Part shown: piece by piece, positions 1 to 49,591 of the stretch
Numbering within the stretch: the stretch's first letter is position 1
How the letters are laid out: each line of letters starts with the position of its first letter
NCBI GenBank assembly: GCA_003249025.1
Contig: QBMH01000009.1
Span: forward strand, 1-49,591
Reading direction: 5' to 3'
Length of the DNA stretch: 49,591 bases
Source of the DNA: Leptolyngbya sp.
GTDB lineage: Bacteria > Cyanobacteriota > Cyanobacteriia > Leptolyngbyales > Leptolyngbyaceae
Position numbers and translations under genes: made by a program
The notes under the pieces: generated by a model
Told to the model about the DNA's origin: nothing
Seen by the model: the letters and a program-made list of their open reading frames with translations, nothing else
Databases searched by the model: none

Positions 1-104
1 AAACAGCAATGATAAACTCGTCCATAGTAAACATAAGTCCCACTCCAGCTAGATAGGTTCTACTTCTAGCATCGCCCAGCGGGACTTTTCTTGTGCAACC
101 TTAG

Positions 105-1124
105 TTGCACATCGCGTATAGTCAACTTGGTCTTAAGCTTAATTTGAAAACTAGGTTATATCGCTTATCAAAGAAAGAAGAAAAAGAGGAGCTTCTTAAA
201 GCTATACGCAAATCATCTCCAAGTAATGAGTACTTTAGTGCCATCCAAGAAGAAGAGGCAGAAGAGGAGATTAAACCGATTATCAAAACACCTCAGAGTA
301 AGCTGGATAAAATATTTCGAGAATTAAGAAAGATAAAAAAATCTAGAGTCGAAGATTATTTTATAAGAGGTAACTCAGCACAGGAGGAAATTCTTCAAGA
401 GGTATTTGATAGAAGTGTAGAGCAGATACTTAATAAACCGGAAAACAAAAAGAAAATTAAACAAATCTTCAAAGGTTTCGATTTTAATCTTGTTAAAGTT
501 CAGCCGCTGGAAATGCTAATTATCCTTCTAAAGGACGAGACTGCAACTGAGGAATTCAAAGAATTTTGTTTGAATAAATCTATTGTAACTATCGGTGATG
601 CTGATTTACTTATTAAGTTCCTATGTCAAACTAATTTTGATGATTATGAGCATAAGCTTATGAAAAAGCTGGGACAAAATACTCATATGGACGGCATTGT
701 TTATACTTTCCTTGATGAAAAGCTTAATTGTGATAATCCTGGATACTACAAGTTGGCTTGTATGCAAATGAAAAAATTATCAGAGATGCCTGATGTGCTA
801 GAGCAGACTCGGCTACGAATTTTAAGTGAGAGAAGTGACTCCCATTCAGTTGCGCTTAATCACCTAGTCAATGAAATTCACGCTGTTTGTATTAAACAGG
901 ATACAAAAAAGAAAGATTACGATGTTAATGATGTCGTTAAATTTCTGCAATCAAAAGGCATCCAACATGAGACATGTACAAAGGTAAGAAACTTATTCGA
1001 TCGTAGAAACTCTAATAGTGTTTCTCATCCCGGTTCTGATGTACGCCTCGCTTGGGAAGTAACAAGAGAAGAATACCTGGAATATTATGAGCATGTTGGT
1101 CAGTGCTTAGAGGCGCTATTGTAG
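105..1124 (+). CDS. Hypothetical protein with C-terminal HEPN-like motif
   Basis: I do not recognise the family of this 339-residue reading frame. Its base composition is clearly more AT-rich than the housekeeping genes downstream and its codons are unlike theirs, which suggests transfer. The N-terminal third is charged and lysine/glutamate-rich. Near the C-terminus, residues 298-311 contain an Arg-Asn pair and a His six residues after the Arg (R301, N302, H308), followed by Pro-Gly-Ser. This fits the Rx4-6H signature of HEPN RNases found in toxins and defence proteins. The open frame begins right after a TAG at 102-104 with a TTG at 105. There is no good ribosome site and the first internal ATG lies beyond residue 130, so the start is uncertain and the gene may be 5'-truncated. 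It lies convergent to leuC. Assignment to HEPN is inference from one motif. Confidence 0.6.
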   Translation: MHIAYSQLGLKLNLKTRLYRLSKKEEKEELLKAIRKSSPSNEYFSAIQEEEAEEEIKPIIKTPQSKLDKIFRELRKIKKSRVEDYFIRGNSAQEEILQEVFDRSVEQILNKPENKKKIKQIFKGFDFNLVKVQPLEMLIILLKDETATEEFKEFCLNKSIVTIGDADLLIKFLCQTNFDDYEHKLMKKLGQNTHMDGIVYTFLDEKLNCDNPGYYKLACMQMKKLSEMPDVLEQTRLRILSERSDSHSVALNHLVNEIHAVCIKQDTKKKDYDVNDVVKFLQSKGIQHETCTKVRNLFDRRNSNSVSHPGSDVRLAWEVTREEYLEYYEHVGQCLEALL

Positions 1125-1269
1125 TGGCTTTGTTAAATAAGCTAAAGTATCAAACTGACAATATTTGCTTTTCAATGTGCAGTTTAAGAAACTCAAATGT
1201 GATGGACAATTCCCAGCCTTTAATAAGGCTACTAAGCTTACTTATCTTACTAATTTGAAACGTTGCTAG

Positions 1270-2673
1270 TTACAGTAAGTCACGCACATCGGTGACTTTA
1301 CCAGTGACGGCAGCGGCAACAACCATCGCGGGACTCATCAGTAATGTACGACCAGAGGAAGAACCCTGGCGACCTTTAAAGTTGCGGTTGGAAGACGAAG
1401 CGCTGAGTTCGCGTCCTTGGAGTTTGTCGGGATTCATGGCAAGGCACATAGAGCAACCGGCTTCGCGCCATTCAAACCCAGCAGATTCAAAAATCTTATC
1501 GAGTCCTTCGGCTTCTGCCTGCTCTTTGACTCGTTCGGAACCGGGCACGACGAAAGCTTTCACGCCTGTGGCAACGTGGCGACCTTCGGCAAATTTGGCA
1601 GCTTCTCGCAGGTCAGAAATTCGCCCGTTGGTGCAGCTACCAATGAAGCAAACATCCACTTTGGTGCCCTGAATGGGGTTACCGGGTTGCAGATCCATAT
1701 AGCGATAGGCTTCTTCCGCGATCGCCCGTTCTTCTTCCACCATTTGTTCTGGTGTGGGCACTTGTTCATTCACGCCAATGCCTTGACCGGGTGTAATGCC
1801 CCAAGTGACGGTGGGTGAAATCTCAGCGGCATCGAAGATCACCACATCATCATAATCAGCATCGCGATCGCTAGCAACACTCTTCCACCAGGCGATTGCG
1901 GTATCCCAATCGGCTCCTTTCGGCGCAGCATCTCGCCCTTGCAAATAGTCAAAAGTTACTTGATCGGGGTTAATGTAGCCGCAACGAGCGCCACCCTCAA
2001 TCGACATGTTGCAAATGGTCATCCGTTCTTCCATGGTCATCTGCTCGAACGTGGTTCCGGCAAACTCATAGGCATAGCCCACGCCCCCTTTCACACCCAG
2101 CTTGCGAATGATATGCAAAATCACATCTTTAGCGTAAACACCCGGACTCAGCACGCCATTCACTTCCACGCGACGCACCTTCAGCTTGGCAAGGGCAAGG
2201 GTTTGAGATGCCAATACATCACGGACTTGGCTGGTGCCAATCCCAAAGGCGATCGCGCCAAAGGCTCCATGGGTTGAGGTGTGGCTATCTCCACAGGCGA
2301 TCGTCATCCCCGGTTGAGTCCAGCCTTGCTCCGGCGCAATCACATGGACAATACCCTGATTGCCAGATCCAACAGGATAAAACGTGATCCCGTTTTCTTG
2401 GCAATTTTGTTCCAAGGACTGCATCATTTCTTCGGCAAGCGAATCGAGCAAGGGGCGATCGCGGTTGTTGGTCGGAATAATGTGATCGACCGTAGCGATC
2501 GTGCGATCAGGAAATAATACTTGCAAGTCCCGTTCCCGCAGCATGGCGAACGCTTGAGGGCTAGTCACTTCATGAATCAGGTGTAGCCCAATAAACAGTT
2601 GGGTTTGCCCCGAAGGGAGCATTCCGACCGTGTGTGCATCCCAAACCTTATCAAATAGTGTTCCCTTGCTCAT
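1270..2673 (-). CDS. leuC: 3-isopropylmalate dehydratase large subunit
   Basis: LeuC isomerises 2-isopropylmalate to 3-isopropylmalate in leucine biosynthesis, as a heterodimer with LeuD, using a 4Fe-4S cluster. The 467-residue length is normal for the family. The three cluster cysteines are visible at C347 (in GSCTNGR) and C407 and C410 (in AGCSMC), and the conserved [13 protein letters not shown] segment is at residues 127-139. The ATG start at 2673 opens the typical N-terminus [12 protein letters not shown]. No leuD is adjacent: the gene downstream is the AT-rich HEPN-like gene, convergently oriented, and upstream lies a decayed antitoxin. The partner subunit must therefore be elsewhere or just beyond the left edge. 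Confidence 0.97.
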
Positions 2674-2730
2674 GACTGCCTTCGCAACTGATGAATGTTT
2701 CTAATAACAAGCCTTTTATTTTATCAGCTA

Positions 2731-3012
2731 ATTCCAGAGGATGTTTGAGCAGTCCAGATATAGTAATGGAAGCTGATTGTTTTAATTGAAAAATTTGAAC
2801 AGGAATTTTATCAACCCGGTTCCGACTCAAAGCCCCATTCAATGCTGCGATTCTTGATGGAACAGCAAGGGTTAGCCAGTGCTGATTTATCTGCTGCTTT
2901 GGGTTCCGAGGTAATCGTGACTGAAACCTTAACCGACGATCGCGAACGGTCGATCGCACCAGTGAAAACCTTGAGTACCCTATTTAAAGTTGATCCAAGT
3001 GTGTTGATTTAG
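2731..3012 (+). pseudogene. Decayed HigA-type (XRE) antitoxin
   Basis: The plus-strand frame reads LIPED..., hits stops at 2746, 2761 and 2764, then continues openly to a TAG at 3010-3012. The open part resembles the C-terminal half of the HigA/XRE antitoxin family: an LIVLIEKFEQEFYQPG-like linker helix, then SMLRFLMEQQGL, then a degenerate helix-turn-helix (ADLSAALGSEVIVTETL) and the typical ending LSTLFKVDPSVLI. An ATG at 2842 could still start a 56-residue peptide. The N-terminal half seems lost or broken, and no HigB toxin gene is seen on either side. I read it as the remnant of a toxin-antitoxin module between leuC and the NACHT gene. Similarity is from memory of the family, not from a search. 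Confidence 0.65.
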
Positions 3013-3021
3013 GGGCGATCG

Positions 3022-3065
3022 CACGGCTCAGTTTCAGGCTCAACACGGCTCAGTTTCAGACTCAA
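3022..3065. repeat. Two tandem copies of a 22-bp unit
   Basis: The unit cacggctcagtttcaggctc plus two bases occupies 3022-3043 and repeats at 3044-3065 with a single substitution. It sits between the antitoxin remnant and the 3' end of the NACHT gene. It is likely a recent local duplication. Confidence 0.85.
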
Positions 3066-3087
3066 ACAGTGGGGTTTGGCGATTCTC

Positions 3088-3122
3088 GTGAGAGATCCGC
3101 TTTGCGGAATCGCGTCTCTCAC
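3088..3122. repeat. Inverted repeat at the NACHT gene 3' end
   Basis: Arms GTGAGAGA (3088-3095) and TCTCTCAC (3115-3122) enclose a smaller CCGC/GCGG stem. The right arm contains the stop codon of the NACHT gene. It could fold at the end of that transcript, but no T-run follows. It resembles the dispersed palindromes common in cyanobacterial spacers. Confidence 0.6.
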
Positions 3123-6100
3123 AGGGACTGTTCGTTTTGCTGCTGCAATGCTGCTAATTTTTGGGTTGCAAACTGCCGCACTTCCTCATCAGGATCGCTT
3201 TGGGCGCGATCGCTCAACAGTTCCCATGTTTGAGGATGCTCAGGATAATGGTTGACCAGCGCTTCCAGTGCAGTTTGTCGGGGATTGTCTTCATATTTTG
3301 AAAATTCTTCTGTCCCTCTTGCATAGGGATCATGAAGAGCGCGATCGCTCAAAAACTCAAACATTGTGGGGTCGTCTTTCCAGCCCTGGGCAAGCGCCTC
3401 CACCGCTGCACTCCGCACAGACCAATCATCATCATTATTTTGAGCGAGAGACTTGAGCCAGGGTAAGGTGTCGGGGTCGTATTTCCAGCCCTGGGCGATC
3501 GCCTGCACCGCTACACCCCGCACATACTCATTTTCATCCGTTTGAGCGAGAGATTTGAGCCAGGGTAAGGTTTCGGGGTCGTCTTTCCAGCCTTGGGCAA
3601 GCGCCTCCACCGCTGCACGCCGCCCATTCCCATCGTCATCTGTTTGAGCGAGAGATTTAAGCATGGGTAAGGTGTCGGGGTCGTATTTCCAGCCCTGGGC
3701 GATCGCCTGCACCGCTGCACTCCGCACATACCAATCATCATCCGTTTGAGCGAGAGATTTGAGCATGGCTAAGGTCTCAGGGTCATCTTTCCAGCCCTGA
3801 GCGATCGCCTGCACCGCTGCACTCCGCACATACTCATTGGCATCCGTTTGAGCGAGAGATTTAAGGATGGGTAAGGTCTCAGGGTTGTCTTTCCAGCCCT
3901 GAGCGATCGCCTGCACCGCTGCACTCCGCACATACCAATCATCCTCCGTTTGAGCGAGAGATTTGAGCATGGCTAAGGTCTCAGGGTCATCTTTCCAGCC
4001 CTGGGCTAGCTCCTGCACCGCTGCCCGCCGCACATACTCATTTTCATCAGTTTGAGCGAGAGATTTGAGCCAGGGTAAGGTCTCAGGGTCGTCTTTCCAG
4101 CCTTGAGCAATCGCCCGGACAGCCGACATTAGAATAAATGCTGAAGAACCAAACTGACAGCCCTTTAGCCAAGGTAAGGTTTCAGGATGCTCCTGCCACA
4201 GGGTAGCAATCAATGTGATCAGGGCGGTTGCCGATTCAGGATCAAGCGGGTATGGAGACTCTTGCTCAACTTCTCGCTGCAAGGTTGTGAGCAGGTGAAT
4301 GGAAGTGGTGGCGATCGCCGCCTTATTTCTCACTTCAGCAAAGCAGTGTGCCGCTAACAGCAGATTGCTCAGCCCTTCTTTTTTCTGGCGACCCATTTCA
4401 TCTAAAAACGCACTTCTATCGACGGTTTGGGCTAACAGGTAGTCGATGATCTCGCCGACAAATTTGGCATCGATCAGTCCGGCAATCAGCCGCAAAACTT
4501 CATGCCAGGTTTCATCCTGCCAGTGCTGCCCAAACACTTCCAGTTTGAGTTGCTCAGCGGTCAGGGTTTGGGTTTCCTTAAACTGCCAGACAAACTCCCA
4601 GGCACAAAAATACTCCAAAAAGGTGCGATGCACAAAGGCGTAGGAGTCTGCACCCAGATAGCAGAGGATAAAGTTGCGAGTGCGGAGTTGCTGGATCATC
4701 AGTCGGGCAATGGTTCGCGGTTGGTCGATCTCGATCTGCTTCAAATACTCCGCCAAAATGGTTTCCAGATCGGTGGCGCTGATGAGGTTCCCTGCCAGCC
4801 CCTTTTGGCTCGACTGCATGTGATATGCCACTTGGCGCAGCATTGCCTGTTTATCGCGATAGTCGATTGTTTTTGGGTCAAGCCGCTGATCTTCCACCAA
4901 TGCCCGTTCCACATCCCACTGATGCAGCAACACCCGTGATGCCTGGTTATAGAGTTCTGGGCGATCGCGAGGCAGTTCTTGATTGCGATTGAGGATTGCC
5001 ATCATCGTTAGCAACAAGGGGTTGCCAGCCAGTTCTCGAATGGCTTTAGAATCCTGCACGGCTTTTTGCAAGCGCTCCTGTTTGCGAACCTTATCGGCTG
5101 CGTCTGCAAAAGTCAGGTCGTGCCATCGCTGGATGAAGGCTGCAATCTGCTCATCGTCCAGATCTTGCAGCATCAGGTGATGAAACCCGGCATCGCGCAG
5201 CCGCTGTGCTTTGTAGCCCAACCAGCGAGAAGTGGCAATCACCTGCACGGTGGGATAGTCATTGGTGAAGCGGTGAATATCGGTGACCACTTCATCCCGT
5301 AATCCCGGATCAAATACTTCATCAATGCCATCAAACAGGGCGATCGCGTCACCTGCTTTAAGGGTGTCGTGAAGCTGCTGCTGATTTAGCCGACAGGTGA
5401 CGTTGCCGGAATGAATAAACGACAGCATATCCTGACACTTCCCCGCTTGTTTATCGCGGGCATAGGTTCGCAATTCCAACAAGAGTGGAATCGGATGCAG
5501 GGGCAACTCACTCAGCGATCGTTCTGCCCAGACCAGGGCGATGTATTGCAGCAGCGTCGATTTACCGGAACCCGGATCACCCAGAATCACCACCTGTTGC
5601 ATCGATGTTTGGCGCACCGCCCTCACGGGAGATGCGGGATCGCCCACAACCTCCAAAACAGACCGAATCGGCTGTTCGATATAGACGCGTCGCGATCGCT
5701 CCAACTCTACCTCAACCAGTTCCGCTGCATCCAAGTGCCCACTCTGCCGCAACCTACGCCCATGATCTTTGGGAATCTCATAGACCTGGGGCAAAAACTC
5801 CTGACACTCCCGCACGTTCTGCGGCACAAACACCTTCCAAAGCTTCAGTTCGTAGTATCCCCCGGTTGTATCTAGCGATTCCAGCTTCAGGTTGCCATAC
5901 TGCTCCTTCAAACCCTCTGCATAGCGCCCTAAATCAAACTCTGGTGCAATCCCCACCAATTCCTGCACGCCTTCTGCCATAGAAGTCTGCGCCTGGGCTG
6001 CAAAGATCGGTCGCAGCTTGTCAGATTCATGCACGATCGCCTTAACTCGTTTGAGATAACGCCTACTCACCCGTTCCCAGTTGAATTCTGGAGGTAATTT

Positions 6101-6487
6101 GGGTAAATTCAAGTCTTGCCAGGTTTGGGCTAGCAGTTGGATATCTAAGCCTTTGCAATTCTCCTCAAATGCCCGTCCTAAAGCCGCCGCGATCGCGTCC
6201 TGTTGAATAAAATTTCGCAGGGGTTGAATATATTGTTTAATCTGCGCGTCCTGATAATCGGCATCCTCTAGTTCTTGCTGGACAAATTGCAGAAATTCTT
6301 TTAGAGCCTTGCCATAGGCTTCCTTCTGAACGTCTTTTTCCGGTAGATGAATCACCTTCTTGAGGCAGTCTTTGAAGAAATCTTTGCCGTAATCCTTGGC
6401 AGACTCTTTCACCAAATCTTCCAGAATCGGCTTAAACACAAATCCTGCTGCTTGTGCGACTCCCCAGACTACTAGCCAGTCAATCAT
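3119..6487 (-). CDS. NACHT-domain STAND ATPase with C-terminal HEAT-like repeats
   Basis: This is a 1122-residue STAND protein. The N-terminal ~280 residues begin with MIDWLVVWGVAQAAGF, an all-helical segment I associate with cyanobacterial NACHT proteins. The NACHT core follows: Walker A GDPGSGKST near residue 303 and Walker B ALFDGIDE near 383. After a helical middle region come about eight copies of a 34-residue HEAT-like unit (consensus LPxLKSLAQTDxxxYVRxAA / VQAIAQGWKDDPET), then two divergent units. Such proteins are predicted signal-sensing switches, and bacterial NACHT proteins include antiphage systems; that role is inferred here. I prefer the ATG at 6487 to the upstream in-frame TTG at 6505. 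It is monocistronic, with a decayed antitoxin and a HEPN-like gene nearby. No nuclease or protease effector motif is recognisable at the N-terminus. Confidence 0.9.
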   Translation of the reverse strand: MIDWLVVWGVAQAAGFVFKPILEDLVKESAKDYGKDFFKDCLKKVIHLPEKDVQKEAYGKALKEFLQFVQQELEDADYQDAQIKQYIQPLRNFIQQDAIAAALGRAFEENCKGLDIQLLAQTWQDLNLPKLPPEFNWERVSRRYLKRVKAIVHESDKLRPIFAAQAQTSMAEGVQELVGIAPEFDLGRYAEGLKEQYGNLKLESLDTTGGYYELKLWKVFVPQNVRECQEFLPQVYEIPKDHGRRLRQSGHLDAAELVEVELERSRRVYIEQPIRSVLEVVGDPASPVRAVRQTSMQQVVILGDPGSGKSTLLQYIALVWAERSLSELPLHPIPLLLELRTYARDKQAGKCQDMLSFIHSGNVTCRLNQQQLHDTLKAGDAIALFDGIDEVFDPGLRDEVVTDIHRFTNDYPTVQVIATSRWLGYKAQRLRDAGFHHLMLQDLDDEQIAAFIQRWHDLTFADAADKVRKQERLQKAVQDSKAIRELAGNPLLLTMMAILNRNQELPRDRPELYNQASRVLLHQWDVERALVEDQRLDPKTIDYRDKQAMLRQVAYHMQSSQKGLAGNLISATDLETILAEYLKQIEIDQPRTIARLMIQQLRTRNFILCYLGADSYAFVHRTFLEYFCAWEFVWQFKETQTLTAEQLKLEVFGQHWQDETWHEVLRLIAGLIDAKFVGEIIDYLLAQTVDRSAFLDEMGRQKKEGLSNLLLAAHCFAEVRNKAAIATTSIHLLTTLQREVEQESPYPLDPESATALITLIATLWQEHPETLPWLKGCQFGSSAFILMSAVRAIAQGWKDDPETLPWLKSLAQTDENEYVRRAAVQELAQGWKDDPETLAMLKSLAQTEDDWYVRSAAVQAIAQGWKDNPETLPILKSLAQTDANEYVRSAAVQAIAQGWKDDPETLAMLKSLAQTDDDWYVRSAAVQAIAQGWKYDPDTLPMLKSLAQTDDDGNGRRAAVEALAQGWKDDPETLPWLKSLAQTDENEYVRGVAVQAIAQGWKYDPDTLPWLKSLAQNNDDDWSVRSAAVEALAQGWKDDPTMFEFLSDRALHDPYARGTEEFSKYEDNPRQTALEALVNHYPEHPQTWELLSDRAQSDPDEEVRQFATQKLAALQQQNEQSL
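3361..4180 (-). repeat. Tandem 102-bp repeats inside the NACHT gene
   Basis: About eight head-to-tail 102-bp units encode the 34-residue HEAT-like repeats. Several central units are almost identical at DNA level and carry the HIP1 core GCGATCGC at the same position. Boundaries are approximate. Near-identity suggests recent unit duplication or gene conversion. Confidence 0.85.
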
Positions 6488-6739
6488 CGCTCCCAACTCC
6501 AACAACGATGCCGTTATCCATAACTATGGCATTTGGAAGGGGCGATTGTCTGCGCTAGAGTTAAGGCAATTTTCAGCCAGGAAAAAATCTCTCTGTAAGG
6601 ACAGGTTTCTAATTGATCTGTCTCTATTAAGGGCTATCTGTCAAACCTGCCTTACCAATTGGAATACATTTTTTCTCAGAAACTCCTAGTTGATGCTGGA
6701 TTGCCATTTGAGTACTGCGACTTGACTCAAATGAGTAGC

Positions 6740-7195
6740 CTACAACCCTTTAGAACTCGTCCGATTTTGGGCTGCCTGGGCAATAATTTCGTCTGCGCCT
6801 AGTTGTAGTTCAGCCTTTTTGGTATACCACCATGCCCACACAATTAAAGGAATTTGGAATGGAAGCCTGAACCAATACAGCAATTGGTGATCAGGAATTC
6901 CATCAATTGGAATGCTATTTATTGCTTGATTGATATTGGCTGGAAACACTGCGATGAATAGGGCAATAATTCCCCATGCAGCTAATACGCTGACTAAGGG
7001 AATTAACAAACCAATGCCACCAAGAATCTCAAAGAAACCACTGATGTAGACTAATGCAACTGGATTAGGCAACTGAGGCGGCATAATTTTAACAAACTGT
7101 TCTGTATGAGTGAAATGGGTCACTCCAACAATAGTCAATGACGCTGCTAAAACGACTCGAAGAATCTCTTTACGTGTATTTTTTTGGTGAGCCAT
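6740..7195 (-). CDS. DoxX-family membrane protein
   Basis: A 151-residue hydrophobic protein with about four membrane segments. The spacing and motifs (VGVTHFTHTEQFVKIMPP, YISGFFEILGGIGLLIP, NINQAINSIP) match small DoxX-like proteins of cyanobacteria and other bacteria. Family members are linked to quinone- or thiol-related redox processes, but the activity of this subgroup is unknown. It starts with ATG at 7195, is not overlapped by neighbours and appears monocistronic. Confidence 0.85.
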   Translation of the reverse strand: MAHQKNTRKEILRVVLAASLTIVGVTHFTHTEQFVKIMPPQLPNPVALVYISGFFEILGGIGLLIPLVSVLAAWGIIALFIAVFPANINQAINSIPIDGIPDHQLLYWFRLPFQIPLIVWAWWYTKKAELQLGADEIIAQAAQNRTSSKGL

Positions 7196-7450
7196 AAGTG
7201 TCGATTACCAACTGCTAGAGGTGAGCTTGTTTCTTTATGGGATTTTACATAAAAACAACTTAGGCAATCAGAAGATAAACAAACAGAATACCCTTAAGTG
7301 AGAATTTTTAATTCTAACTTAAGTTGTGTTTAACAATTACGATCTTTTGTTTTTATACTTCTTTAGAGAGAAGGAAAATCACTCTACTTAAATAATGCTT
7401 AACCTAAGCCTAATCACTGTATTCAAACTTTATATAAAGCAGATTTAACT

Positions 7451-7939
7451 ATGACCTACACAATGCAATCTGATTCTAGTATTATTGGTGCGTTCGCAAA
7501 TCAGCAGATTGCTGAGACGGCACTTAATGCACTACAGGAGTCTGGTTTGCCAGCAGAAAGCTTTTCTTTAGCGCTGCAAACGCCGCCTGTTAGTGAAACC
7601 GAAGCAGGGACAAATGCTGGAAAAGGGGCGATCGCGGGGGCGCTGTGTGGTGCGATCGTTGGGTTTATTCTAAGCTATGCCAGAACTAATTTTGCTGAAA
7701 CAGTGACCAGCGACGATCCTATTAGAAATTTGGTGGGTATGATCTTGGCAGGAAGCTTAGTGGGTGCCGCTGGATTTGGTTTGATGGAAGCAATGACTGG
7801 CGTAAATGTTATGAAAGAGGGTGATGAGATTTCTGCTTTAACGCCCAGTTTCTTAGTGTTTGTTAAAGATTTGCAGCCAGAGGAAGTAACAAAAGCTAAA
7901 CGGATTTTGATCCAGCACGGAAGCCAAATTCAGGATTAG
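7451..7939 (+). CDS. General-stress-type protein with glycine-rich membrane-like segments
   Basis: This 162-residue protein begins with SIIGAFANQQIAETALNALQ and continues to a Ser-rich turn, resembling the N-terminal fold of YflT/general stress protein 17M proteins. Two glycine- and alanine-rich hydrophobic stretches follow (GAIAGALCGAIVGFILSYA near 60 and LVGMILAGSLVGAAGFGLM near 98). The tail FVKDLQPEEVTKAKRILIQHG repeats the start-like helix pattern. The role is unknown; stress association is inferred from family resemblance. The ATG at 7451 lies in an AT-rich upstream region. Confidence 0.8.
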   Translation: MTYTMQSDSSIIGAFANQQIAETALNALQESGLPAESFSLALQTPPVSETEAGTNAGKGAIAGALCGAIVGFILSYARTNFAETVTSDDPIRNLVGMILAGSLVGAAGFGLMEAMTGVNVMKEGDEISALTPSFLVFVKDLQPEEVTKAKRILIQHGSQIQD

Positions 7940-8074
7940 TCTCTGCTAGAAAAGCTCTAGTTTTCAGTGCGGGAAACTCTGCCTTAAGTAGCGTGAGATC
8001 CATGTCAAATGTCGGTTCCTTCAACCGTGTAGATAAGTGATACTGAATAAAGTATTCGCTACTAGAGAGATCCA

Positions 8075-9160
8075 TTGTCTACCGCCGCGATCGCCCCATG
8101 CACATCACTTCAGCCCGTTCAACCCGCTCCGCGCTTATGGATGCCAGAGCAAGTTTTGTTCACCCCTGCTGCCTTAGAAGAGTCTTGGGGTCAGCAAATT
8201 TTATCTAAAGTGCAGGCATTAGATTTACCGATTGAAAAACTATCTCGCAATCGATTAGTAGGGTTGCGAGGAGATACAGAGCGAGAAACCTATGATATTT
8301 CTAAGCGAACTTTAGCGATCGTTACGGCTCCACCTAGCAATTTCAAGCTAAGTCCAATTCCACCGTCTGCCGATTGGCAGTTTCACTTAGCCGAAGGATG
8401 CCCCGCCCATTGTGAGTACTGTTATTTAGCGGGCAGTTTGCAAGGACCACCCGTGATTCGCGCTTATGCCAATTTGCCACAGATTTTAGCAGGCTTGGGT
8501 GCCTATGAAGGATCTGAAGCAACTTCATTTGAGGTCAGTTGCTATACCGATCCGCTGGGAATTGAGCATTTGACGGGTAGTTTAGCAGAATGCATTCGTT
8601 ATTTTGGTACTCGTGAAGCGGGCTATCTGCGTTGGGTTTCTAAGTTCGACGGCGTAGATCAGCTACTTGATATTCCTCACAATGGACATACTCGCTGTCG
8701 GTTTAGCGTCAATGCTGCGCCCATTTCCCAACGCTTTGAAGGGGGAACTGCCGCTGTATCTGCGCGATTACAGGCGGTGCGGAAGTTAGCCTTACCGCGA
8801 TCGCAGGATGGCGGTGGCTATCCAGTTGGTTTGGTAATCGCCCCGATTATGGCAATGGAAGGCTGGCAAGATCATTACTCCCAGCTATTTGATGCAATTA
8901 GTACAGCTTTAGATTTTGATTGCGATCTCACTTTTGAGCTAATTACTCATCGTTTCACGCCTGGTTCAAAAGAAGTGTTGACGGGCTGGTATCCTTATAG
9001 CCAGCTAGATATGGATGAATCGAATCGGAGTGTCAAGCGCAATAAGTTTGGCGGCGTTAAATATGTGTATGATTCTGACACGATGAAGAGTCTACGCCGA
9101 TTTTTTGAGAGAGAGATTGGTAAGCGATTTCCTCAAGCCAAACTGCTTTATTGGACATAA
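8075..9160 (+). CDS. Spore-photoproduct-lyase-like radical SAM protein
   Basis: A 361-residue protein of the SPL family. The radical SAM cysteine motif is CX3CX2C at C109, C113 and C116 (CPAHCEYCYLAG), which binds the 4Fe-4S cluster that cleaves S-adenosylmethionine. Length and the C-terminal segment RFFEREIGKRFPQAKLLYWT fit SPL-like proteins. Spore photoproduct lyase repairs a thymine dimer in spores. Cyanobacteria form no such spores, so the substrate of this homologue is unknown. The start is TTG at 8075, just behind a GAGAGA stretch; there is no earlier ATG. The gene stands alone. Confidence 0.88.
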   Translation: MSTAAIAPCTSLQPVQPAPRLWMPEQVLFTPAALEESWGQQILSKVQALDLPIEKLSRNRLVGLRGDTERETYDISKRTLAIVTAPPSNFKLSPIPPSADWQFHLAEGCPAHCEYCYLAGSLQGPPVIRAYANLPQILAGLGAYEGSEATSFEVSCYTDPLGIEHLTGSLAECIRYFGTREAGYLRWVSKFDGVDQLLDIPHNGHTRCRFSVNAAPISQRFEGGTAAVSARLQAVRKLALPRSQDGGGYPVGLVIAPIMAMEGWQDHYSQLFDAISTALDFDCDLTFELITHRFTPGSKEVLTGWYPYSQLDMDESNRSVKRNKFGGVKYVYDSDTMKSLRRFFEREIGKRFPQAKLLYWT

Positions 9161-9167
9161 GGAAGTT

Positions 9168-9260
9168 AGGGGTACGGGGTGCAAAGTACGGAATTATAGA
9201 ATACGGAGTGCATTAGAATTGATTCTTTTCACTCCGAACTCTAAACTCCGAACTATCTAA
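9168..9260. repeat. STRR-type heptad repeat region
   Basis: After the radical SAM gene the spacer shows a seven-base rhythm (ggggtac, ggggtgc, aaagtac, ggaatta) followed by a CTCCGAACT-rich stretch. This is the short tandemly repeated repetitive DNA known in filamentous cyanobacteria. Confidence 0.6.
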
Positions 9261-9294
9261 AAAGTTGTTTCGATTTTGAGTTTCTGAAGGAATG

Positions 9295-10023
9295 CTACTC
9301 TTTTTCAGAAAAAGTCCAGGTTAAAACTTTAATCGGTGCTGATTGCAGTGCTTTGACAAGTGCTTCATTATCTTTAAACTTGAGTTCTGATAAGCAAGAT
9401 GCTTCTACGTTGACCGTGAATTCTTCTTCAAAAGGCCAAGGCTCAATGGTTAAATTCCCATTGTTCAATTGCCGGATATCATATCGCTGATTGTCAATGC
9501 CACTGGTTATTTCCAGCGATCGCTGATCTTCAGGGACTTGTTTTTGTGCCAATATCAGCGAGAGGCGATCGCACCACAGCATAAACTGATAAGCCCGTTC
9601 TACTTCATCTTTTTCAACCCTTAATTCCTTAGTCCATTTCTCCTGATTTTTCACTTGCTCGTTCAAAAAATCATCCCACTCTTTAGAAGCTCCCCATTTA
9701 TCTTGGCTGAGGTAAGTGAGGTGTTTAGAAGTCAACAACGTGACCCAGCGACCCCGATAGCGAGCGTCTAAAAGATGCTGTCGGAGTGGCTCAGTTGAAT
9801 CTCCCCGACCTAGGGTAAAATCTAGCGGTGCGCCAGCTTCGGTCAACTCGTCGCCTTCCCATTCTTTTTCGAGATCGTCATGGTGGGAAATCGCGGCAAT
9901 AGTTTCATAAAAGCGTTTTGGAACATTACCTTTGTGCCAATGTCCAGCAAGTTCGGCGGCTAATAGGGCGTGGGCACGATGATAAATCACTTCCCAGCCA
10001 TCTTGAGTGAGATTGACGATCAT
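9295..10023 (-). CDS. DUF3891 family protein
   Basis: A 242-residue soluble protein. The N-terminus (MIVNLTQDGWEVIYHRAHALLAAELAGHW) and the following AAISHHDDLE segment are characteristic of DUF3891. The conserved histidines H16 and H18, with HHD near residue 47, give it a metal-dependent-hydrolase look, but no activity is known to me. The ATG at 10023 is the clear start. It runs in the same direction as the GAF gene upstream, but more than 140 bp and a palindrome lie between them. Confidence 0.82.
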   Translation of the reverse strand: MIVNLTQDGWEVIYHRAHALLAAELAGHWHKGNVPKRFYETIAAISHHDDLEKEWEGDELTEAGAPLDFTLGRGDSTEPLRQHLLDARYRGRWVTLLTSKHLTYLSQDKWGASKEWDDFLNEQVKNQEKWTKELRVEKDEVERAYQFMLWCDRLSLILAQKQVPEDQRSLEITSGIDNQRYDIRQLNNGNLTIEPWPFEEEFTVNVEASCLSELKFKDNEALVKALQSAPIKVLTWTFSEKE

Positions 10024-10103
10024 TTAATGACTCCTGGATTGATAAAGCGATAATAAAAATTAGAGATGAGGGATTTTCGGGTTAATAGTGTCCACACTAG
10101 ACA

Positions 10104-10155
10104 GGTTTCGACTACGCGCAACCTTTAATATCAAGGAGTGAGCGCAGTCGAAACC
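10104..10155. repeat. Near-perfect inverted repeat
   Basis: Arms GGTTTCGACT (10104-10113) and AGTCGAAACC (10146-10155) extend inward through CGC/GCG with few mismatches, giving arms of about 17 bp around a short AT-rich loop. It lies between the DUF3891 and GAF genes, where it could end the GAF transcript, although no T-run follows. It looks like a dispersed cyanobacterial palindrome. Confidence 0.75.
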
Positions 10156-10170
10156 CGATTCACTGAGATT

Positions 10171-10707
10171 CTATTTTTCTACAAGTTCCTTAGCGGTCAC
10201 GTAGGAGATCGCGAGGGGAGTAGCGAATTGTTCAACTTCAGTCATGATGGCGCGATCGCTAGCAGTCCAAATTCGAGGTTGTCCAAAGATGCAAGGCTGC
10301 AAGATTCCCCACAGCACACTGTCTTGGCACAAGTGAGCATGAATTAAGGCACGATGCCCAAAATTTTCTTGCTCAAAACCTCGATTTACAACCTGTGGAT
10401 CGGCTGTTTCTACGTCTTCTACATAGACTGACGGCTTAGCTTCTAGGGCAGCAGTAAACAGGGGATCTTGATCTAATGACTTTGGCTCTAGCTTCCAATC
10501 AGCATCGAGTATTTCAGGGATATCAAGCGTACGTCGCCAACAAAAAGGCACTTTGCCAAACTGAGTCTGGGGATTGCGTAGGTAGAGAAAGCAGCGATCG
10601 CACTGTAGAATGTCGCCTAAAACGGGGAGCAGCGATGCAAAAACCTCGTCTGGAGCCGCTTGCGATCGCAGAATAGCTTGTAATTGAGAGGGTGTTTGGC
10701 TCATCAT
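10171..10707 (-). CDS. GAF-domain protein
   Basis: A 178-residue protein that is essentially one GAF domain: an initial helix (QLQAILRSQAAPDEVFASLLPVLGDIL), the CDRCFLYLRNP strand, the central VYVEDVETADPQV segment and the closing helix DRAIMTEVEQFATPLAISY. Cys residues occur near the start (CDRC), but there is no canonical bilin-binding pattern, so a phytochrome-like role is not supported. It probably binds a small ligand. Two adjacent ATG codons (10707 and 10704) can serve as start. It lies 80 bp upstream of the repeat-module protein's stop side and shares its direction. Confidence 0.8.
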   Translation of the reverse strand: MMSQTPSQLQAILRSQAAPDEVFASLLPVLGDILQCDRCFLYLRNPQTQFGKVPFCWRRTLDIPEILDADWKLEPKSLDQDPLFTAALEAKPSVYVEDVETADPQVVNRGFEQENFGHRALIHAHLCQDSVLWGILQPCIFGQPRIWTASDRAIMTEVEQFATPLAISYVTAKELVEK

Positions 10708-10727
10708 CAGTTCATTTGAAGGGAGGT

Positions 10728-10800
10728 TTCGGGTTTCAGGTTGCAGATTTTATTTTTATCCTTGATCTCTGAAACCTGAAACCTAACTCCTAGTTCAAGA
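10728..10800. repeat. STRR-type heptad repeats
   Basis: Heptads such as GGTTTCG, GGTTTCA and GGTTGCA are followed about 40 bp later by the complementary series TGAAACC, TGAAACC, so the two blocks can pair. The element fills the spacer between the repeat-module gene and the GAF gene. Confidence 0.65.
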
Positions 10801-13800
10801 TCCCTAGTCCCCTGGATGCTCCAAGCCACCCCGCTAAGCCGGAGAAGAAGGCGGAAACTAGCGCAGTTGAGAATAGCCACCAAGCAGCCGTTGCAGCCGC
10901 CTTGCGAGTGTCTTCCATCTGTTTCTGCGTTTGCACTTTCACATCTTCTAGGCGACGCTGCACCTCGGTTTGCACGAATTCAGCGCGTTGAAGCACGTTA
11001 TTCCGTGCGCCTTCGATTTGATCGATAATGCGATTTGCGTCTGCTTCTGAGATGTCGTCACGAGAACTCATGAGAGCAACGAGGGTGTTGCGATCGAAAT
11101 GACCTAAGCGATTTCGCAGCGCATCAAAGCCCGCTTGAGGATCATCAAACAAGGTGCGAATATCGGTCTTGATGCTTTCGTAGTTTAGCTCTGGGCGATC
11201 GAGGGAGTTGAGATAATCGCGAATGCGACCAAAAATCCGATCAATCACTTCTTGAATCCGATATTGCACGAGACGCATTTGATCCATGAGTTGATCGCGA
11301 ACTGATTCAACCTGGGTAACAATGCGCTCGGCTTCCTCTGGGGTCATATCTTCACGTTGAGAAAGCAGCGCAATCAAGGTGGAGCGATCAAAGTGAGCTA
11401 AGCGATCGCCCAGTTTTTGCAAACCAGCTTTGGGAGATTGAGTCAGCAGAGCTAAATCGCGCTTAATCCCTTCTGGGCTGAGTTCGTCTTTATCCGTATT
11501 GCGGAGATAGTCTTCCACCGTCGATTCAAAATCCATGACTCGCTGCTGAGTTCGCAATGCTAACCGACGCGGAGATCGCACCACTTGACGGATGGCTTCT
11601 TGCACTTGATCGATCGTTTGATTGACTTGCTCTTTGCTCAAATCCTGGCGTTGGCTGAGCAATTGCACCAAGGTTTCGCGATCGATCTTCGAGAGTCTGC
11701 GGCGCAAGGCTAGTGAGCCTTCTTTAGGATCATTCAACAGCGTTTTCAAGTCGCGTTGAATCCCTTCAGGATTTAGCTCTTCCAGATTGGTGCGACGTAA
11801 ATAATCGGCGATCGCGGTTTGGGTGTCGTCTACTTTTCCTTTCACATTATCTGCAAGGATGCTGGGTGAACTAATAAACGTATTCCAGTTCGATTCCACT
11901 TGATCCAATACTTGATTTGCTTCTGCTTCATTCAGATCGTCGCGTTGACTGAGCAGTTGCACCAACGTATCGCGATCGATTTTAGATGCTCGACTCCGCA
12001 ATGCACTAAAGCCCGATTGTGGATCGTTCATCAATAGCTGCAAATCCCGTTTAATCCCCTCAGGGTTTAACTCTGACTTGCCAGTATTTTTTAGATAAGA
12101 CTCTAAGCGCTGCTGAGATTCCGCTAGTTTTTGCTTGGCTTGTTCATCCAATGACTGGGCATCAAACAACACGCGATCGCGGGTCGATTCCAGCGTGTTT
12201 AAGATTGGCTCTAGCTCCTCTGGCACCGTATCTTGCCGCTTCAGCAAAGTTTGGCGTAGAGTTTCGCGATTGTAAACCGATAAGCGCCGCGCCAATGCAT
12301 CTGCGTTTGTGGTGTCATCTTGCAAAAGTGCTGTAAATGCTGGCAGCACACCGTCAGAACGTAGTTGATCGACAGGAGTTAGCGTCAGATAAATATTGAC
12401 GCGCTCTTGCAAGTCGGTTTCAACCTCAATTTCCTTAGCGGATAAGGCTCCTGCTAACACATCGCGCCGAATCGATTCGAGTTGGTCGGCAAGCTGCTGA
12501 ATTTTGTCTTGAGTGAAAACTCCCCGAGCAGAGAGTTTATCAACAAAAAACGAGCGATCAAGCTGCATCAACTGTTGAGCAATTTCACCAGGATCGGCTT
12601 GGGGATCAAACAAAATCTCACGAAACTCCTTCTCAACCGTTTCCCGGTTCATTTGCCAAGAATATTTGGTTTGTAGATATTGCTCGACATCATTACGAAT
12701 GGGGCTATAAGCAGGAGCATCTGCGCTTCTTAGTCCCAGTGCCTGAGCGCCTTGAGCAACCTTTTCAGGAGCCAATTTTAATCGACTCAAAATTTGCTCA
12801 ACGTTTAAGTCTGATAGGTCAGTGCGTCCAGCTAGCAAGCCAGCGAGGGTGGTGATGCCGGATTGCACTGTTGTCTTGAGACCGCCGGGTGCTGCATCCT
12901 GTGAAGATGTTGGCTGATTTTGTGCTGCCAATAGCTTATCTAGCTTGGCGTTTAGCTCTTTAATCTGTAACTGTCCGGGTTGGGTAGACTGCAAATACTC
13001 GGTCACTTCTGCCATTGGGTCACGGCGCGATCGCTGCCCAATCGTTTGTTTCCACACGCCTTCTAGTAAATCGGCGATTCGATTCACGTCACTTTTTGAA
13101 AAGTCGGTGCGCTTACTGACTAGATCCACAAAAGTTTGACGATCAACGTTACGCAAGCCATCTGCGTCTGCCAACGCCGCGATTTCAGGGTCATTCAATA
13201 TCCCTTCAAAATCTTTACGAAGCTGAGACGTATCAAATTTAGGAAGTGGTAATCCCTTAACATAGCTTTCCACCGATTCGCGAATGCTAGTAGGGTCGAT
13301 CGCAGAACCCAACTCGTTCCGCACGGTAGCCGCAACGGCTTCAGCGGTTGAAATCACCTGCTGCTGCGCCATTTTACTGCCAATGGCAGAGGTTGCTGCC
13401 CCTAACACACTCTGAAAACCAGAGGTGGCGGCATTCACTACAGAGCCAACTAATGAGCCAACTGTGCTAGAACTCACCCAAACCAATAAGGTGAAGTATG
13501 CAGCCCAAATGACTAAGCCGGTGATGGCACCCAACTTGGCACTGGGTAAAAAGCTTAGTTGCACGGCTAGATAGCACGCAAAAAATAGGGCGATCGTCAC
13601 AGTAATGAGTGTCCAAAGACCTACGCCCATACCAATTTTGCGAACAGATGAGCCACTGCTACTATCGGAATGATGATCGCTAGAACTAGACCGTCCCAGA
13701 TAAGAAATGCCAGCCGCAACAGAAAGATTTGTTAGCAAGAGTTGTATGGCGAACGCTAACAAAATTCCTGAGATTAATGCGACAAAAAACCGAGGGCCTG

Positions 13801-13924
13801 CAAACCCCACTGGATCTATAACTGGGACAGCAGTAACAGATGTAATTTGCGCTTGGGCAATCCAAAGCGGGTTTAGCTGTTTTATAAGAAGTAGCTGCAT
13901 GGGTAAAAATGTAAACTGAATCAT
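10790..13924 (-). CDS. Large membrane protein with seven tandem helical modules
   Basis: A 1044-residue protein of unknown function. The N-terminal ~190 residues hold three or four membrane segments (about 45-65, 100-122, 130-150) with a Ser/His/Asp-rich loop between the first two. From about residue 215 onwards there are seven copies of a module of roughly 80 residues, each with the pattern Y-L...L-(x)-EGI-x-DL-x-LL-DP, then R-x-L-FDR-x-TL-x-x-LLSQR-x-DL, then a helix ending near V-ES-x-R. The last four copies are the most alike. A final membrane segment (AAAWWLFSTALVSAFFSG) precedes a Gly-rich end. The long helical body is thus tethered at both ends. The ATG at 13924 has a strong AAGGAGAG site eight bases upstream. 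It could be an envelope spacer or scaffold; this is inference. Confidence 0.85.
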   Translation of the reverse strand: MIQFTFLPMQLLLIKQLNPLWIAQAQITSVTAVPVIDPVGFAGPRFFVALISGILLAFAIQLLLTNLSVAAGISYLGRSSSSDHHSDSSSGSSVRKIGMGVGLWTLITVTIALFFACYLAVQLSFLPSAKLGAITGLVIWAAYFTLLVWVSSSTVGSLVGSVVNAATSGFQSVLGAATSAIGSKMAQQQVISTAEAVAATVRNELGSAIDPTSIRESVESYVKGLPLPKFDTSQLRKDFEGILNDPEIAALADADGLRNVDRQTFVDLVSKRTDFSKSDVNRIADLLEGVWKQTIGQRSRRDPMAEVTEYLQSTQPGQLQIKELNAKLDKLLAAQNQPTSSQDAAPGGLKTTVQSGITTLAGLLAGRTDLSDLNVEQILSRLKLAPEKVAQGAQALGLRSADAPAYSPIRNDVEQYLQTKYSWQMNRETVEKEFREILFDPQADPGEIAQQLMQLDRSFFVDKLSARGVFTQDKIQQLADQLESIRRDVLAGALSAKEIEVETDLQERVNIYLTLTPVDQLRSDGVLPAFTALLQDDTTNADALARRLSVYNRETLRQTLLKRQDTVPEELEPILNTLESTRDRVLFDAQSLDEQAKQKLAESQQRLESYLKNTGKSELNPEGIKRDLQLLMNDPQSGFSALRSRASKIDRDTLVQLLSQRDDLNEAEANQVLDQVESNWNTFISSPSILADNVKGKVDDTQTAIADYLRRTNLEELNPEGIQRDLKTLLNDPKEGSLALRRRLSKIDRETLVQLLSQRQDLSKEQVNQTIDQVQEAIRQVVRSPRRLALRTQQRVMDFESTVEDYLRNTDKDELSPEGIKRDLALLTQSPKAGLQKLGDRLAHFDRSTLIALLSQREDMTPEEAERIVTQVESVRDQLMDQMRLVQYRIQEVIDRIFGRIRDYLNSLDRPELNYESIKTDIRTLFDDPQAGFDALRNRLGHFDRNTLVALMSSRDDISEADANRIIDQIEGARNNVLQRAEFVQTEVQRRLEDVKVQTQKQMEDTRKAAATAAWWLFSTALVSAFFSGLAGWLGASRGLGILN

Positions 13925-14208
13925 ATACTCTCCTTCAAATGCCGATCGCTTCTCAAAGGCTGTCAGTTTTAGAAACTATGACTGATAGCGGTTAAGGCTA
14001 GAAATCTCTCTGTAGTTTAAGAATCCCTGCTGTAGTAGAGATTTACATCTCCCTTTCGGTTGAACTAAGGAAAATATCACCCTAAATCCCTTGGAAGAGC
14101 AGACGGAACTATCGCCTCGATAGATTCAATTAACTGACCGATAGAGATAGGGATCGGCACTTTTACAGTGTGATTAGTCTTCGACTTTAAGCGATCGCAT
14201 TGGTAGTG
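13925..14208. other. Spacer between histidine kinase and repeat-module gene
   Basis: About 280 bp without a convincing gene. It carries the ribosome site of the repeat-module gene near 13930 and AT-rich promoter-like sequence, but no clear terminator or conserved element. Confidence 0.5.
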
Positions 14209-15840
14209 CTAAGACAACGCCTGCGCGATCGCAAATTTAATGCTGACTTGGGTTCCTTCAGCCTCATTAGAGGTAATCATCAGTTCTCCACAATGGGCAT
14301 CTATAATACGTTTCACAATTGCTAACCCCAGTCCGGTTCCACAAGACTTTGTAGTAAAAAAGGGTTTCATCAGCTTTGGTAGTGTTTCTGGAGGAATTGG
14401 ATTGCCGCCATTGTGTATCCGAATATAGACCGAATGAGTTGTTAAATCAGGTTCTACAGTCCAAGTGATTCTTGCATCTGCATTCGCAACGCTTTCAATA
14501 GAAAGTGCTTGACAGGCGTTGTCTACTAAATTAATAAATACCTGCTTCAGCTTATCTTTGTCGGCTAAAACCTTGACGGGATGCGGCGCTGGCACAAAGT
14601 CAATTTTCTGACTGATTGCAGGCATCATGCGAATGCTCTCCAAAATCTCGCCAATGAATGCATTGATCTCCAACTCAGAAGGCTGAAGCACTTGCGGTTT
14701 TGCGTAGAGTAAAATTTCCTTCAACAAGTTACGAATGCGTTCTGCTTCTTCTAAGGATAAGTTAAGACGTTCTTGAACGGCTTCTGGTAGGTCTATCGAT
14801 CGGATTGCATTTAATCCTATCAGTACCGTAGTCAGGGGATTGCGGACTTCATGCACAATCATGGCGGCTAGTTCGCCCACTTCTGCCAAAGCCGCGATCG
14901 CCCTCCCCATTTCCTGTTCAGCATGTCTACGTTCCGTAATATCCTCGGCAATTCCAGCAATGCGGTAAATAGTCCCTGAACCATCGCGCACCGGAAACGA
15001 CTGATCTCGAATCAGTCGAATAGAACCATCGGCTCGAATAATCCGATATTCTTCATCCACTTTTCCCTGCTCAAGCTGTTGGCTTTCTAGCATTCGGCTG
15101 CGATCGTCGGGGTGAACGAAGGCAGACCACAGGCTGCGATCCTGAAGCCACTGCTGGCAGGATTGTCCCCACACTTGTTCAAAAGCAGGGCTGAGATACA
15201 GGATCTGACCATCGGGCGAGCGTATCCAAAAAACTTGCTCAATATTCTCGGCAAGCTGACGAAATTTTTCTTCACTTTCTTGCAGAGCAATTTGGGCTTG
15301 CTGGCGTTCTTTAATTTCTGCCTCAAGCCGCTGATTAACTTGCTGCTGTTGTTGATAAAGATGATAATTATCGATCGCCGTTGCTGCCCGTTCGGCAAAC
15401 AATTGTGCCAGTTGCACTTCTGCCTCAGTGAAGCGGCGCGGCTGATGCTGAAACGAACAAATAGTGCCCAGCACTTCACCCGCAGGAGTCCGCAGGGGCA
15501 CTCCTAAATAAGCTCGATACCCTTCTGGCGCGTTGCCATAATCTGTGCAGGCTGTGGCATCTTCCACCACCAAAGGACTGCCTGTCTTCACCACAGTTCC
15601 CGTTAGGCTACCGTGTAAAGAATAGACCTCGTCGGCTGCCTCTCCCAAATCAACAGTACTTGCCAAAATGCGTTCAGAATCATCTTTACAGAAGGTAACC
15701 ACCGACCAATCCAGTTGCATCAATTGACTCACTGCTTGAGCAACTTCTTGTAGATAGCTGCTCAGTTCCCCCGTGCGATAGCTCAAGGAGGAGAGGACTT
15801 CTAATACAGACTGCTGTGGGTGCTTTGAGGGTGCTGTCAC
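14209..15840 (-). CDS. GAF-PAS sensor histidine kinase
   Basis: A 543-residue soluble kinase with no membrane segment. Domains in order: GAF (about 15-160), a Gln-rich coiled coil (160-190), PAS/PAC (190-305), HisKA with the phosphoacceptor His at 330 (MIVHEVRNPLTTVL), and HATPase_c with the N box DNACQAL near 436 and G box GTGLGLAIVKRI. It should autophosphorylate in response to a cytosolic ligand or redox signal. The start is GTG at 15840 without an obvious ribosome site. It is divergent from the OmpR-type regulator at 16172, which may or may not be its partner. Confidence 0.92.
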   Translation of the reverse strand: MTAPSKHPQQSVLEVLSSLSYRTGELSSYLQEVAQAVSQLMQLDWSVVTFCKDDSERILASTVDLGEAADEVYSLHGSLTGTVVKTGSPLVVEDATACTDYGNAPEGYRAYLGVPLRTPAGEVLGTICSFQHQPRRFTEAEVQLAQLFAERAATAIDNYHLYQQQQQVNQRLEAEIKERQQAQIALQESEEKFRQLAENIEQVFWIRSPDGQILYLSPAFEQVWGQSCQQWLQDRSLWSAFVHPDDRSRMLESQQLEQGKVDEEYRIIRADGSIRLIRDQSFPVRDGSGTIYRIAGIAEDITERRHAEQEMGRAIAALAEVGELAAMIVHEVRNPLTTVLIGLNAIRSIDLPEAVQERLNLSLEEAERIRNLLKEILLYAKPQVLQPSELEINAFIGEILESIRMMPAISQKIDFVPAPHPVKVLADKDKLKQVFINLVDNACQALSIESVANADARITWTVEPDLTTHSVYIRIHNGGNPIPPETLPKLMKPFFTTKSCGTGLGLAIVKRIIDAHCGELMITSNEAEGTQVSIKFAIAQALS

Positions 15841-16171
15841 TGATTGCTGTTGACTCAGTTAACTACTTAATAATTTGTGGGTTAAAGCCTTTATTATCAA
15901 AAGCTTGCACCTCTGGAAAGTATACTTCTTAGAACTGAAATCTTAGGACTGAAATATTATGAGCGCAGGCAAATTTTTGAGAATTCGCTGATTTAGTCTA
16001 TGCGATGATCTAAATTTAGTTTCCTCAGCAGCTTTTAATCTAATTCTCAGCGGTCAATGGAGTTTCAGCTACACACTACAAATAGATGAATTTAATGGGT
16101 CATTTTTTTGCGGTAATCCTAAATGTTCGTAAGATCTTCGATAGCGTAGAATTCTGCTCAGGAGCTAAACG
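15841..16171. promoter_or_regulatory. Divergent promoter region, histidine kinase / response regulator
   Basis: 330 bp of AT-rich spacer between two divergent signalling genes. An AGGAG ribosome site (about 16160) precedes the regulator ATG. No clear operator was identified. Confidence 0.5.
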
Positions 16172-16849
16172 ATGACCGCGCATATTCTATTAGTGGAAGA
16201 TGAAGTCAAGCTCGCTCGGTTTATTGAATTAGAGTTGGGGTGCGAAGGCTATCAGGTTAGCGTGGCGCATGATGGCATGTCGGGATTATCTTTGGCACGA
16301 GAATCTGAGCCAGATTTGGTGATTTTAGATTGGATGCTACCAGGGTTAACGGGTGTAGAACTTTGTCGTCGGTTACGGGCAACCGGAAGTAAGGTGCCCG
16401 TTATTTTGTTGACCGCACGGGATGAAGTGGGCGATCGCATTGCAGGTCTAGATGCTGGAGCCGATGATTATGTCGTCAAACCCTTCAGCATTGAGGAACT
16501 ATTAGCCAGGATTCGCGCTCATTTACGCCGCACCCAAGAATCAGATGAAGATTCAATGCAGTTTGAAGACCTGACTCTCAACCGCCGTACTCGCCAGGTT
16601 TTTCGCAATCAACGAGCGATCGAATTAACCGCAAAAGAATTTGACCTACTGGAATATTTGCTTAGCCATCCCCGTCAAGTGTTTACCCGCGATCAAATTT
16701 TAGAAAAGGTTTGGGGCTATGACTTTATGGGTGATTCCAATATTATCGAGGTTTACATTCGCTATCTACGCCTGAAACTAGAAGAAAAGGGTGAAAAGCG
16801 CCTGATTCATACCGTTCGTGGCGTTGGCTATGCATTGCGGGAGCAGTAG
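16172..16849 (+). CDS. OmpR/PhoB-family response regulator
   Basis: A 225-residue two-domain regulator. The receiver has the acidic pocket E9/D10, the phosphorylated Asp at D53 (LVILDWMLPG), T81 and K103 (VVKPFS). The C-terminal winged helix (about 130-225) has the typical LTAKEFDLLEYLLSHPRQVFTRDQIL and VYIRYLRLKLE helices and ends with VRGVGYALRE. The start ATG has an AGGAG site. No kinase lies directly downstream. Candidates are the divergent GAF-PAS kinase at 14209 and the HAMP kinase at 22741; the latter's class is the more usual partner. It resembles RppA-like cyanobacterial regulators, but I do not assign a symbol. Confidence 0.93.
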   Translation: MTAHILLVEDEVKLARFIELELGCEGYQVSVAHDGMSGLSLARESEPDLVILDWMLPGLTGVELCRRLRATGSKVPVILLTARDEVGDRIAGLDAGADDYVVKPFSIEELLARIRAHLRRTQESDEDSMQFEDLTLNRRTRQVFRNQRAIELTAKEFDLLEYLLSHPRQVFTRDQILEKVWGYDFMGDSNIIEVYIRYLRLKLEEKGEKRLIHTVRGVGYALREQ

Positions 16850-16965
16850 AAATATTCAAGCAGAATAATGCTTTCCCAGCTTGATCATTTGATGATGAAT
16901 TTACTGCTATCCGGTAGATAGAAAGAGCTATTTCATATAATTTTCACATCATAAAAAAGCGCCCC

Positions 16966-17481
16966 ATGACCAGTGAAACAATTGTTAAGGCGATTAGTCT
17001 GATCCTTGCACCCGTTGTGATGATTACCGCTTGCGCCATTCTACAAAATGGTCTGATTTCCCACTACAGCATCATTAGCAATCATCTACGCTCAGTGAAT
17101 CAAGAGATTTTGAATCTTTCTGAAATTGATCTCAGCAATAGCCCCGCTAGAGCCGCTCATCTGCATGACTTAGAGCATCTATTATTGCCGGATTTATTTC
17201 ATCGTCATCATATCGTGCATACTGTTTTGGGATGGGTTTATACCGCCATTCTCGTGTTGATAGTCGATATGTTTGCCATTGCGATCGCGATCGCCACCGG
17301 GATTAGCTGGTTATCTCAAGTGGTGTTGATCGTTTTCCTACTTGGAGTGGGGATTTTATTTTGGAGCATTATGCTGGTTTCCCATGAACTTCGTAAATCC
17401 CATCAATCGCTCCAAGTTGAAGTGCATCAGGCTTGCGAACTATGTCAACCGAAACGACGAACCTCAAGACATCAACACTAG
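16966..17481 (+). CDS. DUF2721 membrane protein
   Basis: A 171-residue protein opening with AISLILAPVVMITACAILQNGL, the hallmark of DUF2721, with two further membrane segments (about 72-90 and 105-137, LGWVYTAILVLIVDMFAIAI onward). A His-rich stretch (HLHDLEHLL and HRHH) lies between. The function is unknown. It follows the response regulator by 116 bp in the same direction and might be co-transcribed; the T-poor gap shows no terminator. Confidence 0.82.
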   Translation: MTSETIVKAISLILAPVVMITACAILQNGLISHYSIISNHLRSVNQEILNLSEIDLSNSPARAAHLHDLEHLLLPDLFHRHHIVHTVLGWVYTAILVLIVDMFAIAIAIATGISWLSQVVLIVFLLGVGILFWSIMLVSHELRKSHQSLQVEVHQACELCQPKRRTSRHQH

Positions 17482-17509
17482 GGCTTATTGCTGATTGAGA
17501 GTGCCCATT

Positions 17510-19816
17510 TTAGACTTTGGATACCGCGACCACGCTAACATCAGGATTGCGATCGAAAATCACTCGCGGTCTGAGGAGAATTCTGAACAACAGCCAGAGC
17601 GATCGCAATTCTCCTGGAGAACAGCGGCTCTTCCATTGACCCGGACGGCAAAACAACATCTCTACCAAACGTCGCTGCTGTTGGAGACTAACGGGTTCAA
17701 ACCGGACTCGAACTGTGGGGAATTCATCCTGAGTACCCGTACAGATTGCCTGTCCTTGCAGCACTAATCCTGATTCCAGAATTTCTAACTCCACCAGAGT
17801 TTCTGCATCCGGCAAAACCTCTTTGCCGTTTATACCCTGAGCAATCATTGGAAATCCTGCTTGAGTTAGAACTACTTCTGCGCCTACCTCCGAGATGGCA
17901 GTAGTATTCCCCCAAAACAGTTGCTCGCCCATTTGCAACCGCACGGTTCGCCGTAGGTCAAACCATTCATATAGGCTAGGGTGGGGAACATCTAATAGCA
18001 CCAGCAGGGAGATTCCGATGGTCATCAGGTTATAGATGCTCCAAATCAATCCCAAATCAAACCCCTTCATCTTCTCAGCCATGACAGGCGACATACTGGG
18101 TTGTCCCATGCCGATCGCCAAACTGATTCCCAGACTCGTCCATAGGCTAAATGCGGTTGCCACAAATACCACAATCAACGGCAAGGCTAATTGCCAATTG
18201 AAAGAGAAGCGATCGCTCGATGTTCCTTTCGGTGTGACGTTGAATCCTTTGCCAAATGGGTTCAACATTGTTTTGATCACGGTCAATGCCAGTGGAAAAC
18301 AGAGAACCAGCGAATAGATATCGGATAGCAATGCTGACCGCGATCGATTGTTGAGCCAAGAAAACACGCTCAGGTTGACTACGTAATAGGGCACAAAGAA
18401 ATATAAGAGATCTGCACCTGTGGCGCGTAATGGAATCACACCCAAAAATGCATACGCCAGCGGCATCAGCAGGAAGCCTACACGGGAAATGCTGGTAAAC
18501 CAGTGCAGTAAGCCTTCCAGATAGGCGAGGCGCTGAATCGGACGCAGACCGGGAATGGTTAGAGGATTGGCTTTCACAAAAAACGCTTGTAAGGTTCCCT
18601 GTGCCCAACGAATTCGCTGTAGTGCTTGATCGGCAATACTTTCAGCCGCCAAACCCGCACTCAACTTCTCATTTAGATAAACCAAGCGATAGCCTTGTGC
18701 CGTTAACCGAATTCCGGTGAAAAAATCTTCGCTAAGGGATTCTGTGACAAAGCCTCCCGTTTCAATCAAGGCAGATCGACGCACGACAAATGAAGTGCCG
18801 GAGCAAATCACCCCACCCGCAGCGTCTCGCATCGGTTGAATCTGACGATAAAACACTTCTTCTTCGGGCGTGAGAATATGTTCTAGCCCTAAATTACGGG
18901 CGATCGGGTCAGGGTTATAAAACGATTGGGGCGTTTGCACTAGAGCAACCTGTGCCTCTTGAAAGAACCCGACTGTGCGGGTGAGAAAGTTCTTTGTAGG
19001 CACAAAGTCGGCATCAAAGACGACAATCAACTCTCCATTGGTGCCCGCAATCGCATGATTCAAGTTTCCGGCTTTGGCATGTCGATTATCGGGTCGGGTG
19101 ATATATTCACAGCCCAAGTCTGCTGCGAGGGTAGCGATTTCAGGTCTGCGCGTGTCGTCTAGCAAGTAAATTGTTTTAGGACTATAATCCAACGCCTGAC
19201 AGCCGATAATGGTGCGCCGTAGGATGAGGGACGGTTCATTATAGGTAGGAATCATAATATCTACTGTTGGGGTAAAAGCACCACTGACCACATTGACCGC
19301 GACGCGATCGGCTTCTGGTCGGCGATCGCGGACTCGCAACAGCAAAACAAGTTGAATGATTCCACCAATCAACAACACTAACTCTAGAAAAAATAATCCC
19401 AGGCTAAACATGCCATTCAATGGCGTACTGAGGTTGAGTGTGGAGAGCGATCGCCACAACAAGTAGCGGACTGTTAGCACAGCCAGAATACCCACTACGA
19501 GAGTTCTTGACCAAGTGCGTGGGCGTGGCGATATCTGCATTACTATCAACACCACCAAGAGCAGTGCCACAGTCCAAAACAGCAGGTATTGTCCCACCAT
19601 CATCGGCGCTTTTATCCACATTGGTGGATGTTCCTGCCACTGATTCAAATGCTGAAAGATCTGGTTAATCGTGCCTTGTCCGGCAAACCAAGCTGTAACG
19701 ACAACACCTGTTATCACCATAACACCGACCATCACTAGGGTGGCAAGCTGAATACGAGAAAATTTCTGCCAAATCAACCAGGGAGAAATCTTCGGATCAA
19801 GTTGAGAAGGAGCCAT
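17510..19816 (-). CDS. Cellulose-synthase-like glycosyltransferase with PilZ domain
   Basis: A 768-residue membrane glycosyltransferase 2 of the BcsA type. Membrane helices occupy about 20-45, 72-95, 105-125 and 135-162. The cytosolic GT2 domain has DD at 221-222, DAD near 269-271, SED at about 363-365 (where BcsA has TED) and the QRIRW signature at about 401-405. Further helices follow at 425-600. The C-terminal PilZ-like domain starts with DLRRTVRLQMGE, the RxxxR half of the cyclic-di-GMP site; the second motif reads AISEVG, with Ala where Asp or Asn is usual. It should polymerise a beta-glucan from UDP-glucose. No bcsB, bcsZ or bcsC gene is beside it. The ATG at 19816 is preferred over the adjacent TTG at 19819. 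Confidence 0.9.
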   Translation of the reverse strand: MAPSQLDPKISPWLIWQKFSRIQLATLVMVGVMVITGVVVTAWFAGQGTINQIFQHLNQWQEHPPMWIKAPMMVGQYLLFWTVALLLVVLIVMQISPRPRTWSRTLVVGILAVLTVRYLLWRSLSTLNLSTPLNGMFSLGLFFLELVLLIGGIIQLVLLLRVRDRRPEADRVAVNVVSGAFTPTVDIMIPTYNEPSLILRRTIIGCQALDYSPKTIYLLDDTRRPEIATLAADLGCEYITRPDNRHAKAGNLNHAIAGTNGELIVVFDADFVPTKNFLTRTVGFFQEAQVALVQTPQSFYNPDPIARNLGLEHILTPEEEVFYRQIQPMRDAAGGVICSGTSFVVRRSALIETGGFVTESLSEDFFTGIRLTAQGYRLVYLNEKLSAGLAAESIADQALQRIRWAQGTLQAFFVKANPLTIPGLRPIQRLAYLEGLLHWFTSISRVGFLLMPLAYAFLGVIPLRATGADLLYFFVPYYVVNLSVFSWLNNRSRSALLSDIYSLVLCFPLALTVIKTMLNPFGKGFNVTPKGTSSDRFSFNWQLALPLIVVFVATAFSLWTSLGISLAIGMGQPSMSPVMAEKMKGFDLGLIWSIYNLMTIGISLLVLLDVPHPSLYEWFDLRRTVRLQMGEQLFWGNTTAISEVGAEVVLTQAGFPMIAQGINGKEVLPDAETLVELEILESGLVLQGQAICTGTQDEFPTVRVRFEPVSLQQQRRLVEMLFCRPGQWKSRCSPGELRSLWLLFRILLRPRVIFDRNPDVSVVAVSKV

Positions 19817-20247
19817 CAATTTGCCCTAATAACAGGAGAATTATTTAAGCCAAGGAATTTCATGATTGATGATTTAGCAATGGCTGAATCACTAGCCTGA
19901 GTTTGTAAGATGAATCTGAGAAGAAGCTGAAAATCCTCTAAATTTATCCTGAAGGGTTTCAACGCGATCGCTGAGCCGAAGATTTTCAGATACTCATTGA
20001 GTTGATATTTCTACAAGTATTCCTCCAAAAATCTACTTCATCAGTAGATTCAGTCTCGGTGGTTTTTTGATTGGCTAATCAGATAGTTTCTTTTCTCACC
20101 GACTCATTATATTGCTCTACTTTATTTTTAACCTTTTTCTCATTCAGCCCATTTGAGTTCACTTTAATCTACATCTAACTAGATGTAATTCGTGTCTTCA
20201 ACTGACTGAATTCATCTAATCCAACAAATTTTTAAGGAGTTTTTCCA
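19817..20247. promoter_or_regulatory. Divergent control region with palindromic operator-like site
   Basis: This 430-bp spacer separates the glycosyltransferase and the Met-rich gene. A perfect palindrome TACATCTA-AC-TAGATGTA lies at 20170-20187, about 60 bp before the GTG start, beside a TTGAGT box near 20153 that could be a -35 element. A second smaller repeat TCTAC...GTAGA occurs near 20030-20047. An AAGGAG ribosome site is at 20233-20238. It is probably a regulated promoter for the secreted Met-rich protein. Confidence 0.55.
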
Positions 20248-20703
20248 GTGAGAAAACTTGTTTATGGTATTGTGTCCAGCCTGGTGATTGTGTCTGCTGC
20301 TGTGCCTGCTCACGCTGAAACACCAGCTTTTAGAATTGCTCAGCAGGATTCGACCATCGAGCGAATGTTTCGAGAACTGCGAGTGGTAACGGATGATATG
20401 CAGACAATGATGACACAAATGAAAATGATGATGGCAGAAATGAAAGCGCTCACTGCTGTCCCAACCGGAAAGTCTGCAACAACGAACGATTTATACAAGC
20501 AGCAACAGGTTTTGATCGGTCAAATGGATATGTTGATTGGTCGGACAAAGCTAGATACCCTTCTGCCTAGAACAACCAGTACAGCAACGGTGCAAGAAGT
20601 TCAGCAACAGCAACAGGTCATGATCACTGAGATGAAGACAATGATGACTGAAATGAAGGCAATGATGGCAGCCTACCGGGGGCGCGCCACCGATCGCAGA
20701 TAA
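20248..20703 (+). CDS. Secreted methionine-rich small protein
   Basis: A 151-residue protein with a clear signal peptide (MRKLVYGIVSSLVIVSAAVPAHA, cleaved after AHA). The mature part has two Met-dense blocks (near residues 50-68, with MMTQMKMMMAEMK, and 125-143, with MITEMKTMMTEMKAMM) separated by Gln-rich helix. Repeated M-x-x-M spacing is typical of periplasmic copper(I)-binding proteins, or may simply give an amphipathic coiled coil. The start is GTG at 20248 with a strong AAGGAG site nine bases before. Copper handling is inference; no known CopM/DUF305 motif is seen. Confidence 0.8.
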   Translation: MRKLVYGIVSSLVIVSAAVPAHAETPAFRIAQQDSTIERMFRELRVVTDDMQTMMTQMKMMMAEMKALTAVPTGKSATTNDLYKQQQVLIGQMDMLIGRTKLDTLLPRTTSTATVQEVQQQQQVMITEMKTMMTEMKAMMAAYRGRATDRR

Positions 20704-20828
20704 TCAGGTGAACTTGCAGCAGAGAGCTTAAAAGACCAGTCGCTGGGAAGCGAAAACTAACCTACTCTGCTGCAAGTTTTAGACGACATCATTAGCGTTC
20801 ATTATGTTGGATGACAGGTTCTTTCATT

Positions 20829-21566
20829 TCACTTAGATGTCTGAGGAGCAGGTGATACCTGAATCGTGCAAGGTTTCTTGTCGCATTGTTGACCATACAG
20901 TTGATTGATATAGGGTTCTTGCCATGCGAGGGGAACTTCCAGCAGTGCTTGAGTTCCTGTGATGCCCTGACCAAAGAAGATCAGAAGCGCAATGGAATTA
21001 AGAACGATATGAACGGTACGCCAGCGATTGGTTCTATCTTGATAGATTTCTCGCAAGATTGCCAGAGAGAAGATCATCAATAGGGCTGCCGTGATGCCGT
21101 AATAGTAATGGGAAACATACCACTGATTTGTTTTGCGATAAACGCCATCTTGACAGCCAAGTATAACCAGACTCATGCCTGCAAGCGTGGCAAATATTCC
21201 TCGCCATAGTCGAGTTTTTGCTCGATAAAGCAACGCTAGAGAGGCGATCGCAACGCCAAAAACGAGAATGATCAGCACTACTTTAAACGGATTTTGATCC
21301 CAAACTTTTTGCTCAACAATATTGTTAAATATGTCATTGGCGAGCGCCAGCAGAACAATGCCAACCACTGCACCCGTTAACCAACGCCCTAATTGGACGT
21401 GTTCCTGTCCTGCACTGGGAGGAATTTTGCTCTTCTCTCCACTCGCAGTCTGCAATCGACGTTGACGTGTTTGAAGCGCCCGATTTACAACAATGCCAAT
21501 GAGAGGAAACACAATCACTACAGCGGCGATCGGATGTAGCAGCAAGATAGCATCCCTAAATTCCAT
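20829..21566 (-). CDS. DUF4079 multi-pass membrane protein
   Basis: A 245-residue membrane protein with five or six helices. The N-terminal LLHPIAAVVIVFPLIG, the central SHYYYGITAALLMIF and the RTVHIVLNSIALLIFF helix carry conserved histidines, as in DUF4079 and cytochrome b561-like proteins, so haem binding is possible. It lies 109 bp downstream of a small secreted-protein gene with the same orientation, which may be one transcription unit. Function unknown. Confidence 0.8.
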   Translation of the reverse strand: MEFRDAILLLHPIAAVVIVFPLIGIVVNRALQTRQRRLQTASGEKSKIPPSAGQEHVQLGRWLTGAVVGIVLLALANDIFNNIVEQKVWDQNPFKVVLIILVFGVAIASLALLYRAKTRLWRGIFATLAGMSLVILGCQDGVYRKTNQWYVSHYYYGITAALLMIFSLAILREIYQDRTNRWRTVHIVLNSIALLIFFGQGITGTQALLEVPLAWQEPYINQLYGQQCDKKPCTIQVSPAPQTSK

Positions 21567-21675
21567 GTAAGACCTCTCTTCGAGCGGGGTGGTTTTAATA
21601 AAAAGCAGCCAGGAGCAAGAAATAGGGGTTTCTTCTGACTCCTAGCCCCTCGATTGGATGTCTCGACTGTGCGCC

Positions 21676-22041
21676 CTACTTCACTTCACTGGCAAGGAAC
21701 TGAGCGACTTTGCCCTTCTTCACGGCAACCACTACATCAAAGTGTGAACAGTATGAAAAAGTGACATCGTTAGTTTTGTTGTATAAGTTGACCACATGTC
21801 CGCCTCCACCGGGCTGAATGCCGATTGGGTCTAACTCTCCGAAGAAAAATCGACGGAGTTGATCGCCACCGCCGATCTGTCCTTTATTTTTGGTGATTAG
21901 AGCAATTTTTTCTTGAGCCGTGGGCATTTCAGCCGCCACCGCTACTTGGTTTAATGAAGGATGAACTGCCTTCATTGAGAAATCCCCCACTGTCACTAAT
22001 CCAACCATTACAATACCGGTAAGCAAAGAAGCTAATTTCAT
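21676..22041 (-). CDS. Small secreted protein of unknown family
   Basis: A 121-residue protein that I do not recognise. The N-terminus is a signal-like hydrophobic segment (LASLLTGIVMVGLVTVG). The mature part has a GGGD and PGGGGH glycine stretch and a YCSHFDVVVAV segment with one Cys and one His, which might bind a metal. The ATG at 22041 has an AGGAG site. The DUF4079 gene follows in the same direction. Confidence 0.75.
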   Translation of the reverse strand: MKLASLLTGIVMVGLVTVGDFSMKAVHPSLNQVAVAAEMPTAQEKIALITKNKGQIGGGDQLRRFFFGELDPIGIQPGGGGHVVNLYNKTNDVTFSYCSHFDVVVAVKKGKVAQFLASEVK

Positions 22042-22329
22042 GGGTTACTCCTGACTAAATATTGAATAACAGCACAATGTTTTTACAGTTGAACCCAATT
22101 GGCTCACTGGTTAAAGCATCTCAGGCAGCACTGAAGCCTATCTGAAATAAGAACAGAAATCTCCTGAATTTATTCATAAAAATCTCTCAGCTTAAATTCA
22201 GCATTTTCTCAGATTGGTGCTACATCTTTGATGGTTCTACCGTCTGCCTTGCTGTTATGTCGATAGTTACAAAAAATAGGACAGACTCGATAGTCTGCCC
22301 CGTTTTGGGTTGAATATTGGCTCAATGGG
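22042..22329. other. Spacer upstream of the small secreted-protein gene
   Basis: About 290 bp. It holds the upstream region of the 22041 gene, including loosely repeated CTGAATTTATTC- and CTCAG-type words near 22160-22220. A pair AGACTCG/CGAGTCT-like tract near 22275-22300 precedes a T-poor stretch. No gene is evident. Confidence 0.4.
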
Positions 22330-22593
22330 TTATAGACCATGTTGATCTTGATAAAGTTGATCAAAATATGCCGGAGAAGGATTATCACATTCTGCTTTTT
22401 CTTCAGCTTTCATTTTCTCATCTTGCATAGATATCGGGGTAGCTTTTGGTTGAGGTTGGATCGTTTGAACACGCTCAACGGTTTGATTCAATTGTGGAGC
22501 AGGGAGGAGTTCTGGGCGGACGGCATGAGCGCTAGGAGCAATCAGAGTAGCAACAACTAGAGTCAATAGGGCGGAACCGATGAGTCGTTGCAT
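22330..22593 (-). CDS. Small secreted proline-rich protein
   Basis: An 87-residue protein of unknown function, starting from the internal ATG at 22593. An upstream GTG at 22647 would add an implausible polar leader before the signal peptide. The signal peptide is MQRLIGSALLTLVVATLIAPSAHA. The mature peptide is proline- and glutamine-rich (RPELLPAPQLNQTVERVQTI), then charged (MQDEKMKAEEKAE). It has one Cys. It shares its strand with the downstream DUF4079 cluster. Confidence 0.65.
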   Translation of the reverse strand: MQRLIGSALLTLVVATLIAPSAHAVRPELLPAPQLNQTVERVQTIQPQPKATPISMQDEKMKAEEKAECDNPSPAYFDQLYQDQHGL

Positions 22594-22740
22594 GGTGTTT
22601 TTCTTTTTGAATGAAGTGGATTGATTTCTTTGATCACTAGAATGCACTTTGATGCTGCGTACTTGCTAGCGAAGCACTAAGAGAACCCTAAAGAAATGAT
22701 GAGTATTTCCTGAGTTTCTATTGCAAACCCAACGTTAGCT

Positions 22741-24186
22741 TTAGCTTTTTTGAAATTGTGTCAATAAGACGATCGCAAAGATGCTGCCCTCATCCAGTTT
22801 CGATCGCACGGTAATGCTGCCGCCCATCCCTTCCACCAGCGTTTTCGCGATCGCTAGACCTAATCCATGCCCTCCAGTATCACGGGCACGGGCTTCATCT
22901 ACTCGATAGAACCGCTCAAAAATACGGCTTTGATCTTGAAGCGGAATTCCCACACCATAATCGCGCACTTGAATGATTGCCTGTTGATCGACTCGCTCCA
23001 GAATTAGATCAATGGGTTGATCGAAATCAGAGTACTTCACCGCATTATTAATCAAATTAATCAACACCTGTTTCAAGCGATCGCGGTCTACGATTGCTTC
23101 AATCGTTTCTTTCGCTTCAACTTGAATCAATCGATTACTAAAATTTTCCGCCATCCCTGCTACTTCAACAATCAGATCATTGAGTATCACAGGTTCCATC
23201 TGGTAATGGGTATACCCACTATCTGCCCGCGCTAGATCGAGTAAATCTTGCAGCAAGTGAACTGTGCGTTCAGCTTCCGAAGCGGCTGTTTCCAGAGCCT
23301 CTTTTTGATAGGCATTCAAGTTGCTGCTGCGACGCAGAAGACTCTGCAAATAGCCCAACACAACTGTTAATGGTGTGCGTAACTCATGGGAAATATTGCT
23401 AGCAAACTGACGCTGTTGCTCCCATGCATCAGCAAGCCGTGACAGCATCCTATTAAAAGTTTGTGCTAATTCCTTAACCTCCCTGGGAGCATGGCTTAGT
23501 TGCAATTTTGCTTTACTCAAATCTTCTGCCGAGATTGCTCCTGCCATTCGGCTCATATCCTGCAATGGCTGAAGCGATCGCCGAATTCGCAAGGTGATCG
23601 CCACCATCGTCAACATTGTGACCAAAATGCAAACCAGTGCTAAACCCTGAAGCATGGCGATTAGATGACGTTGGTCCTCCGTCACATCCTGCGCCATGTA
23701 AACTTTGCCCAGAGGTTTTCCCTTAATCGTTATCAGACTTTGGTATAAAATCAGATATCGACTACCCACTTTGTACACCTGTGGTTTGAGGGGCATCTCA
23801 GCGATCGCCATTAGCTCATCCGTTGCGGTAAATGACGACTTTACATCAGTCGATTGAGCCAGGATCTTTTTGCCATCAATGCTTTTGACCCAAATCGCTA
23901 AACCCGGCACAGACACATTATTGATAGTTTTTTGGAGTCCAGCTTTGATCGACAGCATCTCGCTGTAGAATTCTACATCGCGAGGAAAGCGATTTGCAAT
24001 GTATTCCACAGTTTGGGTATGGGTTGTAATCAAAACCTGTTGCATCTTCCAACCCGTCCAGATGGCAACACTACCCAAAGATAAAACTGATAAAGCAGTA
24101 ATTTCAAACGTAAGACGAAACTGCAACGAGGATGAATCGAAGTGCCGTTGCTTAATTTGATGAATCGTCTCCCACAGTTGGCGCAT
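22741..24186 (-). CDS. HAMP-type sensor histidine kinase
   Basis: A 481-residue membrane kinase. TM1 (about 26-46) and TM2 (176-199) flank a periplasmic sensor of about 125 residues. HAMP follows (200-255), then HisKA with phosphoacceptor H267 (SNISHELRTPL) and HATPase_c with NLINNAVKYSD, DYGVGIP, FERFYR and GGHGLGLAIAKTL boxes. All catalytic motifs are intact. No response regulator is adjacent. The OmpR-type regulator 6 kb away is of the right class to be its partner. The neighbouring secreted proteins suggest an envelope signal, perhaps a metal; this is inference. Confidence 0.93.
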   Translation of the reverse strand: MRQLWETIHQIKQRHFDSSSLQFRLTFEITALSVLSLGSVAIWTGWKMQQVLITTHTQTVEYIANRFPRDVEFYSEMLSIKAGLQKTINNVSVPGLAIWVKSIDGKKILAQSTDVKSSFTATDELMAIAEMPLKPQVYKVGSRYLILYQSLITIKGKPLGKVYMAQDVTEDQRHLIAMLQGLALVCILVTMLTMVAITLRIRRSLQPLQDMSRMAGAISAEDLSKAKLQLSHAPREVKELAQTFNRMLSRLADAWEQQRQFASNISHELRTPLTVVLGYLQSLLRRSSNLNAYQKEALETAASEAERTVHLLQDLLDLARADSGYTHYQMEPVILNDLIVEVAGMAENFSNRLIQVEAKETIEAIVDRDRLKQVLINLINNAVKYSDFDQPIDLILERVDQQAIIQVRDYGVGIPLQDQSRIFERFYRVDEARARDTGGHGLGLAIAKTLVEGMGGSITVRSKLDEGSIFAIVLLTQFQKS

Positions 24187-24526
24187 CAGTTTAATCAGTA
24201 CCGGGAGGATTTTAAATCAGCGATCGAACATTCTGCTTATCAATTTTAAGTAGAATTCACCGTGTCAATATGATACGACTCTGAAAAAAACATGAGTTTC
24301 TGCTGAGAAAATGCTTTTGCTTCATGCAGTGAGTTGTAATGAGAGGAATGATAGGGTTAAAGCATTTTTTTTGAGGGTGCGATCGCCTGTGAAAGAAACT
24401 GCGATCGCCCTTCCCCAAAGTTGATCGCCTCTTCCCTACAGATTGCCCCTCTCCCAAAACCCAATCGCCCTCAATGCTGGGTTTGCAAAGAAGGGCGATC
24501 TCAAGCTGCCTTAGGAGGGACTCATC
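24187..24526. other. Repeat-bearing spacer before hicA
   Basis: 340 bp with no gene. It contains several HIP1-like GCGATCGC words and copy A of the palindromic repeat (24441-24500) whose second copy lies on the other side of the HicBA pair. Confidence 0.6.
24441..24500. repeat. Flanking repeat of HicBA module, copy A
   Basis: A 60-bp sequence matching 25087-25146 with few differences. Its core has an inverted repeat ATCGCCCT...AGGGCGAT around a conserved loop containing caatgctgggtttgcaaa. Same orientation as copy B. Confidence 0.75.
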
Positions 24527-24751
24527 TTATTCAGTTCTCCATTCACTTTCAGGAATATTAGCGGTGATTAGGATGCTGCGAAGAGTACCGATAGGTAAAT
24601 CACGCCCTTTGTGACAAGGCACAATAACCTGAATCTCTTGTTCAGAGTTTCGCCATTTGCGATGACTACCTTTCTGAGAAATCAATTCAAATTCGTATTT
24701 TTTCAGAATGCGCTCAACTTCGTCAGCGTTCATGCGTCGGAGGCGACTCAT
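24527..24751 (-). CDS. hicA: HicA-family mRNA interferase toxin
   Basis: A 74-residue HicA toxin. The double-stranded-RNA-binding-like fold has the catalytic His in the KGSHRKWRN segment (GSH, near residue 31), and ends with the typical IPIGTLRSIL-like helix (here LPIGTLRSILITANI). It cleaves mRNA when free of HicB. Its ATG overlaps the hicB stop by four bases (ATGA at 24748-24751), so translation is coupled. The pair is in the antitoxin-first order. An internal Met at residue 7 is an alternative start. Confidence 0.9.
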   Translation of the reverse strand: MSRLRRMNADEVERILKKYEFELISQKGSHRKWRNSEQEIQVIVPCHKGRDLPIGTLRSILITANIPESEWRTE

Positions 24752-24951
24752 CCCACCACGACCTCTCGAATGATCGCGCCAGAGAGTAACTTCATCGGGG
24801 TCGGTTCAATGTAGAGGGCGATCGCATCTTGAATATTTCTGAGGGCTTCGTCTTCGGTTTCTCCTGCTGAGGTGCAGCCGGGTAGTTCTGGACACCAGAC
24901 TGCCCAATCTCCTGTTTCTGAATCAGGCTCAAGAATGACACGCCACTTCAT
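24748..24951 (-). CDS. hicB: HicB-family antitoxin
   Basis: A 67-residue HicB antitoxin. It has the degenerate RNase-H-like fold (MKWRVILEPDSETGDWAVW, then CPELPGCTSAGETEDEALRN). It lacks a C-terminal DNA-binding domain, so autoregulation by this protein alone is doubtful. The ATG at 24951, behind a GAGG site, is preferred to the adjacent TTG at 24954. It neutralises HicA by binding over its active site. Confidence 0.9.
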   Translation of the reverse strand: MKWRVILEPDSETGDWAVWCPELPGCTSAGETEDEALRNIQDAIALYIEPTPMKLLSGAIIREVVVG

Positions 24952-25086
24952 CAATCATTCCTCTGAAACGATTAGTTTGTTCTATTACTGTAACTGAATT
25001 GATGATTAGACTGGCAATGGTAGGAGTGAGCGATCGCGCTGATTTTGTTGGCAGAAAAGAAGCCTGATCGCCCTCTCCCGAAACAC

Positions 25087-25146
25087 AATCGCCCCCTCTC
25101 CCAAAACACGATCACCCTCAATGCTGGGTTTGCAAACAGGGCGATC
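25087..25146. repeat. Flanking repeat of HicBA module, copy B
   Basis: Direct repeat of 24441-24500, same orientation, with the same hairpin-forming core. Together the copies bracket hicBA. Confidence 0.75.
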
Positions 25147-25286
25147 GGCAGAAAGGATGATCGCGGCTGAAGTTAGATGTGATCAAGACACCGATTGGGG
25201 TTACTGCAAGATTTCAGGTTAGCCTCCGCGTTACGACGGCTTTCATAACCATCGTAAAAGTTTGCAACCTAATTAAAAACAACCTA

Positions 25287-25324
25287 CTAAAAAGCAGTGA
25301 GCGATTCCACTCACTGCTTTTTAG
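25287..25324. terminator. Rho-independent terminator after rpmA
   Basis: Perfect 15-bp stem: CTAAAAAGCAGTGAG (25287-25301) and CTCACTGCTTTTTAG (25310-25324), with A/T tracts on both sides. It ends the rplU-rpmA transcript on the minus strand and could work in both directions. Confidence 0.9.
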
Positions 25325-25358
25325 TTCAAAATAGTTAACTGTTGTTTTTAAGATTAGG

Positions 25359-25661
25359 CTATTCTGCTGCAACTAATTCAGGTACAAATGATTCAGTTGC
25401 GATCGCGGCTACTGGGTAAACGCTAACTTTTTTACGAGTTTTCCCCAATCGTTCAAAGGTAACAACACCTGCAATTAGAGCAAACAGAGTGTCATCACTA
25501 CCGATGCCTACGTTATTCCCAGGATGATGTTTTGTGCCCCGTTGACGCACCAAGATGTTGCCCGCTTTAACTACTTGACCACCGTAGCGTTTAACGCCCA
25601 GGCGCTGAGCGTTAGAATCACGACCGTTACGTGTACTGCCTGTCCCTTTCTTATGAGCCAT
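25359..25661 (-). CDS. rpmA: 50S ribosomal protein L27
   Basis: A 100-residue bL27. The N-terminus [20 protein letters not shown] is canonical and lies near the peptidyl-transferase centre. [18 protein letters not shown] and HPGNNVG follow. The C-terminal extension ([20 protein letters not shown]) is acidic, as in other cyanobacteria. It is 58 bp downstream of rplU and is ended by the strong hairpin at 25287-25324. Confidence 0.98.
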
Positions 25662-25719
25662 ACTTGCCTTCTCTACTTTTCTTAGCGCTTAAATTTACAG
25701 ATTGAGACATCTCAAAATT

Positions 25720-26130
25720 TTATTCGGCAGCTTGCGCTGCTGCTTCAGCTTTTTCAAAATCGACATATTGAGTAGGAGTATCAGCAACAATGCTAGCGCT
25801 ACCCAGCGATTGCCCAGCAATATTGATGCTATTAATCATCAAACGGGTTAACTCTTGACGGTGACCCTGTTTCTTGCGAGTCTTCTTTTTGGGGCGCATT
25901 TTATAAACGATGATTTTTCGACCCCGCATGTGGCTCAATACAGTGCCTTCGACCGTTGCTCCATCAACAAACGGTTGCCCAACGTGAATATCGCTATCAT
26001 TTTGAACGTAAAACACCTTATCAATACTAACCTGACCATCGGGTTCAACAGCTAGCCGCTCAATATCGTAAAAACGACCGGGTTCAACCCGATACTGCTT
26101 GCCACCCGTCTCAATAATTGCGTAAACCAT
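25720..26130 (-). CDS. rplU: 50S ribosomal protein L21
   Basis: A 136-residue bL21, first gene of the rplU-rpmA unit. It begins [18 protein letters not shown] and has the [20 protein letters not shown] and [17 protein letters not shown] segments that contact 23S rRNA. A longer alanine-rich C-terminus is typical of cyanobacteria. ATG at 26130. Confidence 0.98.
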
Positions 26131-26264
26131 TAATTTTTACCTCAAGTGCGCCGTACAGGTAGCTGAAAAGCGATCGCATCCTTCAACTTTAGGGTTGACC
26201 TGATCCGAGCAATAAATTACAACAGGCCTCAATTGTCACGAATTACCATCGCATCTGTCAAGAA

Positions 26265-26308
26265 TATTTTGAGAAAGTGGGGTGAAAGACCCATCTCAAA
26301 AATATTTC
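26265..26308. repeat. Long AT-rich hairpin between rplU and aroH
   Basis: Arms AATATTTTGAGA (26265-26276) and TCTCAAAAATATT (26296-26308) pair with one bulged A. An inner GGGT/ACCC pair closes the loop. It lies about 135 bp upstream of both divergent genes. It might be a leader structure of rplU, an operator or a miniature repeat. Confidence 0.7.
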
Positions 26309-26441
26309 AGGATTGGATCACTCAATTGCTGACGTTTAGCAGATTTTCAGCCATGATCATGGATAGCTTTAATGATTAAGTTCTAACTATTTTTTAGTAT
26401 TAAGCAGATAACAATTGCTTTTGAAAGTGGAGGAAATCAGC

Positions 26442-26837
26442 GTGGGTTGGCGAATTCGAGCTATTCGTGGTGCAACAACGGTTACAGACAACTCTATTGA
26501 CGCGATTCGAGAAGCAGTGCATGAACTGTTGAATGAGCTTGAATCTCGCAATCAGTTAGAAATGGAAGAAATTGTCAGCGTTACTTTTTCGGTGACTAAA
26601 GATTTAGATGCCATTTTTCCGGCGGCGATCGCCCGTGAACGTCCTCATTGGTCGCAAGTGCCCCTGCTGGATGTGCAGCAGATGCATGTGAAAGGGAGCT
26701 TACCCCGATGCATCCGCTTTTTAATTCATTTCAACACACCTAATCCCGACGTTGAAATCCATCACCCTTATCTGCGTCACGCAAAAAACCTCCGTCCTGA
26801 CTGGACATTCGCGGAAGCTGCACTCATATCCAAGTAA
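26442..26837 (+). CDS. aroH: AroH-type chorismate mutase
   Basis: Converts chorismate to prephenate for phenylalanine and tyrosine. The 131-residue length and motifs fit the monofunctional AroH trimer: RAIRGATTV (Arg9 matches the catalytic Arg7 of Bacillus AroH), SVTFSVTKDLDAIFPA, LLDVQQMHVKGSLPRCIRFL and the YLRHAKNLRPD end. The open frame extends upstream to a TTG at 26415, but a GGAGG site at 26429-26433 places the start at GTG 26442. Confidence 0.93.
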   Translation: MGWRIRAIRGATTVTDNSIDAIREAVHELLNELESRNQLEMEEIVSVTFSVTKDLDAIFPAAIARERPHWSQVPLLDVQQMHVKGSLPRCIRFLIHFNTPNPDVEIHHPYLRHAKNLRPDWTFAEAALISK

Positions 26838-27067
26838 AGCGTGTCCTTTATGGTACCGCCTCCTTCAAACTGCCCTATGCTCTAGCAGACGAAGAGTGGC
26901 TACCTTGGCACCCTCAATAGTTTTTCTGTACCCATCGCTTTAGCGAGGTTTAATCGATCACCGAGAGGTCGTCTGTGAAAATCAAAATTGTCTGCGGTGG
27001 CTGATTTTAATCGATCTCCGCCGCTTGCCGCTAAAATGGAAGCCTATTGTTGTGCAAGAAAGTTTCC

Positions 27068-28558
27068 ATGACCGCATCGGCTCCCGCAAAAACGCAGTAT
27101 GAGGCAGTGATTGGGTTGGAAACTCACTGTCAACTCAATACAAATACCAAAATTTTCTCTCCTAGCTCAACCAAGTTTGGCGAACCGCCCAACACTTTAA
27201 TTGACCCCGTCTGCATGGGTTTACCCGGAACATTGCCCGTATTGAATCAGGCGGTGTTGGAATCTTCGGTGAAAATGGGGCTTGCCTTAAACTGTCAAAT
27301 TGCTCCCTATAGTAAGTTCGATCGCAAACAGTATTTCTATCCCGATCTGCCAAAGAACTACCAAATTTCTCAGTACGATTTGCCGATCGCAGAACATGGC
27401 TTTTTAAACATTGAACTCTACGATAAAGAAACCGGAACTGCCACTCATAAGCGGATTGGTGTGACCCGACTGCACATGGAAGAAGATGCGGGAAAGCTAG
27501 TGCATGGCGGCGGTGAAAGGCTTTCAGGATCTACCTACTCGCTAGTTGACTACAACCGGGCAGGGGTGCCGCTGATGGAAATTGTCTCTGAACCCGATAT
27601 TCGCACGGGTCAGGAGGCGGCCGAATATGCCCAAGAAATTCGCCGGATTGTGCGATATTTGGGCGTTGGCGATGGCAATATGCAAGAAGGGTCGCTGCGC
27701 TGTGATGTGAATATTTCCGTGCGTCCGGTGGGGCAACAAGAGTTTGGCACGAAGGTGGAGATCAAAAATATGAACTCCTTCAGTGCCATTCAGCGGGCGA
27801 TCGAATATGAAATCGAGCGTCAGATTGCAGCGGTTGAAGCAGGCGAAACGCTGGTACAAGAGACGCGCCTCTGGGAGGAAGGCTCTCAGCGCACAATTAG
27901 TATGCGGAAAAAAGAGGGATCTAGCGACTATCGCTATTTCCCAGAACCCGACTTAGGACCGATTGAAGTCTCTGCGGCGCAATTAGCAGAGTGGAGATCG
28001 CAACTGCCTGAACTGCCTGCTCAAAAGCGTCAGCGCTACACCACCGAGTTGGGCTTGTCAGTTTATGATGCCCGTGTGTTGACCAACGACCGAGCGACAA
28101 CAGAATACTTTGAAGCGGCGATCGCGGCAGGCGCTTCGGCAAAACTGGCGGCAAACTGGATTATGGGTGACTTAGGCGCTTACCTCAATAGCAATGCCCA
28201 CCTCAGCATTGGTGAGTTGCCCTTAAAACCAGAGAGTTTGGCAGAACTGATTGGACTCATTGAAGATCGCACCATTAGCAACGCGGCGGCTAAAACCATT
28301 TTGCAAGAACTGCTGACTGAAGGCGGTTCAGCAAAAGCGATCGTAGCGCGGGATGGATTAGGGCAAATTTCGGATACGGGCGCGTTAGAAAGCGCGATCG
28401 ACGAAGTATTAAACGAAAACCCGAAGGAACTAGAACAGTATCGGGGTGGCAAAACCAAGCTATTAGGATTTTTTGTCGGTCAAGTGATGAAAAAAACTGG
28501 AGGTCGCGCCGATCCTAAACTGACCAATCAATTAGTTAGCAAAAAACTAAACGGCTAA
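27068..28558 (+). CDS. gatB: Asp-tRNA(Asn)/Glu-tRNA(Gln) amidotransferase subunit B
   Basis: GatB binds and activates mischarged tRNA for transamidation with GatA and GatC. The 496-residue length is normal. Visible landmarks are EAVIGLETHCQLNT, VCMGLPGTLPVLN, the zinc/cradle region RKQYFYPDLPKNYQISQYD, EMHMEEDAGK-like HMEEDAGK, and the tail KTGGRADPKLTNQLV. The ATG at 27068 is preferred to the upstream in-frame TTG at 27047. gatA and gatC are not nearby, as is common in cyanobacteria. Confidence 0.97.
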   Translation: MTASAPAKTQYEAVIGLETHCQLNTNTKIFSPSSTKFGEPPNTLIDPVCMGLPGTLPVLNQAVLESSVKMGLALNCQIAPYSKFDRKQYFYPDLPKNYQISQYDLPIAEHGFLNIELYDKETGTATHKRIGVTRLHMEEDAGKLVHGGGERLSGSTYSLVDYNRAGVPLMEIVSEPDIRTGQEAAEYAQEIRRIVRYLGVGDGNMQEGSLRCDVNISVRPVGQQEFGTKVEIKNMNSFSAIQRAIEYEIERQIAAVEAGETLVQETRLWEEGSQRTISMRKKEGSSDYRYFPEPDLGPIEVSAAQLAEWRSQLPELPAQKRQRYTTELGLSVYDARVLTNDRATTEYFEAAIAAGASAKLAANWIMGDLGAYLNSNAHLSIGELPLKPESLAELIGLIEDRTISNAAAKTILQELLTEGGSAKAIVARDGLGQISDTGALESAIDEVLNENPKELEQYRGGKTKLLGFFVGQVMKKTGGRADPKLTNQLVSKKLNG

Positions 28559-28676
28559 GCTAGAAGCCTTTCCTGCTAGACGTTGCAGCCCCAGACATGT
28601 CCTATGAAATGTCTAAATATCACAGCGCTAAAAGACGAAAGAGAAATTTCTTTACAAAAACATCATCAATAAGGGG

Positions 28677-28706
28677 TGACACCCCCCACCCCTGAAGTGG
28701 CATAAT
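28677..28706 (+). promoter_or_regulatory. Sigma-70-type promoter before putative small RNA
   Basis: TGACAC (28677-28682) and CATAAT (28701-28706) are 18 bp apart. A start near 28713 is predicted, with no gene between it and the terminator. Confidence 0.5.
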
Positions 28707-28712
28707 GTGATG

Positions 28713-28767
28713 AGTAGATGCACCCTGATGATAGGGAGAGACGCTTAGCGCCTCTCCCTTTTTTTTT
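28713..28767 (+). ncRNA. Putative small RNA, copy 1 (about 55 nt)
   Basis: Between a promoter-like element and a perfect terminator lies a short unit: motif GTAGATGCACCCT (28714-28726), six bases, then a hairpin (28733-28744 / 28748-28759, one A-C mismatch) and nine T's. The same 13-nt motif plus spacer plus hairpin plus T-run occurs on the minus strand at 29302-29354. It does not match the Yfr1 or Yfr2 signatures I remember. Transcription is inferred. Confidence 0.5.
28733..28767 (+). terminator. Strong intrinsic terminator
   Basis: Stem AGGGAGAGACGC / GCGCCTCTCCCT around TTA, followed by nine T's. Confidence 0.9.
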
Positions 28768-28875
28768 GAAATTTTGTCGAAGCCGTGATCGCCTGTCTAG
28801 TACACATCAGTGCAGAGTGTTTCGTAGGCAGTGTTTTGAATTTCCCCTGCAACCTGCAACCCGCCTTCTGCCCCC

Positions 28876-29193
28876 CTAATTCGTTTCTGCCAATACTTCC
28901 TGTAAGCGGCTTCTAAACTCTCCTTTGGGATGCCCACCTTTCACTTCACCCAAAACTTTAAAGTCTTCTGATTCTGGCGAGTCACAAATCAGATAAGTGG
29001 GCCACCCCATTTCAGCTTTATCTGGATATTGGGTTAACAAAATCTTTCGGTATTTACGATAAGTGGCAAGATCTTGCATTTTGCAGTCAATAAACTGTAA
29101 CCCTAGTTCTTCTGCCACTTTTTGGTCATAAAATGCCATCTTGTGGCAAATTCCGCAGTCTTCCGAAGAGAATTTAATCACGGCTCGGTTCAT
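28876..29193 (-). CDS. Thioredoxin-like protein
   Basis: A 105-residue thioredoxin-fold protein with the redox motif CGIC at residues 13-16 (SSEDCGICHKM) in place of CGPC, and the cis-proline region MGWPTYLIC. It belongs to small cyanobacterial thioredoxin-family proteins with an unusual active-site pair; redox partner unknown. It is alone on the minus strand between the two copies of the putative small RNA. Confidence 0.87.
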   Translation of the reverse strand: MNRAVIKFSSEDCGICHKMAFYDQKVAEELGLQFIDCKMQDLATYRKYRKILLTQYPDKAEMGWPTYLICDSPESEDFKVLGEVKGGHPKGEFRSRLQEVLAETN

Positions 29194-29301
29194 TAGTGGG
29201 GTACTCCTACGTCATTTGCTGACTACTATCCACTTCTAAACCTAGCTAAGATAGAAGCACACCGAATAAATTTTTTAGTAGCTTATGAAAGTTCTAATTA
29301 G

Positions 29302-29354
29302 AAAAATACCCTAACCCATTACGGGGTCAGGGTACTAAATTAGGGTGCATCTAC
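29302..29354 (-). ncRNA. Putative small RNA, copy 2
   Basis: Read on the minus strand: motif GTAGATGCACCCT (29354-29342), a seven-base spacer, hairpin TACCCTGACCCC / GGGTTAGGGTA (29334-29307) and TTTTT. The arrangement equals copy 1 although the hairpin sequences differ. No convincing promoter is seen upstream; the 5' end is not defined. Confidence 0.42.
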
Positions 29355-29506
29355 CAATTCATCATTCCTAGTAAGGAGGAAGCAGTCCGGATGGTTTCTA
29401 AAAAATCTAGAGTGTGGAAAATGATAGGAAGTTTTGAGAGCGATCGCCGCGATTCATGAAGTGATCTCTAAGCGATCACACTTAGTAAACTGACACAGTG
29501 GTGATT

Positions 29507-29529
29507 GAAGTTTATGTAAACTTCATAAT
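29507..29529 (+). promoter_or_regulatory. Palindromic operator-like site at a promoter
   Basis: GAAGTTTA-TG-TAAACTTC is a perfect palindrome (29507-29524), directly overlapped by CATAAT (29524-29529), a possible -10 box. A repressor or activator of the CHAT gene could bind here. Confidence 0.45.
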
Positions 29530-29722
29530 ATATGGAGTTTGCGTGTGTTGAATCATGTCTTGATGAGCCACAGTAGAGAAAGTTAAAGATAGTTTTGGTA
29601 GAGCCTTTTAGCTAGCGGATGTCTTTTTGATTCTCTAAACAGGCATCTTTAAACCCATACATCAGTTGTAAAAACTCTGTAAAGAGATGGTTCAAATTGC
29701 GTTTCTGCCTGATGAATGCAGT

Positions 29723-29741
29723 CTTTAGTTGTTTACTAAAG
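29723..29741 (+). repeat. Inverted repeat in the CHAT gene leader
   Basis: CTTTAGT (29723-29729) and ACTAAAG (29735-29741) around TGTTT, 60 bp before the GTG start. Confidence 0.6.
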
Positions 29742-29800
29742 ATGGATACGATCGCACTGATTAGCAGCGGCAACGCCTATAGTCTTCTGGGAGGATAGTT

Positions 29801-32800
29801 GTGACCCAGGAATTTCACCTTTCTGTCACGCCAATTCGAGAAAATGAATATTTGGTGCGAACTGAAGACGTTGCGCCCGGTGTGCCGTTGGCAGAAGAAC
29901 AGGTCATTTGGTCTGTTGAGGATTGGTTGACCGAAGCTAGTTTGTTAATGGACGACCCGCTACTTGGCTTGCTGCGCCATCAAACTATGGGGAGTGGATT
30001 CAATTCTGCATCCCTGCGATCGCCCACTGATGGCATATCGACTAATCTAGCGACCTTTGGGCAGCGGCTTTACGATGCCGTCTTTCAAGGCACCATTCGA
30101 GATAGCTGGATGACCGCTCAAGGCATTGCCCAACATCGACGAGAACGGCTGCGCTTTCGGCTGGGATTGAAAGGAACACGGCTGCATCGATTACCCTGGG
30201 AAGTGCTGTATGCCGGCGATCGCCCCCTAGCAACCGGAACCGATGTGGTCTTTTCCCGCTATCACTCCAGCTTCTCCATTGTCAAATCTCACCTTTCTGA
30301 CCAAAAGAACTTTTTCAATGAATCGCCCTCTACCCTCAAAATTCTCATGGTGTTGGCGGTTCCAGCCGATCAAGATGCATTGGCTTTAAAGCAAGAAGCA
30401 GAACAGCTAAAACAAGAACTGCAAGCATCCTCTGGGAGTCACAGTCATCCCAGTATTGATCTAACCATCTTAGAGCAGCCTGGACGGGAGCAACTGACCC
30501 AAGCCCTAGAACATAACCACTACCACGTCTTACACTACGCCGGACACAGCAACCTCAGCGCTGCGGGAGGCAATATTTATCTAGTCAATCATCGTACTGG
30601 ATTAAGTGAGGCGTTGAGTGGCGACGATCTAGCAGGGTTGTTGGTCAATAACGGCATTCGCATGGCGGTGTTTAATTCCTGTCGAGGAGGATATTCAGCA
30701 ACAGCAGCCTCTAGCAGTGAAGCGGAAGGCAATCTAGCTGAGGCACTGGTCAAACGAGGGATTCCGGCAGTTCTGGCGATGGCAGAGCGTATTCCTGATG
30801 AGGTGGCGCTCAACCTGAGTCGGCTATTTTATCGCAATTTGAAGCAAGGCTATCCGGTGGATCTCAGCTTGAGTCGATCGCGTCAAGGGTTAATTTCTTC
30901 CTATGGCTCCGATCAGCTTTATTGGGCACTGCCAATTCTTTATTTGCATCCTAAATTTGATGGCTATCTTCAGCCTATTGCAGCCAGCGTGGTTAATCAT
31001 GGCATGTCTTTGGATGCCCCATCTTCTGGTGGACTCTATGATGGCAGTGATATACAAATGCCTCAATTGCCACTGCCTCAAAGCATTTCAGGGCGATCGC
31101 AGCCAGCAGAAAATCCTTTCTCCCAGCCTCAGGCTGGGAGCAGCGAAGCAGATTACTTGCTAGATTTTGATGAACTGGAGTTTGAAGACCTTGAGTTTTC
31201 AGTGGAAGAAGACGATGTGATCAAACTGGTAAATGCTCTAGAAAAAGCGAAGGAACTGGAGCGTACCGAAGAACAAGATCCGGCATCCCGTTGGATGTAT
31301 GAGATGTCTGATAGCCCAACGGTACTAGAACCAGAGGAACCCTTACTGCCTGCGATTCCGGGCGAAGATTTGTTTTCTGATGGCGACGCAGATACAAAGC
31401 TAGAAGACGATTGGACGTTGCCAGATAGTCCCTCGATACCGCCTTCTGGGGAACCAGGTGGCTATTCCAATCGGGCGTTTTTATCCTGCTCGAATCGCAC
31501 TGCCACCGCAACGATCGCCCAAGCGGTGGATGTGAAAGTCTGTTCTGAACTAACAACCGTGCTGGCAGAGATGGGCACTTTGACCGCCGCGATCGCGGCA
31601 GGAAACCGAGCCGTTCAGTTAAACCCAACCAGCGCTGAGGCGTATATTAATCTGGGGTGGGCGCTCTATCAGCAAGGCTATCTAGCGGAGGCGATCGCAG
31701 CTTACCAACAAGCGCTGCAACTCGATTTCCGTTCGCCACTTACCTACAATCGATTAGGGTTGGCGCTGTATCAGCAAGGCAACCTGAGTGAGGCTGTGCA
31801 AGCATATACCCACGCAGTTGAGCTAGATCCACACTATACCGATGCCAGCAACAATCTGAAAGCCTTGTTGTATCGCCCTAGCCTATCTTCTTCCCTACCA
31901 GCAACAGTGCCAGCGTCATCCCCAGCAACAGTGCCAGCGTCATCGCCAGCAACAGTGCCAGCGTCATTGACTACCACTCTAGGTGCGCCTATTCGCCCCC
32001 CGACGGACAGTGCTGACAAAACCTCAGCAACCAAGCCCCAGCGATCGCTGTTTTGGTTAGGCTCCGGCATTTTTGCTTTATCTGCGGTGTTAGGCGGGTG
32101 GGCGTTTCATGCCCAAATTTTAGATGCGATTCCTAGCATTCCTTTACCTGCGAACCTTTCCCCCAGTCCTAATCCATCCGGTAGTAAAAATGACTTGAGT
32201 CAAACTAGTTCTGCGGCTTTAGTCACTCTAGCCACCGAGCAGATTAGTCAAGGCAATATTGCACAGGCGCAACCTGCGATCGAATTACTGCTAGATCGAC
32301 CCTCGTATAATGAACCAGAAGCCGTTCTGAATGCTGTTTCTGGCAAGGATGCAGCGAATCCAACCATCAATTTCCTCAAAGGCAGATTGGCATGGAAACG
32401 CTGGCTAGAAGGCGATCGCACCTATAGCATTAAAAAAGCACGTCAATTTTGGGATGCCGGATTAAAAGTTCAACCCAACCCCCACTATCAAAATGCCCTA
32501 GGGTTTGCTTACTATGCTGAGGGCAGGTTTGATCTCGCGGAGCAAGCCTGGTTGCAAGCGCTGAATTTATCTGGAGAAAACCCAAATTCTGTTAGTGCAA
32601 ACCCTGCTGTGAATGCTGCCCCCAATCGAGAAATCCTACAATCCTATGCAGGTCTAGCGCTGACATCACTCAAACTGGCAGATAAGCAACCGCCAGAAAA
32701 GCAAGCCGCTGCTCGTAGCATTGCACTAAAACTACGGCAACGAATTATGACCGCTGACCCCGTAAATTTTGCCCCCGCAGCGTTGCGATTGAATTGGATG

Positions 32801-32851
32801 TGGTCTGAAAAAACCATTCAAGATTGGAAATTATTGTTAGCCATGAAATGA
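29801..32851 (+). CDS. CHAT protease with TPR repeats and membrane anchor
   Basis: A 1016-residue protein. An N-terminal part (1-170) leads into a CHAT (caspase-like) domain (about 180-385) with the catalytic dyad H249 (LHYAGHSN) and C294 (FNSCRGGY). An acidic linker (450-560) follows. Two TPRs lie near 600-687 (AYINLGWALYQQG, TYNRLGLALYQQG), then a PATVPASS x3 linker, a membrane segment near 750-769 (LFWLGSGIFALSAVLGGWAF), and a C-terminal helical repeat region that also looks TPR-like. It may be a membrane-bound protease activated by a partner that binds the TPRs. The start is GTG at 29801 with a GGAGGA site. Its 3' end overlaps the convergent membrane-protein gene by 34 bp. Confidence 0.9.
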   Translation: MTQEFHLSVTPIRENEYLVRTEDVAPGVPLAEEQVIWSVEDWLTEASLLMDDPLLGLLRHQTMGSGFNSASLRSPTDGISTNLATFGQRLYDAVFQGTIRDSWMTAQGIAQHRRERLRFRLGLKGTRLHRLPWEVLYAGDRPLATGTDVVFSRYHSSFSIVKSHLSDQKNFFNESPSTLKILMVLAVPADQDALALKQEAEQLKQELQASSGSHSHPSIDLTILEQPGREQLTQALEHNHYHVLHYAGHSNLSAAGGNIYLVNHRTGLSEALSGDDLAGLLVNNGIRMAVFNSCRGGYSATAASSSEAEGNLAEALVKRGIPAVLAMAERIPDEVALNLSRLFYRNLKQGYPVDLSLSRSRQGLISSYGSDQLYWALPILYLHPKFDGYLQPIAASVVNHGMSLDAPSSGGLYDGSDIQMPQLPLPQSISGRSQPAENPFSQPQAGSSEADYLLDFDELEFEDLEFSVEEDDVIKLVNALEKAKELERTEEQDPASRWMYEMSDSPTVLEPEEPLLPAIPGEDLFSDGDADTKLEDDWTLPDSPSIPPSGEPGGYSNRAFLSCSNRTATATIAQAVDVKVCSELTTVLAEMGTLTAAIAAGNRAVQLNPTSAEAYINLGWALYQQGYLAEAIAAYQQALQLDFRSPLTYNRLGLALYQQGNLSEAVQAYTHAVELDPHYTDASNNLKALLYRPSLSSSLPATVPASSPATVPASSPATVPASLTTTLGAPIRPPTDSADKTSATKPQRSLFWLGSGIFALSAVLGGWAFHAQILDAIPSIPLPANLSPSPNPSGSKNDLSQTSSAALVTLATEQISQGNIAQAQPAIELLLDRPSYNEPEAVLNAVSGKDAANPTINFLKGRLAWKRWLEGDRTYSIKKARQFWDAGLKVQPNPHYQNALGFAYYAEGRFDLAEQAWLQALNLSGENPNSVSANPAVNAAPNREILQSYAGLALTSLKLADKQPPEKQAAARSIALKLRQRIMTADPVNFAPAALRLNWMWSEKTIQDWKLLLAMK
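31898..31969. repeat. 24-bp minisatellite, three copies
   Basis: Three tandem copies starting ccagcaacagtgccagcgtc encode PATVPASS three times between the TPRs and the membrane segment of the CHAT protein. They differ by only one or two bases, so copy number may vary between strains. Confidence 0.9.
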
Positions 32852-33636
32852 AGTGGATACCGCCGTCGTAAATCCATGGCATCGGCTAGCCGTGCCTCAC
32901 CCCAATCAAGCGGCTGGCTTTCTTCAGCCGGAATCACAGTCACTGAAACTGGCGCTGCTAGGTTGCCTGTAGAAAGATGGGGAGAATCTAGAAACTGCTG
33001 GGTTGCAACGACCCACTCCGCAGCCGCAGGTTGAGGGTGATCAGATCGCTCTGTCTGAACAAAGTAGGGCAACGCTTCAGTGGGTTCATAGGGTTTAAGC
33101 CGCTTTAAGGGCTGTTTGAAAGAATCTATCTGGGGCTGCGATCGCGCCTCTAATGCTGACTGGCAGAGTGGGGTTGTGTCTTCAGCGCTAACCTCAACAC
33201 CTGCTTCAAAAGCCTCAAAAGCTTCTACCTCAACGGGTTTAATATGCTGGGCAAGGATAAAGCAGCTTCCCGTACATGCCACTGCGATCGCGCCAAACAC
33301 CCATAGCGGCAGTTGCCCTGAATCTGTGGATGATCGCGACGCTGGCTGAGCCGCTTTTATAGCTTTTATATCTGAAGCTTTGATGTCTGAATTCTGGGCG
33401 ATCGCCGTTACTGGTTGCAAGCCTTCGGAATTTGGATTGATTAAACTGCCAATCGCAAATCCAGAGGGCAATGCAATCACCATCCAGATCATGCCCCAAA
33501 AAATGACAGGATGCCGTTTTAAGCGATCGTTCAAGCTTAAAAATGGCTGGAAGCGTTTTCCGCGACACTGATCAAATGACTGGGGCATAGAGACTCTACA
33601 ATCGTTTGCAGCCTTAGAATCTGAGTGATTTGCCAT
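32818..33636 (-). CDS. Two-pass membrane protein of unknown family
   Basis: A 272-residue protein that I do not recognise. Two membrane segments (about 43-66, HPVIFWGMIWMVIALPSGFA, and 108-129, LPLWVFGAIAVACTGSCFIL) enclose a low-complexity loop. The C-terminal half is polar, with an acidic VEAFEAFEAGVEV stretch and a Pro-rich part. Its stop lies inside the CHAT gene's last 34 bp (convergent overlap) and it is divergent from the Ser/Thr kinase gene. Location suggests a link with one of them. Confidence 0.75.
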   Translation of the reverse strand: MANHSDSKAANDCRVSMPQSFDQCRGKRFQPFLSLNDRLKRHPVIFWGMIWMVIALPSGFAIGSLINPNSEGLQPVTAIAQNSDIKASDIKAIKAAQPASRSSTDSGQLPLWVFGAIAVACTGSCFILAQHIKPVEVEAFEAFEAGVEVSAEDTTPLCQSALEARSQPQIDSFKQPLKRLKPYEPTEALPYFVQTERSDHPQPAAAEWVVATQQFLDSPHLSTGNLAAPVSVTVIPAEESQPLDWGEARLADAMDLRRRYPLHFMANNNFQS

Positions 33637-33813
33637 CGGACTAAACCGACGAGTCGTACAAGGAGCGCTTAGTACATCTATATCTAAATCTAATCTAATA
33701 TTTAAGCATTAATACTATATGAAAGGAATTTAAACGATAAAGATTTCCCCCAGAACCTCCGGTTTATTCATAGACTGGAAAGGGAAATTCTCAAATCGGG
33801 TTTCGGCTATCCA
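33637..33813. promoter_or_regulatory. Divergent promoter region of kinase and membrane protein
   Basis: 175 bp, AT-rich around 33690-33730 (AATCTAATATTTAAGCATTAATACTATATG), between divergent starts. Individual -35/-10 boxes are not assigned. Confidence 0.45.
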
Positions 33814-34917
33814 ATGGAATTTTCGCTTGCTGATGTAACCAATTTTCGTGCAAACGCTCTGCGTCAAACGCCACTAGGTAAACTGTGCGGTACAAAGCAG
33901 CGATTTCGCGATCGCTATGAAATCTTGAGAATTTTAGGACGAGGTGGCTTTGGAGTCACTTTTTTAGTCCGAGATGTCTCCCTGCCGGGAGAACCGCTCT
34001 GCGTGATCAAGCAGCTTTGCCCTAAAGTTAGCGATTCTACCGCCTTGCAGCGTGCCCGTCAGCGATTTCAGCAAGAAGCCAAAACCCTTGCCAATCTGGG
34101 TAATCACGCCCAAATTCCGCTACTGCTCGACTACTTTGAAGCGGAGGGTGAATTTTATTTGGTTCAAGAATTCATTCGTGGCAACACTTTAGCAAGGGAA
34201 GTACGGCGATCAGGTCCGTTTACAGAAACTGCCGTCAAACAATTTTTGCGTGAGCTTTTACCGCTGCTGCAATACATTCACGACAATCATGTGATTCATC
34301 GAGATATTAAGCCGCCCAACCTGATTCGCTGTAGAGACGATGGTAGGTTAGTGCTGATTGACTTTGGCGCAGTCAAAGAACATATTGCCCAAGCCGAAGA
34401 ATCAGGGATGCGGCACTCTACAACCCAGTTTGTTGGGACCGTTGGGTTTGCACCACCGGAGCAGCTAGCATCTCGCCCTGTCTACTCCAGCGACCTTTAT
34501 GCCGTAGGAATTACCTGTTTATATTTATTGTCTGGCAAATCGCCTTTGGACTTTGACTATGAGTTCATTACAGGAGAAGTGCGGTGGCGAGACTATGCTG
34601 ACGTGAGCGATCATCTGGCACGAGTGCTGAGCAGAATGCTTAAAATTTCTGCCCAAGAACGCTATCACTCGGCAACCGATGTGATGAAAGCCTTGCAGCT
34701 AGAGCAAGACTGGGATAATCTCCGCACCTGCATGACCCATGTCTCCACGGGTCTTCATGCCAAGCCTGAATTGGAGCCAGAGCTTCTTTTAGACGGCTAC
34801 ATACCACCGCTCATGCGTCAAGCCCATGCCATTCGAGAGCGAAGAGCCAAGTTTCAAGCCAGAAACGCCCGTAGCGATCGCGCTCATCTCAAACTTTACA
34901 GCAGCACTGGTTTTTAA
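33814..34917 (+). CDS. Serine/threonine protein kinase
   Basis: A 367-residue eukaryotic-type kinase. All catalytic elements are present: Gly loop GRGGFG (about 42-47), K66 (CVIKQL), E88, HRDIKPPN with catalytic D164, and DFG at 183-185. A short C-terminal tail (310-367) carries no sensor domain or membrane segment. This fits the cyanobacterial SpkB/SpkG-like soluble class. The ATG at 33814 starts right before the N-terminal CxxxxQR-type region typical of this group (LCGTKQRFRDRYEI). It ends in a terminator at 34921. Divergent from the two-pass membrane protein. Confidence 0.93.
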   Translation: MEFSLADVTNFRANALRQTPLGKLCGTKQRFRDRYEILRILGRGGFGVTFLVRDVSLPGEPLCVIKQLCPKVSDSTALQRARQRFQQEAKTLANLGNHAQIPLLLDYFEAEGEFYLVQEFIRGNTLAREVRRSGPFTETAVKQFLRELLPLLQYIHDNHVIHRDIKPPNLIRCRDDGRLVLIDFGAVKEHIAQAEESGMRHSTTQFVGTVGFAPPEQLASRPVYSSDLYAVGITCLYLLSGKSPLDFDYEFITGEVRWRDYADVSDHLARVLSRMLKISAQERYHSATDVMKALQLEQDWDNLRTCMTHVSTGLHAKPELEPELLLDGYIPPLMRQAHAIRERRAKFQARNARSDRAHLKLYSSTGF

Positions 34918-34920
34918 AAC

Positions 34921-34953
34921 AAATGCCTTAGACGACTTATATCTAGGGCATTT
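34921..34953 (+). terminator. Intrinsic terminator after the kinase
   Basis: AAATGCCTTAGA (34921-34932) pairs with TCTAGGGCATTT (34942-34953) over 12 bp with one G-T pair, followed by ATTC. It starts 3 bp after the stop codon. Confidence 0.8.
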
Positions 34954-35002
34954 ATTCAAGTGTATTAAAAGGGGGCGGAGCCGCGATCGCATCGCTTAGC
35001 AC

Positions 35003-35326
35003 TTACTTCATTGCCACAGCATTCACATCGACAAACGTGCCTTCAGCCGCCGTAGCATTTGCCGCAACTTCTGTATCAACCGGATCAACTGGGTTGCCCT
35101 CTTTCTTGCCCTTCAGTCGGGTTAGTAATACTTGAGAAAGTTCTGTGACCAATAAAGTTGCAATCACGCCATCATCAATCCAGCCAATAATTGGGAAGAC
35201 ATCGGGTGAAATATCGAGTGGGCTAATCAAATACAACAACGATCCCCCGATCACCCACCAGCGATATTTTGGGTTACGAATCACATCGCGATACCACTTA
35301 TACAAAGACTCAATTGAAAAGTTCAT
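35003..35326 (-). CDS. YkvA/DUF1232 membrane protein
   Basis: A 107-residue protein. The core WWVIGGSLLYLISPLDISPDVFPIIGWIDDGVI is the DUF1232 signature, in a hairpin of two membrane segments. The polar tail (KGKKEGNPVDPVDTEVAANAT) is variable. Function unknown. Confidence 0.9.
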   Translation of the reverse strand: MNFSIESLYKWYRDVIRNPKYRWWVIGGSLLYLISPLDISPDVFPIIGWIDDGVIATLLVTELSQVLLTRLKGKKEGNPVDPVDTEVAANATAAEGTFVDVNAVAMK

Positions 35327-35414
35327 TCGCTTAACCTTTGACTACATTATTAATCCTGCCAGATTCGATTTGAAAGATCTGGTGTGGATACCTTCTAGTT
35401 TTGTCGTAGTAGCA

Positions 35415-36452
35415 TCACTCTTGCCTCTGCAATGAGGCAGATTGTTTCAAGCTGGCTAGGGTGGCATTTCCAGAACACAGCATTGTAATTGCAATCTCTG
35501 CCTGCAAAATTTCCACCAGTTGATTGACTGCCGCTTCAGATTCATTGGCTGCCTGTAAAAAAGGCATCGCCATCCCAGCAAGATCGGCACCCAGGGCGAT
35601 CGCTTTTGCCGCATCCAGCCCATTTCGTAGCCCTCCAGAGGCAATCAGAGGCACTGTTGGCGCAACCGCACGAATCGAGGTAATGCATTCCGCTGTGGGA
35701 ATGCCCCAATCTGCAAAGATCGCTCCCAAGCGTTGCTGTCGCGCATCCTGTGCCCGTTCGCTTTCCACCTTTGACCAAGAAGTGCCGCCTGCGCCTGCCA
35801 CATCGATCGCGCTCACACCCGCCGCGATCAATTTTTGCGCCATCGCTCCTGAAATGCCATTGCCTACCTCTTTGGCAATCACTGGCACAGGCAGCTTATC
35901 ACATAGAGTCGCAATCTTGTCAAGCAATCCGCGAAAGTTCGTATCGCCCCTAGTCTGCACACATTCCTGTATTGGGTTGAGGTGCAAAATCAGCGCGTCC
36001 GCTTCCAATAGATCCACCACTTTGAGGCATTCATCTAGACCATAGCGATAGTTCAATTGCACCGCGCCCAAGTTGGCAAACAACAAAATATCTGGAGCCA
36101 GCGATCTCACCGTAAAAGTGGATGCCACCGAGGGATTCTCCACCGCCACCCGCTGAGAACCCACTCCCATCGCCAATCCATAGCGCTGGGCAACGGCAGC
36201 TAACCGAAAGTTGATGGTCTTTGCTAAATCCGTGCCGCCAGTCATGGAGGAAATCAGCAAGGGACTAGACAGCGACTTACCCAAAAAAGTGGTCGTTTGG
36301 TCAATGTCCTGAAGATCCAGTTCGGGCAAGCAACAGTGAAGAAATCGATAGCGCTCTAATCCACTGCTGATTTGACGAAATTGCACATCTTCATCCAAAC
36401 AAATTCGGAGATGGTCTGCCTTGCGGACTTGAGTTTCTGCTGAAAGATCCAT
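35415..36452 (-). CDS. fni: Type 2 isopentenyl-diphosphate isomerase
   Basis: FMN-dependent enzyme interconverting IPP and DMAPP, the final balancing step of the MEP isoprenoid pathway. Landmarks are [10 protein letters not shown] at the N-terminus, [16 protein letters not shown], the substrate site region [11 protein letters not shown], the [13 protein letters not shown] strand, GAGGTSW, and [20 protein letters not shown] near the C-terminus. Length from the ATG at 36452 is 345, normal for the family. The frame extends upstream to 36539, but the added residues are not conserved. It follows pyrR with a 90-bp gap and may be co-transcribed. Confidence 0.94.
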
Positions 36453-36543
36453 AGTAGAAATGGCAAATGATGAATTGCGAGGGACGAATGAAATAGGCGA
36501 TCGCAGGTAGGGTGTGTTGAGCTTTACGAAACGCACCAAAAAA

Positions 36544-37089
36544 TTAAGGTTTTACCAATTCCACGCTGTCTTTTCCATCCAAGTCTTGCACATACACTTT
36601 AATCGCTTCTTCACGAGCCGTCGGCAACAGCTTGCCAGTGAAGTCGGGATGAATCGGCAACTGACGATGACCGCGATCGACTAATACCGCCAAACGCACT
36701 ACCTCCGGTCTGCCATAGTCTTTCACCGCTTCCAACGCAGCCCGTGCAGTTCGCCCCTTAAAGATGACATCATCTACTAACACTACCGTCTTACCCGATA
36801 AATCAAACGGAATTTCTGTCTTAGCGGGAGTGCGAATACTAATCACATCCAAGTCATCTCGATAAAACGTAATGTCGATCGCTCCCAAAGGCACTGCCAC
36901 CTGTTCCAGCATCTCAATCTGTCGAGCAAGCAATTGAGCCAAGGGCACACCGCGTGTATAAACTCCCAACAAAACCAGTTTGGACAGATCCCCGGATCGC
37001 TCAATCACCTCCGAAGCAAGGCGCGTCATCGTGCGACGAATATCTTCGGCAGACAAAATTTCAATCACTTCACTGGTCATAGGCCGCAT
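36544..37089 (-). CDS. pyrR: Bifunctional PyrR regulator / uracil phosphoribosyltransferase
   Basis: A 181-residue PRTase. The PRPP loop [19 protein letters not shown] is clear, as is the [11 protein letters not shown]-type N-terminal helix and the [16 protein letters not shown] segment of PyrR. In many bacteria PyrR senses UMP and binds pyr mRNA; in cyanobacteria its RNA role is less certain. Start is ATG at 37089 or 37080. It lies 55 bp downstream of cobO's stop, in the same direction. Confidence 0.93.
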
Positions 37090-37143
37090 TCACCCTAGCA
37101 TTGAACAATTTTTCTCAGGGTTAATCCCTTATTCTCGAATCCA

Positions 37144-37788
37144 TTAAAACTCAATTCCCGGCTGAGCTTTTACCCCTTGTTCTCGAAAGGGATGTTTTAC
37201 TAAGGTCATTTCGGTCACCAGATCAGCGCGATCGATCAACCCTTGAGGGGCACCGCGTCCAGTCAGAATGATGTGGGACTGCTCTAGCTTTTGGTCTAGC
37301 CCTGCCAGCACTTGCGATTCGGATAAATAGCCTAGTTTTAGTGCAATATTTACTTCATCTAAAAAGATCAGCCTGAAATCAGGGTTTTTAATATAGCTAA
37401 GCGCTTTTTCCCAAGCTTGCTGTGCTAGTTGAGTATCACGCTCTCGATCTTGAGTTTCCCAGGTAAAGCCTTCACCCATGGCATGAAACTCCAGTTGAGC
37501 AGGCTTATTGTCAGTCGCCCCAGTCCAATGGTCAAAAGCAGCTTTTTCCGCAGGCTCCCAGGCTCCTTTGATGAACTGAACGATCGCCACTCGATAGCCA
37601 TGACCCAGCGATCGCAGCACCATTCCCAACGCGGCAGTTGTTTTGCCCTTCCCGTTTCCGGTATGAACAATCACTAATCCTTTTTCAGTGACCATCCCCG
37701 CCAATCGTTGATCTTGCACCTCCTTACGGCGCTCCATCTTCCGTTTATATTGCTCAGTTGTCAGATCAGGCGCTTGAGAGGCTTCCAT
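37144..37788 (-). CDS. cobO: Cob(I)yrinic acid a,c-diamide adenosyltransferase
   Basis: Adds the adenosyl group to corrinoids (CobO/BtuR/CobA family). The 214-residue protein has the Walker-like VHTGNGKGKTTAALGMVLRS, the FHAMGEGFTWETQ segment, the LIFLDEVNIAL strand and the closing ILTGRGAPQGLIDRADLVTEM. The N-terminal 30 residues are a charged helix. ATG at 37788. First in an apparent cobO-pyrR-fni unit. Confidence 0.95.
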   Translation of the reverse strand: MEASQAPDLTTEQYKRKMERRKEVQDQRLAGMVTEKGLVIVHTGNGKGKTTAALGMVLRSLGHGYRVAIVQFIKGAWEPAEKAAFDHWTGATDNKPAQLEFHAMGEGFTWETQDRERDTQLAQQAWEKALSYIKNPDFRLIFLDEVNIALKLGYLSESQVLAGLDQKLEQSHIILTGRGAPQGLIDRADLVTEMTLVKHPFREQGVKAQPGIEF

Positions 37789-38636
37789 AGATTGATTTGT
37801 AGTCGGTCGCTAAAGGATGTCACTTTGCTCTAACCCATCCTACAAACAATATAAGACTCTCGACTGAAACCCGACCCCCGAAAACTGACCCCGAAACCCT
37901 GACCCCTGTTCTAAAATCACCCTTCCGAAACAAGAGAGCCTAAAGTATTGGTGTTAAAATGACAAAGCCGATATAACAAGGTAAACGAAAAGCGTTGAAG
38001 TTCTTTTCTTTAACTGGATACCGACTACTTTGGTATCTAGAAATGAAACTCAAGCGGAAGCGACAGTGTGATCCAGCCCTATCTTGGGCCGATCGCTGTG
38101 AAGCGCCCAGTATGAACTGATCGACCTGTTAAGTTAAAGTTCGTCCACTGTTGAGGTAATGGTGTAAGCAATGGGCTTACTTCCCTATCTCCAGTCCAAT
38201 GAACTGGGTCGATCATGGCTTTTGCAGAGAATTTTACTGAATCAGTGCATGGAGTCTCTGTCAGGTAAAGCTGATATTCAGCTAGCAAATATTCACTTGT
38301 AAAGCAAGTTAGACGGTCGTTAGCTAAAAACTCACCGTAGAGAGCATATTAAAGTGCTTATATAGCTGCCTGACGTTGGACTGAATTTCTAGTGCGACCT
38401 CAGAAGCCGACCTAAAGCATGACAGAGCTTGGATGCACTCTTTCGCCAACTGAAGCAAGTCAGCGCTTCGCGAACTGGCAGGCAGCGCTTTGCGATCGCA
38501 GTGAGTCAAAGTTAATGCTGTGGCTTGCAAAAGCCATAGCTCCTATGCACTTCTCTGCAAGGTTCGCAGCACCATCGAGTGCTGTTTATTCATTTACTTC
38601 CTTCTTTATGCCGTTCACAACGTTTGGAGTATCAAA
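37789..38636. ncRNA. Gene-free, hairpin-rich leader or structured RNA
   Basis: About 850 bp without a credible gene. A heptad repeat occupies 37855-37912. A promoter-like pair TTGGTG (37948-37953) and TATAAC (37972-37977) is 18 bp apart. After it come many perfect stems: GATACC/GGTATC (38017/38032), ACAG-GATC-GCCC with its partners (38063-38099), GTAAGC/GCTTAC (38164/38175), CCAGT/ACTGG (38191/38203), AGCTGA-TAT-TCAGCT (38269-38283), ACTTG/CAAGT (38295/38305), ACGGT/ACCGT (38313/38334) and TGGCTT-GCAA-AAGCCA (38521-38536). No known riboswitch, 6S, tmRNA or RNase P signature was recognised. Strand is inferred as plus, toward the downstream gene. Confidence 0.4.
37855..37912. repeat. STRR-type heptad repeats
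   Basis: Seven-base units such as actgaaa, cccgacc, cccgaaa, actgacc, ccgaaac and cctgacc run head to tail upstream of cobO. Confidence 0.7.
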
Positions 38637-39842
38637 ATGTCAAAATTGCTCAGCCATAAAATTACACCCTCCCCCATGCCAGCGGAGATTAGTGTTGTCG
38701 ATTTAATTGATGGTTATTTTACAGCGTATAACTCGGCTCGTCTGCGCGAAATCTGTCAACTGCTGACTCGCGAAGTGATGAAAGAGGGCGTTACGGTCGC
38801 ACTCAGCCTATCGGGTGCCATGACTCCCGCCGGCTTTGGAGTGTCAGTCTTGGCACCTCTAATGCGTCATGGCTTTGTCGATTGGATTATTAGTACCGGA
38901 GCCAACCTTTACCACGATATTCATTATGGGCTAGGGCTGGATCTATTTGCCAGCAGTCCCTTTTTGGATGATGTGAAACTGCGCCAAGAGGGACGCATTC
39001 GGATTTACGACATTGTGTTTGACTACGATGTGCTGCTTGAAACGGATGCCTTTATCCGTGAAATTTTGTGGGCTGAGCCATTTCAACGGCGCATGAGTAC
39101 CGCAGAATTTCATTACCTGTTGGGCAAATATCTACACGAAGTTGAAAAGCAAGTCGGGGTAAAAAATTCTTGCCTGTTGGCGACTGCTTATGAGTGTGGT
39201 GTGCCGATTTATACGTCCTCGCCAGGAGATAGCTCGATTGGCATGAATGTCGCGGCGATCGCCCTAGAAGGCTCTAAGCTGATGATCGATCCCTCGCTAG
39301 ATGTGAATGAAACTGCTGCGATCGCCTATGCTGCCCGTGATACAGGCAACCCTGATCTGGAAGGCAAAAGCGCAGCGCTGATCATTGGCGGCGGCAGTCC
39401 TAAAAACTTCTTGCTGCAAACCCAACCCCAAATCCATGAGGTTCTGGGTCTGGAAGAACGGGGACACGATTACTTTATCCAAGTGACCGATGCGCGCCCT
39501 GATACGGGTGGCTTGTCGGGTGCAACACCCAATGAAGCGGTGAGTTGGGGCAAGATTGATCCTGAAGAACTGCCGAATACGGTTGTGTGCTATACCGACA
39601 GCACGATCGCCTTACCAATCATGACGGCGTATGTCGTGAATCAATGCGCTCCCCGCCCCTTAAAGCGGTTATATGACCGTCGAGCGGAAATGGTGGCAAT
39701 CCTTCAGCGGGATTATTTGGCGGCAAAGGCAGATCCCGATCGCTTTGTGGCTTCTCCAGTGACAATGGCGAATGTGGAGGAAACTCCAGCCCGAAAACCC
39801 GTTGTGGCGACCTATCCTTGCGGTACTCCGAGGAGAGCATAG
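38637..39842 (+). CDS. Deoxyhypusine-synthase-family protein
   Basis: A 401-residue protein of the deoxyhypusine synthase fold. The [31 protein letters not shown] and [10 protein letters not shown] motifs bind NAD and polyamine, and the catalytic Lys segment NEAVSWGKI is intact. Bacteria have no eIF5A; family members make homospermidine or act on polyamines, so a polyamine-linked reaction is likely. The ATG at 38637 has a TTTGGAGT site; the upstream extension to 38520 is not conserved-looking. It follows a long structured spacer and is followed directly by heptad repeats. Confidence 0.9.
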
Positions 39843-39876
39843 GTGTCAGATGTCAGGTGCCGGGTGTCAGGGGGCA
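39842..39876. repeat. Five STRR heptads at the stop codon
   Basis: GGTGTCA, GATGTCA, GGTGCCG, GGTGTCA and GGGGGCA follow each other exactly, the first beginning with the last base of the TAG stop. A related TGAAACC run is near 39935-39960. Confidence 0.75.
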
Positions 39877-39954
39877 AGAGCCGGATATAGGCAAAATTTC
39901 GCGTCTCCACGGGGTTTTGGCATTACTCAAAACCCCTCACCCGAAACCTGAAAC

Positions 39955-41298
39955 CTATCCCCCCTGTTTAATGTTTCTGAACCGTTCTTTGGCAGTGGCA
40001 AAGGATTCTTTCATGACTTGCTGAATCCGTTTGGGATCGGGCTTTTTGCCTCCAATCAAATCGCCGAAATAGACACAGGTTGCTTCTCCGAGTGCCCATG
40101 TATAGGCGGCTGCCCAAGATGCGGCGATGACACTGCCAAAACCGGGGATAAATTTAATCAGTTCCCGCGCGATCGCCTGGGCTGCAAAGCCACCTGCGAT
40201 CGCGCTGACGAGTCCTCCGGCTTGGGCGGGTGATAGTGTTTGTCCATAGAGTTGTCCCAACAGCACTACCATTGAGCCTTGCATGGCGGTTAATACGGGC
40301 ATCGTGGCAAAGGGTAACGGAACTGCTGCAATGGTTGCTGCCATCACTGAAAACGGTAAAATATACCGCCTGCCCGCATCACGATAAAGGTTGCCTAGTT
40401 TCTTGCCTGCTTCATCGTCTAATAATTGATGAATCGTGCGAGATTCTGCTTCGGGCAATAGCTCGGTCAAGGCATCCCGCAGCGCTTCAATCCCATAAAA
40501 AACAGGCGTGTAGCCGTCTTCTTCTAGGGTGAAGTCGAGTAAAATTGCGCGATCGCTTAATCCTGTAAAGGCTTGCTGAATGGCAGCAAATGCCCGATTT
40601 ACGGCTTCAAAGGTGGGTGGGTAGTCGGGATGATTTTCCGTTCCCGGTGGATAGACCTCATGTAAACAGGTGACCGCAAGGAGACAGGGCACTTCAGGAT
40701 GCGCCTGCCGCAACTGCTGGGCAATTTGCTTAAGACTATCGATCGCAAAATCGGTAATTTTAACGGTTAAAATCAGCACACGCGCCCGACGGCGATCGAT
40801 CTGCAACTCTTCTGTCAGCTCTTGAATAATAGGCTGTGTGGCTTGACTAATATCTCCCAAGCCCACCGTATCGGTAAAAATCAGCAGCGGCAAATCATTC
40901 GTCGGGTAAGCATAGCGCTGAGTATGCTGAGTGTGCGGACGAAACCCTTGACCGACTACTCCAGCCGAAACGCCTGTTAAACCCCGCACAATTGAGCTTT
41001 TTCCGGCTTGGGGTTTACCAATCAAAATTGCTTCTGTGGTAGGTAGTTCTGCTCGAACCGTTTCTAAAATCTCTGCCACTTGGGCTTCGCTCACCGCAAA
41101 CCATTGACTCACCGTTTGAGCAAGCTGTTCAACAGGCAAGGTTTTCTTTAGGCGATCGCCCACTGCACCTAGACTATTTCTGATTTGGTGCTGAAACGAG
41201 AAAAAACCAGAGGGTGCATCACCTGCATCCACTGGTTCTATGTTTTCAGAGGCATCCTTTAAGTTGGGATCGATGTCTGGTCGCTTAGTCATTTGCAA
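39955..41298 (-). CDS. Era-like GTPase with DUF697 domain
   Basis: A 447-residue protein. The GTPase has G1 GKPQAGKSS, G2/G3 around LLIFTDTVGLGD, and a G4 that is degenerate (TCLHE in place of NKxD). The C-terminal third is hydrophobic and glycine-rich (LVSAIAGGFAAQAIARELIKF, AASWAAAYTWALGEAT), typical of DUF697 membrane-associated GTPases. It likely acts at a membrane in stress or cell-envelope processes; unproven. ATG at 41298. Confidence 0.88.
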   Translation of the reverse strand: MQMTKRPDIDPNLKDASENIEPVDAGDAPSGFFSFQHQIRNSLGAVGDRLKKTLPVEQLAQTVSQWFAVSEAQVAEILETVRAELPTTEAILIGKPQAGKSSIVRGLTGVSAGVVGQGFRPHTQHTQRYAYPTNDLPLLIFTDTVGLGDISQATQPIIQELTEELQIDRRRARVLILTVKITDFAIDSLKQIAQQLRQAHPEVPCLLAVTCLHEVYPPGTENHPDYPPTFEAVNRAFAAIQQAFTGLSDRAILLDFTLEEDGYTPVFYGIEALRDALTELLPEAESRTIHQLLDDEAGKKLGNLYRDAGRRYILPFSVMAATIAAVPLPFATMPVLTAMQGSMVVLLGQLYGQTLSPAQAGGLVSAIAGGFAAQAIARELIKFIPGFGSVIAASWAAAYTWALGEATCVYFGDLIGGKKPDPKRIQQVMKESFATAKERFRNIKQGG

Positions 41299-41343
41299 TC
41301 TATTCAGTTAAAGGCAAATGGTTAGGACTTATCTTACCGTTAA

Positions 41344-41673
41344 CTAAAGCTCTTCGCGAGGCTCGCTACTCACATTACTAGAACCTGGGGAAGCGTCATA
41401 AAGGGCATCAAGTTTCTCACGGGCATCCTCAACGGTAATAGAGCGCATGATTAGCAGCGGCTCATTTACAATATTGCCAAACTCATCGAGCAATTCAGGA
41501 TGAGGGACGGTCTGTTTTGAAGCTCCGTAGGGCGATCGTCCATACATAGAGTTAGCGGGTGAGTAAGAACGCTGAGACTCTATACCCAGCGTCATCAAAT
41601 TGCGAAACATATTGGCGATCGCCAAAACAGCCAACACGGTAAAAGCAATAATGTAAATAAAGTGTAATATCAT
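41344..41673 (-). CDS. DUF2973 protein
   Basis: A 109-residue cyanobacterial protein with one N-terminal membrane segment (MILHFIYIIAFTVLAVLAIAN) and the conserved HPELLDEFGNIVNEPLLIMRSI block. Function unknown. It pairs with the DUF2605 gene 108 bp upstream, as in many cyanobacteria. Confidence 0.9.
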   Translation of the reverse strand: MILHFIYIIAFTVLAVLAIANMFRNLMTLGIESQRSYSPANSMYGRSPYGASKQTVPHPELLDEFGNIVNEPLLIMRSITVEDAREKLDALYDASPGSSNVSSEPREEL

Positions 41674-41781
41674 GGCGCTTTCTCAACTCTAAGAGGCTCT
41701 AACTGTCAAGACAAGGAATCGGCTAATTTAAGGAGAATTATGAACAAAAACTATAGCAAGGTCTATAAGTTTAATTTTGCC

Positions 41782-42126
41782 CTATTCTTGAGCTTCTCTC
41801 TGAACGGAGGGTGAAGCTCCAGCGAGACGATGACGATGAAAAACCTGCCAGCATTCAGAAATTAGCTGATGCCAGGGTGCAAGCACTGAGGTTTCGATCC
41901 CAGCCTGTCCCCCAACTGCCTTGAACAGAGACTGGGCGGCGCTTACTTCTAATTGAGCTTGGGCAACTCTTGCAAGCAAGTCCGCTTGTTGCTCTGCGGT
42001 CAAAAATAAGACTTCGGTAGTTTCTAAAAAGGTGCGCGATCGCCCAAACCAATATTGAAAATCTTCTAACAGTGGCTCTAGCAGAGACTTGAGCAATTCA
42101 GACTCAGATGAATTAGAGGAAGACAT
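41782..42126 (-). CDS. DUF2605 protein
   Basis: A 114-residue helical cyanobacterial protein with the LLEPLLEDFQYWFGRSRTFLE block of DUF2605. It lies immediately upstream of the DUF2973 gene and is probably co-transcribed. Function unknown. Confidence 0.9.
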   Translation of the reverse strand: MSSSNSSESELLKSLLEPLLEDFQYWFGRSRTFLETTEVLFLTAEQQADLLARVAQAQLEVSAAQSLFKAVGGQAGIETSVLAPWHQLISECWQVFHRHRLAGASPSVQREAQE

Positions 42127-42504
42127 TGAACAAGCAAAATGGATATATTTATGAGAGTATCTTAGCGCTTTTTAAGCTTCTTAAACTTTCTTTACTTTAT
42201 ATAAGTCTGTTGATTTTTATTTGAAATGTTGAGGCATGGACTAAAGAAATTAGGTTGATATGCTGCCCAAGGCTGTCATAGTCAATTTGCTGTGTGCCTT
42301 GGCAGACTTAGGTTAGACTGAATAACTGTGCAGAAGTCAGCAAAACCATGATTTTTTGGGAACTCCCAATTCAGCTTATCTCCTTCCTCAGTGCAACTGG
42401 AACCGGGCGAACTAGCTAGGGGCAAAGTTTATAGCCCCACTGAGTCACTTAGCGTCACTTAGCCTGCCATTCCTTACATGCCTTAGAAATTTGGAGAAAT
42501 TCCC
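42127..42504. other. Spacer and leader before thrS
   Basis: About 375 bp with a strong hairpin CTGCCCAAGGC/GCCTTGGCAG (42263-42273, 42296-42305, one bulge) in the middle. No T-box motif is recognised. It may be a dispersed repeat or a thrS leader element. Confidence 0.5.
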
Positions 42505-44316
42505 ATGTCTGCAATAGAAGCTCAACCTGAAAAAATTCATCTGCCCAAAACCAGCGAATCGGAGCAGCTTAAAAAGATTCGGCACACCACCTCCCATGTA
42601 ATGGCGATGGCGGTACAAAAGCTGTTTCCTAAAGCACAGGTAACGATTGGTCCTTTTATTGAAAATGGGTTTTACTACGACTTTGACAGTCCAGAGCCAT
42701 TCACCGAAAAGGATTTGAAAGCCATTAAAAAAGAAATGGCAAAGATCATTCGGCGCAAACTATCTGTAGTACGGGAAGAGGTCAGTCGGGAAGAAGCCGA
42801 TCTCCGGATTCGAGCGATCAATGAGCCTTACAAACTGGAGATTCTAGAAGGGCTGCAAGACCCAATCACGCTCTATCACTTGGGCGAAGAGTGGTGGGAT
42901 TTGTGCGCTGGACCCCATGTGGAAACCACCGCCGAGTTAAACCCAGACGCGATCGCTCTGGAAAGTGTGGCAGGAGCCTACTGGCGCGGTGACGAAACCA
43001 AAGCTCAATTGCAACGGATTTATGGCACCGCTTGGGAAACCCCTGAGCAACTGACCGAATATCAGCGTCGCAAGGAAGAGGCTCTTCGCCGGGATCACCG
43101 CAAGCTGGGTAAAGAATTGGGGCTGTTCATTTTTGCCGATTCCGTCGGTCCCGGTTTGCCCCTGTGGACTCCTAAGGGAACCATTCTGCGATCGATCCTG
43201 GAAGACTTTCTCAAAAAAGAACAGGTGAAGCGCGGTTATTTGCCCGTGGTCACTCCCCATATCGCCCGTGTGGACTTGTTCAAACTGTCGGGACACTGGC
43301 AGAAGTATAAGGAAGATATGTTCCCGTTGATGGCGGATGATGACGGCGATCGCGCTCAAGAACAGGGCTTTGTGATGAAGCCGATGAATTGCCCTTTTCA
43401 CATTCAGATCTATAAAAGCGAGTTGCGCTCTTACCGCGAATTGCCGATGCGACTGGCAGAATTTGGCACGGTTTATCGCTACGAACAATCCGGTGAGTTG
43501 GGCGGCTTAACCCGTGTGCGCGGCTTCACCGTCGATGACTCGCACCTATTTGTCACCCCGGAACAACTGGACGCAGAATTTCTCAGCGTCGTGGACTTGA
43601 TCCTGGAAGTTTTCAAAAGCTTACAGCTTAAAAATTTCCGCGCCCGTCTCAGTTTTCGCGATCCTACCTCTGACAAGTATATTGGCTCCGATGATGCTTG
43701 GGAAAAAGCGGAAGGTGCGATCCGGCGCGCGGTGGAAACCTTGGGCATGGATCACTTTGAGGGCATTGGCGAAGCGGCGTTTTACGGTCCCAAATTGGAT
43801 TTTATTTTCCAGGATGCGCTAGATCGAGAGTGGCAACTAGGCACCGTGCAGGTGGATTACAACCTGCCAGAGCGGTTTGAACTGGAATATGTGGCAGAAG
43901 ATGGCACCCGAAAACGCCCGGTGATGATTCATCGTGCGCCCTTTGGATCTTTGGAACGGCTGATTGGTATTTTGATTGAAGAATATGCCGGAGACTTTCC
44001 TTTATGGCTAGCTCCGATTCAGGTGCGCCTGTTAGCCGTGGGCGAGGAGCAATTGCCCTTTGCGAAACAGGTTGCGGCTGAAATGCAACTGCTGGGGATT
44101 CGGGCGGAAGCCGACACCAGCGGCGATCGCTTAGGCAAACTGATCCGCAATGCTGAAAAAGCCAAAATCCCCGTCATGGCAGTGATTGGCGCAAAAGAGG
44201 TGGAGGCAAACGCCCTCAGCATCCGTACCCGCGCTGATGGGGAACTGGGTGCTTTGCCTGTTGCCGAAGTCTGCGATCGCCTGAACAGTGCCAACCAAAC
44301 CCACGGTAACTTTTAG
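42505..44316 (+). CDS. thrS: Threonyl-tRNA synthetase
   Basis: A 603-residue ThrRS. It lacks the N-terminal TGS domain found in the ~640-residue enzymes. The editing domain has the HxxxH pair (HTTSHVMAMAV) and the C-A-G-P-H site. The class II core follows (motif 1 near ILEDFLKKEQVKRGY, motif 2 around MKPMNCPFHIQIYK and YRYEQSGEL, motif 3 HRAPFGSLERLIGIL), with the zinc ligand Cys of NCPFH. The C-terminal anticodon domain is about 500-600. The ATG at 42505 has a GGAG site. Its stop overlaps the convergent methyltransferase gene by four bases. Confidence 0.96.
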   Translation: MSAIEAQPEKIHLPKTSESEQLKKIRHTTSHVMAMAVQKLFPKAQVTIGPFIENGFYYDFDSPEPFTEKDLKAIKKEMAKIIRRKLSVVREEVSREEADLRIRAINEPYKLEILEGLQDPITLYHLGEEWWDLCAGPHVETTAELNPDAIALESVAGAYWRGDETKAQLQRIYGTAWETPEQLTEYQRRKEEALRRDHRKLGKELGLFIFADSVGPGLPLWTPKGTILRSILEDFLKKEQVKRGYLPVVTPHIARVDLFKLSGHWQKYKEDMFPLMADDDGDRAQEQGFVMKPMNCPFHIQIYKSELRSYRELPMRLAEFGTVYRYEQSGELGGLTRVRGFTVDDSHLFVTPEQLDAEFLSVVDLILEVFKSLQLKNFRARLSFRDPTSDKYIGSDDAWEKAEGAIRRAVETLGMDHFEGIGEAAFYGPKLDFIFQDALDREWQLGTVQVDYNLPERFELEYVAEDGTRKRPVMIHRAPFGSLERLIGILIEEYAGDFPLWLAPIQVRLLAVGEEQLPFAKQVAAEMQLLGIRAEADTSGDRLGKLIRNAEKAKIPVMAVIGAKEVEANALSIRTRADGELGALPVAEVCDRLNSANQTHGNF

Positions 44317-45179
44317 CCCATTGCCCACTGTTTTTTACCGACTTGCTCAAAGTTTGGCGTGGAGAACTCAACGGACTGGGACGCGATCGCTTTTACGCCG
44401 TGGGTAACTTGATGAAGCAACCAAAAATCTTGGGTTTGCACCTTGCCAAATCCGGCTGCGCCCATCCAAGCATCGGTGCTGCCCTGAGCGTAGTCACGAA
44501 TATAGGGTTCTTCAAAAATGTCGCTTAGCCAGTCAGTTTGCCGTAACATTTTTTGGTTGCCATCCAAAATCAGCACTTCGCCCCCAACCGTCAGCAAGCG
44601 ATGGCACTCGCGCAAAATCTCCTTGGCGATCGCGGTGGGAGTTTCATGAAACAGCAGCGAGGCAGTGACCAAATCAAATGACGCATCAGCCAACCCAGTT
44701 TGCTCTGCTAAGCCATGCCGCCATTGAATCTCCAGCCCTGCTTGAACGGCTTTGTGTTCTGCCGCAACTAGCATATAGGGCGATAAATCTAGCCCAATCA
44801 CTTCTGCGTCGGGAAACGCTTTTTTCAATAGGAGTGTGGTTGATCCCGTGCCACAGCCCAAGTCTAAGATGCGGCGTGGCTTGCTCTGCACGCTATCAAT
44901 CAGGGCTTGACGAACCCACTGCTCATTGGGCGGCAGGGCATATTGCGTAATCGGATCGTAGGAGACGGCGGCACCAATAGTGAGATAGCCGCCTTCAATG
45001 CCGTGGAAGTTTTGGCTGCTATAGTAAGCCGGATAATGGACGGTCGGGTTACTCAGGCGATCGCTGGCAGACTTCCAATCAATGCTGTCATGAAACCGTT
45101 TCAACTCATCCTGATTGATCACAAGCTTAGCGATGGGAGCCAGAAAGCGCTCAAAAATGGTGTCTGTACGAGTTGCCAT
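44313..45179 (-). CDS. SAM-dependent methyltransferase
   Basis: A 288-residue class I methyltransferase with motif I RILDLGCGTGSTTLLLKKAF and motif II/III VIGLDLSPYML, DLVTASLLFHE. A long N-terminal region (about 95 residues) precedes the fold. Substrate unknown; a small-molecule methyltransferase is likely. Convergent with thrS. Confidence 0.87.
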   Translation of the reverse strand: MATRTDTIFERFLAPIAKLVINQDELKRFHDSIDWKSASDRLSNPTVHYPAYYSSQNFHGIEGGYLTIGAAVSYDPITQYALPPNEQWVRQALIDSVQSKPRRILDLGCGTGSTTLLLKKAFPDAEVIGLDLSPYMLVAAEHKAVQAGLEIQWRHGLAEQTGLADASFDLVTASLLFHETPTAIAKEILRECHRLLTVGGEVLILDGNQKMLRQTDWLSDIFEEPYIRDYAQGSTDAWMGAAGFGKVQTQDFWLLHQVTHGVKAIASQSVEFSTPNFEQVGKKQWAMG

Positions 45180-45304
45180 AACGATGATTTAAGGGTAGTG
45201 ATTGCAGAAGTAATGAACATTGGGCTATTTCCTCACAGTTTAATGAATCTTGAAGGATTCAGGCAGCGTTTGCTAGGAAAAATCTGATTCGCAACCGAAC
45301 CTAT

Positions 45305-46099
45305 TCACCCGGCTTCATTTGGATGAGCTAAAAAAACTTGGGTGTTGTAAACCAAACTGACGCGCCCTTGCTCATCTGCCCAGCGATCGCACAATTCTTT
45401 CAATCCACCAATCAGCCGTTGAATTGTGTCGTCATCTTTCGGCACATAAGAGCTACTTTGAGCGCGCCCGATCAAACTCTCCAAATCCAATGATTGCTGA
45501 TAGGGAAACTCGTGCTGCGAGACATTACCAAAATAGGGACTGGCAAATAGAGGCTGCGCTGAAACCATGCGACTTTCAGCCGGATGATGGTTAGATAACA
45601 TTTTCACAAGCTGGGTATAGTCTTGGGTGAATGGGTCTTGGCGATCGCGAGTATTCCACACCAACGCCAGCCGCCCCGATGGTTTGAGAATGCGATGAAA
45701 TTCTGGTAAACACACTGCTGGATCGAACCAGTGAAACGCCTGGAAACAGGTGACTAAATCCACGGAAGCATTGGGTAATTGAGTCTGCTCCGCTGCAACC
45801 GCTTGGAAGGTCACATTGGCATGAAAAGCCGCAGCTTCCCGCATGGCGGCATTCGGTTCTATTGCCCAAACCTGAATCCCTTGCTCTGCCAATAGCCGAG
45901 AAGCAATGCCAGTTCCGGCTCCAATATCGGCTGCAACCAACTGATGGGGTTTACCCAGTCCGGCTAAAATCGCGGCGATCGCCGCGACTGGATAACTCGG
46001 TCGATGGTTTGCATAATCAGTTGCTCGGTCTGAAAACCGCTGCAATGGTTGCATTGCGTGAAGTGGCGTGTCATCTGGATGATTGATCAATTGAGTCAT
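45305..46099 (-). CDS. Class I SAM-dependent methyltransferase
   Basis: A 264-residue methyltransferase with motif I VAADIGAGTGIASRLLAEQG, motif II VWAIEPNAAM and DLVTCFQAFHWFD. It is of the Trm112-independent small-molecule type. Same direction as the previous methyltransferase, 125 bp away, but not obviously a paralogue of it. Confidence 0.87.
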   Translation of the reverse strand: MTQLINHPDDTPLHAMQPLQRFSDRATDYANHRPSYPVAAIAAILAGLGKPHQLVAADIGAGTGIASRLLAEQGIQVWAIEPNAAMREAAAFHANVTFQAVAAEQTQLPNASVDLVTCFQAFHWFDPAVCLPEFHRILKPSGRLALVWNTRDRQDPFTQDYTQLVKMLSNHHPAESRMVSAQPLFASPYFGNVSQHEFPYQQSLDLESLIGRAQSSSYVPKDDDTIQRLIGGLKELCDRWADEQGRVSLVYNTQVFLAHPNEAG

Positions 46100-46266
46100 T
46101 GTTGCTGCTGCCTGTTCGTCATGTGCAATTCATACGCTTGTAATGAAGGATACATATTGTTGTGGATGTTACATAATCACTCCTGGTTGCTCTGGTAATA
46201 TCCTGTATCTAAAGGATGATGACATCCAAACTATCTAATGTGGTTGTTCTTGAGGTGTGAGGTTCG

Positions 46267-48147
46267 ATGGTATCCATTCAACTGTTTTACAAGGCAAAAG
46301 CAAAATTGCCAGCCCTAGTTTGGTCAGCTTTATTTGCGTCTGGTGCTGTTGGTTTGATTAGTTCTAGCGCGATCGCGTCAGAAGATCAAACCGCTCAATC
46401 CGCAGTTTCTCCAACGCTGATTGCAGATGCGACAACGGCTTCTTCTAAAATTGATCAAGTTATCTCCACTTCCAATAGTCTAGAGGGCGGAGATCCGACG
46501 AGCGAAACAGAGCAAGATCAAGTTACCTCTGTTTCTCAGCTAACTGATGTAAGACCCACAGATTGGGCATTCCAAGCACTCCAATCTTTAGTCGAGCGCT
46601 ACGGCTGTATTGTGGGCTATCCCGATAAAACCTTTCGCGGCAATCGGGCACTCACGCGCTTTGAATTTGCCGCTGGTTTGAATGCCTGCCTAGACAAGAT
46701 TCAAGAATTGATTGCTGCTGCTACCGCCGATTTTGTCAAAAAAGAAGATCTGGAAGTTGTTAAAAAGCTTCAAGAAGAATTTGCGGCTGAGCTTGCAGCT
46801 CTGCGCGGTCGGGTGGAATCGCTTGAGGTGCGGACTGCAACCCTGGAAAAACAGCAGTTTTCCACGACAACCAAGCTCAGTGGGAACGTTTGGTTTAACT
46901 ACACTGGCGCAACCACTTTTGATAAAAATATCCGCTATGAAGGTCGTCCTGGTGACCCAGCCGAGGGACGGTTTGTTGGCGTTAGAGGTGCGAATGGTGC
47001 CCCTACTGTTTTAACCACAGATAAAGCTCAGCCCACTGCCAGTTTCTTAACCTGGCTGAACTTCAATACCTCGTTCACGGGACGCGATAGTTTGTTAGTT
47101 CAGTTGGCAGCAGGCAATGGCATCTCTCCTGCAAACCAGTTTGCATCAGCAGGTTTCTTCAACTCCTTTGGTACTCCATTTACCGACCAAACGGGTGGAC
47201 CGAACAACGGCAATGCAGAGGTTGTGATTCACGATCTGTTTTACACGTTCCCCTTAAGCGACAAAATTACAGTAACCGTTGGTCCCCGCGTCAACTGGTA
47301 TCGCTACTTTGACTTTAACCGCTATACCTTTTTCATCACGGGTGCGAGTAGCTTTGACTCGATCGGTAACACCCTCTCGAATGCCATTGATCGCGGTTCG
47401 GGTGCAGTGATTGAGTGGAATATTAGTCCTAAATTCCGCTTCGCCGCTGCCTATTTGGGTGAGAACACGGAATTTTTACCCGCCAGGTTTGGTTTCAACA
47501 CCTCTAGCAATCCTCAGTTTGGCTTGTTTGGTGGCACCAATACCTCCACCGCTGAACTAACGTTCTCTCCAACTCGTGCTATCAATATCCGCGCACTGTA
47601 TACCTACACTCGTCAGATTGCCTATGGTAATGGACAGGTAGGTGGCGCGACGGGTGAACCTATCCCCTATGGATACCTGGATGCAGGTCCTGGTTTTTCA
47701 ACCATCAATCCAGTCACAGGTGCTATCAATGGTGGTCTTAAGTCTGCTACGTCACATCATTTGGGTGTCAGCGCTGACTGGTCAATTACGCCAAACTTTG
47801 GTGTTTTCGGGCGCTATGGATTAGGGTGGACAACGCTTCAACCGATTGATAAGTTGGTTCGGACTCAAGCATTCCAGGCGGGACTGGGTTTCCCTGACAT
47901 TCTCAAGAAAGGTTCGCTGGGTGTAATCACCTTCCTGATGCCGATGGATATTCAACAGGGGCGGCGGTTTTTTGCAGCGGGTGGCGGCGATGGCGGCACG
48001 ATGTATGAGTTGGAGGCATCCTACTACTACCCGATTACCGACAACATTTCATTGGTGCCAGCGTTCTATGCAATTTTCAATGCCAATAACTTTAACAGCA
48101 ACCCTAATATCTATGTGTTCAACTTGAGAACGCAGTTCAGTTTCTAA
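46267..48147 (+). CDS. SLH-domain / OprB-type outer-membrane porin
   Basis: A 626-residue major outer-membrane protein of the cyanobacterial iron-uptake porin group. A signal peptide (about 1-38) precedes an SLH domain (about 95-155, RPTDWAFQALQSLVERYGCI, TFRGNRALTRFEFAAGLN), a coiled-coil (160-195) and an OprB-type beta-barrel (195-626) ending in aromatic FNLRTQFSF. SLH binds peptidoglycan-linked polymer; the barrel passes inorganic ions. ATG at 46267 with GAGGTGTGAGG upstream. A terminator follows. Confidence 0.93.
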   Translation: MVSIQLFYKAKAKLPALVWSALFASGAVGLISSSAIASEDQTAQSAVSPTLIADATTASSKIDQVISTSNSLEGGDPTSETEQDQVTSVSQLTDVRPTDWAFQALQSLVERYGCIVGYPDKTFRGNRALTRFEFAAGLNACLDKIQELIAAATADFVKKEDLEVVKKLQEEFAAELAALRGRVESLEVRTATLEKQQFSTTTKLSGNVWFNYTGATTFDKNIRYEGRPGDPAEGRFVGVRGANGAPTVLTTDKAQPTASFLTWLNFNTSFTGRDSLLVQLAAGNGISPANQFASAGFFNSFGTPFTDQTGGPNNGNAEVVIHDLFYTFPLSDKITVTVGPRVNWYRYFDFNRYTFFITGASSFDSIGNTLSNAIDRGSGAVIEWNISPKFRFAAAYLGENTEFLPARFGFNTSSNPQFGLFGGTNTSTAELTFSPTRAINIRALYTYTRQIAYGNGQVGGATGEPIPYGYLDAGPGFSTINPVTGAINGGLKSATSHHLGVSADWSITPNFGVFGRYGLGWTTLQPIDKLVRTQAFQAGLGFPDILKKGSLGVITFLMPMDIQQGRRFFAAGGGDGGTMYELEASYYYPITDNISLVPAFYAIFNANNFNSNPNIYVFNLRTQFSF

Positions 48148-48446
48148 CAAGTTTCATCCTCAACATCTACGGGAGCTTTGCAGTATTGCAAAGCTCTTTT
48201 TTTGACTAAAAGGCTAATTAGGGGTGCATATTTTCCAAAGTGGTTAACTCGCCGTTCGTTCCATACCCATCATCGGCTTATAGTCCATAAAGCATAGGGC
48301 ATCCGGATCGAGGGAAGCGGCGATTCTCTTTCAGAGACACTTTGCGATCGCAATTTTCAATACCTCTGCTACCGGATAATCAATGAGGATGGGTTAGGGC
48401 AGGGCTTGCCTTGCGACTTGTACGACTCTATGAGGCGATCGATTGT
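48148..48446. other. Spacer between porin gene and modC
   Basis: About 300 bp with the porin terminator near its start. The remainder holds several HIP1 words and no recognisable gene. Confidence 0.5.
48173..48203 (+). terminator. Intrinsic terminator after the porin gene
   Basis: GAGCTTTGCA (48173-48182) pairs perfectly with TGCAAAGCTC (48187-48196) and is followed by eight T's. Confidence 0.92.
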
Positions 48447-49591
48447 CTACTCTTCTAGCAACATCAATTGTTGGGGATTGAGGCGAACGTGCCAGGGAAG
48501 AGGGCGATCTTTTAGGATTTCCCATTTCTCCTTAAATACTTCTGCTTGCAAATGATAATCGCTGGAATGGAGTGGAGCCGACTGGAGTTTGAGGAATACG
48601 GTCATGCGGTGAGGCGTTTCGCTCGTTGCTGCAAGCCAACAGGGAAAGGTATTGGTAAGTGACAGGCGACGGGTATCAGGTGTCAGGTGAGGACTCTCTA
48701 TAAATTGAAGGTGATGGGCGCGGATGCCGATTTGGGCTAGACGAGATGGCAGGGGATCTGCAACTTGGAGAGTGCAGTTCCAATCGATCGCATTGATTTG
48801 CTGAACACCATTGATTGGGGTGTGGGCTTTGGCGCGGGAGAAGTTTTTGCAATCAGTTAGTTTAGCGATGCTAACCCAGTTGGGATGTTCAAAAATAGTG
48901 TGTTTATCAGCATGGGCGATCGCGGTTCCTTGCTCTAATATCAGTAGATTTTTACAGATGCGATAGGCTTCTTCCAAGTTATGGGTGACAAATAAAGTTG
49001 TTCCAGCATAGGTGCTTAAGGTGGCGATTAGCTCTTGCTCCATTTGAAAGCGCAGGTGAGTATCTAACGCAGAAAATGGTTCATCCAGCAGCAAAACATC
49101 AGGGTCACAAATCAAGGCTCTGGCAAGGGCGACGCGCTGCTGTTGTCCGCCGGATAGCTGATGGGGATAGCGATCGCCCAGTCCGGCCAGTTCGACTGTC
49201 TGCAATTGTGCTTCTATGCGGTGTCGCAGGGCTTGCTTGGGTTGTGGTAATCCAAACGCCACATTTTGGGCAACTGTCAGGTGCGGAAACAGGGCATAGT
49301 GTTGAAAAATTACACCAATTCGGCGATCGCGGCTAGGAATATTAATCCCAAGGTTTGAGTCAAACAAGACTCGTCCATTCAAAACAATCCGTCCTTGATC
49401 AGGCGGTTCAATGCCCGCAATGCAGCGCAACAGGAGACTTTTGCCTGCACCGGATGCGCCTAGAATTCCCAAAGGGTGGCGATCAGTGTAAAAGGCAAGC
49501 TGGAGGGAAAAAGGGGGTAGGTGTTTTTGAATATCGACGAGGAGGAGGTGTCGGGGGTCGGATGTCGGGGGTCGGATGGTGGGTGGAGGAG
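48447..49591 (-). CDS. modC: Molybdate ABC transporter ATP-binding protein (5'-partial, likely ModBC fusion)
   Basis: The ATPase has Walker A GASGAGKS, signature LSGGQQQR, Walker B VLLLDEP and switch His (THNLEEA). The C-terminal 120 residues are a TOBE/MOP-like molybdate domain. The frame does not start at the TTG in 49472; it continues without a stop or start codon to the window edge through LLVDIQKHLPPFSLQL, the usual ModC N-terminus, and a Pro/Thr/Arg-rich stretch encoded by heptad repeats. A fusion to a permease (ModB), known from other cyanobacteria, is therefore likely. Complete start lies outside. Confidence 0.88.
   Translation of the reverse strand, partial: PPPTIRPPTSDPRHLLLVDIQKHLPPFSLQLAFYTDRHPLGILGASGAGKSLLLRCIAGIEPPDQGRIVLNGRVLFDSNLGINIPSRDRRIGVIFQHYALFPHLTVAQNVAFGLPQPKQALRHRIEAQLQTVELAGLGDRYPHQLSGGQQQRVALARALICDPDVLLLDEPFSALDTHLRFQMEQELIATLSTYAGTTLFVTHNLEEAYRICKNLLILEQGTAIAHADKHTIFEHPNWVSIAKLTDCKNFSRAKAHTPINGVQQINAIDWNCTLQVADPLPSRLAQIGIRAHHLQFIESPHLTPDTRRLSLTNTFPCWLAATSETPHRMTVFLKLQSAPLHSSDYHLQAEVFKEKWEILKDRPLPWHVRLNPQQLMLLEE
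48661..48688. repeat. Heptad repeats inside modC
   Basis: Four exact seven-base units, GACAGGC, GACGGGT, ATCAGGT and GTCAGGT, lie within the TOBE-like part and encode HLTPDTRRLSL. Confidence 0.65.
49548..49582. repeat. Heptad repeats in the modC linker
   Basis: GTGTCGG, GGGTCGG, ATGTCGG, GGGTCGG and ATGGTGG are consecutive and in an open reading frame continuing from ModC. Confidence 0.75.

Follow-up and report, generated by a model that had tools for sequence, protein, structure and literature searches.

Two NsiR1-type small RNA genes near gatB and hetF in Leptolyngbya sp., one of them preceded by a putative HetR operator

The window, i.e. the whole stretch of 49,591 nucleotides that was analysed, carries two short elements at close distance. 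Copy 1 (28712-28768, plus strand) follows gatB, which encodes the Asp/Glu-tRNA amidotransferase subunit B (27047-28558, plus strand; Pfam GatB_N and GatB_Yqey, NCBIfam gatB) and is its conserved 5′ neighbour. Copy 2 (29300-29356, minus strand) is encoded upstream of and divergently from a gene for a CHAT-TPR protein (29801-32851, plus strand). Between the elements lies a gene for a thioredoxin-like protein (28876-29193, minus strand), whose product had no match in Pfam or NCBIfam and which adjoins hetF and a D-type NsiR1 gene (see below) in many genomes.

An earlier note on this DNA had described the elements as small-RNA-like units that share a conserved, unpaired stretch at the 5′ end but differ in the sequence of their terminator hairpins. 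The shared 13-mer GTAGATGCACCCT is found exactly at 28714-28726 on the plus strand and at 29354-29342 on the minus strand, and no further copy at zero mismatches exists in the window. As confirmed from sequence and fold, a spacer separates both occurrences from a strong hairpin, behind which a T-run follows. The terminator hairpin of copy 1 (28733-28759, plus strand, T-run to 28768) has a folding energy of -17.6 kcal/mol (z -2.9) and that of copy 2 (29305-29336, minus strand) one of -21.9 kcal/mol (z -3.6), with the 5′ part being predicted as fully open in copy 1 and mostly open in copy 2. When one intergenic region was shuffled and compared to the other, a common 13-mer was obtained in 89 of 20000 shuffles. 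Since in addition both copies match one and the same Rfam family, the shared 13-mer is not a product of chance. Conservation in relatives, the terminators and covariation, with compensatory changes in 6 of the 10 pairs of the copy 1 hairpin, agree with the described layout.

The RNA itself, which the earlier note did not recognise as Yfr1, Yfr2, 6S or tmRNA, is of a known kind, and an unknown family is ruled out by the Rfam match. The only family matched in the window by Rfam is NsiR1 (RF02399), at 29300-29356 on the minus strand with 51.2 bits (E 7e-9) and thus above the gathering cut-off of 39 bits. Copy 2 is therefore a bona fide NsiR1. Copy 1 was matched upon relaxing the threshold and remained below the cut-off with 35.4 bits (E 5.8e-5), while two of its orthologues exceed it (41.7 and 39.6 bits). 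A model built from copy 1 including its promoter, called R1 in the following, gave 115.7 bits for copy 1. Judged from their sequences, both elements are genes for small RNAs of the NsiR1 family, with copy 1 representing a related but distinct subfamily.

NsiR1 of Anabaena sp. PCC 7120 is a nitrogen-stress-induced small RNA that is present in 12 copies upstream of hetF, is transcribed from DIF1 promoters and depends on HetR (PMC9045159). The gene at 29801-32851 is hetF, a cell division and HetR-level factor (NF045509 CellDiv_HetF, E 5e-245, under cut-off; Pfam CHAT and TPR), and copy 2 therefore sits, divergent from hetF, where an NsiR1 is expected. Its DIF1 box TCCGGA is located at 29386-29391 on the minus strand and thus at -38 relative to the T of TAGATG. 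Copy 2 is a single copy rather than part of a tandem array, which Rfam does not require; long NsiR1 arrays are found at heterocystous loci such as L088, L091 and L092. The host hetF scored below the cut-off of the HetF model (815.6 versus 1200), and it contains a tandem PATVPASS repeat after the TPR part (31834-32070 in the window, seen in the list of opposite-strand open reading frames).

The two elements had also been described as a duplicated unit flanking the thioredoxin-like gene and as a convergent pair that could act on common target mRNAs. Comparison with relatives argues against the duplicated unit and against the pair as a unit. In a genome of the same genus (G001) gatB with copy 1 and the thioredoxin-like gene with copy 2 are found on different contigs, and in G015 gatB and the thioredoxin-like gene are 431 kb apart on one contig. 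A local duplication around the thioredoxin-like gene is ruled out by this lack of linkage, and for the same reason the convergent pair is not a functional unit. The gatB-linked and the hetF-linked copies are two separate, anciently diverged loci that lie side by side here by chance. Copy 1 is linked to gatB in relatives and lies near hetF only in the host genome.

To characterize copy 1 further, gatB loci of relatives were gathered by a GatB search and then inspected nearby for the seed alone, such that the promoter was no criterion of selection. The RNA recurred 3′ of gatB at 18 of the 30 loci, with 19 copies in total. In all 19 the segment GUAGAUGCACCCUGAU (28714-28729, plus strand), which is unpaired in the fold of copy 1, is invariant. 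The conserved -10 element together with the segment AAGTAGATGCACCCTGATGAT is likewise found in 19 of 19; for copy 1 the -10 element is CATAAT (28701-28706, plus strand), located within a block GGCATAcTGTG that is conserved in the alignment. A promoter of the form TGACAC-18-CATAAT, as proposed earlier, is present upstream of copy 1. Its TGACAC half constitutes, however, the centre of a palindrome of which the arms and not the centre are conserved in relatives.

This palindrome, GGGGTGACACCCC (28673-28685, plus strand), contains the GGGN5CCC core of the HetR consensus (PMC4192349), and the core starts 41 nt upstream of the T in TAGATG. With the A two bases upstream of GGGN5CCC that characterizes HetR operators, the site reads AGGGGTGACACCC (28672-28684). 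Its arms are invariant: GGGT-N4-CCCC occurs at the same place in 19 of 19 gatB-linked homologues, with varying bases in between. The host genome of 5.46 Mb contains AGGGGTNNNACCCC at only two sites, one of them being the copy 1 palindrome. The other (L185, G000:C33:29750-29763) is intergenic between convergent open reading frames, with no NsiR1 match nearby. In homologues from Tolypothrix (L236) and Scytonema (L237) the palindrome is GAGGGGTGACACCCCTC, and both arms equal those of the HetR site of hetP, GAGGGGTCTAACCCCTC; in many Nostocaceae-like genomes it is degenerate by one base. The palindrome takes the place of a DIF1 promoter at copy 1 and resembles a site to which the developmental regulator HetR binds directly, conserved even in non-heterocystous filamentous species.

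All loci fetched yielded 312 distinct units, which fall into two promoter classes: 227 carry DIF1 (D-type), 62 the HetR core (H-type), none both and 23 neither, counts that are partly shaped by gathering units with model R1, which leaves the 19 gatB-linked copies unaffected. Several of the 23 units without a class are degenerate forms. Exact TCCGGA is found only at -37 to -39 (all 184 exact occurrences), and 59 of the 62 units with the HetR core have it at -41. The transcripts differ as well: D-type RNAs have TGG before the common segment and mostly A or T after it, while H-type RNAs have mostly AAG or ATG before it and G after it. With these class-specific bases the gatB-linked H-type branch appears as a separate, deeply conserved subfamily. 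H-type tandems of 2 to 4 or more copies 3′ of gatB, i.e. a second, smaller NsiR1-type array, were seen in several genomes (L173 in G011, L231 in G342, L218 in G391, and L241/L246 in Calothrix brevissima NIES-22).

The distribution across genomes follows that of hetR. Among 386 cyanobacterial genomes NsiR1 was found above cut-off in 80 and hetR in 80, with 78 genomes having both, 304 neither, 2 only hetR and 2 only strong NsiR1; the two genomes with hetR only contain strong H-type matches. For the set of relatives the corresponding numbers were 48 with both, 8 with neither and 2 with NsiR1 only. The agreement with nifK was worse than with hetR (58 both, 22 NsiR1 only, 16 nifK only), which rules out that NsiR1 simply tracks nitrogen fixation. 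Model R1 matched 79 of the 80 hetR-positive genomes as well as 11 of 11 named genomes tried, including the heterocyst formers Nostoc carneum NIES-2107, Calothrix brevissima NIES-22 and Anabaenopsis elenkinii, and 21 of the 30 R1 loci fetched adjoin gatB. For the best R1 match per hetR-positive genome (n = 78) the exact core was at the expected place in 54 and a few bases nearer in 4, while 19 had one mismatch, mostly in the family with long NsiR1 arrays; in G323 the best match was a degenerate copy.

hetR was not detected in 7 genomes with an R1 match, of which 6, representing only two lineages, retain the RNA body without the palindrome. The H-type copies of the hetR-less genus g63 (L252, G139:C1:2922682-2922777; L305-L308) and of G061 (L253, G061:C36:42790-42890) kept body and terminator and lost the palindrome. 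It was retained in G268 (320 contigs, 11 NsiR1 matches), where no hetR was detected. The link between palindrome and HetR thereby appears stronger from the contrast of genomes with and without hetR than from motif similarity alone. NsiR1 above the Rfam cut-off in absence of a detected hetR was seen in G040, G054, G345 and G268, which may be due to an assembly gap, a divergent hetR or hetR loss; the G040 copy adjoining the thioredoxin-like gene retains TCCGGA.

Judged by the thioredoxin-like protein, the closest named relatives of the host belong to the Leptolyngbyaceae. The host genome contains hetR. nifK is absent, the best match having an E value of 6e-6 compared to about 1e-250 for genuine full-length nifK (the assembly is 99% complete). 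Nitrogen-fixing heterocysts are therefore very unlikely in the host, and the HetR-linked small RNA pair would thus be found outside heterocyst development.

We consider it quite probable that the two elements form a small RNA pair of the HetR regulon that shares the same 5′ segment and is switched on along two routes, copy 2 through DIF1 and HetZ and copy 1 through a direct HetR operator. Each element would give rise to a trans-acting RNA of about 57 nt from its own promoter and with its own terminator, both with GUAGAUGCACCCU as the unpaired 5′ segment and, in most cases, GAU directly after it. Copy 2 would be transcribed from its DIF1 promoter, a type that requires HetZ in Anabaena, where hetZ is in turn regulated by HetR via a HetR-recognition site (PMC7377430). 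At copy 1 HetR would bind directly to the GGGN5CCC operator overlapping the -35 region. Active HetR would thus turn on both RNAs, which would block translation by pairing at mRNA initiation regions. In agreement with such a mode of action, NsiR1 acts through pairing at translation starts and represses in Nostoc hetF (as antisense RNA) and the hetP-like alr3234 post-transcriptionally (PMC9045159); copy 2 may additionally pair as an antisense RNA with a long leader of hetF. As a trans target of the shared segment, the hetF initiation region found no support, ranking 20th in pairing among 32 start regions of the window. The top rank was taken by the start of the gene at 17510-19819 (minus strand), in a ranking from one genome with no conservation filter.

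HetR binding to the copy 1 palindrome is suggested by its likeness to known operators. The GGGN5CCC core is required according to crystal structures (PMC4192349) and is shared with the HetR operators of hetP (GAGGGGTCTAACCCCTC) and hetZ (GGGTCTAgCCCagCA), with identical arms in some homologues; the latter two precede protein genes while the copy 1 site precedes a small RNA. HetR sites newly predicted from ChIP in Anabaena gave no distinct gel shifts (PMC4192349). If bound, HetR could also act in the opposite direction, such that vegetative cells produce the copy 1 RNA and high HetR silences it, contrary to copy 2. A protein bound at the -35 region, with which the site overlaps, can keep RNA polymerase off the promoter, derepression of a gene in a hetR mutant has been reported (PMC4192349), and in hetR-less lineages the RNA persists without the palindrome. 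Still, we regard repression as rather doubtful and activation as the likelier sign, because outside the palindrome the -10 element is conserved but a -35 hexamer is not, which suggests an activator-dependent promoter.

That HetR plays no role at all, with both copies being ordinary NsiR1 and the palindrome being the hairpin at the end of the gatB transcript, seems improbable to us. The palindrome can be folded into a short hairpin 3′ of gatB, and copy 1 does score as NsiR1 (see above). It is, however, not followed by a T-run, its distance to the start of the small RNA is fixed, and only the HetR-contact triplets, the inner T and the outer C are invariant. Furthermore, it is kept in homologues whose fetched flanks contain no gatB (L209, L210, L213) and missing in G061, which has gatB and lacks hetR. 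Even less credible is a reading of the elements as tiny mRNAs in which ATGCACCCTGAT starts a leaderless micro-peptide (MHPD...). ATG CAC CCT GAT is indeed present in most units, but the frames end differently, with MHPNLVP being encoded by copy 2 and MHPD by L001 and the frame of copy 1 meeting no stop ahead of the terminator, and the changes after the conserved segment are of the base-pairing kind.

Regulation of both RNAs by HetR, which we favour, can be set against what is known of the family. Both copies resemble NsiR1 of Nostoc/Anabaena sp. PCC 7120 in size, 5′ segment (UGGUAGAUGCACCCUGAU) and terminator layout, and copy 2 also in its DIF1 promoter, its strand and its place beside hetF. 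The host differs in having single scattered copies instead of a 12-copy array and in lacking nifK, and copy 1 differs in its HetR-type operator instead of DIF1, its position by gatB and the class-specific bases that flank the segment on either side. NsiR1 is thus already known, as is an NsiR1-like RNA in a non-heterocystous cyanobacterium: the accessible part of the account of Limnospira indica PCC 8005, which is filamentous and does not fix nitrogen, describes RNA162 as a 57-nt small RNA in RNA-seq data (PMC8400943). That part discusses one annotated RNA and does not report promoter class or gatB linkage. For the copy of N. spumigena, no TSS is given in the accessible part of the TSS paper on that species. 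A gatB-linked NsiR1 branch with a HetR site was described nowhere in the open-access literature that our search covered; an earlier notice, e.g. in the original NsiR1 papers of subscription journals or among NsiR2, NsiR8, NsiR9 and 4547237r of Anabaena PCC 7120, is possible.

The role of HetR in filamentous cyanobacteria without any heterocysts has been called a mystery (PMC11298460). We lean slightly towards the idea that HetR, in its original function and before there were heterocysts, directly controlled among others a gatB-linked NsiR1-type RNA, and that of two paralogous RNAs with a common pairing segment in the HetR regulon of filamentous cyanobacteria, one read by HetR and one by HetZ/DIF1, mainly the latter was amplified into arrays by heterocyst formers. 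A HetR-type operator upstream of a deeply conserved small RNA represents a concrete and easily tested candidate for a direct target in non-heterocystous filamentous species, and it suggests that regulation by small RNAs belonged to the HetR system already before heterocysts arose. The widespread 5′ segment needs targets beyond the known heterocyst-specific ones, and with the Rfam cut-off a large part of one branch of the family goes unnoticed.

In total the host has four good NsiR1-type genes. Besides copies 1 and 2 these are D-type genes in the gap between cobM-like and lgt (L180, G000:C333:6413-6465) and in the gap that has thrB on one side and an NlpC/P60 cell-wall gene on the other (L181, G000:C244:18813-18864). 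The cobM-lgt site of D-type NsiR1 recurs in relatives (L015, L025, L033). A weak match of 26.8 bits with an altered seed, GTGTACCCTGTT, and a terminator-like hairpin (L005, G000:C351:5237-5296) is possibly a decayed NsiR1 copy.
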